From: Candidatus Daviesbacteria bacterium
Lineage (GTDB): Bacteria; Patescibacteriota; Microgenomatia; Daviesbacterales; UBA10151
Length of the DNA stretch: 37,893 nucleotides
NCBI GenBank assembly: GCA_027451625.1
Contig: DAIDIY010000038.1
Coordinates: 1 to 37,893, forward strand
Direction of reading: 5' to 3'
Of this stretch, positions 1 through 37,893 are shown piece by piece. The notes under the pieces were generated by a model. The model saw only the letters and a list, made by a program, of their open reading frames with translations, did no database searches and had not been told where the DNA came from. Both the position numbers and the translations under genes were made by a program. Positions within the stretch are counted from its first letter, which is position 1. The number at the start of each line of letters is the position of its first letter.

Positions 1-140
1 TAGAAATCCATCAAACCATCAACTATTACAACAAAAAAAGAATACACATAACCTTAAAGATGAGTCCTGAAGAATTTAAAAGGCGGTTAAGAAGAAATTA
101 ACAGTACAGAATCATTGTACCCTAAAGCGTATACTTGACA
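1..140 (+). mobile_element. Right end of an insertion sequence (partial)
   Basis: Downstream of the transposase stop, the sequence up to 140 ends in AAGCGTATACTTGACA. Read inward this is TGTCAAGTATACGCTT, which has the TG..CA terminus style of IS481/IS3-type elements. The left end lies outside the window, so the boundary at 140 is inferred from sequence style, not from a matched repeat. From 141 to 311 I see no gene. Confidence 0.35.
3..101 (+). CDS. C-terminal tail of a DDE transposase (partial, 5' end outside window)
   Basis: An open frame enters from the left edge and stops at TAA (99-101), giving about 32 residues. The tail contains INYYNKKRIHITLKMSPEEF, the typical end of rve/integrase-core transposases of IS3/IS481 type, where a YN..R.H..L...P..F pattern closes the catalytic domain. 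It differs from the transposase at 2825-3826, so it belongs to another element. Only the tail is visible, so the family cannot be fixed. Confidence 0.65.
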   Translation, partial: EIHQTINYYNKKRIHITLKMSPEEFKRRLRRN

Positions 141-311
141 CTTTGTATTACAATAAAATTTTAAACTTATGGGTAAAATAATGTATACCTTTATATATTA
201 AAATAATAACAGCGATAACAGACAGAAAAGACAAAATTAAAAATAGGGCTGTTACAACCTTTAATTCATCCTTAAAAGACCAGATTGATAAAAATGAGTT
301 TGATTACCTTT

Positions 312-1391
312 TTATCTTCTTCCTACTCTATTTATCTCTTCTAGCTTAGACTTTAAATAATTAGCAAACTGAGGTTTAAGAGGTCTAACTAGTCCTGGAA
401 GAACCCCAAGAGATATAATCTTTTTATCTAAATCGATCAGCCTTAATTCTGTGAACTTTCCTACTCCTAAAAGCAAATTACAAGACTCGTCTTGAAACCC
501 AAAACGAAAACCTTCGGAAGTCTTTACTATCTGAATAATTCTAAGTCTCATTGCTTTTTCATAAGTTTCGATTATTAATTTAGGATCATAAATTGGCGGC
601 TTGTATTCCACTGGTTCTTCATTCCTATTTGCTCTTTCTAGATTCTCTGCAGATGTATTGTAATAACTCATAAGATCTGGAGGAATTTGAAAACTCATTC
701 CAGATAATTCTTCAGTAAACCTGCCCGTTTTTCTATCGACATTTGTATATTTAGGAGTTCCATCTGTATTCTCACCCAATCCGAAACTTTCCTGCATCCA
801 AATATGCGCTCCATCTTCTCCCAATTGAATCTGTACTATTCCTCTCTCAATGTTTCTAGATCCTAGCTCTAACTCTTTATCAATCATTACTGCTTCTATA
901 CTTGCCCTTTCTCTTTCTGCATTCCTTTTTCTCTCCTCTCTTGCTCTTATAGTTTCCAATACATCTCTTTGTCTTTGTTTTTGTCTGTCTTGCCTTTGAG
1001 CTGCAGTCATAAACGGATACATAACTTCTTGATTAGGCTGTACTATCTTTGATTGAGCCGGTTTTTCCTTCGATTTATCTTTCAACTTCAGTTCGTAATA
1101 ATAACTAGGCTTAGATGCTGTGGTATCTTTTCTAATAACTACTTCTAACAAATTATATAAGCTTTCTTTCCCAACAGCTAATTGATTTAAAGTAGGTATA
1201 AGCTGATCTATTTGTTTACTTTTTTTAGGATGGTACTGACTTTTCAGTTGTTCAATTGCCAAATCTTGTTCAATTCCGTTATTTAATAATCTATTTAATT
1301 CATCTCTAAAAGCTACAAGCTGATTCCCTGCGAATCTTGTCACTTCATGCAATGAAGGAGAATTATTAAGTTTATATTCCGGGGCTGTCAT
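312..1391 (-). CDS. Uncharacterised protein with central coiled coil (359 aa)
   Basis: I do not recognise a family. There is no signal peptide or membrane segment, so it is probably cytoplasmic. Residues about 130-170 are strongly charged, rich in Q, R and E, and look like a coiled coil or long helix (QRQDRQKQRQRDVLETIRAR). The C-terminal third is mixed alpha/beta and ends in a basic helix. The ATG is supported by TTGCTT-17-TATATT (1402-1430) ending 10 nt upstream; no Shine-Dalgarno sequence precedes it. It is the first of three minus-strand genes of unknown function, each with its own promoter. A structural or mobile-element-linked role is possible but unsupported. Confidence 0.75.
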   Translation of the reverse strand: MTAPEYKLNNSPSLHEVTRFAGNQLVAFRDELNRLLNNGIEQDLAIEQLKSQYHPKKSKQIDQLIPTLNQLAVGKESLYNLLEVVIRKDTTASKPSYYYELKLKDKSKEKPAQSKIVQPNQEVMYPFMTAAQRQDRQKQRQRDVLETIRAREERKRNAERERASIEAVMIDKELELGSRNIERGIVQIQLGEDGAHIWMQESFGLGENTDGTPKYTNVDRKTGRFTEELSGMSFQIPPDLMSYYNTSAENLERANRNEEPVEYKPPIYDPKLIIETYEKAMRLRIIQIVKTSEGFRFGFQDESCNLLLGVGKFTELRLIDLDKKIISLGVLPGLVRPLKPQFANYLKSKLEEINRVGRR

Positions 1392-1401
1392 ATTATGCCA
1401 A

Positions 1402-1430
1402 AATATACTCCTCTCTTACAAAAAAAGCAA
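1402..1430 (-). promoter_or_regulatory. Promoter of the 359-aa gene, leaderless layout
   Basis: TTGCTT (1425-1430), 17-bp spacer, TATATT (1402-1407). The -10 box ends 10 nt before the ATG, so the predicted transcript starts at or next to the start codon. Confidence 0.5.
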
Positions 1431-1613
1431 TAATTTGAAAACTTTCATTAGAGAAGGATGTATCCTCATGTTACCTGTGGCAAATTACCAGGATTGGTGT
1501 ATGAATTTTGCAGTAGATTTTCACATCGGAAAATATTTGAATCTCCTTACCAATACTTACTAATCCCCTTAAGGATGGTACTATTATCTTAAGTATACAC
1601 CCAAATTTTATAT

Positions 1614-2474
1614 TTAAGTACTAATTTGAGTATTAAAAATACGAGGCAAAGAATGACTCATCATTATACCCGAAGAAGCAGAGTGTACAGCTTTCATATT
1701 AACTCTATTCTGAAATACAATTCCCCAGGGGAGCGGGGTATCTAAGCGCCTAATAGCTGTCAAATAACCATTATCCCCAACAACGAATGAACGTCCGCCT
1801 GCCTGGAATTCCAATCGTCTAGGAACATCTAAGTAATACTGGTTCACGTCATGGCTATTAAATTCTACAGTATTACTCTCTTTATCTACGGTCACTCCGG
1901 GATATGCATAGAATACATTTGACGATTTATTTTGTGGATTAAGATTTCTATTCAAGGCCCGATAATAGTCAAAATGTTCTTCTTTAGGCATACCTTCTGC
2001 ATAAAAAGCACTATTTAACTCTCCATTCCGATAAAGCGCAGCACCGATGATAAGATCTCCTTGGCGGAACCTCTTCGAGAACTCCACTTTATTAAATTCA
2101 TCTAAAGGAGCACTTTCCCCAAGAGGTCTTTTTGGAACTATATAGTCTATCGATTCCTTTGTGAATGGATTATAAAATCTGGTTCTTATAGTTTCAGCAC
2201 TCCTAGAGTGAGGAGGTACTTTCTCTGCATAGCGAACTATAATTAAGTTTGGTGCGGCTCTCAAAAGGGAAAATTCAGCTCCAGAGACTTCCAAATCAGT
2301 TCTCTTCAAAGAAGGGTCTAAACTTACGTGCAAAGGTCTTGTTAAATTCCAGCTTCGACGCTGCGTAGGATAAGGCAGTATCTCTTCCAGCTCACCAAAA
2401 AGATGTCTTATCGCTACTAACCTTTGATCTTGTTTTGGTACTCCTTTTGGTGGCTCTTGATCGATTCTAGTCAT
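1614..2474 (-). CDS. Uncharacterised protein (286 aa)
   Basis: No recognised family. The sequence is soluble, mixed alpha/beta and without a signal peptide. The open frame extends further upstream, but ATG at 2474 (MTRIDQEPPKG) is preferred because TTGATT-17-TATAAT ends 10 nt before it; the upstream codons would overlap that promoter. The middle (around residues 140-200) has a regular strand pattern with many aromatic residues, and the C-terminus (PWGIVFQNRVNMKAVHSASS) is moderately hydrophobic. It lies between two other unknown minus-strand genes, with independent promoters rather than an operon. No function can be assigned. Confidence 0.75.
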   Translation of the reverse strand: MTRIDQEPPKGVPKQDQRLVAIRHLFGELEEILPYPTQRRSWNLTRPLHVSLDPSLKRTDLEVSGAEFSLLRAAPNLIIVRYAEKVPPHSRSAETIRTRFYNPFTKESIDYIVPKRPLGESAPLDEFNKVEFSKRFRQGDLIIGAALYRNGELNSAFYAEGMPKEEHFDYYRALNRNLNPQNKSSNVFYAYPGVTVDKESNTVEFNSHDVNQYYLDVPRRLEFQAGGRSFVVGDNGYLTAIRRLDTPLPWGIVFQNRVNMKAVHSASSGIMMSHSLPRIFNTQIST

Positions 2475-2484
2475 ATACCTGAGA

Positions 2485-2513
2485 ATTATATCAAATATTA
2501 TAGGATAAATCAA
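2485..2513 (-). promoter_or_regulatory. Promoter of the 286-aa gene, leaderless layout
   Basis: TTGATT (2508-2513), 17-bp spacer, TATAAT (2485-2490), then 10 nt to the ATG at 2474. A second TATAAT lies at 2497-2502, inside the spacer. Confidence 0.65.
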
Positions 2514-2537
2514 AATTAAGGCAGTGAATTAATAAAT

Positions 2538-2771
2538 TTAAGCTGCCCTTTTAGGAGGTTTTACTATTACAGAAGGTTTAAGAATTGTGCCCGGTATAAA
2601 AAACCCATATTTATCACTTCCCAATGGTCGGCGGATCACAAAGGATCGTCTAGGAGGTAAATTTTCAGAAAGGATTTCTTCTAAAGGAGTAATTTTATCT
2701 TTCTTATGACCTACTTCATCACCCATTTTAGACTTTTCCTCTATTTGTCTGATTCTGTCTCTCTCTCTCAT
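2538..2771 (-). CDS. Small basic uncharacterised protein (77 aa)
   Basis: Small protein with a charged N-terminal helix (MRERDRIRQIEEKSKMGDE) and a basic, Pro-rich C-terminus (KPSVIVKPPKRAA). No family recognised. The frame is open to a TTG at 2789, but ATG at 2771 is chosen because a consensus promoter, TTGACA-17-TATTAT, ends 7 nt upstream of it. The IS element at 2813-3892 inserted a few bases beyond the -35 box and seems to have left the promoter intact. Reality as a gene rests on the promoter and on an open frame with plausible composition. Confidence 0.6.
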   Translation of the reverse strand: MRERDRIRQIEEKSKMGDEVGHKKDKITPLEEILSENLPPRRSFVIRRPLGSDKYGFFIPGTILKPSVIVKPPKRAA

Positions 2772-2778
2772 TTTTCTG

Positions 2779-2807
2779 ATAATATGCAATTTTTAACAAA
2801 TTGTCAA
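2779..2807 (-). promoter_or_regulatory. Consensus sigma-70-type promoter of the 77-aa gene
   Basis: TTGACA (2802-2807), 17-bp spacer, TATTAT (2779-2784), 7 nt to the ATG. The target duplication of the neighbouring IS (2808-2812) directly abuts the -35 box. Confidence 0.7.
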
Positions 2808-2812
2808 AGAGG
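2808..2812. repeat. Target-site duplication AGAGG, left copy
   Basis: AGAGG directly outside the left inverted repeat, matched by AGAGG at 3893-3897 outside the right one. Confidence 0.65.
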
Positions 2813-2841
2813 TGTGCAGGCCAGCTAGATAACGTACAGTT
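2813..2841. repeat. Left terminal inverted repeat of the IS
   Basis: About 29 bp starting TGTGCAGGCC and ending CGTACAGTT. It pairs with 3863-3892. The transposase stop codon (2825-2827) lies inside it. Confidence 0.75.
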
Positions 2842-3826
2842 GTTCTCCTTTCTGTTGTTGCTGGTAATTTCTAACATATTTGGCTGGTGTTTGGTAGTGG
2901 ATAGCTTTATGGTATCTGTGGTTGTTGTATTTATCATTAAAGATTTCACATCTTCTGTTAATCTCATCTAAATCATCTATCAGGTCTTCTTGGTAGTTAA
3001 AATATTCATATTCTACTGTCTGGATTAATCTCTCAGCCCTTCCATTCATTTTAGGGGTATGGGGATGATTAAAGTAATGGGTAACCTTGAGTTTCTCACA
3101 AGCTTTATGAAAATTTAAAAGATACTCTGATCCATTATCTGTATTTACAGAGGTTATGGTAAAAGGGAAGTAATCGATAACTTTGGTCAAAAAGTTAGCT
3201 GCTGACTCTGATGAACCTGTTTTGTAGGCCCAGATAAACCCATATCTTGATTTACAATCAACAGCTACAAACAGATAAAATCTTCTACCTAAGATGTATA
3301 AATGTTTAGTATCAATCTGGACTAATGATCCTAAATCTTTATCCCTTAAAACAGCCTCAGCTTTAAGCCTTGAGATAGTCCTTCTTTTATGTCTTTTGAC
3401 ATTAACCTTATGTTGACTATTTAGTAAATGGATATGTCTGTTAATTATCTTTTGGATGGTGTTGTAACCTAACTTGATATCATGCAAATCATTTAACTCT
3501 GCTTGGATTTCATACTTACTCTTTTCCACATCATCTCCTCTAATCTTAATTACCAGCTCAATCACTTCTTTAGGGGTTGTCATCTCTCTTAGTTTATGCG
3601 GAGTTCTACTCTTTAGGTCATCCTCTAAACTTCGTAAGTTCACTGTATCAAATCTATCCTCCCAAAGGTAGAAAGTATCTCTTGAGATATTAAAATGCCT
3701 GCAAGTTAAAGAGATATTCTCATTGTGTCATAACCAGAAATCAAACCAAGCTAACCTCTTTAATGCTGCCTTTGATAAATTAGCAGATCGTACAGTTACT
3801 AGTGGAAATTTTTTAAAGCTGCGCAT
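2825..3826 (-). pseudogene. IS481-like DDE transposase with in-frame TGA
   Basis: Read from ATG 3826 the frame gives 333 codons. The N-terminus (MRSFKKFPLVTVRSANLSKA) is followed by helix-turn-helix sequence, then the integrase core. Core acidic residues appear in LVQIDTKHLYI (first Asp), TSVNTDNGSEY (second Asp) and MNGRAERLIQ (Glu), all of which look intact. Codon 33 is TGA (3728-3730), cutting off the first 32 residues of the DNA-binding region. The open remainder (ATG or alternative start at or below 3643) keeps the full catalytic core. Other genes here end at TGA, so this is a premature stop, not recoding to glycine. A TATAAT 9 nt before the ATG suggests a leaderless start. Confidence 0.8.
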
Positions 3827-3835
3827 GTAGCAGCC

Positions 3836-3864
3836 ATTATATGTGCCGTTCAATCTTTATTAAA
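3836..3864 (-). promoter_or_regulatory. Transposase promoter
   Basis: TATAAT (3836-3841) ends 9 nt before the transposase ATG. A weak TTTAAT (3859-3864) lies 17 bp further upstream, touching the right inverted repeat. Confidence 0.45.
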
Positions 3865-3892
3865 CTGTACGGTATCTATCGCGGCCTAAACA
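3863..3892. repeat. Right terminal inverted repeat of the IS
   Basis: On the plus strand it begins AACTGTACGGTATCTA and ends GGCCTAAACA. The reverse complement matches the left end except for a few substitutions and one base of length. Confidence 0.75.
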
Positions 3893-3897
3893 AGAGG
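3893..3897. repeat. Target-site duplication AGAGG, right copy
   Basis: AGAGG directly outside the right inverted repeat, matching 2808-2812. Confidence 0.65.
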
Positions 3898-3960
3898 TTC
3901 CAACTCACCTCCACTTTATTATCTTTTTAATCTTTAAGAAATTAATAATAGAGTTGAGTT

Positions 3961-4116
3961 TCATTTCCAACGATTAAAATGCTCCGACTCCTTTTCATAG
4001 GCTTCTTTAAATACTAAATATGAATTTTCATCCCAAGGGAGAGGATAAATATAGAAAGACGCAAAAAATTATTTTAATTCCATTCGAACGGATTTTTTAA
4101 CTTCTTCTACAGCCAT
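3961..4116 (-). pseudogene. Small gene relic with in-frame TAA (52 codons)
   Basis: From ATG 4116 the frame reads MAVEEVKKSVRMELK, then TAA at 4069-4071. It continues in the same frame as FFASFYIYPLPWDENSYLVF and an acidic, aromatic-rich tail ending FNRWK and TGA. Both halves have natural protein composition, which is unusual for random AT-rich DNA. No family recognised. It may be a nonsense-broken small gene. Confidence 0.35.
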
Positions 4117-4118
4117 GT

Positions 4119-4259
4119 ACTAATTCTACTAAATCGGAAGCTTTGGATAGACTATCGGATCAATTTATTAAGATTGAGTTACACATACCATATAGTTATC
4201 AACAAATACAGTTTTCTCAGTTACTCAAGGATTATCTTCTTTTGAAGCGCTGCAGATAA
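4119..4259 (+). pseudogene. Coding-like fragment without start codon
   Basis: An open stretch of 46 codons to TAA (4257-4259), containing STKSEALDRLSDQFIKIELH and IPYSYQQIQFSQLLKDYLLL. The pattern resembles the end of a larger protein; the IPY..... segment is faintly like the C-terminus of HflX-type GTPases, but that is weak. A stop (4098-4100) closes the frame upstream and no start is seen, so it looks like a 3' remnant left after rearrangement. Confidence 0.3.
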
Positions 4260-4362
4260 ATTTTTACATCTAAACTGAATTCCACAGTTTCAATTCCTAT
4301 TAGGTTATAGGTTTATGGTAAAATAATCAACTGAAAGACCAACAAAAAAAATTATTCTGTTC

Positions 4363-4392
4363 TTGATTTTAGTATCAATCACTTATTAGTAT
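4363..4392 (+). promoter_or_regulatory. Promoter of the kinase-like gene
   Basis: TTGATT (4363-4368), 18-bp spacer, TAGTAT (4387-4392), 6 nt to the ATG. Leaderless layout. Confidence 0.5.
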
Positions 4393-4398
4393 TTAAAT

Positions 4399-5073
4399 AT
4401 GACTGAAACAATAGATTTAAGTCAGCCAGAATTAGGATTAAACGCTCACCGACTCTCAGTTGATCCAAAGACAAATATTGTAGATAAAGTAGTTTTTAAT
4501 CCTGTTGAACACAATAGAAGAGTAAGATCTAAAGATCACGATCTGTTTGCATTCTTAAAAATCGTTCATGTTATCGGGTTCATTTCAAATCCAAGATGGG
4601 GAGTTGAATTTCGCAATATCTTACCTGACTTTATTGAAGCTAAGGTTGTTGAAAATCATTACATCACATCCGGATATGAGGTTCATATCAAAACTAATTT
4701 CATAAAAGGCCAGCCACTATCCTCAATGAGTTCACTTCCCCAACACCAAGCACATCAGCTGGCTATATTCTTAGAGGGATCAGCAAGGATGGTTAGATCA
4801 TCAAGAGAAGAGCAAGGAATTTTGTGGCTTCCAGATCTCTTAGGAGGAGGAATAAAGCCCCATGATAGATTTAACAACTTTATAATTGAAGATGATACTC
4901 AGAAACTAAAATTTGTTGACCTTTATCCGGTAGTTGAATTACCCGCTGGCTTTGATTTTCGGAGATACAGGAAAAACTATACTCATTATTTAACAAAAGC
5001 GGCAGAGCATGTAAACAATCCGGAAGTAAATGATGCTGCACGCGAATTAGTGCAAACAATCCTCAAAAGATAG
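4399..5073 (+). CDS. Uncharacterised protein, possibly phosphotransferase/kinase-like (224 aa)
   Basis: No secure family. The C-terminal half contains HDRFNNFIIEDDTQKLKFVD followed by LYPV (from about residue 155). This resembles the catalytic-loop Asn plus following Asp of aminoglycoside-phosphotransferase or choline-kinase-like folds, where H..xN is followed by a beta-hairpin and a metal-binding D. A glycine-rich ATP loop is not obvious in the N-terminal part, so a degenerate kinase is equally possible. No signal peptide. Start set by the promoter 6 nt upstream; no Shine-Dalgarno sequence. It is monocistronic, with 130 bp before the next gene. Confidence 0.7.
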   Translation: MTETIDLSQPELGLNAHRLSVDPKTNIVDKVVFNPVEHNRRVRSKDHDLFAFLKIVHVIGFISNPRWGVEFRNILPDFIEAKVVENHYITSGYEVHIKTNFIKGQPLSSMSSLPQHQAHQLAIFLEGSARMVRSSREEQGILWLPDLLGGGIKPHDRFNNFIIEDDTQKLKFVDLYPVVELPAGFDFRRYRKNYTHYLTKAAEHVNNPEVNDAARELVQTILKR

Positions 5074-5164
5074 AAAGAAACCAATATAATTGACTTTAAT
5101 ATAATCTTTACTTGATTAAATTTTGATGGAAAGATTACCTTTTCAAAAAAATCTTATATTCAAC

Positions 5165-5193
5165 TTTACTTAAAATATAAAATACCCTATAAT
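5165..5193 (+). promoter_or_regulatory. Promoter of the DGNHR protein gene
   Basis: TTTACT (5165-5170), 17-bp spacer, consensus TATAAT (5188-5193), 10 nt to the ATG. Leaderless layout. Confidence 0.65.
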
Positions 5194-5203
5194 AGTATTT
5201 ACT

Positions 5204-5722
5204 ATGAGTTTTATAGAAGGAATCTATATCCCCCGCCATCAAGTTGAAAGAGTTACGTCAAGGGTCAGAAGAGAGACAGTCGCCGGGGTGATTATTGCAA
5301 GTTTTGCTTATAAAGGAATGGCTTCATCTGGTTCTGACATAGAAGCAGCTGTGAGACTAACTAGTTTAAACAATCCAGGAATACCTGAACTTTTAGAAAA
5401 TGATCGTGTTTTCTGGAATGAAGAAATATGGCCAATCGAACTGCTTAGAAGAAGCAGTCTGAGCACATCTTATTTAGGCACTCAGACAGGAAACGATTTT
5501 TTTAAGATGGCTGAGGAGCTATCTAGAAATCCTGGTATTTTAGAAAATGACCGAGGATTTACTCCCCACCCTAAAAGAGATAATTTACCAATAATCAGCG
5601 TTCGAGGAGCAACAGTAAGCTATGTACTCGACGGAAATCATAGAACAATCTTAGCTGCTACTAAAAATATCAAATCTATGCGCTGTCTCACGGCATATAG
5701 AAAACCTGCTTTTTTTAATTAG
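5204..5722 (+). CDS. ParB/sulfiredoxin-like domain protein with DGNHR motif (172 aa)
   Basis: Residues near 140-155 read SYVLDGNHRTILAATKN. This matches the D-G-x-H-R signature of ParB/Srx-fold proteins (ParB N-terminal, sulfiredoxin and DGQHR-type families), in which this loop binds nucleotide phosphates. The preceding PIISVRGA strand fits the same fold. The rest (residues 1-110) has no recognised domain. There is no helix-turn-helix, so it is not a full ParB partition protein. The start is fixed by the promoter 10 nt upstream. A nucleotide-dependent enzyme or DNA-linked role is inference from the motif only. Confidence 0.65.
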   Translation: MSFIEGIYIPRHQVERVTSRVRRETVAGVIIASFAYKGMASSGSDIEAAVRLTSLNNPGIPELLENDRVFWNEEIWPIELLRRSSLSTSYLGTQTGNDFFKMAEELSRNPGILENDRGFTPHPKRDNLPIISVRGATVSYVLDGNHRTILAATKNIKSMRCLTAYRKPAFFN

Positions 5723-5782
5723 TACTTTATTCTCATAAGTTAAACATAAAATAACTTAAGCCACACTCGGATCTACCCTTTC

Positions 5783-5822
5783 TCTGAGAAATTAAAAGTT
5801 ACTCCCTCAGCGTTTTCTCAGA
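5783..5822. repeat. Inverted repeat upstream of the DUF5666 gene
   Basis: TCTGAGAAA (5783-5791) and TTTCTCAGA (5814-5822) form a perfect 9-bp inverted repeat with a 22-nt loop. It ends 30 nt before the ATG at 5853, where a promoter would lie. It could be an operator or an mRNA hairpin. Confidence 0.4.
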
Positions 5823-5852
5823 ATGAACTGATAATATTCCCATCCAATAAGT

Positions 5853-6365
5853 ATGCATAGCATTTTAGCCGGAATACTAGGATTTTTTATGAGCATCACC
5901 TCCTTACTGCATGGAGGCAATGGATTAGTTACACATACTAATAATCCAATTCACCCTCAACCGCAGGCTATTATTTCATCAAGCGCATCTCCTTCGGGAT
6001 ATATAAGAGACAGCGGAGATGATAGAAGGAGAAATATCCCTGCTGGAGAGAGACCGTTCTTTGGTACGATAAAAAGTATTAACAGCTCGACTCTAATAAT
6101 ACAGTCTCAATTTAGAGGTCGAGAAAATCCTCAGATTACTCCTAGAGTTGCTCAGACCTTAACTATAAATTTAGACACCAACACGCAATATGTGGGAGGA
6201 ACTCAATCATATCTTCGGACAAATATTAGAGTTGCAGGAATAGGAAAAATAAACAATGACGGCAGTATAACTGCATCGCAAATAAGGATTAATCCTACCT
6301 TACCATCACCACGAGCGTTTAGATCAACAAATAGCGCCGACAAAACTCGGGATAATAATTATTAA
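5853..6365 (+). CDS. Secreted DUF5666-like protein (170 aa)
   Basis: An N-terminal hydrophobic segment (residues 1-19) acts as a signal peptide or anchor. A low-complexity linker follows to about residue 65. Residues 70-147 show the DUF5666 pattern: FFGTIKSINSSTLIIQS, then TLTINLDTNTQYVGG, then a G-R/K-basic turn and NDGSITASQIRI. That is an OB-like small beta-barrel common in secreted bacterial proteins of unknown role. The tail is polar. It stands alone in the cell's plus strand between the DGNHR gene and tmk. Export to the cell surface is inferred from the signal segment; the ligand is unknown. Confidence 0.75.
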   Translation: MHSILAGILGFFMSITSLLHGGNGLVTHTNNPIHPQPQAIISSSASPSGYIRDSGDDRRRNIPAGERPFFGTIKSINSSTLIIQSQFRGRENPQITPRVAQTLTINLDTNTQYVGGTQSYLRTNIRVAGIGKINNDGSITASQIRINPTLPSPRAFRSTNSADKTRDNNY

Positions 6366-6558
6366 TTTATGAATTTATTCTAACTGTGTACCAGTACCCA
6401 AAAAATCAAAATATTAAAGATTATTTACTATATTTTAGATCTTCTATATCTTATAAAAATTTATAAACAGATTTAGGAATAATCACCTTCTTGCAAATTA
6501 TTTCTCTTCAGACTTGTTTTGACCTATATTTTATGCTATATAACCTCTACATATAAAA

Positions 6559-7236
6559 ATGGCTGAACAACAAAGAGGATCGATCATTGTATTTGAAGGG
6601 CCTGAAGGAGCAGGAAAAACTACTCAATCAAGACTCCTTTACGATTGGTGTGTAGACCACCAAATCCCCGCTGTTAAAGCAATAGAACCAGGAGGAACAT
6701 TATTAGGACAGGAAATAAGGGCGATACTTCTGCAGGATAGAAATAATGATCAAATAGATCCTCGGGCTGAACTTCTATTATTTTATGCTGCAAGATTACA
6801 AAACCTTAAAGAAGTCGTAAATCCTAGTATAAAGGATGGTAAACTCGTTATATTTGATAGATTTGAAGGTTCATCTTTTGCCTACCAGGGAGTTGCAAGA
6901 GGTTTAGGAGTAAAAGCTATAACTGACCTTTCAAGAATGTTTGTTCAGCCATCAGGTTGTATACCTGATTTATATTTATTTCTTGATGTTCCTCCTGGTT
7001 TAGGTTTGAAAAGAAAGCTCGGGGAAGATATAAATCGCTTTGAGAGAGAAAACTTAACCTTTCACAACAGAGTAAGGCAGGGATATTTCCAATTATACAG
7101 AGGTATAAGAGATGGTAAATATAGATTAGCACAACATGCAGAAATAATAGATGCCACAATGCCTCAAGATATTATTCATAAAATGGTTGTAAACCAGGTA
7201 ATAAAACTATTAGGCCGTGAAGATCTTTTTTTATAA
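6559..7236 (+). CDS. tmk: Thymidylate kinase (dTMP kinase)
   Basis: Phosphorylates dTMP to dTDP with ATP, the last specific step of dTTP supply, in the cytoplasm. The Walker A loop FEGPEGAGKTTQSRL is at residues 12-26, EPGGT at 43-47, and the DRF-E..S.AYQG catalytic motif at 100-111. LFLDVPPGLGLKRK at about 140-153 leads into the lid, with NRFERENLTFHNRVRQGY behind it. Length (225 aa) is normal for the family. One deviation: the usual TREPGGT has Ile in place of Arg (AIEPGGT). No neighbour shares its transcript; an upstream TATATA box is weak. Other nucleotide-related genes (TSCPD protein, 5'-nucleotidase, pyrD-like) lie within 5 kb. Confidence 0.95.
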   Translation: MAEQQRGSIIVFEGPEGAGKTTQSRLLYDWCVDHQIPAVKAIEPGGTLLGQEIRAILLQDRNNDQIDPRAELLLFYAARLQNLKEVVNPSIKDGKLVIFDRFEGSSFAYQGVARGLGVKAITDLSRMFVQPSGCIPDLYLFLDVPPGLGLKRKLGEDINRFERENLTFHNRVRQGYFQLYRGIRDGKYRLAQHAEIIDATMPQDIIHKMVVNQVIKLLGREDLFL

Positions 7237-7292
7237 TTTATTGTAGATCGTTAAAAAACCATCTAATTTTTAAACTATTTTCAGGCTTTATT

Positions 7293-7649
7293 TTACCATT
7301 TAAAAAAAGAGATTCCAGCTTTTCTTTTATATTGTTTTTCATCTTCTTTTAAAAATTGACTTATACCAACTTGTTTGGCCATTGGTTCTAAAACAGATTT
7401 AGAACTCCACAGAGTATAGTTAATTCCAAAAAGATCATTTAAAAGATTAGATTCCAGGATGGATCTGATAATTTTCCTTGAATGATAAGAAGGAGTTTTA
7501 GATAATGTATTATTCTCAACACGCTCTTCTCTATTTGCAAATCCTTCTATCTTTTGAGATGAAAATAAGGGATCAAACAAGAAATATGATATCGCAAAAC
7601 TAAAATCCGAAATTCTTCCTCTGCCTTGATGGGGATTATTTTCAATCAT
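7293..7649 (-). CDS. Uncharacterised protein (118 aa)
   Basis: No recognised family. The sequence is rich in Ser, Phe and basic residues (YHSRKIIRSILESNLLNDLF) with one moderately hydrophobic stretch near residues 16-30, too short and polar for a clear membrane helix. ATG 7649 is chosen over the TTG one codon upstream because TATAAT ends 8 nt before it. It is convergent with tmk (56 bp between stops) and divergent from the gene at 7789. Its own promoter supports a real gene. Confidence 0.55.
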   Translation of the reverse strand: MIENNPHQGRGRISDFSFAISYFLFDPLFSSQKIEGFANREERVENNTLSKTPSYHSRKIIRSILESNLLNDLFGINYTLWSSKSVLEPMAKQVGISQFLKEDEKQYKRKAGISFFKW

Positions 7650-7657
7650 CAACTTAG

Positions 7658-7663
7658 ATTATA
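7658..7663 (-). promoter_or_regulatory. -10 box of the 118-aa gene
   Basis: Consensus TATAAT ending 8 nt before the ATG at 7649. No convincing -35 box at 17 bp. Confidence 0.45.
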
Positions 7664-7751
7664 CATCTCAGTACCAAATTAATTTTGATAACGAGTTAAT
7701 TTGGTGATTTTCATATCTTAATAGGTGATACAGCTGGTTTTATTGATTTGG

Positions 7752-7780
7752 TTGTGGATATAGAAGCTGAATGGTATACT
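7752..7780 (+). promoter_or_regulatory. Promoter of the 116-aa gene
   Basis: TTGTGG (7752-7757), 17-bp spacer, TATACT (7775-7780), 8 nt to ATG 7789. The upstream in-frame ATG at 7771 lies across the -10 box and cannot be the start if this promoter is used. Confidence 0.55.
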
Positions 7781-7788
7781 TTTTTGAG

Positions 7789-8139
7789 ATGGAACGGATA
7801 AACTTAGGAAATATTCAATTTGTGGCTGATGCATTCCTTGATGAAGGTATAATAATAAAAAAGGTCGATGAAAATGGAAAGGCAACAAAAGATGACTTAA
7901 TAGTCTGCCAAGTTTATACCAGAGGAGAGGGTAAAGAGAAGGAGGTAACTGGAATAGATACTCGTCCCATAGTAAAGATGCCGTTTTGTCCAGTTGTTTT
8001 TACAACAAGCTACAATCCTCTGGTTTTATCTTTTGAAGAAGAAATTATAACTTTAAGCCCCAACGAGCTTATCCGACAAGGGGATCGCCTATCTGGTCTT
8101 GAATTAAATGTTTTTTTGACTTACATTAAGTCTAGTTAA
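7789..8139 (+). CDS. Uncharacterised small protein (116 aa)
   Basis: No family recognised. Predominantly beta: alternating hydrophobic strands such as IQFVADAF, DLIVCQVYTRG and FCPVVFTTSYN, then a short helical end. No signal peptide or membrane helix. The frame is open from 7771, but ATG 7789 (MERINLGNIQF) is preferred for the promoter reason given at 7752-7780. Two cysteines (QVYTR side and MPFCPV) show no metal-site spacing. Monocistronic. No function can be proposed. Confidence 0.65.
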   Translation: MERINLGNIQFVADAFLDEGIIIKKVDENGKATKDDLIVCQVYTRGEGKEKEVTGIDTRPIVKMPFCPVVFTTSYNPLVLSFEEEIITLSPNELIRQGDRLSGLELNVFLTYIKSS

Positions 8140-8190
8140 ATAGTAGCTTCCATCTTTAAAATTTTATATATTTAGTTTTTCTTATTATCA

Positions 8191-8219
8191 TTGACTAAGC
8201 ATATAATCTCTATTAAAAT
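8191..8219 (+). promoter_or_regulatory. Promoter of the TSCPD/zinc-tail gene
   Basis: TTGACT (8191-8196), 17-bp spacer, TAAAAT (8214-8219), 8 nt to the ATG at 8228. A TATAAT at 8202-8207 lies only 5 bp after the TTGACT and is the less likely -10. Confidence 0.55.
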
Positions 8220-8227
8220 CACCATAT

Positions 8228-8800
8228 ATGTCAGAACGCATAATAGGCCCCTCTGGTCCATTTGAATCAGATCCTGCTTTACAACCAGAAATACCACAAG
8301 ATCCATTTCTTGATCATCTATTTTTAGAAAGACCGACTATTTTGTGGGGATCAACTTATAGAGCTCCTACTATCACAGGGACTGCTTTTATAACTATTAA
8401 TCGAGAAGGAGAAACCGGGCACTTGCAAGCAGTAAGAGAAGTTCTAATTAATATAGGCAGAGCAGACATCCAAACAAGAGAGATGGCCAATGCTTTAGGT
8501 TATCTGATTACAGAATTACTTAATATTCCAACTTCAAAGAGCAATCAAGAGATTCTGGAAAAAATTATAAACATGCTGCGAAATCCTGGAAAAAGAACTG
8601 AACCTGGAGTTGTAGATATCAACATGAGATCCTTACCCGAAGCCATTGCACAAGTCTTAGAAGAAGATATATCCCAAACATCAAATCCAACTTTAAAAGA
8701 ATTAAGCTTTCAGAATTTGTGTCCTAGCTGCCGAGAATCTCCACTGGCAACTAAAAACGGTTGTAATATCTGTTATCTATGCGGATACAGCTCTTGTTAG
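8228..8800 (+). CDS. Free-standing TSCPD domain plus cysteine tail, like the C-terminus of B12-dependent ribonucleotide reductase (190 aa)
   Basis: Residues 48-118 follow the TSCPD pattern seen near the C-terminus of class II ribonucleotide reductase NrdJ: TITGTAFITIN, EVLINIGRADIQ (compare FVNIGKAG), ALGYLITELLNI, then QEILEKIINML. MRSLPEAIAQVLEE (133-146) matches the S.PDAIA..LEE segment that follows in NrdJ. The end is C165-x2-C168-x10-C179-x2-C182-x2-C185-G-Y-S-x-C190, the NrdJ-type cysteine tail. The catalytic barrel is absent here. In NrdJ the tail cysteines bind zinc and re-reduce the active site (family knowledge). A regulator or electron-delivery partner for a separate reductase is inference. 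Start set by the promoter 8 nt upstream. Confidence 0.8.
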   Translation: MSERIIGPSGPFESDPALQPEIPQDPFLDHLFLERPTILWGSTYRAPTITGTAFITINREGETGHLQAVREVLINIGRADIQTREMANALGYLITELLNIPTSKSNQEILEKIINMLRNPGKRTEPGVVDINMRSLPEAIAQVLEEDISQTSNPTLKELSFQNLCPSCRESPLATKNGCNICYLCGYSSC

Positions 8801-8810
8801 GAATCTCCGT

Positions 8811-9428
8811 TTATGTGTTTGAGTTAATTAAAACTTTTACGATCTGATCCCAATTTTGGACTACACTTATTCCCTCTTTTTTAAGATCATTATCTTTAAG
8901 ATGTCTATTCCAAGGTCTACGGAATAAAATTGGTTTAACGTTAAACTCAAAGCTATTATTTAAATTATCTATATTATCATCTATTAAAACTGTAATTCCC
9001 TCTTCCCGACAGATCTCCAGCTTGCTTTTTTTAGGTTTATTTGAACCGTAACTGTCAGTTAGATGAATCCTTTCAAATAGATTCGGAAAAAGACTATCCA
9101 AAGACTGCTTTGTTTTAAAAAGTAGTGAAGCCGGACGGGAGGAGACTATTCTTAAGATAAAATAGTTATTCAATTTCTTTAAAGCCTCCAAAGAGCCTTC
9201 TACAGGAGGAAGGTATATAAATTCAGAAGAGTTATAAAATTCAAAAACTCTTTTCACAGATTCTTCCTGACTGCATCCCCAGAGTATCCCGAGGTTAAAG
9301 GTATACATATCTTCATAGTTCAAGCTTGTTCCAAAGTATTTATTAGAATAGCTCACTAAACTCTGAATAAAATCTACTAAAACATCATCATTATCCACAC
9401 CGACTATTACTCTTTTTACTTTATCCAT
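8811..9428 (-). CDS. HAD-superfamily 5'(3')-deoxyribonucleotidase-like phosphatase (205 aa)
   Basis: The HAD fold is shown by motif I VGVDNDDVLVDF (D12 nucleophile and D14), motif II VSSRP after strand FILRIV, a lysine-rich motif III (SNKPKKSK) and motif IV VLIDDNIDNL. Overall layout and a cap with YSNKYFGTSLNYEDMYTFNL fit the NT5C-type family that removes phosphate from nucleoside monophosphates. ATG 9428 is chosen over an upstream GTG/ATG because TATATT ends 6 nt before it. It is divergent from the peroxiredoxin gene and convergent with the TSCPD gene (10 bp between stops). Substrate is not determinable from sequence. Confidence 0.8.
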   Translation of the reverse strand: MDKVKRVIVGVDNDDVLVDFIQSLVSYSNKYFGTSLNYEDMYTFNLGILWGCSQEESVKRVFEFYNSSEFIYLPPVEGSLEALKKLNNYFILRIVSSRPASLLFKTKQSLDSLFPNLFERIHLTDSYGSNKPKKSKLEICREEGITVLIDDNIDNLNNSFEFNVKPILFRRPWNRHLKDNDLKKEGISVVQNWDQIVKVLINSNT

Positions 9429-9434
9429 ATCCAG

Positions 9435-9440
9435 AATATA
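9435..9440 (-). promoter_or_regulatory. -10 box of the HAD phosphatase gene
   Basis: TATATT ending 6 nt before ATG 9428. The -35 region overlaps that of the divergent peroxiredoxin promoter. Confidence 0.4.
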
Positions 9441-9465
9441 CCACAAAACGATCATTAGTTGGCCC

Positions 9466-9494
9466 TTGAATTATATACATAAAACTACTACATT
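9466..9494 (+). promoter_or_regulatory. Promoter of the peroxiredoxin gene
   Basis: TTGAAT (9466-9471), 17-bp spacer, TACATT (9489-9494), 6 nt to the ATG. The -10 box lies in the loop of the inverted repeat 9478-9503. Confidence 0.55.
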
Positions 9495-9503
9495 AGTTTT
9501 ATG
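9478..9503. repeat. Perfect inverted repeat spanning the -10 box and start codon of the peroxiredoxin gene
   Basis: CATAAAACTA (9478-9487) and TAGTTTTATG (9494-9503) are exact reverse complements, 10 bp each with a 6-nt centre. The right arm ends with the ATG itself. Operator-like position; see findings. Confidence 0.65.
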
Positions 9504-9935
9504 CTCTCAGTTGGTTCAAAAGCTCCTGAGTTTACAGCCTACGACCAAGACGGGAATTCTCATTCTTTGAGTGAATTTTTTGGAAAATTAATTGTTTTAT
9601 ATTTTTATCCAAAAGATGATACTCCAGGATGCACTATGGAAGCATGCTCTATTCGTGACAATTTTGCAAAACTGACTGAAAAGGCATCAATCCTTGGAGT
9701 AAGTTCAGACAGTACACTGAGTCATAAACAATTCGCAATAAAATATAATTTGCCTTTTATCCTTCTTTCAGATCCACAAAAAGAGATCATCAAAATGTAC
9801 GAAGCTGACGGACTATTTACAAAACGAATAACTTATCTTATTGATAAAAACGGCATTATTATTAAAATTTATCCTCAGGTAAATCCCTCATCTCATGCAT
9901 CTGAGTTAATTAATGATTTAAATAATCTATCGTAG
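9501..9935 (+). CDS. bcp: Thioredoxin-dependent peroxiredoxin, Bcp/PrxQ type
   Basis: Reduces hydrogen peroxide and organic peroxides using thiols from thioredoxin-like partners in the cytoplasm. The thioredoxin fold starts KAPEFTAYDQDG. The active site YPKDDTPGCTMEACSIRD holds peroxidatic C44 and resolving C49, five residues apart as in PrxQ. A typical VLGVSSDS and an FILLSDPQKEI segment follow. At 144 aa it is slightly short but complete. Start fixed by the promoter and by the conserved N-terminus. Convergent with the pyrD-like gene. The inverted repeat over its start suggests dedicated control, possibly redox-linked. Confidence 0.93.
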   Translation: MLSVGSKAPEFTAYDQDGNSHSLSEFFGKLIVLYFYPKDDTPGCTMEACSIRDNFAKLTEKASILGVSSDSTLSHKQFAIKYNLPFILLSDPQKEIIKMYEADGLFTKRITYLIDKNGIIIKIYPQVNPSSHASELINDLNNLS

Positions 9936-9957
9936 GCTATTTTTACAAAGCTAGATT

Positions 9958-9987
9958 TGGAAGTTAGATAGAGATTTCTAACTTCCA
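9958..9987. terminator. Hairpin between convergent bcp and pyrD-like genes
   Basis: TGGAAGTTAG (9958-9967) and CTAACTTCCA (9978-9987) form a perfect 10-bp stem with a 10-nt loop. The right arm includes the stop and last codons of the minus-strand gene. There is only a short T run on the plus side (ATTTT) and none on the minus side, so termination is plausible but not certain. Confidence 0.45.
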
Positions 9988-11087
9988 GATAGATTTTCTA
10001 CAACTTTTTTAGTACTTATTCCTAACCCTGATTTTATATCAAGTATTGCTTTTGGACTAGCTAAAAACCCTGTCGCCATCTCACAGCCAGCTGCTCCAGC
10101 CTCTTTATATGCAAGATAATGAAATTTATTAAATATTCCGCCTACTCCGATTATAGAAATATTAAAATTAAAATCAGCTGCTATCCCTGCTATTCGCCTG
10201 GTCATATCCAATCCATAAGGGCGTATATATTCACCCGATATTCCAGCTTTTTCTCTTCCTTCACCAAAGGCAGGTTTTAATTCTTCAGTGATAATCCTTG
10301 CAGCCATAGTGTTAATCGCAACAATCCCATCAACAAACGGACCCACTGATTTGATATATCTTTTGAGCAGATCTTGATCGCTAAAGTAACAAATTTTAGC
10401 CAAGAGCTTAGTCTTATCTCCTATTTCATTCCTTACCGCTTCAGCAGTACGACCACTCATTAGAGGATCAAGACATAAAAGATGAGATGTTCCTTCATTA
10501 GGACAGCTTTGATTTAAACATAAAATTTTAGCTCCCGTTTTTTTAGCATATTTTGCAGCATCTACATGGTCTTGTACAAACATCTCATGGCTTCCCTTAG
10601 GAGTTCCCTGCAAACTCACGACTACAACTTGGCCATATTTAGCGTATTGCACAGCATCAGTAGCATCGGGTACCCAGATATCAGGAGGCAAAGATGGTAC
10701 GCCAAATGAGTTAGTTGGACTTGAAGGAAAGCTAAAACTTCTCGCCACCATTATCCCCCTTTCGGCAATCTCTGAGTTTAACATCTGATCAAGTCTAGTT
10801 GGAAGCAGATTAGGGTATCCATTAACCGGATATTGTTCTGATCTGACAGTTTTATATGTCACAATATCCCATCCCAGATCTAATGCTCTTTTTACTGCTT
10901 TACCATTTACTAAGGGACCTGCTGAAATTCCTAAATCAAGATATACTAGATTTCCTAAGAATGATCTTTTAGGAGTACCTTCTGTTATATATTTCTCATC
11001 TTTTAGTCCTTCACCGAATGGACCATCCAAAATATTATCTTGATATGAACGATTCGGATCATAAAAAGCACTAGTTAACTTCTCCAT
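9978..11087 (-). CDS. pyrD: Dihydroorotate dehydrogenase-like flavoprotein (369 aa)
   Basis: FMN-dependent oxidation of dihydroorotate to orotate in pyrimidine synthesis is the family reaction. Visible marks: GISAGPLVNGKAV (phosphate/FMN entry), TYKTVRSEQYPVNGYPN with FMN-contact K79, an N..G.P element, LCLNQSCPNEG with C195 as the class-1-type catalytic base, an IVAINT strand, and IIGVGGIFN for FMN phosphate. It is longer than usual class 1 enzymes (about 310 aa), mostly at the N-terminus. No other pyrimidine gene is in the window, so it may serve salvage or another dihydropyrimidine substrate. It has a near-perfect Shine-Dalgarno sequence, unlike most neighbours, and diverges from a TrmB regulator. 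Confidence 0.8.
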   Translation of the reverse strand: MEKLTSAFYDPNRSYQDNILDGPFGEGLKDEKYITEGTPKRSFLGNLVYLDLGISAGPLVNGKAVKRALDLGWDIVTYKTVRSEQYPVNGYPNLLPTRLDQMLNSEIAERGIMVARSFSFPSSPTNSFGVPSLPPDIWVPDATDAVQYAKYGQVVVVSLQGTPKGSHEMFVQDHVDAAKYAKKTGAKILCLNQSCPNEGTSHLLCLDPLMSGRTAEAVRNEIGDKTKLLAKICYFSDQDLLKRYIKSVGPFVDGIVAINTMAARIITEELKPAFGEGREKAGISGEYIRPYGLDMTRRIAGIAADFNFNISIIGVGGIFNKFHYLAYKEAGAAGCEMATGFLASPKAILDIKSGLGISTKKVVENLSGS

Positions 11088-11091
11088 TTAT

Positions 11092-11101
11092 TCACCTCCT
11101 T
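11092..11101 (-). promoter_or_regulatory. Consensus Shine-Dalgarno of the pyrD-like gene
   Basis: AAGGAGGTGA, 4 nt before the ATG at 11087. This is the strongest ribosome binding site in the window and it decides the start. Confidence 0.8.
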
Positions 11102-11150
11102 CTGTTATACTTCCTAACTATGATACTGTCCCTAAAAACTGTAAACTTAG

Positions 11151-11165
11151 CGACGAATCTCGTCG
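11151..11165. promoter_or_regulatory. Palindrome in the pyrD-like/TrmB divergent region, possible operator
   Basis: CGACGAatcTCGTCG, a perfect 6-bp inverted repeat with a 3-nt centre, 10 nt before the TrmB ATG and GC-rich against an AT-rich background. It could be the regulator's own binding site. Confidence 0.5.
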
Positions 11166-11175
11166 TCATAATAGA

Positions 11176-12021
11176 ATGTCTAATTTTAAAGAGATTAAAA
11201 ATGAATTGATGCAGCTCGGCTTATCAGAAGGTCAAGCGTTAATCTATTTAGCACTCGTCCAACACGAAGAATTGAGAATTCAAGAAATTTCTCAGTTAAC
11301 AAAGATTCCCCGAAGTTCTGTTTATGATAATCTTGAAATACTATTTAAGCTAGGAATTATTGAAAAGGTAATTGAAGATAAATTTATTAAATTAAAACCC
11401 TATTCAATAAATTCAATCCGCCACAATTTAAATGAAAAACTATTGGATCTTCAGGTAAAAATATCAAAACTTGATGGCTTAGAGAGAGCAATTTCATATC
11501 TACCTAAAAACGGGAAAAATAAGTCAACTATTGTCAGATACTATCGAGGTGTTTCAGGAGCGAGACAGCTGCTTTGGAATACACTGAAATCCAAAGAAAC
11601 TATCTTAGTTTACAGCGCATGGGGCAGAGGTAGGTATGTAGGAATAAAATTTTATAAAAGTTTTGTCACTGAATCAAAAATTCGGGGATTTAAAGAGAAG
11701 GTGCTTATCAATCCAAGTCCCAGGGTCCTAGAATCAATCAAAGCATATGCTGGTACATCGATAAGCCGTACTTCACCTCAAGATATAAAAGCGATAAGCG
11801 AAAACAATCTACTTATTAAAGGAGAAACCTTTATTTATGAAAATATATATTCTCAACTTTACTTAAGAGAGGAGGAGATTGGCGGTTTTGAGGTAGAAAG
11901 TCCCAATTTTACCCAGATGCAAAGATCAATTTTTAATACACTTTGGAATATGTCAGATCCAATATCATCTCTTCTTGCTCAAACTTCAATAAAAAATAAG
12001 ATCCAACAACAGCGGATCTAA
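11176..12021 (+). CDS. TrmB-family transcriptional regulator (281 aa)
   Basis: N-terminal winged helix (residues about 8-75) with the TrmB signature LGLSEGQALIYLALVQ, recognition helix IPRSSVYDNLEILFKLGII and wing KFIKLKPYSI. Residues 80-110 form a helical dimerisation segment. The C-terminal part (120-265) resembles the effector-binding region of TrmB-like proteins. TrmB proteins control sugar and other metabolic genes (best known in archaea, also in bacteria). It is divergent from the pyrD-like gene across 88 bp that contain a palindrome, so control of that gene and of itself is a natural inference. The effector is unknown. CATAAT ends only 3 nt before the ATG, so the start may be slightly downstream. 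Confidence 0.88.
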   Translation: MSNFKEIKNELMQLGLSEGQALIYLALVQHEELRIQEISQLTKIPRSSVYDNLEILFKLGIIEKVIEDKFIKLKPYSINSIRHNLNEKLLDLQVKISKLDGLERAISYLPKNGKNKSTIVRYYRGVSGARQLLWNTLKSKETILVYSAWGRGRYVGIKFYKSFVTESKIRGFKEKVLINPSPRVLESIKAYAGTSISRTSPQDIKAISENNLLIKGETFIYENIYSQLYLREEEIGGFEVESPNFTQMQRSIFNTLWNMSDPISSLLAQTSIKNKIQQQRI

Positions 12022-12033
12022 AATATAAATTAT

Positions 12034-12528
12034 CTAAAGTTTCAAGCTACTTTCTCTTATTATTTTAATAAGATCAGGAGTAAGTCTATCTACGACCTCT
12101 CCATGAGATGCTCTAATCAGACGTTGCCGTATACTACTAAAAAGCTCATCCTGGTGTACCAAATAATTAATTGAGAGCATGGTTAAGATTGACCCTCCAA
12201 AGAGTTCGCCAGTTCCTTTTATAATTGTGCCTGATAGATCTTGTGAGACAGAAGGAGAACTTAATACCCGTTCGCCTTTTTGGATCGCATCAGAAAGGAT
12301 TAAAGCAGCAGATCCTAAAAATAACATCCCTACCAAACGGGCTCTTGTTGTAGCTTTACTAACTTCAGAAAAAATATCTTTATTTCCAAGCGGAACAGTG
12401 CTAGTTGATCTGGAAATTTTAGTTACTATTGCATTAATCCCATTATTCCTATCCGACATGAGCTCAACATTTAAATTTTCGGGGGGACAAGATTCTTCGT
12501 TGCTAAATCGGCTGTTTTCTGCTGACAT
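12034..12528 (-). CDS. Uncharacterised membrane protein (164 aa)
   Basis: No family recognised. The N-terminal half (residues 1-60) is polar. Two hydrophobic segments follow (LVGMLFLGSAALILSDAI and GGSILTMLSINYLV), with a short helical cytoplasm-like tail. The frame is open to a TTG at 12564, but that TTG is part of the -35 box; ATG 12528 with TATATT 7 nt upstream is preferred. Convergent with the TrmB gene (12 bp between stops). The open frame on the opposite strand is only a shadow. Confidence 0.65.
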   Translation of the reverse strand: MSAENSRFSNEESCPPENLNVELMSDRNNGINAIVTKISRSTSTVPLGNKDIFSEVSKATTRARLVGMLFLGSAALILSDAIQKGERVLSSPSVSQDLSGTIIKGTGELFGGSILTMLSINYLVHQDELFSSIRQRLIRASHGEVVDRLTPDLIKIIRESSLKL

Positions 12529-12535
12529 ATCCGGT

Positions 12536-12564
12536 AATATATGATTTAACGTATAAAGAATCAA
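12536..12564 (-). promoter_or_regulatory. Promoter of the 164-aa membrane protein gene
   Basis: TTGATT (12559-12564), 17-bp spacer, TATATT (12536-12541), 7 nt to the ATG. Leaderless layout. Confidence 0.6.
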
Positions 12565-12630
12565 GCAGTAGGAACAAACAATCGCTCGCTAAAATATTTT
12601 AGAACTTCAAGATTAATCTTATTCAAAAGT

Positions 12631-13017
12631 CTAAATATTGAATTCTCTGTCTATTTTTCCAAAATACTCAAACAAGCGAAGAGACCAAGCAAGATTTATG
12701 AAAGCAACTCCTAAAATCTCCGATTCTGCATCTTCAGAACTAAAAAATGATCTGCCTTCTTCCTGAAGTTTTTCTGTTAAAGGATGCAAGTTTCCATTTC
12801 TTGCTGCAACACGAGCTCGCTTCCAGATTTTAAGTTCTTTACGGTAATAACCTGTTGAGTCTCGTTTATTTTTAATCATCAAATCACATAAGTGCAGACG
12901 GGAGGTGTTATATCCCCAAGCAAACCCTAATGGATTATTAAAATTCAAACCTTTTCCAAACTTTGAAGCAAGAAGGTCATCTCCTACCCAACAAACGCTA
13001 TTTTCGATTTTCTTCAT
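12631..13017 (-). CDS. Uncharacterised protein (128 aa)
   Basis: No family recognised. Trp-rich and helical (GFAWGYNTSRLHLCDLMIKN, KELKIWKRARVAARNG, AFINLAWSLRLFEYFGK). There is no signal peptide; the last helix is amphipathic rather than membrane-spanning. ATG 13017 is the first in frame. TATAAT (13043-13048) lies 25 nt upstream with a possible AAGACA -35 at 17 bp, so this gene has a short leader. It lies between two membrane protein genes on the same strand but with separate spacers of 102 and 181 bp. Confidence 0.65.
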   Translation of the reverse strand: MKKIENSVCWVGDDLLASKFGKGLNFNNPLGFAWGYNTSRLHLCDLMIKNKRDSTGYYRKELKIWKRARVAARNGNLHPLTEKLQEEGRSFFSSEDAESEILGVAFINLAWSLRLFEYFGKIDREFNI

Positions 13018-13198
13018 ATTTTATTTATCATCAATCTAAATTATTATAGATCTGTTCGTATAAAATGTCTTGGAATTAAAAAAACCACACAAGTCTTATT
13101 TATCAAAAGAGTCAAAAAAAACAAATCTTACCTATTTAAGCATTCATAATTTCTAATTTTTACGTTTTTAGATAAAGCACAAGAATTTCGGGTATATA

Positions 13199-13903
13199 TT
13201 AAAGTTTGTAATTTTTATTTATCACAAAGTTATTCACTGGATTTAAAACATTAATACTTACAGCCTTTCCTTTCGGAGGCACCTTAGTCGGAACAGTTTG
13301 GATTGATGGATTGTTGTTATTCGGATGAGTCTTTGCATAATTATAAATACTTATTCCTACAATCGTTAAGATAACACCAATCACAACAAAGATTAAAAGC
13401 ACAAAAACGAGGATTGCGATAGCTATTCCAGTTTTTGGTTTATCATCAGTTTCATAAACTACCGTATTTGCAATTTTGTCATGCCACCCTTGTTTTTTTG
13501 AATCCCAAATTATCCATAAAAATCCTAGCCCAAAAACTAAAGACGATATAAAATATCCAATGTAGCGCACAATACCAGTTGCAATATCTAACTCTCCCCC
13601 ATCAGTTTTAGTAACTTTAATCGCCATCAAACGATTCCCTAAAGTCTGTCCTTTTTGACTGACCCAAAAGAAAACAAAATATAAAGCACCTGAAATTGCT
13701 CCCGGGAAAAATCCTATCCCTCTGGATCCTGCACTAAACGTAAACCCGATTGAAGCTCCAATAAAAAGAACGATTAATTGGTCAATAACATATGCAATAA
13801 ATCTTCTTCCAAACCCTGCATAAACAGGTTGAAGTTGTTGGGCGGATTTAGTATTTGGTTGTTCTGACAGATTATCTTTATTAATTTTTTTTGATGCGTC
13901 CAT
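13199..13903 (-). CDS. RDD-family membrane protein (234 aa)
   Basis: The RDD domain spans residues about 25-155: AGFGRRFIAYVIDQLIVLFI gives the R..D pattern, then a second helix (FFPGAISGALYFVFFWVSQ), GQTLGNRLMAIKVTKTDGG, and a third helix ending in WDSKKQGWHDKIANTVVY. A fourth transmembrane helix (IAIAILVFVLLIFVVIGVIL) and a polar Pro/Lys/Asn-rich tail follow, likely on the outside. The family function is not settled; transport and stress roles are discussed in general. ATG 13903 is chosen over an upstream codon from the TTGACA-17-TCTACT promoter 10 nt away. Confidence 0.85.
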   Translation of the reverse strand: MDASKKINKDNLSEQPNTKSAQQLQPVYAGFGRRFIAYVIDQLIVLFIGASIGFTFSAGSRGIGFFPGAISGALYFVFFWVSQKGQTLGNRLMAIKVTKTDGGELDIATGIVRYIGYFISSLVFGLGFLWIIWDSKKQGWHDKIANTVVYETDDKPKTGIAIAILVFVLLIFVVIGVILTIVGISIYNYAKTHPNNNNPSIQTVPTKVPPKGKAVSINVLNPVNNFVINKNYKL

Positions 13904-13913
13904 CAATAACACT

Positions 13914-13942
13914 AGTAGAACATATTAGATATAAATTGTCAA
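13914..13942 (-). promoter_or_regulatory. Promoter of the RDD gene
   Basis: Consensus TTGACA (13937-13942), 17-bp spacer, TCTACT (13914-13919), 10 nt to the ATG. Confidence 0.5.
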
Positions 13943-14085
13943 TTGAACTTAATAAGACAGTCTAAAATAGATTACCCAAAGGTAATAAAATTATAAACTT
14001 CAATTTATAGCAAAATTAAAAAGTCTGAATCTATCAGTCTCAACTGGCAGATATAATTTTAAAAACTATTCTTAAATTAATTTAG

Positions 14086-14091
14086 TATAAT
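14086..14091 (+). promoter_or_regulatory. -10 box of the secreted HNH-like gene
   Basis: TATAAT ending 6 nt before ATG 14098; no clear -35. Confidence 0.45.
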
Positions 14092-14097
14092 TAGAAC

Positions 14098-14655
14098 ATG
14101 CGTCGGAGAGTAATTTGGGCCTTAATCCCCACAACTGTGGTAATTTTAATACAGCTATTTCTCAATCAAAACCATTCTGTGGCTAATCAACTAACTCTTG
14201 CAACACCAACAATACTTTCATTATCTCCTGAGTCCAGTATTATTTTGTCAGCATGTGTATAAAAATATGGTTTACCTGATCCAAACTGTACTCCAGGAGT
14301 CGTGGCTGAGACTGATACATACACTGTTTGCCATAGGTCTACTAAAAACATCAGACCTCCTGTTTCATATACTGATAATTTGAAAGTTGAACAGATAAAA
14401 GCGTATGGATACTCTCATACCAATACTAAAGATTATGAGGAAGACCACTTAATCTCTTTAGAGTTAGGAGGATCACCAACAGACCCTAAGAACTTGTGGC
14501 CTGAGCCAAGAAAAACTATAGCTCCTTCAGGAGAAGCTTCTGAAGATAAGGACAAAATAGAAAATCTCTGTCATGAAAAAGTTTGTTCTGGTGAGATTCA
14601 GCTTTCTGATGCCCAGAAACAAATAGCTAGCAACTGGAAAACTGCTTGTCAGTAA
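14098..14655 (+). pseudogene. Secreted HNH-like protein gene with in-frame TAA
   Basis: From ATG 14098 the frame gives a signal peptide (MRRRVIWALIPTTVVILIQL), a linker, then TAA as codon 55 (14260-14262). It continues without shift as KYGLPDPNCTPGVV, IRPPVSYTDNLKVEQI, EEDHLISLELGGSPTDPKNL and WPEP, to TAA at 14653-14655. The DH....LGG....NLWPEP block resembles HNH-type sites and a common secreted family that usually begins exactly at the YGLPDP..TPG region, so the part after the stop is the complete mature domain. GTG 14302 could make a shorter cytoplasmic form lacking the first cysteine. Most likely a recent nonsense mutation (CAA to TAA is one change). Confidence 0.7.
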
Positions 14656-14731
14656 TTTATTCTCCTTTTATCTTAAAAAATAGATTCGCTTTTTGGTAAA
14701 ATTTAAGCCATATCCTTTAGTCCATAAGTTC

Positions 14732-15061
14732 TTATCTGCTTTTTAAGGGAGTTCTAAAATGAATATATTCTACTGTTTGAGGATATTCATTTTTTGTTTT
14801 TCGAGATAATCCAGCGTTATTTATCCCATCTTTTAATAAATTAACTTTCATAATACTATCGTTTCCCCAGAAAAAATAATCAACAGACTCTCCATCTATT
14901 CCTATAACAACTCCTATACCCCGGTTTCGACCTTCTGTCCTATTACCGTCATTATCTAAAATGAGTTCATGATCAGATACACGGACAAAAGTTCCTGGAA
15001 CAAGAGGAGTCACTTTTATCGGCAAACCTTTGACATCAACTCTATCAATTTCAACAGCCAT
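14732..15061 (-). CDS. Uncharacterised small protein (109 aa)
   Basis: No family recognised. Beta-rich with a Gly/Asp turn pattern (PGTFVRVSDHELILDNDGN, GIGVVIGIDGESVDYFFWGN). This looks like a small SH3- or barrel-like fold, by pattern only. No signal peptide. ATG 15061 has TATATT (15068-15073) 6 nt upstream and no Shine-Dalgarno sequence. Convergent with the broken HNH-like gene. Soluble; role unknown. Confidence 0.6.
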   Translation of the reverse strand: MAVEIDRVDVKGLPIKVTPLVPGTFVRVSDHELILDNDGNRTEGRNRGIGVVIGIDGESVDYFFWGNDSIMKVNLLKDGINNAGLSRKTKNEYPQTVEYIHFRTPLKSR

Positions 15062-15280
15062 AACTTTAATATATTTGTTAAATTATATTTCTTAAATTGA
15101 CTATTGATTGGATTGTAGTGCATTTCCTACTTTAAAGTAAATGCTAAAAACAAAGCTGGGATGAAGAAATTAGGTCAACTTTATACCTTTTGTCAAAATT
15201 TTCTTAGATTAAGGCATAAAATTCGCAAAATAAAAATTAAATTTTACTCTCCTTCAATATAAATATAATTTATTACTAAC

Positions 15281-15718
15281 TCAGTTACCATGTAAGAATC
15301 GTCTTAGATTATTCAAAAACGTCGGTTGTACAGATTCTCTTCTGTGGATATCAAAAAAATGTCCCATTAAATTAAATGGACCATCATCAGTAAAGATCAT
15401 ATAACGTAAATCTCCTGTCAGATTTTCAATTCTCTCTTTTTCTTTTTCGTTCAAGTCTTGAGTTTTTGTATACCATTCAAGATACGCAGTGAGAGGATGA
15501 CAACTTGACAACCTGGAAAGAAGGTCATCTATATCAGCACTCCTACCTCCTTGGGCTAGTCTTATCTCTTCTACTAAAGATAAAATCCGCAATCTTTCAT
15601 CAGAAGTAGCTTTTCTCTCTACATAAAATTTAGAAGGATCCTCTATCAACTCTTGCGGAGTGGGAACATATTTTCTATCAACTTCTATAATATATTCAAA
15701 TTCTCGATCTTTAACCAT
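15281..15718 (-). CDS. Uncharacterised protein (145 aa)
   Basis: No family recognised. Helical and strongly charged (ERLRILSLVEEIRLAQGG, KTQDLNEKEKERIENLTGDL), no membrane segment or signal. It ends in TGA, one of only three such stops here. ATG 15718 has TATTAT (15725-15730) 6 nt upstream. A 20-bp near-palindrome lies about 80 bp upstream (15799-15818). Role unknown. Confidence 0.6.
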   Translation of the reverse strand: MVKDREFEYIIEVDRKYVPTPQELIEDPSKFYVERKATSDERLRILSLVEEIRLAQGGRSADIDDLLSRLSSCHPLTAYLEWYTKTQDLNEKEKERIENLTGDLRYMIFTDDGPFNLMGHFFDIHRRESVQPTFLNNLRRFLHGN

Positions 15719-15798
15719 GAGCTTATAATAAAAAAGATGGGTCTTTGAAGTAAAGACTTGATTATTTTGAAATAATTGCTACTTGAGTACTATTTATC

Positions 15799-15818
15799 CT
15801 CTTAATACATATTAAGAG
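15799..15818. terminator. Palindromic hairpin CTCTTAATA-ca-TATTAAGAG
   Basis: Perfect 9-bp arms (15799-15807 and 15810-15818) around CA, followed on the plus strand by TTTTTAT. It has the shape of an intrinsic terminator for plus-strand RNA, but both flanking genes are on the minus strand, so an operator is as likely. Low GC makes the RNA hairpin weak. Confidence 0.4.
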
Positions 15819-15879
15819 TTTTTATAACAATAAAACCTTCTTTGCATAAATCATGCAAAATCTATTTCAATTTAGATAT

Positions 15880-16227
15880 TTAAAAATCAGATAAATACGC
15901 TTGTAAAGCAATCGCATTGTTGTGCTTTTCATCTCTTGCTCCGTAGACTAGAGTTAGATTACCTCTCTCTTGCAACTCTTTAAGCTTTAATAACTCAATC
16001 TTTTTCTCTTTTAACTCTTCGTAGTACCTTTTTTTAAACTCCTCCCATTTATTAGGGTCATGCCCAAACCATTTACGAAGATCATCCGAGGGTGCTATCT
16101 CTTTGAGCCAAAATTCAACATTAGCTTTTCTCTTACTAAGTCCTCGTGGCCAAAGTCTATCAATCAATACTCTTGTTCCATCTGATGCACCAGGCTCTTC
16201 ATAAACTCTTTTTATCTTAACTTCCAT
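15880..16227 (-). CDS. DUF488 family protein (YeaO-like, 115 aa)
   Basis: Matches DUF488 along its whole length: IKRVYEEP, TRVLIDRLWPRGLSKRKANV, WLKEIAPSDDLRKWFGHDP, WEEFKKRYYEEL and the closing TLVYGARDEKHNNA. The family is small, cytoplasmic and without an established reaction. ATG 16227 (MEVKIKRVYEEP) is preferred over 16245 because TTAACA-17-TAAAAC ends 8 nt upstream and the family usually begins at this point. Single gene between unknown neighbours. Confidence 0.9.
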   Translation of the reverse strand: MEVKIKRVYEEPGASDGTRVLIDRLWPRGLSKRKANVEFWLKEIAPSDDLRKWFGHDPNKWEEFKKRYYEELKEKKIELLKLKELQERGNLTLVYGARDEKHNNAIALQAYLSDF

Positions 16228-16235
16228 ACTATTTA

Positions 16236-16264
16236 GTTTTACCATATCTAAAGATTATTGTTAA
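16236..16264 (-). promoter_or_regulatory. Promoter of the DUF488 gene
   Basis: TTAACA (16259-16264), 17-bp spacer, TAAAAC (16236-16241), 8 nt to ATG 16227. Confidence 0.5.
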
Positions 16265-16305
16265 TTTAGTAAATTGCTCTTTTCTTAGTATCCAAAAACG
16301 AGTGG

Positions 16306-16311
16306 TATAAT
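16306..16311 (+). promoter_or_regulatory. -10 box of the 158-aa secreted protein gene
   Basis: TATAAT ending 6 nt before the ATG at 16318; -35 weak. Confidence 0.45.
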
Positions 16312-16317
16312 TACGAT

Positions 16318-16794
16318 ATGCACTTTTTAATTAGTAAAATTACTTATATAGTCGCAGCATTTAGTACAACAATTTTACTTATAATACCCAAGCCCGCACA
16401 TTTTAATCCCCATAATCAACAGGCAAATCCTGCTTCGAATGAATCTACTTCAAGCTCAAATCTATCAGATTTGAACTATCTCATAATCTCTGGGAGTGCT
16501 ACGTACTTAGGAATGAGTGTCCATTATAATATTGAGACATTAAAAACCGGAGGTAATATTACAGGAACCGTCGGTGGTTTATGCTCTGGAACTACCCAAG
16601 GAAATTATAGCGGAGGTGAAGGTGGATCGATTAAAGGCAAGGCAACAGCAGTTTGCGGAGTAGGAATTATTAAACAGAATATAAATATCGGCTATACCGG
16701 AAGGTTATTTCCCCAAAAAAGAGTTGTACAAATAAATTGGCAAGGTAGTATTCCTCAACTAGGAAACCACGGATCTTTTTCTTATAACTACTAA
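16318..16794 (+). CDS. Secreted or surface-anchored uncharacterised protein (158 aa)
   Basis: Residues 5-25 form a hydrophobic signal/anchor (ISKITYIVAAFSTTILLIIP). A Ser/Asn-rich linker follows to residue 50. The rest is Gly-rich and beta-like, with repeated strands (YLIISGSATYLGMSVHYNI, GGNITGTVGGLCSGTTQGN, GGSIKGKATAVCGVGI). The two cysteines (about 84 and 116) may form a disulfide outside the cell. No family recognised. Convergent with the histidine phosphatase gene (18 bp between stops). Confidence 0.65.
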   Translation: MHFLISKITYIVAAFSTTILLIIPKPAHFNPHNQQANPASNESTSSSNLSDLNYLIISGSATYLGMSVHYNIETLKTGGNITGTVGGLCSGTTQGNYSGGEGGSIKGKATAVCGVGIIKQNINIGYTGRLFPQKRVVQINWQGSIPQLGNHGSFSYNY

Positions 16795-16812
16795 TTTCTA
16801 ACTTAAAATAAA

Positions 16813-17448
16813 TTACTCCTCAAGGTGCAGATGGTCATTTAGATAAACTATCCCCCAACTCTTCCTTGTTTCATTGAACTCCAGTAAAGATATTCCGGTA
16901 TTAGCGATATTTATACCTAAAAACAGATTCAAACAATCCGAATCACAATATTTATCTCCCAAGATAGCAGAAACTATAAAACCTCTAATAAAAGCTGAGT
17001 GAGTGACGACAAGTATATTTTTACCTCGATAATCATCTACAATCAACTCTATAAACTTTCCTGCTCTTTGAATTATATCCCGAAGAGATTCACCCTCTCC
17101 TCTAAATTTCCAATCCAAATCTCCCCAATTGTTCTTTAGATCTTTCTCATATTCCTTTTGTATTTCGTCATCTAAGGTAATACCATGCAGTGCCGGACTG
17201 TGCTCTTTTTCTTGTATTCCAGAAATAATCTTAAATGGTTTGCCAATCTCTGTGGATATAATCTCAGCTGTTTCTTTAGCCCGAATCCACTCACTTGATA
17301 AGATCATATCTAATGACTCTTTATTTAATCTAATCGCCGCAGCCTTAGCTTGTAATACTCCTTTTTCACTTAATAACGAATAAGGATACTGCCTTCTATT
17401 TGACTCTGATTCTTTGGTTCGTCCATGTCTTACTAAAAATACCTTCAT
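16813..17448 (-). CDS. Histidine phosphatase family protein (211 aa)
   Basis: Phosphoglycerate-mutase-like fold. LVRHGRTKES holds the phospho-accepting H8, RAKETAEII contributes the conserved R56, the EKEHSPALHG loop follows, and VVTHSAFIRG holds the second catalytic H150. Length is normal for single-domain phosphatases (about 200). Its substrate cannot be told apart among phosphosugars, nucleotides or cobalamin intermediates. ATG 17448 has TTGATT-17-TATAAT ending 10 nt upstream. Divergent from the gene at 17542 across a 93-bp shared promoter region. Confidence 0.9.
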   Translation of the reverse strand: MKVFLVRHGRTKESESNRRQYPYSLLSEKGVLQAKAAAIRLNKESLDMILSSEWIRAKETAEIISTEIGKPFKIISGIQEKEHSPALHGITLDDEIQKEYEKDLKNNWGDLDWKFRGEGESLRDIIQRAGKFIELIVDDYRGKNILVVTHSAFIRGFIVSAILGDKYCDSDCLNLFLGINIANTGISLLEFNETRKSWGIVYLNDHLHLEE

Positions 17449-17458
17449 ACAAGTTTGT

Positions 17459-17487
17459 ATTATAAATTAACAATACTGCTCAATCAA
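17459..17487 (-). promoter_or_regulatory. Promoter of the histidine phosphatase gene
   Basis: TTGATT (17482-17487), 17-bp spacer, TATAAT (17459-17464), 10 nt to the ATG. One of the clearest leaderless promoters here. Confidence 0.65.
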
Positions 17488-17529
17488 TATAAATAATTCT
17501 ACCCCATAGTGCTTATCTTATTTTGATTG

Positions 17530-17535
17530 TATAAT
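17530..17535 (+). promoter_or_regulatory. -10 box of the 133-aa gene
   Basis: TATAAT ending 6 nt before ATG 17542; it excludes the in-frame TTG at 17527 as start. Confidence 0.5.
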
Positions 17536-17541
17536 ACGTGT

Positions 17542-17943
17542 ATGCATATTGAAAGACTAAAAAAAGCTGGCTCAGAATTTATAGATAATATATTTGGGGG
17601 AAAAGTTGATGGTTTCATTGCAGAGATAAAATATGACAGGAAAGCTCCTTTTGTTCATCTTCTGGTTGAGACCGAAAATAGACATCTTAGGCATATAATC
17701 AAGCCATACTATTTCATTGAATTATACTCATGGACTATCAGACTAGATGGAAACTGTATCGATATACCTGCTTGGGAAGTCGGAAATCGTTTCCATGAAA
17801 GAGTTAGAGGTAAAGGAACAATTATTTTCCCTTGGCCTCCTTGGAATAGAGTTGAAAGAGATCCTTTTGGTCTTTCTCCAAAGACCCCTTTATCTGATAG
17901 TATTAAAGAATTACTTGACAAAAGCGGTATAAAAAGACTTTAG
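17542..17943 (+). CDS. Uncharacterised protein (133 aa)
   Basis: No family recognised. Mixed alpha/beta, soluble. Aromatic strands (FIAEIKYDRKAPFVHLLVET, YFIELYSWTIRL) lead to a Pro/Trp-rich segment (GTIIFPWPPWNRVERDPFGL) and a final helix. ATG 17542 chosen because TATAAT lies 6 nt upstream. Convergent with the phosphodiester-glycosidase-like gene (21 bp between stops). Confidence 0.65.
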   Translation: MHIERLKKAGSEFIDNIFGGKVDGFIAEIKYDRKAPFVHLLVETENRHLRHIIKPYYFIELYSWTIRLDGNCIDIPAWEVGNRFHERVRGKGTIIFPWPPWNRVERDPFGLSPKTPLSDSIKELLDKSGIKRL

Positions 17944-17964
17944 ATGAAGTATCTAATATCTTTA

Positions 17965-19200
17965 TTACTTTTTATATAAATAAAAGAAATCTTTATTATA
18001 TCCCTTAAGATATGCCTCACCGGCATCAGGCATAGTATTAAGAAGCGGCATATATGAATATTTTCCATCTCCTCTGCTTTGGTATGTGATGAATCTAACC
18101 CAAAATGGATTAATATCAAGCTGGATAGCATCGACTGCTCCAGCTGCCCGAAGAGCCATAGCCAGTGTTTGAGGTATTAAAGAATTACCAACTCCATAAA
18201 CTAAATTTCCATCTTTAGTTACTCCCAAACCAGATCTCCAAGTATACATGCTATTGGTGACTGTCCTCCCCCATGTATCACTTCCTTCTTCATTAAATGA
18301 GGTTATCACACCATCTCTTACTAAAAATGGCCCATTTTGACGGATAGATGCAACATTTTTATCTAATTTTCCTCCGTTATAATCTACAAACTTTGCTGAA
18401 CCTTGATTGGTAATAATTAAAAGCGGAATACGAGGCCTGAGAGGAACATATGTAATTTTTCCAACAATCATCCCATATTGTCCATCTCTTGCTTGAAATC
18501 CTCCATTAAAGACAGCCAGCAGCTTATTTTTTTTTTGGATATCTAAAGGAACAATACCCGGTCCGTACCTTTTATATATACCTCCCGGGTAATAAGTTCC
18601 GGCTTGATCTCCTATAGCTATCTTTTTCATATCTATCTTTACCAATGAAACGAGCGCATACGGCCTTGTCGTATCAGGACGAATAAAGGTTCGGGCCATA
18701 ACTGTTTGAGATAAGTAGCTATTTTGCAACATAGGCTGCCATACCCCTTCATTTACAAGAGATGATAATCCCAAAAACGGATGTATAGGAGATAGATTCA
18801 TTCTGGAGTTTTTTGGCGCACTGTGATGAATAGGGGAATCTGAAAGTGGAGATTGTTGGCCAAAAAAAATATACCGCCAATAACTAAGTTTATCACCCAA
18901 ATTGAAATATACCGATTCTAAAATTAAAGTATTTTTTTCTCCAATTAACGGTCTTAAAATATTATCTGCACTTTGAGCTGCCAAACTTGTATTAGTAAGT
19001 AGAACTGCAAAGATGAGAACCAATATTATTATTCTGAAATTGACTCCAAAAATTTCACCAAGAACTTCCCTTTTCTTATTTAATAAGATTTTTATCTTGC
19101 CAATAAGCTTTATAATCTGACTCTTCGTCTCAAAAGATTCTAATTTAGACTCTAAGAGAGTCTCTTCTTGATCTGTTTTCCTTATTTTTTTAGTAGACAT
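17965..19200 (-). CDS. Membrane-anchored phosphodiester glycosidase family protein (NAGPA/DUF2233-like, 411 aa)
   Basis: Residues 1-50 are charged and cytoplasmic; one transmembrane helix (FRIIILVLIFAVLLTNTSLA, 55-74) anchors it, with the large domain outside. The domain shows the NAGPA/DUF2233 pattern: AVFNGGFQARDGQYGMIV, ASIRQNGPFLVRDG, and near the end ALRAAGAVDAIQLDINPFWV. The family cleaves phosphodiester-linked sugars or acts on teichoic-acid-like polymers in characterised members. Here the substrate is unknown; a role in surface glycan trimming is inference. TTGCCA-17-CATTAT ends 6 nt before the ATG. Confidence 0.85.
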   Translation of the reverse strand: MSTKKIRKTDQEETLLESKLESFETKSQIIKLIGKIKILLNKKREVLGEIFGVNFRIIILVLIFAVLLTNTSLAAQSADNILRPLIGEKNTLILESVYFNLGDKLSYWRYIFFGQQSPLSDSPIHHSAPKNSRMNLSPIHPFLGLSSLVNEGVWQPMLQNSYLSQTVMARTFIRPDTTRPYALVSLVKIDMKKIAIGDQAGTYYPGGIYKRYGPGIVPLDIQKKNKLLAVFNGGFQARDGQYGMIVGKITYVPLRPRIPLLIITNQGSAKFVDYNGGKLDKNVASIRQNGPFLVRDGVITSFNEEGSDTWGRTVTNSMYTWRSGLGVTKDGNLVYGVGNSLIPQTLAMALRAAGAVDAIQLDINPFWVRFITYQSRGDGKYSYMPLLNTMPDAGEAYLKGYNKDFFYLYKK

Positions 19201-19206
19201 TTGTGC

Positions 19207-19235
19207 ATAATGCCAAAGAATAGATCATTTGGCAA
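19207..19235 (-). promoter_or_regulatory. Promoter of the phosphodiester-glycosidase-like gene
   Basis: TTGCCA (19230-19235), 17-bp spacer, CATTAT (19207-19212), 6 nt to ATG 19200. Confidence 0.55.
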
Positions 19236-19300
19236 GTTAGCATTAAATCTGATCTTGATTTAGATGATATAATAATTTTAAGATAAATTAAGGATAGGTT

Positions 19301-19651
19301 ATGCTCAGCACTTCACTGATCGCCCTATTAACTAATATCGTTTTCGGATTTATTGAACTTCTTTTAAGTCTTAGGTTATTACTAGTTTTTTTAGGCGCAT
19401 CAACTAAAGCTCCTTTTGTTAACTGGGTTTATATGACTTCCAATCCGCTTCTTTCTCCATTTGAAGGAATGTTTCCATCACGAACTATTCCCGTAGGATT
19501 TAACATTGATACTTCAACACTCTTTGCTTTGATCATTTACTCATTTATTGGCTACTTTTTGAAAGAATTATTAGATTATATCTCCTATCAAACTCAACGC
19601 TACAGATCCGACCGTTTTGATAGAAGTAAAAGAAATAACAATAATTATTAA
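19301..19651 (+). CDS. YggT family membrane protein (116 aa)
   Basis: Two-helix YggT layout. The first hydrophobic block (LLTNIVFGFIELLLSLRLLL) is followed by the conserved LGASTKAPFVNWVYMTSNPL and PFEGMFPS region, then a second helix (TLFALIIYSFIGYFLKELL) and a basic tail. Members are small inner-membrane proteins linked to osmotic tolerance or division in some bacteria, without a defined activity. Unlike most neighbours it has a leader: TATAAT (19268-19273) is 27 nt upstream and a partial ribosome site (AAGGATAGG) precedes the ATG. Confidence 0.88.
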   Translation: MLSTSLIALLTNIVFGFIELLLSLRLLLVFLGASTKAPFVNWVYMTSNPLLSPFEGMFPSRTIPVGFNIDTSTLFALIIYSFIGYFLKELLDYISYQTQRYRSDRFDRSKRNNNNY

Positions 19652-19780
19652 ATGGTGTCCAGAACAACTCTTTCTAAAAATTTCAAATAAAGTTAATTTT
19701 TACAGATATCGAATATCTAAAAGTATAAATTAAAGACTGCGTTTATATTAATCCAATATAACTATATTTGAAATTTTTAA

Positions 19781-20557
19781 TCAAACTTCACTTTTTCTGT
19801 CATTTTGAATAATTGTGAGAAAAATTATAAAAAGGATAATTAAAATTTCTAAAATAAGACTTACTAAACCTGTACCTACTCCAATTCCACCTAATTCGGG
19901 CGGTCTGCCAAACCAATCTGCAAAAGAGGCTCCCAAGGGCCTGGTCATAATATAGGCAGACCAGAATGAAAAAACTTCACTAAATCCAAATAACCAAAAT
20001 CCAAGTGCTGGGATAGCAATCAAAAAAATAAAAAGGAATACTGAGAGAAGATATCCTAATCCAAGCGTTGCTGCAGTCATATCCCCTACTGATGTCCCCA
20101 GTGCAAATGTCGCCATAACTGTCAGCCAATAAAAAATCTCTCTTCGAGGAGTCAAAATACTATGGATAGAAAGTGTACTTTCAGTCTTATACCAGGAAAT
20201 AAAGATAACGCTGAGCAAAATTGCAAAAAATACTGAAGAGAAAAGATATGATACTCCTAAAACTATATGCACCACATCAGCAGCCATAGTCCCAAAAATT
20301 GCTACCATAGTCACTGTTAACCAATAAATCCAAGGCGTGTATTTTTTAGATAAAAACTGAATTATAAGAGCTATACTTAAACCTACCCCTCCTAAAACGA
20401 CTGCAATCACTGGATTTATTGTATGCACTAGATAATCCGAGGTCGATTCCCCCATCGCCGTAGTTAATAATTTTATAACCCAAAAGTATACAGTTACCTC
20501 TGGAACCTTCCTTAATAGTTTAATTGAGATCAGTCTTTTTATTTTATCGAGAGTCAT
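19781..20557 (-). CDS. COG4705-type multi-pass membrane protein (258 aa)
   Basis: About eight hydrophobic helices. It carries the recurring COG4705 motif in several copies: LLTTAMGESTSDYLVH, GTMAADVVHIVLGVSYL and ALGTSVGDMTAATLGLGYL, then YIMTRPLGASFADWFGRP. This points to internal repeats of a helix pair with a conserved Gly-Asp/Ser-Asp core. Function is not established for the family. Last gene of a four-gene minus-strand operon, overlapping the DUF2079 gene by 14 bp; an AAGGATT-type site lies before its ATG. Ends in TGA. Confidence 0.85.
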   Translation of the reverse strand: MTLDKIKRLISIKLLRKVPEVTVYFWVIKLLTTAMGESTSDYLVHTINPVIAVVLGGVGLSIALIIQFLSKKYTPWIYWLTVTMVAIFGTMAADVVHIVLGVSYLFSSVFFAILLSVIFISWYKTESTLSIHSILTPRREIFYWLTVMATFALGTSVGDMTAATLGLGYLLSVFLFIFLIAIPALGFWLFGFSEVFSFWSAYIMTRPLGASFADWFGRPPELGGIGVGTGLVSLILEILIILFIIFLTIIQNDRKSEV

Positions 20558-22007
20558 AATTTTTTAATCCTTTTTTTTTAAATAAATAAAAATGGCCAAT
20601 ATGACTAATTAAAGTGTAATCTATACTCGATTGAAGTTTTTTGGCTAAATTGTAATCAAAATCTTCCCGGTTATAGTTACCAATAATTCGATTCTGATCT
20701 AAAATAGCAATAAAGTCTGCACTTAAAGCCTTACTAGGAAGATTAAAAGCATCAATGCGATGAGTGACATGGGGCCTAATGTTTCCCGATGCCGCAACTG
20801 ATGCTTGAGGAGGTATTGTCTGCAAAACTCTCTCAAATGCGATATCATCAGGTTCGACGTTATAGATAAGGCACCAACATGAAGGACTAAAGGGCAAAGG
20901 CGAATAATGGTAATCAAATCTTACAGAAACGACTAACAGTACCACTGCTAACAGATAGAGTAAAATTTGCTTATATTTTTTCGTTATTTTAAGCTTAGAG
21001 AAAATCCATGTTATATAAGACAAGGCAAAGATTGTCCCGATAACAAGTGAGGGCACAATACCGCTTACATAATGAAAATGAATAGACGACATCGCTGAAT
21101 CTTTACTCATAATATTCAAAGCCAGCTCAGGCAATGAGATTAAAACATAAGGAAATCCTAAGATGGGAATATAGGTAAATGGACGAAGAAGCAGATTATA
21201 ATAATTGAGCGAATTAGGGTTAGTGAAAAAATAACCAAAGACATCGCTTGGCCAGGGGATATACTTTAAAATTCCTTTATCATAGTGAAAATAGTAAAGT
21301 GAGTTAAAGGCCCAGTGCAAATTATCAGGGCTAAAATGTGGAATTGCTACAAATACCATCAAAAGTCCCCAACTAACACTTAGTATAGATGTCATAATCC
21401 CTATTCTCCACTCCCTAAACATTACAGCGATAATAAATCCCATCATCATCAAATCTAAAGAGATCTCCTCTTTAGTAAGGAGTGATAAAAACACAAAAAG
21501 AGCAAAAAGCTTCCATTTTTTAGTGTAGGCAAAATAAAATGCCGATATTAAAAATGGAATCGCCAAAGATACACCGTGGAAATCATAGATATTTGTCCAC
21601 TGCATCCCTGGGTTTAATAGATATACAAAGGCTAAAATTAGAGATAAAACTCTATTTTTTAAAATCTTTATACTTAAAAAATAAGTAGGGATTGCTCCTA
21701 AGGCTAAAGTTAGAGACTGAAATATCAGAAGGATCCTCACATTATCCCAAATTAGATACAAAGGGGTAAGCAGTACCAAAATCAAATCAGCGTGAATTGA
21801 AAAACGAGATATAGTACCATCAGGACCAGTCAGAGAAAAAAAATGACCATGCAAGGTATCCCAGATGGTCTGATCCATATTTGCCAAATCAAAATTTGAA
21901 GCAAATGCGTTATGTCGAAGTATTGAAAAATAACTTAAAATAAAAGCATAGGTAAAAATTAAAACTCCTAGTAAAATAATGTCCCATCTATTAATGATTG
22001 CTTTCAT
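20544..22007 (-). CDS. DUF2079 multi-pass membrane protein (487 aa)
   Basis: Ten or more transmembrane helices. The N-terminal part has the DUF2079 signature: FDLANMDQTIWDTLHGHFF followed by FSIHADLILVLLTPLYLIW. The conserved acidic-aromatic loop between helices 1 and 2 resembles GT-C-type (lipid-linked sugar) transferases; a glycosyltransferase role is the common prediction but is not shown. The C-terminal region outside the helices (residues about 380-480) is soluble (PPQASVAASGNIRPHVTHRI). It overlaps the flippase-like gene by 17 bp and the COG4705 gene by 14 bp, implying translational coupling. Confidence 0.88.
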   Translation of the reverse strand: MKAIINRWDIILLGVLIFTYAFILSYFSILRHNAFASNFDLANMDQTIWDTLHGHFFSLTGPDGTISRFSIHADLILVLLTPLYLIWDNVRILLIFQSLTLALGAIPTYFLSIKILKNRVLSLILAFVYLLNPGMQWTNIYDFHGVSLAIPFLISAFYFAYTKKWKLFALFVFLSLLTKEEISLDLMMMGFIIAVMFREWRIGIMTSILSVSWGLLMVFVAIPHFSPDNLHWAFNSLYYFHYDKGILKYIPWPSDVFGYFFTNPNSLNYYNLLLRPFTYIPILGFPYVLISLPELALNIMSKDSAMSSIHFHYVSGIVPSLVIGTIFALSYITWIFSKLKITKKYKQILLYLLAVVLLVVSVRFDYHYSPLPFSPSCWCLIYNVEPDDIAFERVLQTIPPQASVAASGNIRPHVTHRIDAFNLPSKALSADFIAILDQNRIIGNYNREDFDYNLAKKLQSSIDYTLISHIGHFYLFKKKGLKNYDSR

Positions 22008-22875
22008 CTTTTCGTAGATTACTTCCTTTCTCTAAATACAGCCAAATCATCACATTTATTAATTCGACCAAAACTAAAACTATCCGGGACAACAGAGCAA
22101 CAACACTAGAATTTACTAAACCTAAATAAGGACTTAATAAAAATGCTAATACTCCTTCTCTTACTCCAAGCCCCATTGGAGTAACAATGCTTAAGTACCC
22201 TATTAACCAAGAGAATATAGGTATGGGAAATAAATTGATTATATTTATTAACTTAAACTGGGAAATTATAATCAATGTTCCTAAGCTAAATGATACCCAA
22301 GCTAGAATTTGAAAGATTCCACTTTTTAGCAGTATTTGTCCAAAAGATTTACTTACTCCCCTAAAAAAATTGTATCTTTCGTTTCTGAACTTTAACTGAA
22401 TGATAGCATATCCTATGCTGACAATTAGACCTAAAAACAAGATAGTCAGTAGTATCCTTTGCCACGAGAATGTCTTTAAAATAAGCGGAACTGAGAGTAT
22501 TGCGCTTGAGGATATTAACAATATAACCTCCCAAACCATTGATTGAGCTAAACTTTTTTTCCCGATCCCCTTTTTAACTCCTAAATAGAATCTACCTGCA
22601 AATGACCAAATATTTCCCGGGATATACCGTCCAAATTCTCCCAAAAACCATACTGCCAATATATTTTTTGATATCTTTTCATCCAAAAGAGTAATCCATG
22701 ATAAAGCCCTAAAGTAAAAATAGAGAATATAACAAAAGGAAGCAATTAAAAAGTCTATTGGGGAGAAAAACTTTAGATCATTTACCAGCTGGTTTTTATA
22801 AGGCAGAAAGATCCTCACTAAAAATATCAATACCAAAAAGAATAATATTGACGGTAAGACATTACGGAGTTTCAT
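21991..22875 (-). CDS. Lysylphosphatidylglycerol synthase TM-region/flippase-like protein (294 aa)
   Basis: About eight helices. Features of the UPF0104/LPG_synthase_TM family: an early helix plus FRALSWITLLD, FLGEFGRYIPGNIWSFAGRF, and a late segment SIVTPMGLGVREGVLAFLLS (the PxGxGxRE motif). In related proteins this domain moves lipids across the membrane. Here, between a dolichol-phosphate-mannose-synthase-like GT2 and DUF2079, it could flip a lipid-linked sugar; that is inference. Overlaps the GT2 gene by 14 bp and the DUF2079 gene by 17 bp. Confidence 0.88.
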   Translation of the reverse strand: MKLRNVLPSILFFLVLIFLVRIFLPYKNQLVNDLKFFSPIDFLIASFCYILYFYFRALSWITLLDEKISKNILAVWFLGEFGRYIPGNIWSFAGRFYLGVKKGIGKKSLAQSMVWEVILLISSSAILSVPLILKTFSWQRILLTILFLGLIVSIGYAIIQLKFRNERYNFFRGVSKSFGQILLKSGIFQILAWVSFSLGTLIIISQFKLINIINLFPIPIFSWLIGYLSIVTPMGLGVREGVLAFLLSPYLGLVNSSVVALLSRIVLVLVELINVMIWLYLEKGSNLRKDESNH

Positions 22876-23794
22876 ACTCTATAGGTAGACCTTCTTTATT
22901 ATCAGTCCGATTCAAAAGCATCTCAGCAGTTAATCCAATTGAGAGCATCTGAAATCCAGTCAAAATAAATATCGCCCCAATTATAAGTAACGGACGTCTA
23001 TAAATCTGGACACCTTGAAAGTGTAAAACAGTGAGGTAGAATTCGCAAATTGTTCCTATCAAAAGAGATAATACTCCCAAAAAACCAAATAAGTGAAACG
23101 GCCGATGTCCAAAACTACCTAAAAACATGACTGTTATAAAATCAAACAACCCAGAAAAAAATCTCTGCCATCCGTATTTGCTGTGTCCATATTTGCGTGG
23201 AAGATGAACTACCGGTATCTCAGTCACCCGAAAACCTCTTCTTGCCGCAAGTACCGGGATAAACCTGTGCATTGCTCCGTAAATTTTAATTTCAGAAGCT
23301 ACTTCAGCGCGCATAACTTTAAGTCCGCTATTAAAGTCATGAAGAGGGACTTTAGAGAAAGTTCTAACAATAAAATTAAAACATCTTGACGGCAAAGTTT
23401 TATCCCAAGGGTCTTGGCGATTTTCTTTCCATCCAACTACCAAATCAAATCCCTGACTGATTTTATCAACCATCTTGGAAAGATTCTTAGGGCTATCCTG
23501 CAGATCTCCATCCATCGTCACCACCAAATCTCCGGAAGATTTTTTAAACCCTTCTGTTAAAGCTAAAGCTTTTCCTAAATTTCTCCTAAAACTTATAATT
23601 TTTATTTGATGGTGTTTAGTCCTTAATTTTTTTAAAGTTTCAAAGCTTTTATCAGTCGAACCATCATTGACAAAGATTACTTCCCAGCTGTATTTTTTAA
23701 AATCTTCTTTTAAAGTTTTCTCTATCCCTAAGACAAGTTCTAATAAACTCTCCTCTTCATTAAATATAGGAATAACAAATGAGATTTTAATCAT
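22862..23794 (-). CDS. Family 2 glycosyltransferase, polyprenol-phosphate sugar transferase type (310 aa)
   Basis: The N-terminal GT-A domain (1-225) shows SFVIPIFNEEESLLELV, VIFVNDGSTDKSFETL and VVTMDGDLQDSP with the DxD-type metal site. PRKYGHSKYGWQRFFSG (around 222-240) is the lead into two C-terminal helices (LLIGTICEFYLTVL; LIIGAIFILTGFQMLSIGL). This is the DPM1/ArnC-like layout, transferring a sugar from a nucleotide donor to polyprenyl phosphate on the inner face. First gene of the operon; TATACT (23804-23809) ends 9 nt before the ATG, with a weak -35. Confidence 0.93.
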   Translation of the reverse strand: MIKISFVIPIFNEEESLLELVLGIEKTLKEDFKKYSWEVIFVNDGSTDKSFETLKKLRTKHHQIKIISFRRNLGKALALTEGFKKSSGDLVVTMDGDLQDSPKNLSKMVDKISQGFDLVVGWKENRQDPWDKTLPSRCFNFIVRTFSKVPLHDFNSGLKVMRAEVASEIKIYGAMHRFIPVLAARRGFRVTEIPVVHLPRKYGHSKYGWQRFFSGLFDFITVMFLGSFGHRPFHLFGFLGVLSLLIGTICEFYLTVLHFQGVQIYRRPLLIIGAIFILTGFQMLSIGLTAEMLLNRTDNKEGLPIEYETP

Positions 23795-23803
23795 GAGGGG
23801 TTT

Positions 23804-23809
23804 AGTATA
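23804..23809 (-). promoter_or_regulatory. -10 box of the glycosylation operon
   Basis: TATACT ending 9 nt before ATG 23794; no convincing -35 at 17 bp. Confidence 0.4.
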
Positions 23810-23895
23810 TCAAAAAAATTTACAAAAAACAGGAATTATACTTACATTTAGCTGACAATAGTAATATAAACTGATATAGAATAAAATGAAAAGTC

Positions 23896-23901
23896 GAGGA
23901 G
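23896..23901 (+). promoter_or_regulatory. Ribosome binding site before a CTG start
   Basis: GAGGAG, 6 nt before CTG 23908. It lies inside a nine-codon leader frame (ATG 23885 to TGA 23912-23914) whose stop overlaps the main frame by a few bases. Confidence 0.45.
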
Positions 23902-23907
23902 CTCTAA

Positions 23908-24435
23908 CTGGTTGAGCAAATCGTAAACGATAAAATAGGTCCTGCTAATTTAACCTTTGTTATCAAATCAGATAAAGAGGTTAGTTTAGACGATTTAGAA
24001 GATTTTCGGTATTTTGTTAAACAATCCTTAGTGCAAACAAACCCTTCTCCCATGCCTATAAAAGAGAGTTATCCTCTTTTAGACGCGTTCGCACTCAAGG
24101 CATTAATAAATTCCGGACATAGACCGCAAAGTATTATATTTGCTAAATTAGTAAACGAAATATTAGGTTATAGCATTGTCGTTTTTAATACAGATTATAC
24201 TAACCTTTCAGTTTCTGAAACATATCTTGGAGTAAGAAAAGATTTTCGTAATTTAGGAATCGGTACCGAAATTTTAAGGCAAAGAATTGATTTATTAAAA
24301 ACAATCAGAGTCAGCGGATACCAAGCATCTATCAATCCTTTGGTAACACACTTATATGACCGACTTAATTTAGAATATACTACTTCCCCTCATCCGCAAA
24401 ATAAGAACTTATTGATGCTATCCGTCAGATGGTAG
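23908..24435 (+). CDS. GNAT-family N-acetyltransferase, apparent CTG start (175 aa)
   Basis: The GNAT motif A appears as YLGVRKDFRNLGIGTEILRQ (acetyl-CoA pyrophosphate loop R..G.G), preceded by the strands IIFAKLVNEILGYSIVVF and followed by ASINPLVTHLYDRLNLEYTT. The first ATG/GTG is GTG 24031, but the same frame is open and protein-like upstream (PANLTFVIKSDKEVSLDDLE, then DFRYFVKQSL), back to a TAA at 23905-23907. No ATG, GTG or TTG lies in that part; CTG 23908 sits 6 nt after GAGGAG. A one-base indel joining the ATG 23885 leader is the alternative. Acceptor substrate unknown. Convergent with the protease gene (3 bp between stops). Confidence 0.75.
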   Translation: MVEQIVNDKIGPANLTFVIKSDKEVSLDDLEDFRYFVKQSLVQTNPSPMPIKESYPLLDAFALKALINSGHRPQSIIFAKLVNEILGYSIVVFNTDYTNLSVSETYLGVRKDFRNLGIGTEILRQRIDLLKTIRVSGYQASINPLVTHLYDRLNLEYTTSPHPQNKNLLMLSVRW

Positions 24436-24438
24436 TAG

Positions 24439-25647
24439 CTACTGGAGATTCTTAAGGTTATCATCCGGTCTTTGAAGCTTTAGCCAAAGTAAAACATCTT
24501 GGCGGTTAACCAACCCTACAACCTTTCCATTTTGAACCACTGGAATCGAACCTATGTTTTGAAATGTCTGATTATCCAGGATATCCGCTGCATCTTCTTT
24601 CGGATTAAGCGGTTCCAGTTTATTAGCTGGAGTCATCACCTCACCAACTTTATTTTTCTTCCACTCATCGCTATCTAGTTTAGTCACATCATCAAGACTT
24701 ATTATTCCCTGTAATCTACCGTTTTTAACTACAGGATAGGTATATTCATCACTGCCTATAATACAGGTATTTATGAATTTAGAGAGAGGAGTATCATAAG
24801 AGACAGTCGGAATATTTGAACGCATAAGAGACGATACCGGAGTATTCCCTAAGGCGTTTTTAATATAGACTAGCTCAAAGCTAGCAATCGCGGCATTTTT
24901 TAAAAACCAACCGATAAATACTAACCAAACACCGCTTATAACCCCTGAACCGAAAATAGGAACATTAAATCCTATGACCATCAATACCCCGCTAATAATA
25001 AAATACCAGGCAATCGTTCTACCCATCCATGAGGCTACATAAGTAGAAAGTGTTAAATTTTTACTCACAGCCCAAACTCCTGAGCGTAAGATTCGACCTC
25101 CATCAAGAGGGAATCCCGGAATTAGATTAAAAAGACCTAAAGTAATATTTATTGGCCCCAGCCAGAAAAATAGAGTTGAGAGTGGACTCATTTTAGACAG
25201 CATCGACTCAGGAGCACTCAAAATATTAGAAATACCTATAGATGTTGCCCCACCCAGAAGAAGAAAACCTACACCAAGAATAATACTAGTCAAAGGACCA
25301 ACTATTGAGATTAAAAACTCATCTTTGGCAGATTTAGGTTCACTCTCAATATTGGAGACTCCTCCGAAGATAAAAAGAACAATTCGGCTGACATTAATAC
25401 CTAACCGTTTAGCAACCAGCGAATGGGCAAGTTCATGCGCCAAGACAGAAGCAAAAAAAAGCACAGACGCACTAACAGATAGCAAAAGACGAAAAGTTAT
25501 CCCCCAATCAGGATGAACAACCGCAAAAAAGTTATCTAAATCCCAGGTGATTAAAGCAAAGATTATCAGCCAACTTAAATCAACGTTGATTTTTATTCCA
25601 AATATGCTTCCCAGATATAATTCTTTATCCATAAGTCTGAGGAGCAT
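24439..25647 (-). CDS. Site-2 protease family zinc metalloprotease with two CBS domains (402 aa)
   Basis: Intramembrane peptidase of the M50/SpoIVFB-like group. Residues 1-240 hold about six helices. LAHELAHSLVAK has the HExxH zinc motif (H71, E72, H75), and LFNLIPGFPLDGGRILRSG gives the third zinc ligand (Asp in PLDGG). Residues about 270-400 are a CBS pair (SSLMRSNIPTVSYDTPLS; VGEVMTPANKLEPL), which in related enzymes bind adenine nucleotides and control the protease. Likely cleaves a membrane-bound regulator; partner unknown. The start could also be ATG 25632. Confidence 0.93.
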   Translation of the reverse strand: MLLRLMDKELYLGSIFGIKINVDLSWLIIFALITWDLDNFFAVVHPDWGITFRLLLSVSASVLFFASVLAHELAHSLVAKRLGINVSRIVLFIFGGVSNIESEPKSAKDEFLISIVGPLTSIILGVGFLLLGGATSIGISNILSAPESMLSKMSPLSTLFFWLGPINITLGLFNLIPGFPLDGGRILRSGVWAVSKNLTLSTYVASWMGRTIAWYFIISGVLMVIGFNVPIFGSGVISGVWLVFIGWFLKNAAIASFELVYIKNALGNTPVSSLMRSNIPTVSYDTPLSKFINTCIIGSDEYTYPVVKNGRLQGIISLDDVTKLDSDEWKKNKVGEVMTPANKLEPLNPKEDAADILDNQTFQNIGSIPVVQNGKVVGLVNRQDVLLWLKLQRPDDNLKNLQ

Positions 25648-25735
25648 TTTAAAATCTGGGTCCTAAAATCAAATAAAAATCAGGTAATATTTTGGTGTGA
25701 CTGTTTTACCCTCTTTTCAAATAGATTTCTTCAAC

Positions 25736-25741
25736 TACAAT
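25736..25741 (+). promoter_or_regulatory. -10 box of the deacetylase gene
   Basis: TACAAT ending 7 nt before ATG 25749; possible TTTTCA (25714-25719) with a 16-bp spacer. Confidence 0.4.
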
Positions 25742-25748
25742 AGGGCTT

Positions 25749-26642
25749 ATGACCTCCAAGAGGAAGACCGATAAGATAATAAATTTAATCTCAGTTTTTT
25801 TATTCTTCATATCCTTTTTAGGAATTGTTTATTTAACTTTCGACAATAAGCCTAAACCGGGAAAAAATATTGATTTAGGAGTTAGAAAAACAATAGTTAG
25901 AAAAACTGTTTTGACTAAAGTTGTACCTCCTTCTTATTTTAGAATCCCTATCTTAGTCTATCATTATGTTGAGATCGTACAGAATCCGAAAGATACTATT
26001 AGAGAATCTCTTAATACTCCTCCTAAAGTATTTGAGAATCAGCTCAAAACATTTATAAATAATGGCTATCAATTTGTAACTCTTTCTGATATATCAGACT
26101 ATCTAAACGGGAAAAAAGCTATTCCTAAACACGTAGTAGCTTTAACTTTTGATGATGGATACCGTGATTTTTATACTTATGTCTTCCCTATTTTAAAAAA
26201 ATATCATGCAAAAGCTACCGCTTATATAGTTCCAGGATTCATAAACAAACAAAACAATTTAACTTCATTCCAACTTCAACAAATAGTTGATTCAGGACTT
26301 GTAGAGATTGGTGATCACACTATAGATCACACTTCTCTAACGAGTATGAGCCATAATGATGCTTGGTATGAAATCTATCAAAGTAAAATTGAGCTGGAGA
26401 ATACCTATAACATTAATATCGAGTCTTTTTCCTATCCCTATGGGTCATTTAATTCTTCGATCATAAACCTTGTCCAACAAGCGGGATTTAAAACTGCTGT
26501 TTCAACTCGTCCGGGAAATATAGTCGACCCAAAAGACCGTTACTATCTTTTTAGAATTCATCCTGGATATCTTAGCGGAGATCGTTTATTAAGTTATATC
26601 GAGTCAAATTTTATTACAGGAAAAAAATTAGCAAAAAAATAA
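25749..26642 (+). CDS. Membrane-anchored polysaccharide deacetylase (NodB/CE4, 297 aa)
   Basis: An N-terminal anchor helix (INLISVFLFFISFLGIVYLT, residues 11-30) places the enzyme outside the membrane. The NodB domain (about 65-290) has motif 1 ALTFDDGYRD (D135 base, D136 metal), motif 2 GDHTIDHTSL (metal-binding H190 and H194) and motif 3 SFSYPYGSFN (228-235). The CE4 family removes acetyl groups from GlcNAc in peptidoglycan or other glycans; a cell-wall or capsule target is the natural inference. Convergent with the phosphoribosyltransferase gene (11 bp between stops). Confidence 0.93.
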   Translation: MTSKRKTDKIINLISVFLFFISFLGIVYLTFDNKPKPGKNIDLGVRKTIVRKTVLTKVVPPSYFRIPILVYHYVEIVQNPKDTIRESLNTPPKVFENQLKTFINNGYQFVTLSDISDYLNGKKAIPKHVVALTFDDGYRDFYTYVFPILKKYHAKATAYIVPGFINKQNNLTSFQLQQIVDSGLVEIGDHTIDHTSLTSMSHNDAWYEIYQSKIELENTYNINIESFSYPYGSFNSSIINLVQQAGFKTAVSTRPGNIVDPKDRYYLFRIHPGYLSGDRLLSYIESNFITGKKLAKK

Positions 26643-26653
26643 AGTCTCCTAAA

Positions 26654-27343
26654 TTAAGGTACCCCATTAATACGAGGATTATCCATACGAGGAGAGATTA
26701 TCTTTCCAAAGTTTTTGGCTTTTTTAAGATATTTTTTTACCTCAATATCTGATACTTGAGAGAAATTTTGGTACCATCTTCCAACTGAAACTAGTTGCTC
26801 ACTTACAGTAAGGCATACTATTTTTTCAACTATATTTTGTAAAACTTTGCTACTATCATTAGCACAAATAGGAGAGGCAAAAATTATCTTTTTAGCTCCC
26901 CCCTTATATAAAGATTCGACCGCTGCTGTAGCCGTAACCCCAGTTGCTAATCCATCATCTACTAAAATTACGTTACGACCAGAGACTTCATAAGCTAAAG
27001 GCTCTTTATCTCTGTACTCTTCGACCCTTCTTTTAAGCTCATCCTTTTCCTTATTGATTATCTTTTCTAAATTCTTAGGATTAATTTTTAACAAATTGAT
27101 TACCGCCTCTTCTAAGATACAAACATCCTCCTCTGAGATGGCCCCAACTCCAAATTCTGGATTCGAAGGTACCCCGATTTTTCTGGCTACAACTACAGAT
27201 AAAGGTAAATTTAAATATTTTGCTACCTCAAACCCAACTGGCACTCCTCCACGAGGAAGAGCCATGACCACAAAGTTATCTTTAAAAAATTTTAATCTCT
27301 CTGCTAACTTTTTACCTGCCTCTAACCTATTCGCAAAAAGCAT
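26654..27343 (-). CDS. Phosphoribosyltransferase domain protein (COG1926-like, 229 aa)
   Basis: Type I PRTase fold. PRGGVPVGFEVAKYLNLPL near residues 30-48, then VVARKIGVPSNPEFGVGAIS, and the PRPP loop NVILVDDGLATGVTATAAVE (from about 123). The layout matches the predicted phosphoribosyltransferase family of COG1926, whose base substrate is unknown. The gene begins 3 bp after the Clp ATPase stop, so the two are almost certainly cotranscribed, which hints at a stress or salvage link. No Shine-Dalgarno sequence of note. Confidence 0.85.
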   Translation of the reverse strand: MLFANRLEAGKKLAERLKFFKDNFVVMALPRGGVPVGFEVAKYLNLPLSVVVARKIGVPSNPEFGVGAISEEDVCILEEAVINLLKINPKNLEKIINKEKDELKRRVEEYRDKEPLAYEVSGRNVILVDDGLATGVTATAAVESLYKGGAKKIIFASPICANDSSKVLQNIVEKIVCLTVSEQLVSVGRWYQNFSQVSDIEVKKYLKKAKNFGKIISPRMDNPRINGVP

Positions 27344-27346
27344 AAA

Positions 27347-30052
27347 TTATAAAGGACTTATCGTTACTTGATGGGCGTTTATATCATATCCTAAAGTGAC
27401 TCTTGATCCTTCTTTTACTTCACCTCTTAACATCTCTCGAGCAAGTTTGGTTTCAATCTCAGATTGAATCTTCCTTCTAAGCTCACGCGCTCCAAATTCT
27501 GGAGCATATCCTTCTTGAGCAATATAATCTACGATTGATTGATCGAAATTTAAATTAATACCTTGCCCAGAGGCAGTCTTTTTAACTTTATCCAACTGCA
27601 AACTAGTTATCGATTTGATTTCATTTTGGCTAAGAGAAGAAAACAGAATGACTTCATCTATACGGTTTAAAAATTCAGGCCTAAAATTTTTCTTTAAAAG
27701 TTCCATGATCACCGCTTTAACATCAAAAGTCGATCTTCCCTGTTCTTCAGCCAGTAGATTTTCCTGGATTAAATGCGATCCTAAATTGGAAGTGGCGATA
27801 ATAATTGTATTTGTAAAATCCACAATCCTTCCCTTGCTATCAGTTAGCCTGCCATCATCAAAGACCTGAAGCAAAATATTAAAGACATCTGGATGAGCCT
27901 TATCAATCTCATCCAGTAAAATTACAGAATAAGGACGACGCCTTACCGTCTCTGTTAATTGTCCGCCCTCCTCAAAGCCAACATATCCCGGGGGAGCTCC
28001 GATCAATCGAGAAACATTAAACTTCTCCATATACTCTGACATATCAATCCTAGTTAAAGCATTCTCATCTCCAAAAACTACCCACGCTAAAGCTTTAGCC
28101 AATTCTGTCTTACCTACACCTGTTGGACCTAAAAATAGGAAATTTGCTATTGGTCTTTTCTGCTGAGACAACCCCGCTCGAGCTCTCCTTATAGCATTAG
28201 AAACAGCCGATACAGCTTCATCCTGACCGATTACTTTTTGATGGAGTAACTCCTCCATCTTAAGGAGCTTAGCCCTTTCTTCTTGAGTTAACTCAGAAAC
28301 TGGGATACCGGTTAATTTAGAGACTATCTGCGCTATTTGCTCTTTGGTCACCTCTTTTGTAGTGACCCCGACTTCACGACGCCATTTTGCCTCTTCATAC
28401 TCTCTCGTTTGCTCCATCTCTTTAATCTCTTTATCTAAACTCTTTACCTTAGTATATTGTTTTCTCGATTTGGCTACTTCGTATTCACGCTGCAATTTAT
28501 TTATCTGCTCTTCTAAATCTTTTACCGTTCTTGATTTAGTCGTAGATAAAATCCTTACCCGCGATGCTGCTTGATCGACAAGGTCAATTGCTTTATCAGG
28601 TAAGAATCTACCCGGTATAAAACGGTTTGAAAGCTCAGCAGCAGATACTATCGCTTCATCTGTAATTTTGACTTTATGATGAGCCTCATAACGATCGCGT
28701 AGTCCATGAAGAATTTCAATTGTTTGATCAATAGTTGGTTCAGATACAAAAACTGGTTGGAAACGTCTCTCTAAAGCCGCATCTTTTTCAATATTTTTTT
28801 GATACTCACTGAGTGTTGTTGCCCCAATTAAATGAAGCTCCCCTCGTGCTAAGGAAGGTTTGATGATATTTGAAACATCCAACCCCCCCTCACCCCCTGC
28901 AGCACCTGCCCCGATTATCGTATGGAGCTCATCGACAAAAATAATTAGCTTATCGCTGTTTACAACTATCTCATCTAAAACAGCTTTTATTCTCTCTTCA
29001 AACTCTCCTCTGTACTTACTTCCAGCTACAATTGAATTTATATTTAGCTCAACTACTCTTTTACCTTGAAGAATTTCCGGAACCTCCTCATTAATAATTC
29101 TTTGAGCAAGTCCTTCAACAATAGCTGTTTTTCCAACACCCGGTTCACCTATAAGAGCAGGATTATTTTTTGTTCGACGAGATAAGATCTCAATTGTTGT
29201 TTCTATTTCACTCGCCCTGCCTATCACCGGATCTAGTTTCCCTTCAAAGGCTAATCGAGTTAAGTCACGAGAGTACTTATCAAGCTGTGGGGTGTTTGGT
29301 ATACCTTCAAGTCTTCCTTCTAAACTCCCTTTACCTACCACCTTTATCGTCTGCTTTTTTAAATCCTGTGTTGAAAGATGAAAACGTTTGAGTATCTCTC
29401 CGGCAAGACCCTCTCCTTCTTGTGCTAGGCCAAGAAGAAGATGCTCCGGACCAATATATCGATGACCTAATTGCTTTGATATATAAAAAGATTGCTCTAA
29501 AACATTTTTTACTCTCGGTGAGACAGTCAATTCTGATTCTTCTTCTATCTTTTCTTTATTCTTAGGAGCTACTTCATCTATATAACTTTTGATGTCATTA
29601 GGTTTAATATTAAATTCACGCAGAATCTGCTTTACTACGTCACTCTCCATTAAAGCATAAAGCAGATGTTCAGTATCAACTTCACTTCTACCGAACTCCA
29701 AAGCTTTCTGTCCCGCCTGCTGAATAACATCTTTAGTCATCTCAGCAATATGCGAGTCAATATCAATACTTTCCCGGTGTCTAGGTAAGGGAAAACCCAG
29801 TTTGGAAGAGAGATCATCAAAATCAGTAGCCGATAAAGAATCAAAATTTGGCATTCCCATATTAAAAAATAGTGATTCAAATGGAGAAATAAACTTTCCC
29901 TGCCCTATAAGCCTTGAATAATCATAATCACAGACTTGGATAATCTTTTCTTCTCCATTTCTTACAGTTCGTATAGTATGCGTTGCTGGACGAACTTCAC
30001 AAATATCGCAATTTTGATCTAAATTTTGATCATCCTCATCGTCATTATTCAT
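27347..30052 (-). CDS. clpC: Clp/Hsp100 AAA+ ATPase, ClpC/ClpE-like with N-terminal zinc-finger-like motif (901 aa)
   Basis: Protein unfoldase. Residues 15-44 form a ClpE/McsA-like zinc-finger-type motif with C15-x2-C18 and C41-x2-D44 (the fourth cysteine replaced by Asp). Two Clp N repeats lie at about 98-235. AAA-1 has Walker [10 protein letters not shown] (303-310) and Walker [10 protein letters not shown] short middle domain (500-560), as in ClpC/ClpE and not the long one of ClpB, follows. AAA-2 has Walker [10 protein letters not shown] (642-650) and Walker [11 protein letters not shown]. The loop after [11 protein letters not shown] (754-790) lacks the (I/L/V)GF/L tripeptide that docks ClpP. 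Promoter TTGATC-17-TAGTAT, 12 nt from the ATG. Confidence 0.92.
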
Positions 30053-30064
30053 AATGCGGCTTAA

Positions 30065-30093
30065 ATACTAAAAATTTGATGTTAAATGATCAA
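30065..30093 (-). promoter_or_regulatory. Promoter of the Clp ATPase gene
   Basis: TTGATC (30088-30093), 17-bp spacer, TAGTAT (30065-30070), 12 nt to ATG 30052. No CIRCE or CtsR-type direct repeat is visible. Confidence 0.5.
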
Positions 30094-30157
30094 AAACAGG
30101 AAGTAAGGATGTGGAAAGAAGACATTCGGAAGTTAAAAACAACCCATATCTTTTTAA

Positions 30158-30186
30158 TTGACTTCGCCAAATCATTTATATAAGAT
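30158..30186 (+). promoter_or_regulatory. Promoter of the giant surface protein gene
   Basis: TTGACT (30158-30163), 17-bp spacer, TAAGAT (30181-30186). This implies a leader of about 30 nt. A GATAAT at 30210-30215, 7 nt before the GTG, could instead give a leaderless start. Confidence 0.5.
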
Positions 30187-30222
30187 AGGAAATGGTTCGT
30201 AATAAAGCTGATAATTTTTAAT

Positions 30223-33200
30223 GTGAGAAATAAGCTAAATCTTCGAGTAAATATCGTCCCTAAGAGAATAAATAAACTTTTAGATAAGTATCTGTATAGA
30301 CTTCGGAAGAAAGAAGAGCTTACTATTTCTCTTTCATTGGCAGTAGTAGTACTATTTTTTGCTATAGCACTGATAGCTCCGTTTAAGTCACAACTTTTAT
30401 CAACTCTTTTTAAAAAAGGATTTATTCATGCCACAGGAACTTTAAACAGTGATGATTGGCCACAACTAGGACATGATGCTCAACGGACAAATGATACACC
30501 CTCAAATATACCTCCCGGACCTTATAGATTTTACTGGCGATGGACAAATACTCCTTTTGCATCGCGAGTTCAACCAGTAGTTGTAGGCGGAGTTTTATAT
30601 ATTGGAAGCTTGAATGGAACATTTTATGCAGTCAATGCAACAGCTGATAATCAAGGAGGACCTCCTACAATCATTTGGCAAAAAGTTTTGAATATATACG
30701 ATCCATCCAGAAATTATGGAAATAATATAGATAATATAACTCCTGATCCAGTACGATCTGGAGCTGGTGTAGATGTAAGTACTGGAACGGTCATAGTGGG
30801 AACACAACATGGAACGATATATGGCCTTGATACAACATCCGGTAATGTTAAATGGACAGTATTTACCGGAGGAGCAATAGTAGCCTCCCCTCTTTTGGAT
30901 GAAGCCGGTACAGTTTACATTGGCTCATCAGATGGATATTTTTACTCTATTAATACTGCAACCGGAGCTATAAATTGGAAAACCGAAATTGATAACACAA
31001 TCTCAAGCTCAGTTGGAACAAGTAATCTACCGGTACCGATTTTAGGATCAGCAGCACTCTCAACAGATGGGACGCAAATTTATCTTGTCGCCGAAAACGT
31101 TAGAGCTTATGCACTTAGCAGTTCAAATGGATCTATAGTCTGGTCAACACAGCTTCAAGGACAATCTGAAGAAGGAAGAGCTCCAGTGGTTTACCATAAC
31201 TTGACAACCGGAGTTGATGAGATATTCATAAGGACTCAACCCATCGAAAATTTTACTGAACTTTTGAAAAACGGAGATTGCGTTTTAAATGGAAATTATC
31301 CCAGTAATTGTGGTAATTCTTCATCTATACCATGGTCAACAACTGACGACACATCGATATGGAGTCAGGACTGGAATTTAGTCCGACCTAATATAGAAAC
31401 CTATTTGCAAGGAGATCCTTCTTCGCAAACAATATTTGCTTTAAATGGCAGTAATGGACAACCTATTACTGGTAGCATTGCTTCTGTACCTCCAGTCCTA
31501 TATACATATGGTGTTAATCAAACCCCATCATCACCAGCTCTTTATAATAATGAACTTTATTTGCCATATAGACCTCGTCATGGGATTCAAACTGATAATG
31601 GATCGGTACACGTGACCACTCAATACGATGCTGAACTGGGAATGATGGATCCTTCAACATTTGATATAACCAATATTGCCACTGATTCAGCCTCAGTTGG
31701 TTTTCATTATCAATTTCGTCTCACCTCTGATGAACCTGCTAGTGTCTCAGTAGCAGGCAACTATTTATTAGTCGACTCATGGGAGAGACTAGGAGGCCTC
31801 CAACTCACTAATGCTACTACAGGAAATCTAATTGATATCGCTACGATTTCTAATGTGAATGGAAGTTGCCAATGGGGAATTGGCGATGCCTTATATCCCT
31901 ACTCTGATGCTCAATTTTATGATAGCTGCTCTGATTTAAATAACATTTCTGGAAATGTGACAGGTGATGGAGAATCTAGAGAAGGAGTTGTAGTTTCATC
32001 TAACCGTATCTTTTGGCATGTTCTATCAGATGGGTTAGGAGCATTGGGCAATGCCAACAATATAACTGATTCTCTTTTGCCGACTGTTACCCCTCCCCCA
32101 ACGGTAGCACCACTTCCCGCACCTATATCAACTCCCAGCGCTTCAACTTTAATTAATGACTATGTTTGGAACGTGCCCACCAGGCCAGTTTCTACTCCTT
32201 CAGCAGATTTAGTCAGTGAGCTAAGTTCAGCAGTACAAAGTATCGTCAACTCAAATCAGCATTTACTTCCTTATTACTTTGAAAACGGTTACCCCCAATC
32301 CGGTTCATGGCCTCCTGATTCAGGAAACGGGGAGCCAGCAGAGGTTGAGATAAATCAATGGGGCAATCATGGATTCTGGTATGATCAAGGAGAGCTCCTT
32401 TACACACTTTCTATAGCTTATCCATACCTTTCTTCATCTCTACAATCGCAAGTGAAAACATACATTCAAAGCCAAATGATTAATCTCTTTCCGCCGCTTT
32501 CTGCGCTGCCTTACGGGGGAAGCTGGCCCTGGGAGACTCAAGGGCAAAGTAGAGAATACTTTCCAGTTCCCTCACCTATTAGAACAGGCAGCGAAAATAG
32601 CTGGCCTCCTCCAACTCCTCCTCTTCAAACTTTATATGCATTATGGGCTTATGGTAACTATACCGGAGATTGGTCATATATTGACGCTAATTGGCAAAAC
32701 GGTACCATACAAAGTTTCTTTACCAGCAAAACTCAATCAATTGCTACATCTTCAGCTTCACCCACTGCTGTAGATTCTTATGCTGAAATAGCAGGGGCAA
32801 TAGGATACGCAAGAATTGCGCAACATGAAGGTGATACAACACAGGCTCAAAATGGCGCAAATATTGCAGCTTCAGACATGTCTGCAGGTATTACTAATTT
32901 AAATAACTGGACAGATATTGCCAATACTCTATATCCAAAATCTCAACAATCCGGCAACTCTCCCGCTGAGCAGATTGGAAGTCGCGGACAAGCATGGTGG
33001 GGACTTGTTCCTGAAGTAGGACACTATTTACACGATACGAATCTTCCAGCGGTTAATGATTTATTGTCTCCTCTAATTGATGTAAACAATAATGATGGGT
33101 GTTATTTGTGGTATATCACAATGCTTGGCACACAGTGTCAATTATCTGAATCATCCAGGCAAAGCCCAGAGATTGGTTGGTCAGTATTTTTAACTCAAGC

Positions 33201-34200
33201 ATACATTGAGGGAGATAATCAACAACAACTTCGCTACTTTCTGGATAGACCTTGGGGGCTGGGAGATCCTTGGTATATTCAAAAAATAGTAGCAACAATA
33301 GAAGCTCCTAACCCTCAATCAACTGGGTCAGTGGTAGGAGTGGTATCTGGAGGAACAGCTACATTCTCAGCTAATTCGACACAAAGTACAGTTAGTACAG
33401 GAGGAACAATCCCTGTTCAGATCTATGCAGACTCAGAAACCGATGCAGCAAATCTGTTTTCAGCAAAACTAACATTTAATCCTCAAGTATTATCGGTATC
33501 AAGCATAGATCCAACAGGATCGTTTGTAACTACATGGGCAGAAAAGTATTTTGATAATACTAATGGGAATGTATCCATAACAGGAGGAGTAGTTTCACCG
33601 GGAATAAAAACTACAACTCCTCAGCTTCTAGCAACAGTAAACTTTACTCCCCTTACAAGCGGAAGTACTACTATAAATTTTGATAACACTAATTCAGTCA
33701 TTTATCGTAATTCAGACAATGCAGATATTTTAGGTTCAACTACTAATTATACATTTATTATCTCTCCAATTCCTACTCAGTCTTCCACTCCTACACTCAC
33801 AGTTACCCCAACTATGACACCAACTCTAACTTTAACTCCTACTCCCACAGTAACACTCACCCCAACACCAACTCCAACACTCACAGTTATCCCGACTATG
33901 ACACCAACCCCAACACCAACTACTGGGTTAAATACTCCAACACCAACAATAACAGTAGTGCCAACACTTTCAATAACACCAGGTATAGGAGGGGGACTTA
34001 TGGGAGATGCGAATGGAGATGGGAGAGTAGACCTGCAGGATATGTCAGCGCTCTTTACTGATTGGTGTTTGGCATCGTGTAATCCTGTAGATGTGCCGTA
34101 TACATTGGACTTTAATCATGATGGGGTAATAAACTCACTGGATTATGAGAATATGCTAAATATCCTATTGTCAAATGGTACTATTCATCCCAGTAATTAA
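30223..34200 (+). CDS. Giant surface protein: anchor, PQQ-like propeller, alpha/alpha-barrel-like region, cohesin and dockerin (1325 aa)
   Basis: GTG start. One membrane helix (LSLAVVVLFFAIALIAPF, about 37-54), the rest outside. Residues 75-640 form a PQQ/quinoprotein-type beta-propeller with repeats such as GGVLYIGSLNGTFYAVNA, GTVIVGTQHGTIYGLDTTSG and GTVYIGSSDGYFYSINTATG. Residues about 645-1028 are helical and Trp-rich, like six-hairpin glycosidases (HGFWYDQGELLYTLSIAYPY, GSRGQAWWGLVPEVGHYL). A cohesin-like domain (1050-1182) begins VSTGGTIPVQIYADSET. A Thr/Pro linker leads to a type I dockerin (1258-1325) with two calcium loops, DANGDGRVDLQD and DFNHDGVINSLD. Catalysis is unproven. A cohesin and a dockerin in one chain suggest self-assembly or docking of partners. 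Confidence 0.85.
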   Translation: MRNKLNLRVNIVPKRINKLLDKYLYRLRKKEELTISLSLAVVVLFFAIALIAPFKSQLLSTLFKKGFIHATGTLNSDDWPQLGHDAQRTNDTPSNIPPGPYRFYWRWTNTPFASRVQPVVVGGVLYIGSLNGTFYAVNATADNQGGPPTIIWQKVLNIYDPSRNYGNNIDNITPDPVRSGAGVDVSTGTVIVGTQHGTIYGLDTTSGNVKWTVFTGGAIVASPLLDEAGTVYIGSSDGYFYSINTATGAINWKTEIDNTISSSVGTSNLPVPILGSAALSTDGTQIYLVAENVRAYALSSSNGSIVWSTQLQGQSEEGRAPVVYHNLTTGVDEIFIRTQPIENFTELLKNGDCVLNGNYPSNCGNSSSIPWSTTDDTSIWSQDWNLVRPNIETYLQGDPSSQTIFALNGSNGQPITGSIASVPPVLYTYGVNQTPSSPALYNNELYLPYRPRHGIQTDNGSVHVTTQYDAELGMMDPSTFDITNIATDSASVGFHYQFRLTSDEPASVSVAGNYLLVDSWERLGGLQLTNATTGNLIDIATISNVNGSCQWGIGDALYPYSDAQFYDSCSDLNNISGNVTGDGESREGVVVSSNRIFWHVLSDGLGALGNANNITDSLLPTVTPPPTVAPLPAPISTPSASTLINDYVWNVPTRPVSTPSADLVSELSSAVQSIVNSNQHLLPYYFENGYPQSGSWPPDSGNGEPAEVEINQWGNHGFWYDQGELLYTLSIAYPYLSSSLQSQVKTYIQSQMINLFPPLSALPYGGSWPWETQGQSREYFPVPSPIRTGSENSWPPPTPPLQTLYALWAYGNYTGDWSYIDANWQNGTIQSFFTSKTQSIATSSASPTAVDSYAEIAGAIGYARIAQHEGDTTQAQNGANIAASDMSAGITNLNNWTDIANTLYPKSQQSGNSPAEQIGSRGQAWWGLVPEVGHYLHDTNLPAVNDLLSPLIDVNNNDGCYLWYITMLGTQCQLSESSRQSPEIGWSVFLTQAYIEGDNQQQLRYFLDRPWGLGDPWYIQKIVATIEAPNPQSTGSVVGVVSGGTATFSANSTQSTVSTGGTIPVQIYADSETDAANLFSAKLTFNPQVLSVSSIDPTGSFVTTWAEKYFDNTNGNVSITGGVVSPGIKTTTPQLLATVNFTPLTSGSTTINFDNTNSVIYRNSDNADILGSTTNYTFIISPIPTQSSTPTLTVTPTMTPTLTLTPTPTVTLTPTPTPTLTVIPTMTPTPTPTTGLNTPTPTITVVPTLSITPGIGGGLMGDANGDGRVDLQDMSALFTDWCLASCNPVDVPYTLDFNHDGVINSLDYENMLNILLSNGTIHPSN
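33777..33975 (+). repeat. Thr/Pro linker-coding imperfect tandem repeats
   Basis: Degenerate ACNCCNACN-type repeats encode the linker. A 32-nt unit beginning ACACTCACAGTTA is present at 33793-33824 and again at 33877-33908, 84 nt apart, with three mismatches. Likely to vary in length between strains. Confidence 0.7.
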
Positions 34201-34248
34201 AGATTTTATATATTAAAAAATAAGATAATAAAAATTTTTAGTTTATGA

Positions 34249-34254
34249 TATATT
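34249..34254 (+). promoter_or_regulatory. -10 box of the dehydrogenase gene
   Basis: TATATT ending 6 nt before ATG 34261; no recognisable -35. Confidence 0.35.
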
Positions 34255-34260
34255 TAATCC

Positions 34261-35115
34261 ATGGAAAAAATAGCTGTTATCGGTATTGGCATTATGGGCA
34301 ATGGAATAGCAAATAACTTCTTAAAACACGGTTATGAGGTAATTGTTTGGAATCGTCATCAAGATAAGCTAAAAGAGTTACAGAAAAAAGGAGCACTAGT
34401 CGCCAAAACTCCTAAAGAAGCCTCCCAAATAGCTGATATAATTTTTGAAGTCACAGCAAACGATCAATCTTCTAAAAGTGTTTGGACTGGAGAAAATGGA
34501 ATTATCTCCGGAGCAAATCCAGGAAAAATTGTTATCGCCAGCTCCACTTTATCCATAGATTGGACAGATAAGCTCGCAGAGTTGGCGAAAAATCATCACC
34601 TTATTTTCTTTGATATTCCCCTAACCGGGGGGAGGTCTGGAGCTGAAGAAGGTAAATTAACTCTACTCGCAGGTGGAGATAAACTAAAGTTAGATAAAAT
34701 CAAAAAAGATTTGCAAGCAATTAGTGAAAATATCTGGTATTTCGGTAATACTGGATCAGGAATGCGTTTTAAATTAATTTTAAACTCCCTACAGGCTATT
34801 CATGTTTTAGGATTCGGGGAGATGATGAACATAGCAAAAAAAGTTGGATTAGACCAGAAATTAGTTGGTCAGGCATTATCTCAGAAACCTGGAGGAGGAG
34901 CTACTGTTATGGCCTGGAATGACTTTATAAATGAACCACATCAGGTGAATTTTGCCGTAAAATGGATCACCAAAGATTTAAACTATACAAAAAAGATGAT
35001 TCCTAAAGTTAACACTCCTATTTTAAACGGAACGCTCTCTAAATTAAGAAAGGCTATATATAAAAAATTAGGAGAAAAAAATTGGACCAACTTAAATAAG
35101 ATTGATTTAAATTAA
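34261..35115 (+). CDS. NAD(P)-dependent beta-hydroxyacid dehydrogenase (3-hydroxyisobutyrate dehydrogenase/GLYR1 family, 284 aa)
   Basis: The Rossmann start IGIGIMGNGIANNFLKHGYE has the G.G..G dinucleotide site, and the following WNRHQDKL (Arg after the second strand) suggests NADPH preference. FDIPLTGGRSGAEEGKLTLL is the substrate-binding signature. GSGMRFKLILNSLQAIHVLG contains the catalytic Lys (about 171) and the Asn four residues later. Length is typical (about 290). Reaction class: oxidation or reduction of 3-hydroxyacids or small aldehydes such as succinic semialdehyde; the substrate cannot be chosen from sequence. Single gene; convergent with the GT2 of the heptose operon. Confidence 0.9.
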   Translation: MEKIAVIGIGIMGNGIANNFLKHGYEVIVWNRHQDKLKELQKKGALVAKTPKEASQIADIIFEVTANDQSSKSVWTGENGIISGANPGKIVIASSTLSIDWTDKLAELAKNHHLIFFDIPLTGGRSGAEEGKLTLLAGGDKLKLDKIKKDLQAISENIWYFGNTGSGMRFKLILNSLQAIHVLGFGEMMNIAKKVGLDQKLVGQALSQKPGGGATVMAWNDFINEPHQVNFAVKWITKDLNYTKKMIPKVNTPILNGTLSKLRKAIYKKLGEKNWTNLNKIDLN

Positions 35116-35180
35116 GTATATATATTATAAGCAGCTCATAAAAAGAAAACAAAAAGATCATTTGATATAAATAAAACTTT

Positions 35181-35981
35181 TTATTTCAAAACTTCTGGGG
35201 CGTTAATTTCTCTATTGAAAATTGTAGTCGGGAGTTCCTGATGATAAACACCAGATGGAATCAATCCACATCCTCCATATTTTCTCATTACTCTCATTTG
35301 GGCTAAAACATCCTCACCGCAATGATTTTCAGGTAACTTCTTCCAAAATGAAAATCCCCCAGTACTTATAAGTTTTTTCGTATCATACATTGTACATCCC
35401 CCAACCCAGGATATTTTATATTTTTTTTGATTTTTGGGAGTAATATTTAGCTTCTTTTGTATATGATAAATATTGGCCGCATTATGTAATTTATATCTTT
35501 GCCATTCAACTGAGTTATAGTCAATTTTTTCCGGTTTAACTTTACTCTGCCAAAATTCAATCTGCTCCTGGTATGGGCGATAATCATCTTTATAGCTTAA
35601 CCCTATTACCGCTTGACCCACATAACCGCATTTTTCCTCCTTAATTGCCTGGAATAAATTAGAAACTACAAATGGCTCTAAAAACAAATCATCATCCAAG
35701 AACAAACTATATATACTCTTACTTTGAGCAAGTAGAAATTGACGTTGTTCAGCTATACCTTTTTTAGGTAAATGCCTAATCACGTGCAGATCGCACCCAT
35801 AAGATTCCAAAATTCGATAGATAGTCTGAAGTGACGGATTAGTATTTATTTCATTGTTCTCAGACTGGTCGGAGATAATCACTGAAAAGTCTTTGAAAGT
35901 TTGAAGGCTTAAACTTGTTAGAGTTACCGCTAAAGCAGTTAGTCTATTATATGTTGGAATAAGAACCGAAACTTCTGCCAT
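35181..35981 (-). CDS. Family 2 glycosyltransferase (266 aa)
   Basis: GT-A fold: SVLIPTYNRLTALAVTLTSL (1-25), FSVIISDQSE, a YSLFLDDDLFLEPF metal site (DDD, about 95-97), and WVGGCTMYDTKKLISTGGF followed by CGEDVLAQMRVMRKYGG (ED acceptor/base motif). No membrane helix, so cytoplasmic. The gene starts 29 bp after the GT9 stop on the same strand and is the last gene of the heptose operon, so it probably extends the same glycan. Sugar donor unknown. Confidence 0.9.
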   Translation of the reverse strand: MAEVSVLIPTYNRLTALAVTLTSLSLQTFKDFSVIISDQSENNEINTNPSLQTIYRILESYGCDLHVIRHLPKKGIAEQRQFLLAQSKSIYSLFLDDDLFLEPFVVSNLFQAIKEEKCGYVGQAVIGLSYKDDYRPYQEQIEFWQSKVKPEKIDYNSVEWQRYKLHNAANIYHIQKKLNITPKNQKKYKISWVGGCTMYDTKKLISTGGFSFWKKLPENHCGEDVLAQMRVMRKYGGCGLIPSGVYHQELPTTIFNREINAPEVLK

Positions 35982-36010
35982 TTGCTCATAAGTTATTTTA
36001 AAAAGTCAAA

Positions 36011-37120
36011 TTAAAAACTATTTGTCATAGTCAGATCGATATCACATGTTCTATTTTTAATTAATCTATCTGATTGAGAAGTAGATAACATTTCTAATGA
36101 AGTTTTAAAAACCGTTTCCGGAGGAACTTGATTTAAAGAAAAATCTTTACCGTCAATCGGCGGGTCAAAATATAAAACTTTGTTTTTAACCTGCCATGGA
36201 ATATGTTGAGGATTTGTCCTGCTATAAAGATCAATTACTGGAGTCCCTAAAGAGGATGCAATATGAACCGGTCCGGAATTATTAGAAATTAGAAGAGGAG
36301 AAAGATAAATTAAATTAATTAATTCAGGAAGATCTATTTTGCCTGCCAGAAGGAAAGATCCTTTTCCTACCTGCTGATAAATTTTTGATATATACTCTAT
36401 TTCACCTTTTATTCCTGTAAAAAGCACTTGATAAGACAATTTCTGTGAAAACATTTTTCCTATTTCAGCAAATCCTTTGGGGGAGTAAATTCTTTTTTTT
36501 GAGGTGGCAGTAGTATGAATTATAACCCAGGGCTTTTGTAGATTAACCCCTAATTTTAATAAAACATCTACTAACTTTCTCCTTCCTGATAAAGGAACAT
36601 TCAACGATAGCTTTGTTTGTTTCGTTTCAAAACCTAATATTTTGACCAAATTGAGTTGTCTTTGTACTTCATGAATGACAAACTCTTGAGGTTCCAAATC
36701 ATCTTTGTAGTCTGTTATTAGCTGATAACATTTTTCATGGCTATACGCAATCCTTCGATGGATATTGGCCAAAAATGCAATCATCACGGCAGGCATTGGG
36801 TTTTGGCTATATACTGTAAAAACAATCGCTGCATCGAATCTTCTGGATTCAATCAGTTTAATCAATTTAAATGTTTCACCTGAATCTGAATGAATATTAG
36901 CTGACTTCACCCAGGGAGCTTCAAAAGTTATCGTATCATCTATTTCAGGGATAAATTTAGCTATCTTACTTCCACCAGTTGAGCCAAGAAGTGTTAATTT
37001 AGCACTCGGACATGATTCCTTAATCGCTCTAAGTGCAGGAGTAGTCATTAAAAGGTCGCCCATATTATCAAGACGAATAGCTAAAATATTTTTAAAATTA
37101 TTCTTTCCTTTATTCACCAT
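36011..37120 (-). CDS. Family 9 glycosyltransferase (heptosyltransferase-like, 369 aa)
   Basis: GT-B fold of the ADP-heptose:LPS heptosyltransferase type. N-terminal ILAIRLDNMGDLLMTTPALR, a middle strand FDAAIVFTVYSQNPM, and C-terminal WVIIHTTATSKKRIYSPKGF, then LLISNNSGPVHIASSLGTPV, the conserved nucleotide-sugar loop (D/N-x-GPxHxA). The frame is open further upstream, but ATG 37120 (MVNKGKNNFKN) gives the family N-terminus, overlaps the adenylyltransferase stop by 11 bp and has an AAGG upstream. Transfers a heptose or related sugar; no outer membrane genes are seen, so the acceptor is probably not LPS. Confidence 0.88.
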   Translation of the reverse strand: MVNKGKNNFKNILAIRLDNMGDLLMTTPALRAIKESCPSAKLTLLGSTGGSKIAKFIPEIDDTITFEAPWVKSANIHSDSGETFKLIKLIESRRFDAAIVFTVYSQNPMPAVMIAFLANIHRRIAYSHEKCYQLITDYKDDLEPQEFVIHEVQRQLNLVKILGFETKQTKLSLNVPLSGRRKLVDVLLKLGVNLQKPWVIIHTTATSKKRIYSPKGFAEIGKMFSQKLSYQVLFTGIKGEIEYISKIYQQVGKGSFLLAGKIDLPELINLIYLSPLLISNNSGPVHIASSLGTPVIDLYSRTNPQHIPWQVKNKVLYFDPPIDGKDFSLNQVPPETVFKTSLEMLSTSQSDRLIKNRTCDIDLTMTNSF

Positions 37121-37601
37121 AAACTTTGAGTACCTTCTCAATAATATTGCTCGTTGATCTTCCTGAAATATAGGGAATAATCTTAACCTGTCCTCCACTA
37201 CTTTCAATTAAAGATGCCTCTAAGAGATTCTCCTTTCTATAATCTCCTCCTTTAACATAGATATCCGGTACAACCATTTTAATAAGCTCAAGCGGTGTAT
37301 CCTCAGAAAACCCAGTCACTAAATCCACACATTCAAGTCCACACAGTACCCCAACCCTATCAACTAAGCTATTAATCGGCCTCCCCTCGCCTTTTAATTT
37401 TTGAACGCTTTGATCTGAGTTTAAACCGACAACTAGTAAATCTCCTAACATTCTAGCTTGCTCTAAACATCTCACATGTCCAACATGTAAGATATCAAAA
37501 CAACCATTGGTAAATACAATTTTTTTACCTAACTCTTTATGCACTAAAATCAAAGTTCTAAGCTCTGACCAATCGCTTATAAATTTATTTTTAAATATCA
37601 T
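37110..37601 (-). CDS. rfaE2: D-glycero-beta-D-manno-heptose 1-phosphate adenylyltransferase (RfaE2/HldE C-domain, 163 aa)
   Basis: Cytidylyltransferase-like fold. FTNGCFDILHVGHVRCLEQA (residues 29-48) has the nucleotide-binding H-x-G-H signature and VGLNSDQSVQKLKGEGRPI follows. KGGDYRKENLLEASLI and the closing ISGRSTSNIIEKV (the G.STT.I-type motif) fit the RfaE2 family. It activates heptose-1-phosphate to ADP-heptose. It overlaps the upstream kinase by ATGA (37598-37601), so the two HldE activities, often fused in one protein, are here separate coupled genes. Confidence 0.92.
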   Translation of the reverse strand: MIFKNKFISDWSELRTLILVHKELGKKIVFTNGCFDILHVGHVRCLEQARMLGDLLVVGLNSDQSVQKLKGEGRPINSLVDRVGVLCGLECVDLVTGFSEDTPLELIKMVVPDIYVKGGDYRKENLLEASLIESSGGQVKIIPYISGRSTSNIIEKVLKVYGE

Positions 37602-37893
37602 GTATTATTAATCGGGAAAAAATTATTAATTGGAATTTCCACAAAACGGGAATAAATTTTAGTCTGTGAACCAATTCCAAGCTTTTTATAAAGCTTCTCT
37701 TTATTACATACAGTAGTTCCTATAGTAGAAGTAACTACCCCTGATGCAGCTGAAGCAATCTCAGCGCAGATTGGAATCTCTGCTCCTTGAGCTAAGGCCA
37801 AAGCAAAAATAGATGTAAATGTATCACCTGCCCCCACAGCCTGAGTAGACACTCTCTTTTTAACAAATGTTTGATAAACTACTCTTCCTTGAT
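37598..37893 (-). CDS. PfkB-family sugar kinase, HldE N-domain-like (partial, N-terminus outside window)
   Basis: The frame runs off the right edge without a start; the in-frame GTG near 37852 is internal. The visible 98 residues include VYQTFVKKRVSTQAVGAGDT and the catalytic GAGDTF anion hole and base of the PfkB/ribokinase family, then the closing helices (IPICAEIASAASGVVTSTIG). Its position directly before rfaE2 with an ATGA overlap supports heptose-7-phosphate kinase (RfaE1). The family type is secure, the substrate inferred. Confidence 0.85.
   Translation of the reverse strand, partial: QGRVVYQTFVKKRVSTQAVGAGDTFTSIFALALAQGAEIPICAEIASAASGVVTSTIGTTVCNKEKLYKKLGIGSQTKIYSRFVEIPINNFFPINNT

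Follow-up and report, generated by a model that had tools for sequence, protein, structure and literature searches.

The natural electron donor of most class II ribonucleotide reductases (RNRs; NrdJ) and the role of their C-terminal tail are poorly known. Separately encoded NrdJ tails have already been described in two systems. The first is NrdJb of Pseudomonas aeruginosa and a few gamma-Proteobacteria, a separate IscU-like domain followed by a six-cysteine zinc finger, without a catalytic barrel (PMC4520616, PMC9669993). In P. aeruginosa, this separate subunit performs dithiol exchange for NrdJa, to which it binds with an apparent Kd of 260 nM (PMC4520616), and it is encoded in the nrdJab operon together with NrdJa, which is itself tail-less. 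The second is YS40_042 of the Thermus phage phiYS40, whose gene immediately follows that of the N-terminal portion, YS40_041. YS40_042 and the tail-only profile PHROG 23565 (199 positions) represent separately encoded tails of about 190-200 aa.

In other NrdJ proteins the tail, or cysteine-rich domain (CRD), is joined to the barrel. In the enzyme of Stackebrandtia nassauensis (NrdJd), each of the six tail cysteines is needed for TCEP-driven activity; residues 920, 923, 936, and 939 are proposed as zinc ligands and 933 and 945 as the redox pair, and electrons are handed from one subunit to another. The CRD also governs the effector-dependent oligomers of this NrdJ. Neither thioredoxins nor glutaredoxin from the organism itself supported activity, and the separate CRD, which is quick to aggregate, did not restore activity to the tail-less enzyme (all from PMC5704485). 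In the RNR/NrdJ literature searched, represented mostly by titles and the beginnings of abstracts, neither a lone tail beside a complete NrdJ nor a viral one without a reductase is described.

The locus considered here lies in a window of 37,893 nucleotides, the whole stretch of DNA analysed. This window is contig C38 in the genome of a Candidatus Daviesbacteria bacterium (1.15 Mb, 51 contigs, 98.45% complete, estimated contamination 1.98%). Positions 8228..8800 of the plus strand hold a free-standing open reading frame (ORF) with an ATG start, encoding 190 aa plus stop; its product is called the orphan below. All its parts are read on the same strand. Residues 1-34 (8228..8329) form an N-terminal extension that is unalignable to NrdJ and has a pLDDT of about 65-88. 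Residues 35-152 (8330..8683) would form a TSCPD/IscU-like alpha+beta domain of three strands and three helices, whose Pfam support is below threshold. Within it, residues 119-134 (8582..8629) are in the alignment the counterpart of the NrdJ GIGG...GFG segment and lack the glycine motifs. The six-cysteine zinc-finger tail, residues 162-190 (8711..8797), is assigned by alignment and by transfer of positions from S. nassauensis NrdJ. Promoter-like hexamers directly 5′ of the ATG (8191..8219, plus strand) are no more than chance would give in this region.

The terminal cysteines of the orphan, C165, C168, C179, C182, C185, and C190, are invariant in alignments A1 and A3 and satisfy, at the very C-terminus, the CRD-tail pattern C-x2-C ... 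C-x2-C-x2-C-x4/5-C. The motifs SLPEAIAQVLEED and CPSC-x10-CNICYLCGYSSC are present. The NrdJ-type cysteine tail named by the initial annotation is present, and the set that serves electron delivery in NrdJ is complete (6/6). By position relative to S. nassauensis NrdJ, zinc is likely to be bound by C165, C168, C182, and C185, with C179 and C190 as the likely redox pair.

On the basis of sequence comparison, the orphan can securely be regarded as a homologue of the C-terminus of NrdJ without the catalytic barrel. Residues 34-190 align to positions 598-758 of NCBIfam NF006417 (B12-dependent RNR, 759 positions) with an E of 7.7e-14; the score is far below the full-length cut-off of this model (961 bits), as expected for a fragment. 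A tblastn search of the window with the genome's own NrdJ places NrdJ residues 631-823 at 8327-8797 (E 2e-18). No relic of the barrel was found in the window by tblastn and blastn of the own nrdJ, the two further tblastn rows having E values of 0.75 and 5. The ORF, the motifs, the NF006417 match, and tblastn all agree with the earlier description of a detached NrdJ tail without a barrel. That description spoke of the C-terminal third of the reductase; the tail part holds, but the size does not, as about 193 of 823 residues are nearer a quarter. It also expected Pfam TSCPD (PF12637) to hit residues 48-146. The profile does align there, to residues 49-147, but with 13.1 bits (E 0.13), under the curated cut-off of 22.8 bits, so that the orphan is not counted by PF12637 alone; homology to the TSCPD-bearing NrdJ C-terminus is nonetheless established by NF006417 and tblastn. 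With the orphan as sole query, no close protein relatives were found in genome contigs or viral contigs, and no solved structure matched it by sequence.

The fold of the orphan is predicted with confidence. The AlphaFold2 model, built with 115 sequences, has a mean pLDDT of 85.1 and a pTM of 0.65; most 10-residue blocks of the domain lie at 86-97 but two fall lower (78 and 61), while the zinc finger reaches 81-95. A Foldseek search of this model against the PDB gave no match at an E of 0.001 or better, with SufU in the top rows. With VIA-align, the best Z was 5.9 (SufU/IscU), a value tied with unrelated proteins and in the range which the tool calls middling. The predicted fold agrees weakly with the IscU-like domain of NrdJ C-termini, as described in PMC9669993. 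Among predicted viral proteins, three fold matches were found at an E of 0.001 or better, all annotated as RNR: one full-length phage RNR and two short proteins (184 and 136 aa).

The genome contains one match to the RNR profile PF02867 and none to NRDD (PF13597). The former is an 823-aa NrdJ on contig C11, which has its own TSCPD domain and a complete tail, CPDCGNATLVYEEGCSKCYTCGFSKC; the gene order on C11 is nrdR, nrdJ, a 141-aa ORF (no NCBIfam match), and a cobA-type adenosyltransferase. The orphan (C38) and nrdJ (C11) are thus on different contigs. The initial annotation had proposed that the detached tail might regulate a split enzyme and had looked to a tail-less reductase elsewhere in the genome; it had also set against this idea a full-length reductase with its own tail and no co-occurrence of the two genes in relatives. 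The latter is what is found, since the single PF02867 match carries its tail and the two genes occur together in no relative seen. A split enzyme is rejected because the only RNR large subunit of the genome is full-length with an intact tail, and the orphan is therefore an extra tail and not the missing half of such an enzyme.

Upstream of the orphan lie the thymidylate kinase gene tmk (6559..7236, plus strand) and a 122-aa ORF without Pfam or PHROGs match (7771..8139, plus strand). Downstream, an NT5C-type deoxyribonucleotidase gene (8811..9455) is on the minus strand, opposite to the orphan, and a peroxiredoxin gene of the PrxQ/Bcp kind (9501..9935, plus strand) starts about 700 bp away. The reported proximity to tmk and a nucleotidase is correct for this window, but the arrangement is not conserved in the order: tmk homologues (E 1e-10) occur in 8 and NT5C homologues (E 1e-5) in 4 of the 45 order genomes, the window's genome counted in both cases. 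Moreover, at the loci of two relatives with listed genes, tmk in G007 and NT5C in G018, different genes are the neighbours. A conserved nucleotide-metabolism neighbourhood is rejected on these grounds. An integrase-core (rve) transposase-like gene is present on the minus strand at 2825-3643, about 4.6 kb upstream of the orphan, and a region farther along the window (30223-34200) encodes a protein of 1325 aa, in which a PQQ/BamB-type propeller is combined with a dockerin-like stretch at the C-terminus that narrowly misses the Pfam cut-off.

The NrdR-box-like repeat seen before nrdR was not found upstream of the orphan, and no match to an NrdR-box consensus was found near it. At locus L034, inverted TACAAGATATTG-like repeats at 1979-1992 and 2055-2068, upstream of nrdR-nrdJ, are a candidate NrdR box pair for the lineage.

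Among the relatives examined, the orphan is known from one genome only. Used as a query, it matches sequences in 42/45 genomes of the order, 108/379 of the phylum, and 240/373 of the class, three sets which overlap. The open frame at the orphan has 197 codons, and the other matches listed lie in frames of at least 341 codons, except those in G002 (76), G026 (84), and G169 (206). These three short frames and that of G486 (341 codons) were rejected as free-standing tails, as all run off the contig start. No second cellular lone tail was seen in the 45 order genomes, the 379 phylum genomes, or, among the matches listed, the class genomes. Likewise, the 80 cellular loci taken from genome contigs include no lone tail: barrel matches directly precede the L121 frame (432 codons), and L074 and L136 are cut by contig starts. 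Two patescibacterial genomes, G306 (C16, C3) and G040 (C4, C26), match the NrdJ tail twice each, and every one of these matches lies in a long open frame.

The reading tentatively preferred here is that the orphan may be an extra NrdJ tail acting in trans, which would donate electrons to the single NrdJ or alter its assembly. It would be the free C-terminal module of a dimeric class II RNR, in which an IscU-like docking or oligomerisation domain is followed by a redox zinc finger. The protein would be expressed and bind zinc through C165/C168/C182/C185, and the one NrdJ of the genome would receive electrons at its active site from C179/C190; alternatively, it may dock on NrdJ and change its oligomeric state. 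An enzyme that is already tailed would thus gain another tail, expressed apart from it and acting in trans like NrdJb.

The known systems give this reading both a precedent and its difficulties. The cysteines match the S. nassauensis set and NrdJb acts as a separate subunit, and the orphan is thus equipped as a trans tail. The intact frame, the confidently predicted fold, a base composition like that of the neighbours, and the lone tails of viral contigs also speak for this reading. As in NrdJb, it is a separate tail-only chain without a barrel; unlike NrdJb, it has neither a tail-less partner nor an adjoining catalytic gene, the orphan gene standing alone and the RNR of the genome being tailed. 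The orphan shares domain order and the six-cysteine pattern with the CRD of fused NrdJ (S. nassauensis NrdJd and the own NrdJ), but it is free. In length and separate coding it resembles YS40_042, but has no N-terminal portion ahead of it; PHROG 23565 matches it over the last 29 residues only (E 4.8e-4). Against a trans tail speak the failed reconstitution with the separate CRD, the loss of NrdJ-specific positions, and the complete tail of the cognate NrdJ, so that the need for a second tail is not shown. The restriction to a single genome and the failure to find the repeat of nrdR ahead of the orphan also count against it.

The lost positions were counted in an alignment of 55 NrdJ tails, in which 49 columns are strongly conserved (at least 90%). 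The orphan keeps 29/49 of these positions (20/49 changed) and 28/120 of the less conserved ones, whereas in the same comparison the own NrdJ keeps 49/49 and six other tested tails keep 38-49 of 49-51. All six cysteines are retained, whereas GIGG and GFG are gone, as is a glutamate of EEGC. With 20/49 conserved positions changed, the contacts of the orphan with NrdJ may therefore be lost. Loss of GIGG...GFG as a mark of detachment was rejected, as the strict motif is absent in 34/38 fused viral and 26/135 cellular tails (sequence duplicates removed, and the viral tails including some cut by contig ends).

Loss of NrdJ-specific positions with retention of every cysteine is also what the main rival would lead to. 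Here the orphan would be a thiol or zinc protein freed from RNR, a small dithiol carrier or a zinc/Fe-S-related protein that serves clients other than RNR, such as the nearby peroxiredoxin. Such a protein, rather less probable than a trans tail, would fit the very long branch of the orphan (5.7 changes per column in one tree and 4.4 in another, of 56 and 75 rows) and the faint fold resemblance to SufU/IscU, and a second tail would be unnecessary beside a complete NrdJ. However, the zinc-finger layout is still of NrdJ type down to the terminal CGYSSC, and the Z score is shared with unrelated proteins. The PrxQ-type gene, although close, is in no operon with the orphan, NT5C lying between them on the other strand.

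The restriction to one genome, with the fused gene alone in all relatives seen, and the many lost positions would also suit a remnant in decay, left by a second nrdJ copy or a prophage-borne tail and now without function. This appears improbable. The 190-codon frame is intact and the six cysteines are kept at an identity of at most 42% to any NrdJ compared, which is why the orphan is read as selected, and there is no barrel relic nearby. Drift was simulated by substitutions only, starting with the own nrdJ tail and going down to 38% identity, on the assumption of descent from the own nrdJ with no selection at any time; the frame stayed open in 0/3000 runs and all six cysteines survived in 4/3000, and the simulation is lenient because indels are ignored. 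The orphan has thus most likely been selected over a long time as a free protein and is not decaying, to judge from these sequence data, although a recent end of selection is possible.

A decoy or negative regulator, quite improbable, would replace the cis tail or cap oligomers, reduce the active site poorly, and so lower or retune dNTP synthesis. The CRD does control effector-dependent oligomers in S. nassauensis NrdJ (PMC5704485), and the orphan has changed conserved positions on a kept fold; on the other side, no sign of inhibition is seen here, and the retained redox cysteines argue for an active tail. Very improbable is a binning or assembly artefact, with a contig foreign to the genome that holds nrdJ on C11: the number of contigs, the estimated contamination, and the two neighbouring genes without homologues in most of the order would allow it, but the composition of the orphan (GC12/GC3 0.448/0.246) is similar to that of its neighbours and to nrdJ (GC3 0.237), and since the orphan lies well inside the 37.9-kb contig, a misplaced bin would remove the partner only, not the free-standing gene.

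As to its origin, the orphan, whether an extra tail in trans or not, may derive from a local nrdJ duplication or from acquisition from elsewhere, including phages; the trees do not separate these. Two groupings of the orphan are left standing by the AU test: one with the own NrdJ (p 0.466) and one with the full set of 30 order sequences (p 0.374). The 75-row tree holds about one third of the cellular loci L074-L153 with duplicates dropped, L225 is absent from it, and the viral rows L170, L194, L196, L200, L202-L205, and L207 were left out.

Lone tails are also present in viral contigs. When IMG/VR was scanned, alignment A1 gave 54 loci and alignment A2 gave 64, on 85 different contigs by listed names; 104 loci were examined under different ids, with flanks of up to 4 kb a side. 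A lone tail without a barrel in the flanks is found on 5/85 contigs, corresponding to four distinct proteins: L186:3974-4402, L187:3908-4528, L193:203-733 (the same protein as L195:3995-4525), and L225:3854-4510. The flank of L193 is short because the gene is near the contig end; that of L195 is not short. No RNR barrel was found in these records; PF02867 and PF13597 have no match in any of the five (162, 106, 33, 24, and 90 kb), which may be fragments. The proteins consist, like the orphan, of a TSCPD domain and a zinc finger, but they come from viral contigs; in L193, a portal-protein gene lies downstream of the tail. More of the NrdJ motifs are retained in the tails of L187 and L225. In 3/85 contigs the tail is cut by the contig start (L164, L170, L239), and 75/85 have it in frames of at least 420 codons.

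L186, L187, and L193 fall at different places in the tree, and a sister relation to the orphan is not shown. Their scatter suggests that tail detachment happened more than once, with long branches that make placement uncertain. The lone viral tails are possibly phage proteins acting on the host RNR, which would be a compact route to more dNTP without an 800-residue enzyme. Lone tails in a bacterium and in a few virus sequences suggest that the tail can function as a separate part. A wider view, unlikely as it stands, is that NrdJ turnover modules recur in free form as a class of small redox proteins that has no name so far. Phages without any reductase would use them to supply or redirect electrons to the host class II RNR or to re-form its oligomers, and this Patescibacterium would have kept one, derived from a phage or from the local nrdJ, to serve as an additional subunit or regulator of its RNR. 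A freed tail beside a complete enzyme, and alone in viral contigs, is in any case a natural reagent for tests with tail-less NrdJ and for fishing of the electron donor.

The last 2/85 viral contigs have a separate tail frame beside the barrel. L206 (26-2439) carries a viral split class II RNR whose barrel and tail genes overlap by one base. In L207 (75 kb), nrdJ is in pieces at 470-4270: two ORFs hold barrel sequence, the tail has a frame of its own, and a 266-aa ORF between the pieces is homing endonuclease-like by eye.

Follow-up and report, generated by a model that had tools for sequence, protein, structure and literature searches.

A cohesin and a dockerin on one predicted membrane-anchored, adaptor-like chain of Candidatus Daviesbacteria

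Introduction

By definition, a monovalent adaptor scaffoldin carries a single dockerin and a single cohesin (PMC11557425), and chains that combine a dockerin with multiple cohesins are found in ANME archaea (PMC9012536). Cohesins and dockerins have also been reported in Shapirobacterales and Roizmanbacterium, where they are called cellulosome parts (PMC9123182). In open-licence papers, we found no mention of the single-chain design in Daviesbacteria and no paper in which Daviesbacteria and dockerin occur together. Little is known about how ultra-small Patescibacteria build their surface machinery, or about how they attach to other organisms or feed on them.

Here we analyse a gene in a 37,893-nt stretch of Candidatus Daviesbacteria DNA (hereinafter the window), which is a complete contig. 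An earlier note on this DNA placed the gene in a small cell, and the source is indeed a small Patescibacteria genome, of 1.15 Mb with a completeness of 98%. The same note presented a cohesin and a dockerin on one chain as unusual, which is overstated; the arrangement is known in monovalent adaptor scaffoldins (PMC11557425) and in ANME (PMC9012536), which also rules out calling it unprecedented.

Results

Overall architecture

From N- to C-terminus, the 1,325-residue chain consists of a hydrophobic segment, a PQQ/BamB-type propeller, an all-helical domain, a cohesin, a Pro/Thr-rich linker and a dockerin:

30223..34200, + strand: whole adaptor-like protein P0001 (open reading frame with GTG start, 1325 aa; paralogues found)
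30319..30381, + strand: hydrophobic membrane segment, residues 33-53 (Kyte-Doolittle scan; predicted anchor, cleavage possible)
30436..32127, + strand: PQQ/BamB-type beta-propeller region, residues 72-635 (PF13360 match; 51% identical in paralogue C49)
32146..33309, + strand: all-helical domain, residues 642-1029 (alignments A5 and A6)
33358..33765, + strand: cohesin of type A, residues 1046-1181 (ANLFSAK...YRNSDN; PDB profile, AlphaFold2, Foldseek and family search)
33766..33987, + strand: Pro/Thr-rich linker, residues 1182-1255 (predicted disordered; pLDDT mostly 46-67)
34003..34188, + strand: dockerin of the scaffold-borne type, residues 1261-1322 (PF00404, A7 profile, pLDDT)
34006..34041, + strand: calcium loop 1, DANGDGRVDLQD, residues 1262-1273
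34066..34080, + strand: CLASC, with Cys1282 and Cys1286, lying between calcium loops 1 and 2 (confined to source-genome paralogues)
34108..34143, + strand: calcium loop 2, DFNHDGVINSLD, residues 1296-1307

The earlier note had read a membrane anchor, a propeller, a cohesin and a calcium-binding dockerin on this one chain, and the profile, fold and loop-conservation results bear this out, with the anchor as a prediction. Because of these profile, fold and conservation results, chance is ruled out as the origin of the architecture. The domain search proposed in the same note found PQQ_2; PF00404 fell just under its cut-off in hmmscan, PF00963 did not match the window copy, and neither Pfam nor NCBIfam gave a match for the helical region. 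A scan for promoters and terminators gave a signal no stronger than that in shuffled sequences.

Residues 33-53 have a mean Kyte-Doolittle value of 2.8 and are preceded by a basic N-terminus. This hydrophobic segment is near-constant across the paralogues on contigs C49, C46 and C35 of the source genome. It could be a cleaved signal instead of an anchor, which would count against an anchored adaptor. In the propeller region, PF13360 (PQQ_2) matches residues 178-318 with E=1.3e-16 and 61.5 bits, above the cut-off of 27.6.

Cohesin

PF00963 has no match to the window cohesin itself, even at E<=1, and the Pfam gathering score is not reached. The assignment was therefore tested with a profile of the family and with a fold comparison. 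Relatives from the source genome and from the family align along the entire domain (alignment A1), and PF00963 is matched by 8 of 18 relatives individually (best, 7e-14). When the A1 profile was searched against PDB sequences, cellulosomal cohesins ranked first, with a best E of 3.5e-4.

Using AlphaFold2, we modelled residues 1035-1325 from a 20-row alignment containing 19 natural relatives. The cohesin region was modelled with pLDDT of 92-98. In a Foldseek search of the PDB with the cohesin model, the 50 best matches listed are all cohesins, the closest being 6kgc, 6kge and 1g1k, with TM of 0.76-0.78 and rmsd of 2.5-2.8 Å. The cohesin fold that the earlier note had assigned to residues 1050-1182 is thus confirmed by the family profile, which leads to PDB cohesins, by the AlphaFold2 model and by Foldseek.

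Dockerin and its calcium loops

PF00404 matches the dockerin (residues 1261-1322) in hmmscan with E=1.7e-4 and 22.2 bits, just short of the 22.9-bit cut-off. In a genome scan, the window dockerin taken with its neighbour gave 31.9 bits, which is above the cut-off. The A7 profile, which includes the window copy, matches the window dockerin at 1.9e-25. Both loops fit the canonical DxNxDGxxxxxD pattern and are followed by helices in the AlphaFold2 model (pLDDT 74-95 for the dockerin region). The calcium loops were expected from the earlier note to be kept in homologues, and corresponding loops are found in nearly all relatives that retain the dockerin.

Between the loops lies the motif WCLASC, in which a disulfide is possible judging from the sequence. 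Both cysteines are present in the window and in the paralogue on contig C33, and the second one is also present in the truncated ends on C34 and C35. They are absent from the aligned dockerins of Daviesbacteria relatives. Since Cys1282 and Cys1286 are confined to source-genome paralogues, the candidate disulfide would be a local addition.

Helical domain and cargo

The helical domain adjoins the propeller in the relatives that were read. With 17 homologues aligned, profile searches with residues 642-1029 gave no accepted relative in Pfam, NCBIfam or the PDB. Specifically, alignment A5 had no match in the PDB, while alignment A6 matched designed armadillo repeats along a single stretch of 34 residues and, weakly, one viral fusion protein, both rejected as chance helical similarity. 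A search for the domain among viral contigs found none.

The cargo of propeller and helical domain is present in 10 of 187 genomes of the class. It occurs once in another family (L035, 54% identity), in a cohesin-free chain with a dockerin at its end. Chains of the same design in relatives carry glycosidase-like domains (L043, L080) or a right-handed beta helix (L071) as cargo, or lack cargo altogether.

It is tentatively possible that the propeller and helical barrel form an (alpha/alpha)-barrel glycosidase or lyase, so that the chain would be an anchored enzyme that also docks others. Other proteins of this design carry GH18, GH5/GH-catalytic-core or beta-helix domains, and W, E, D and R positions are conserved in A6; however, the domain lacks a relative in the three databases searched, and its AlphaFold2 single-sequence model has a pLDDT of 37. 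Naming the helical region a six-hairpin glycosidase, or (alpha/alpha)6 barrel, is a guess.

Paralogues in the source genome

A census of other cohesins and dockerins, which the earlier note had suggested, was carried out. The source genome contains five cohesins, on five ORFs, and eight dockerin matches beyond the window. With no multi-cohesin scaffoldin, it falls outside the definition of a cellulosome. No clear dockerin-GH protein was seen among the source-genome dockerin loci that were read.

Pieces of sister genes lie on other contigs of the source genome; together with the window gene, they make four starts and four ends. The paralogue on C49 is 58% identical over residues 4-1031 and continues with a second propeller-like region and more before running off the contig. 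The paralogue on C33 combines its cohesin and dockerin with cargo described as beta-helix-like and Ig-like from a reading of the sequence, without a domain search, and also runs off its contig. The ends of contigs C46 and C35 carry N-termini, and the starts of C34 and C35 carry C-termini. The latter two starts share exactly 141 identical nt, an overlap of the kind left by an assembler at an unresolved repeat.

Against C49, synonymous divergence rises from 0.27 in the anchor to about 1.9-2.1 in the propeller and helical domain. Against C33 it is 1.14 for the cohesin and 0.56 for the dockerin, and against C34 it is 0.04 over the last 40 dockerin codons. The dN/dS ratio is well below 1 in both modules (0.25/1.14 for the cohesin, 0.13/0.56 for the dockerin). 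Ends that are near-constant, around middles that have diverged or differ, suggest that the copies have undergone recombination or conversion, as far as substitution rates can tell.

Family-wide survey

We surveyed 45 genomes of the Daviesbacteria family. The cohesin profile matches 42 of the 45 genomes, and Dockerin_1 matches 45 of 45. Cohesins were split into types A and B by an A1 E-value of 1e-26 plus motif, the pair on contig C20 of the source genome being assigned to type B by hand. Type A, to which the window copy belongs, has the motifs ANLFSAK, GGVPxPG and YRNSDN and gives 37 matches in 20 genomes. A Pfam dockerin lies on the same frame in 21 of the 37, a count from a table join limited to listed Pfam matches. 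Six more type-A cohesins have a dockerin by family profile or direct reading (the window, G019:C11, G031:C54, G008, G032 and G009:C28), giving a total of 27 of 37 with a dockerin on the chain. The corresponding count for type B is 2 of 77. Type-B cohesins are usually encoded by two adjacent small genes, of which the C20 pair is the source-genome example, in 35 of 45 genomes, and a large dockerin gene is often their neighbour (15 cases).

The dockerin shows the same association. Specifically, 31 of 33 scaffold-type dockerins (A7) are on a cohesin-bearing ORF. In a co-occurrence table joined by hand, with G038 right at the type-A score limit, 21 genomes have both the type-A cohesin and the scaffold-type dockerin, none has only the cohesin, one has only the dockerin and 23 have neither. 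Genes for dockerin proteins directly follow some relatives (L064, L066), and in L069 a GH18-dockerin gene directly precedes a cohesin-only gene.

In other families of the phylum, 0 of 44 cohesin ORFs have a dockerin (loci from 28 genomes, spanning 1.5 kb each side of the match, with a few ORFs cut). Relatives with names are nearly all Candidatus Daviesbacteria. Because examples of the cohesin-dockerin design exist in Gottesmanbacteria and Wildermuthbacteria (L074, L079), the design is concentrated in the Daviesbacteria family, yet it is not exclusive to it.

Discussion

The analysis establishes computationally the two modules, the architecture, the recurrence across the family, and constant ends with diverged cargo. 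The product of the gene is probably an adaptor scaffoldin, anchored in the membrane and equipped with a cargo of its own. Its hydrophobic segment near the N-terminus would keep the chain in the membrane, and the propeller and helical module would be the cargo, which probably binds or processes an extracellular polymer. The cohesin would be a socket for another dockerin protein, and the C-terminal dockerin would plug the chain into another cohesin. With several paralogues that have near-constant ends and different cargoes, the cell could assemble a variable surface complex. We infer the binding between cohesins and dockerins, their pairing, the location on the cell surface and the processing of polymers.

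The cohesin fold, the dockerin loops, the recurrence in 27 of 37 type-A cohesins and the dN/dS well below 1 count for an adaptor. The cohesin-to-dockerin spacing counts against it: among chains it ranges from 4 to 555 residues, so no geometry is conserved, which speaks against a conserved folded-back pair. A further point against is that the type-B core cohesin pair is much commoner than type A and may be what the window-type dockerin really binds.

The adaptor could act in two forms. In the first, copies bind one another: each dockerin plugs into the type-A cohesin of a neighbouring copy, and the anchored chains join head to tail into strings or a mesh, either on a single cell or linking several. 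The scaffold-type dockerin and the type-A cohesin are nearly always in the same genomes (21 with both, 1 discordant), but this is a trivial consequence of their being on one chain. The AlphaFold2 model of the natural chain, with pTM of 0.73 despite the long disordered linker, gives a weak hint that the dockerin may sit on the cohesin. Against this form, both partners would be membrane anchored, and we consider it possible but somewhat doubtful.

In the second form, the adaptor has two specificities, as in classical cellulosomes: the type-A cohesin takes the dockerins of other proteins, while the window dockerin plugs into small anchored type-B cohesins such as those on C20. Type-B pairs are present in 35 of 45 family genomes, and monovalent adaptors have been proposed to switch types (PMC11557425). 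In addition, dockerin-only proteins of relatives adjoin type-A cohesin genes, and their dockerin is different and more symmetrical (DINGDNKVDIIDLSVLLSNW type). However, most of the 23 genomes without a scaffold-type dockerin retain type-B cohesins, so that in those genomes, at least, type B pairs with something else. We hold this form, too, to be possible, with the balance tilting slightly against it.

A broader picture is speculative and rather unlikely: Daviesbacteria would be coated with anchored cohesin-dockerin chains that assemble themselves into a mesh, with cargo swapped by recombination between the constant ends, as a modular surface for gripping or digesting a host or the host's polymers. 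Still less likely are structural leftovers that do not bind each other, the dockerin being a Ca-stabilised module and the cohesin a beta-sandwich spacer of a surface adhesin: presence alone does not reveal the role of non-cellulosomal cohesins and dockerins (PMC9012536), and PT linkers and Ig-like spacers accompany the modules, but there is conservation in the calcium loops and in the cohesin core, dN/dS lies well under 1 and both modules are retained together in 21 genomes.

As an anchored adaptor scaffoldin family with exchangeable cargo, these proteins would offer defined, soluble modules for testing. They would represent the cellulosome plug-and-socket adapted, with few cohesins, to genomes of about 1 Mb, and the cohesin-dockerin pairs may serve as orthogonal connectors.

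Comparison with known systems

The window protein resembles BamB and PQQ propellers in a sequence match across residues 112-318. Unlike BamB, it scores far under the BamB equivalog cut-off, and its propeller is fused with a helical domain, a cohesin and a dockerin. Among cohesins, the closest structures are the cellulosomal 6kgc and 6kge (C. acetobutylicum) and 1g1k (C. cellulolyticum), which share the fold, although sequence identity to the window cohesin is just 15-17%.

With one dockerin and a single cohesin, the window protein has the module composition of a monovalent adaptor scaffoldin. Like ScaC/ScaH of Ruminococcus and the adaptors of Acetivibrio and Pseudobacteroides, it has one cohesin and one dockerin joined by a linker (PMC11557425, PMC12484212). 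Unlike them, it has a predicted N-terminal membrane anchor, carries a large propeller and helical cargo, and comes from a reduced Patescibacteria genome in which there are just five cohesins. The ANME proteins are similarly non-clostridial, with a dockerin and cohesins on one chain; however, they hold up to five cohesins, and the cargoes named for them are transporter binding proteins and S-layer domains (PMC9012536). Shapirobacterales and Roizmanbacterium (Microgenomates) belong to the same wider bacterial group as the window, but the portion of the source that reports their modules describes no architecture for them (PMC9123182). What is new compared with these systems is the single-chain design as a trait of a whole family with reduced genomes, together with a predicted anchor at the N-terminus and with near-constant ends between which the cargo is exchangeable.

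Possible recombination among paralogues

The gene of interest and the domain within it are:
30223-34200 (+), chain of 1,325 aa with a predicted anchor, PQQ propeller, helical domain (cargo), cohesin and dockerin
32146-33309 (+), all-helical domain, residues 642-1029 of the chain

We compared 30223-34200 with gene pieces on five other contigs of its own genome (C49, C46, C35, C34 and C33; loci L024, L032, L033, L034 and L025, respectively). Across this paralogue set there are four gene starts and an equal number of gene ends. The ends are near-constant, with dS of 0.04-0.56, whereas the middles are strongly diverged or different, with dS inside the genes of 1.1-2.1. This contrast in sequence divergence suggests that recombination between the paralogues has swapped the cargo.

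The all-helical domain and its relatives (L112-L139) are uncharacterised. In the chains read, the domain adjoins the PQQ propeller. Its distribution is patchy (10 of 187 class genomes), and contig C19 of genome G129 carries several copies in a cluster.

Other cohesin and dockerin genes

The last 141 nt of own-genome contigs C10 and C6 (L030, L031) are identical and encode half a dockerin (NGDGVIDQRDVDC); these ends are a second repeated dockerin gene set, split by assembly. On contig C14, the gene for an anchored dockerin protein of 305 aa (L028:3533-4447) neighbours the ribosomal L10/L12 genes. Most genomes of the family encode dockerin proteins of roughly 300 aa.

On own-genome contig C20 (L027, about 19.1-23.5 kb), a large dockerin gene precedes two small genes for anchored cohesins. 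Of 45 family genomes, 35 have such a cohesin pair, which is likely a core surface system.

Most surface proteins in L024-L081 share an N-terminus with a basic start, a single hydrophobic helix and, some 10-15 residues after the helix, a PKA/HAA-like motif. The pattern may act as a signal for sorting or cleavage that is specific to this lineage.

In three Daviesbacteria loci (L064, L066 and L069), cohesin-chain genes adjoin genes of dockerin-bearing proteins, namely beta-helix/TIM-like (by eye) and GH18 (Pfam) proteins. These clusters resemble a very small cellulosome cluster.
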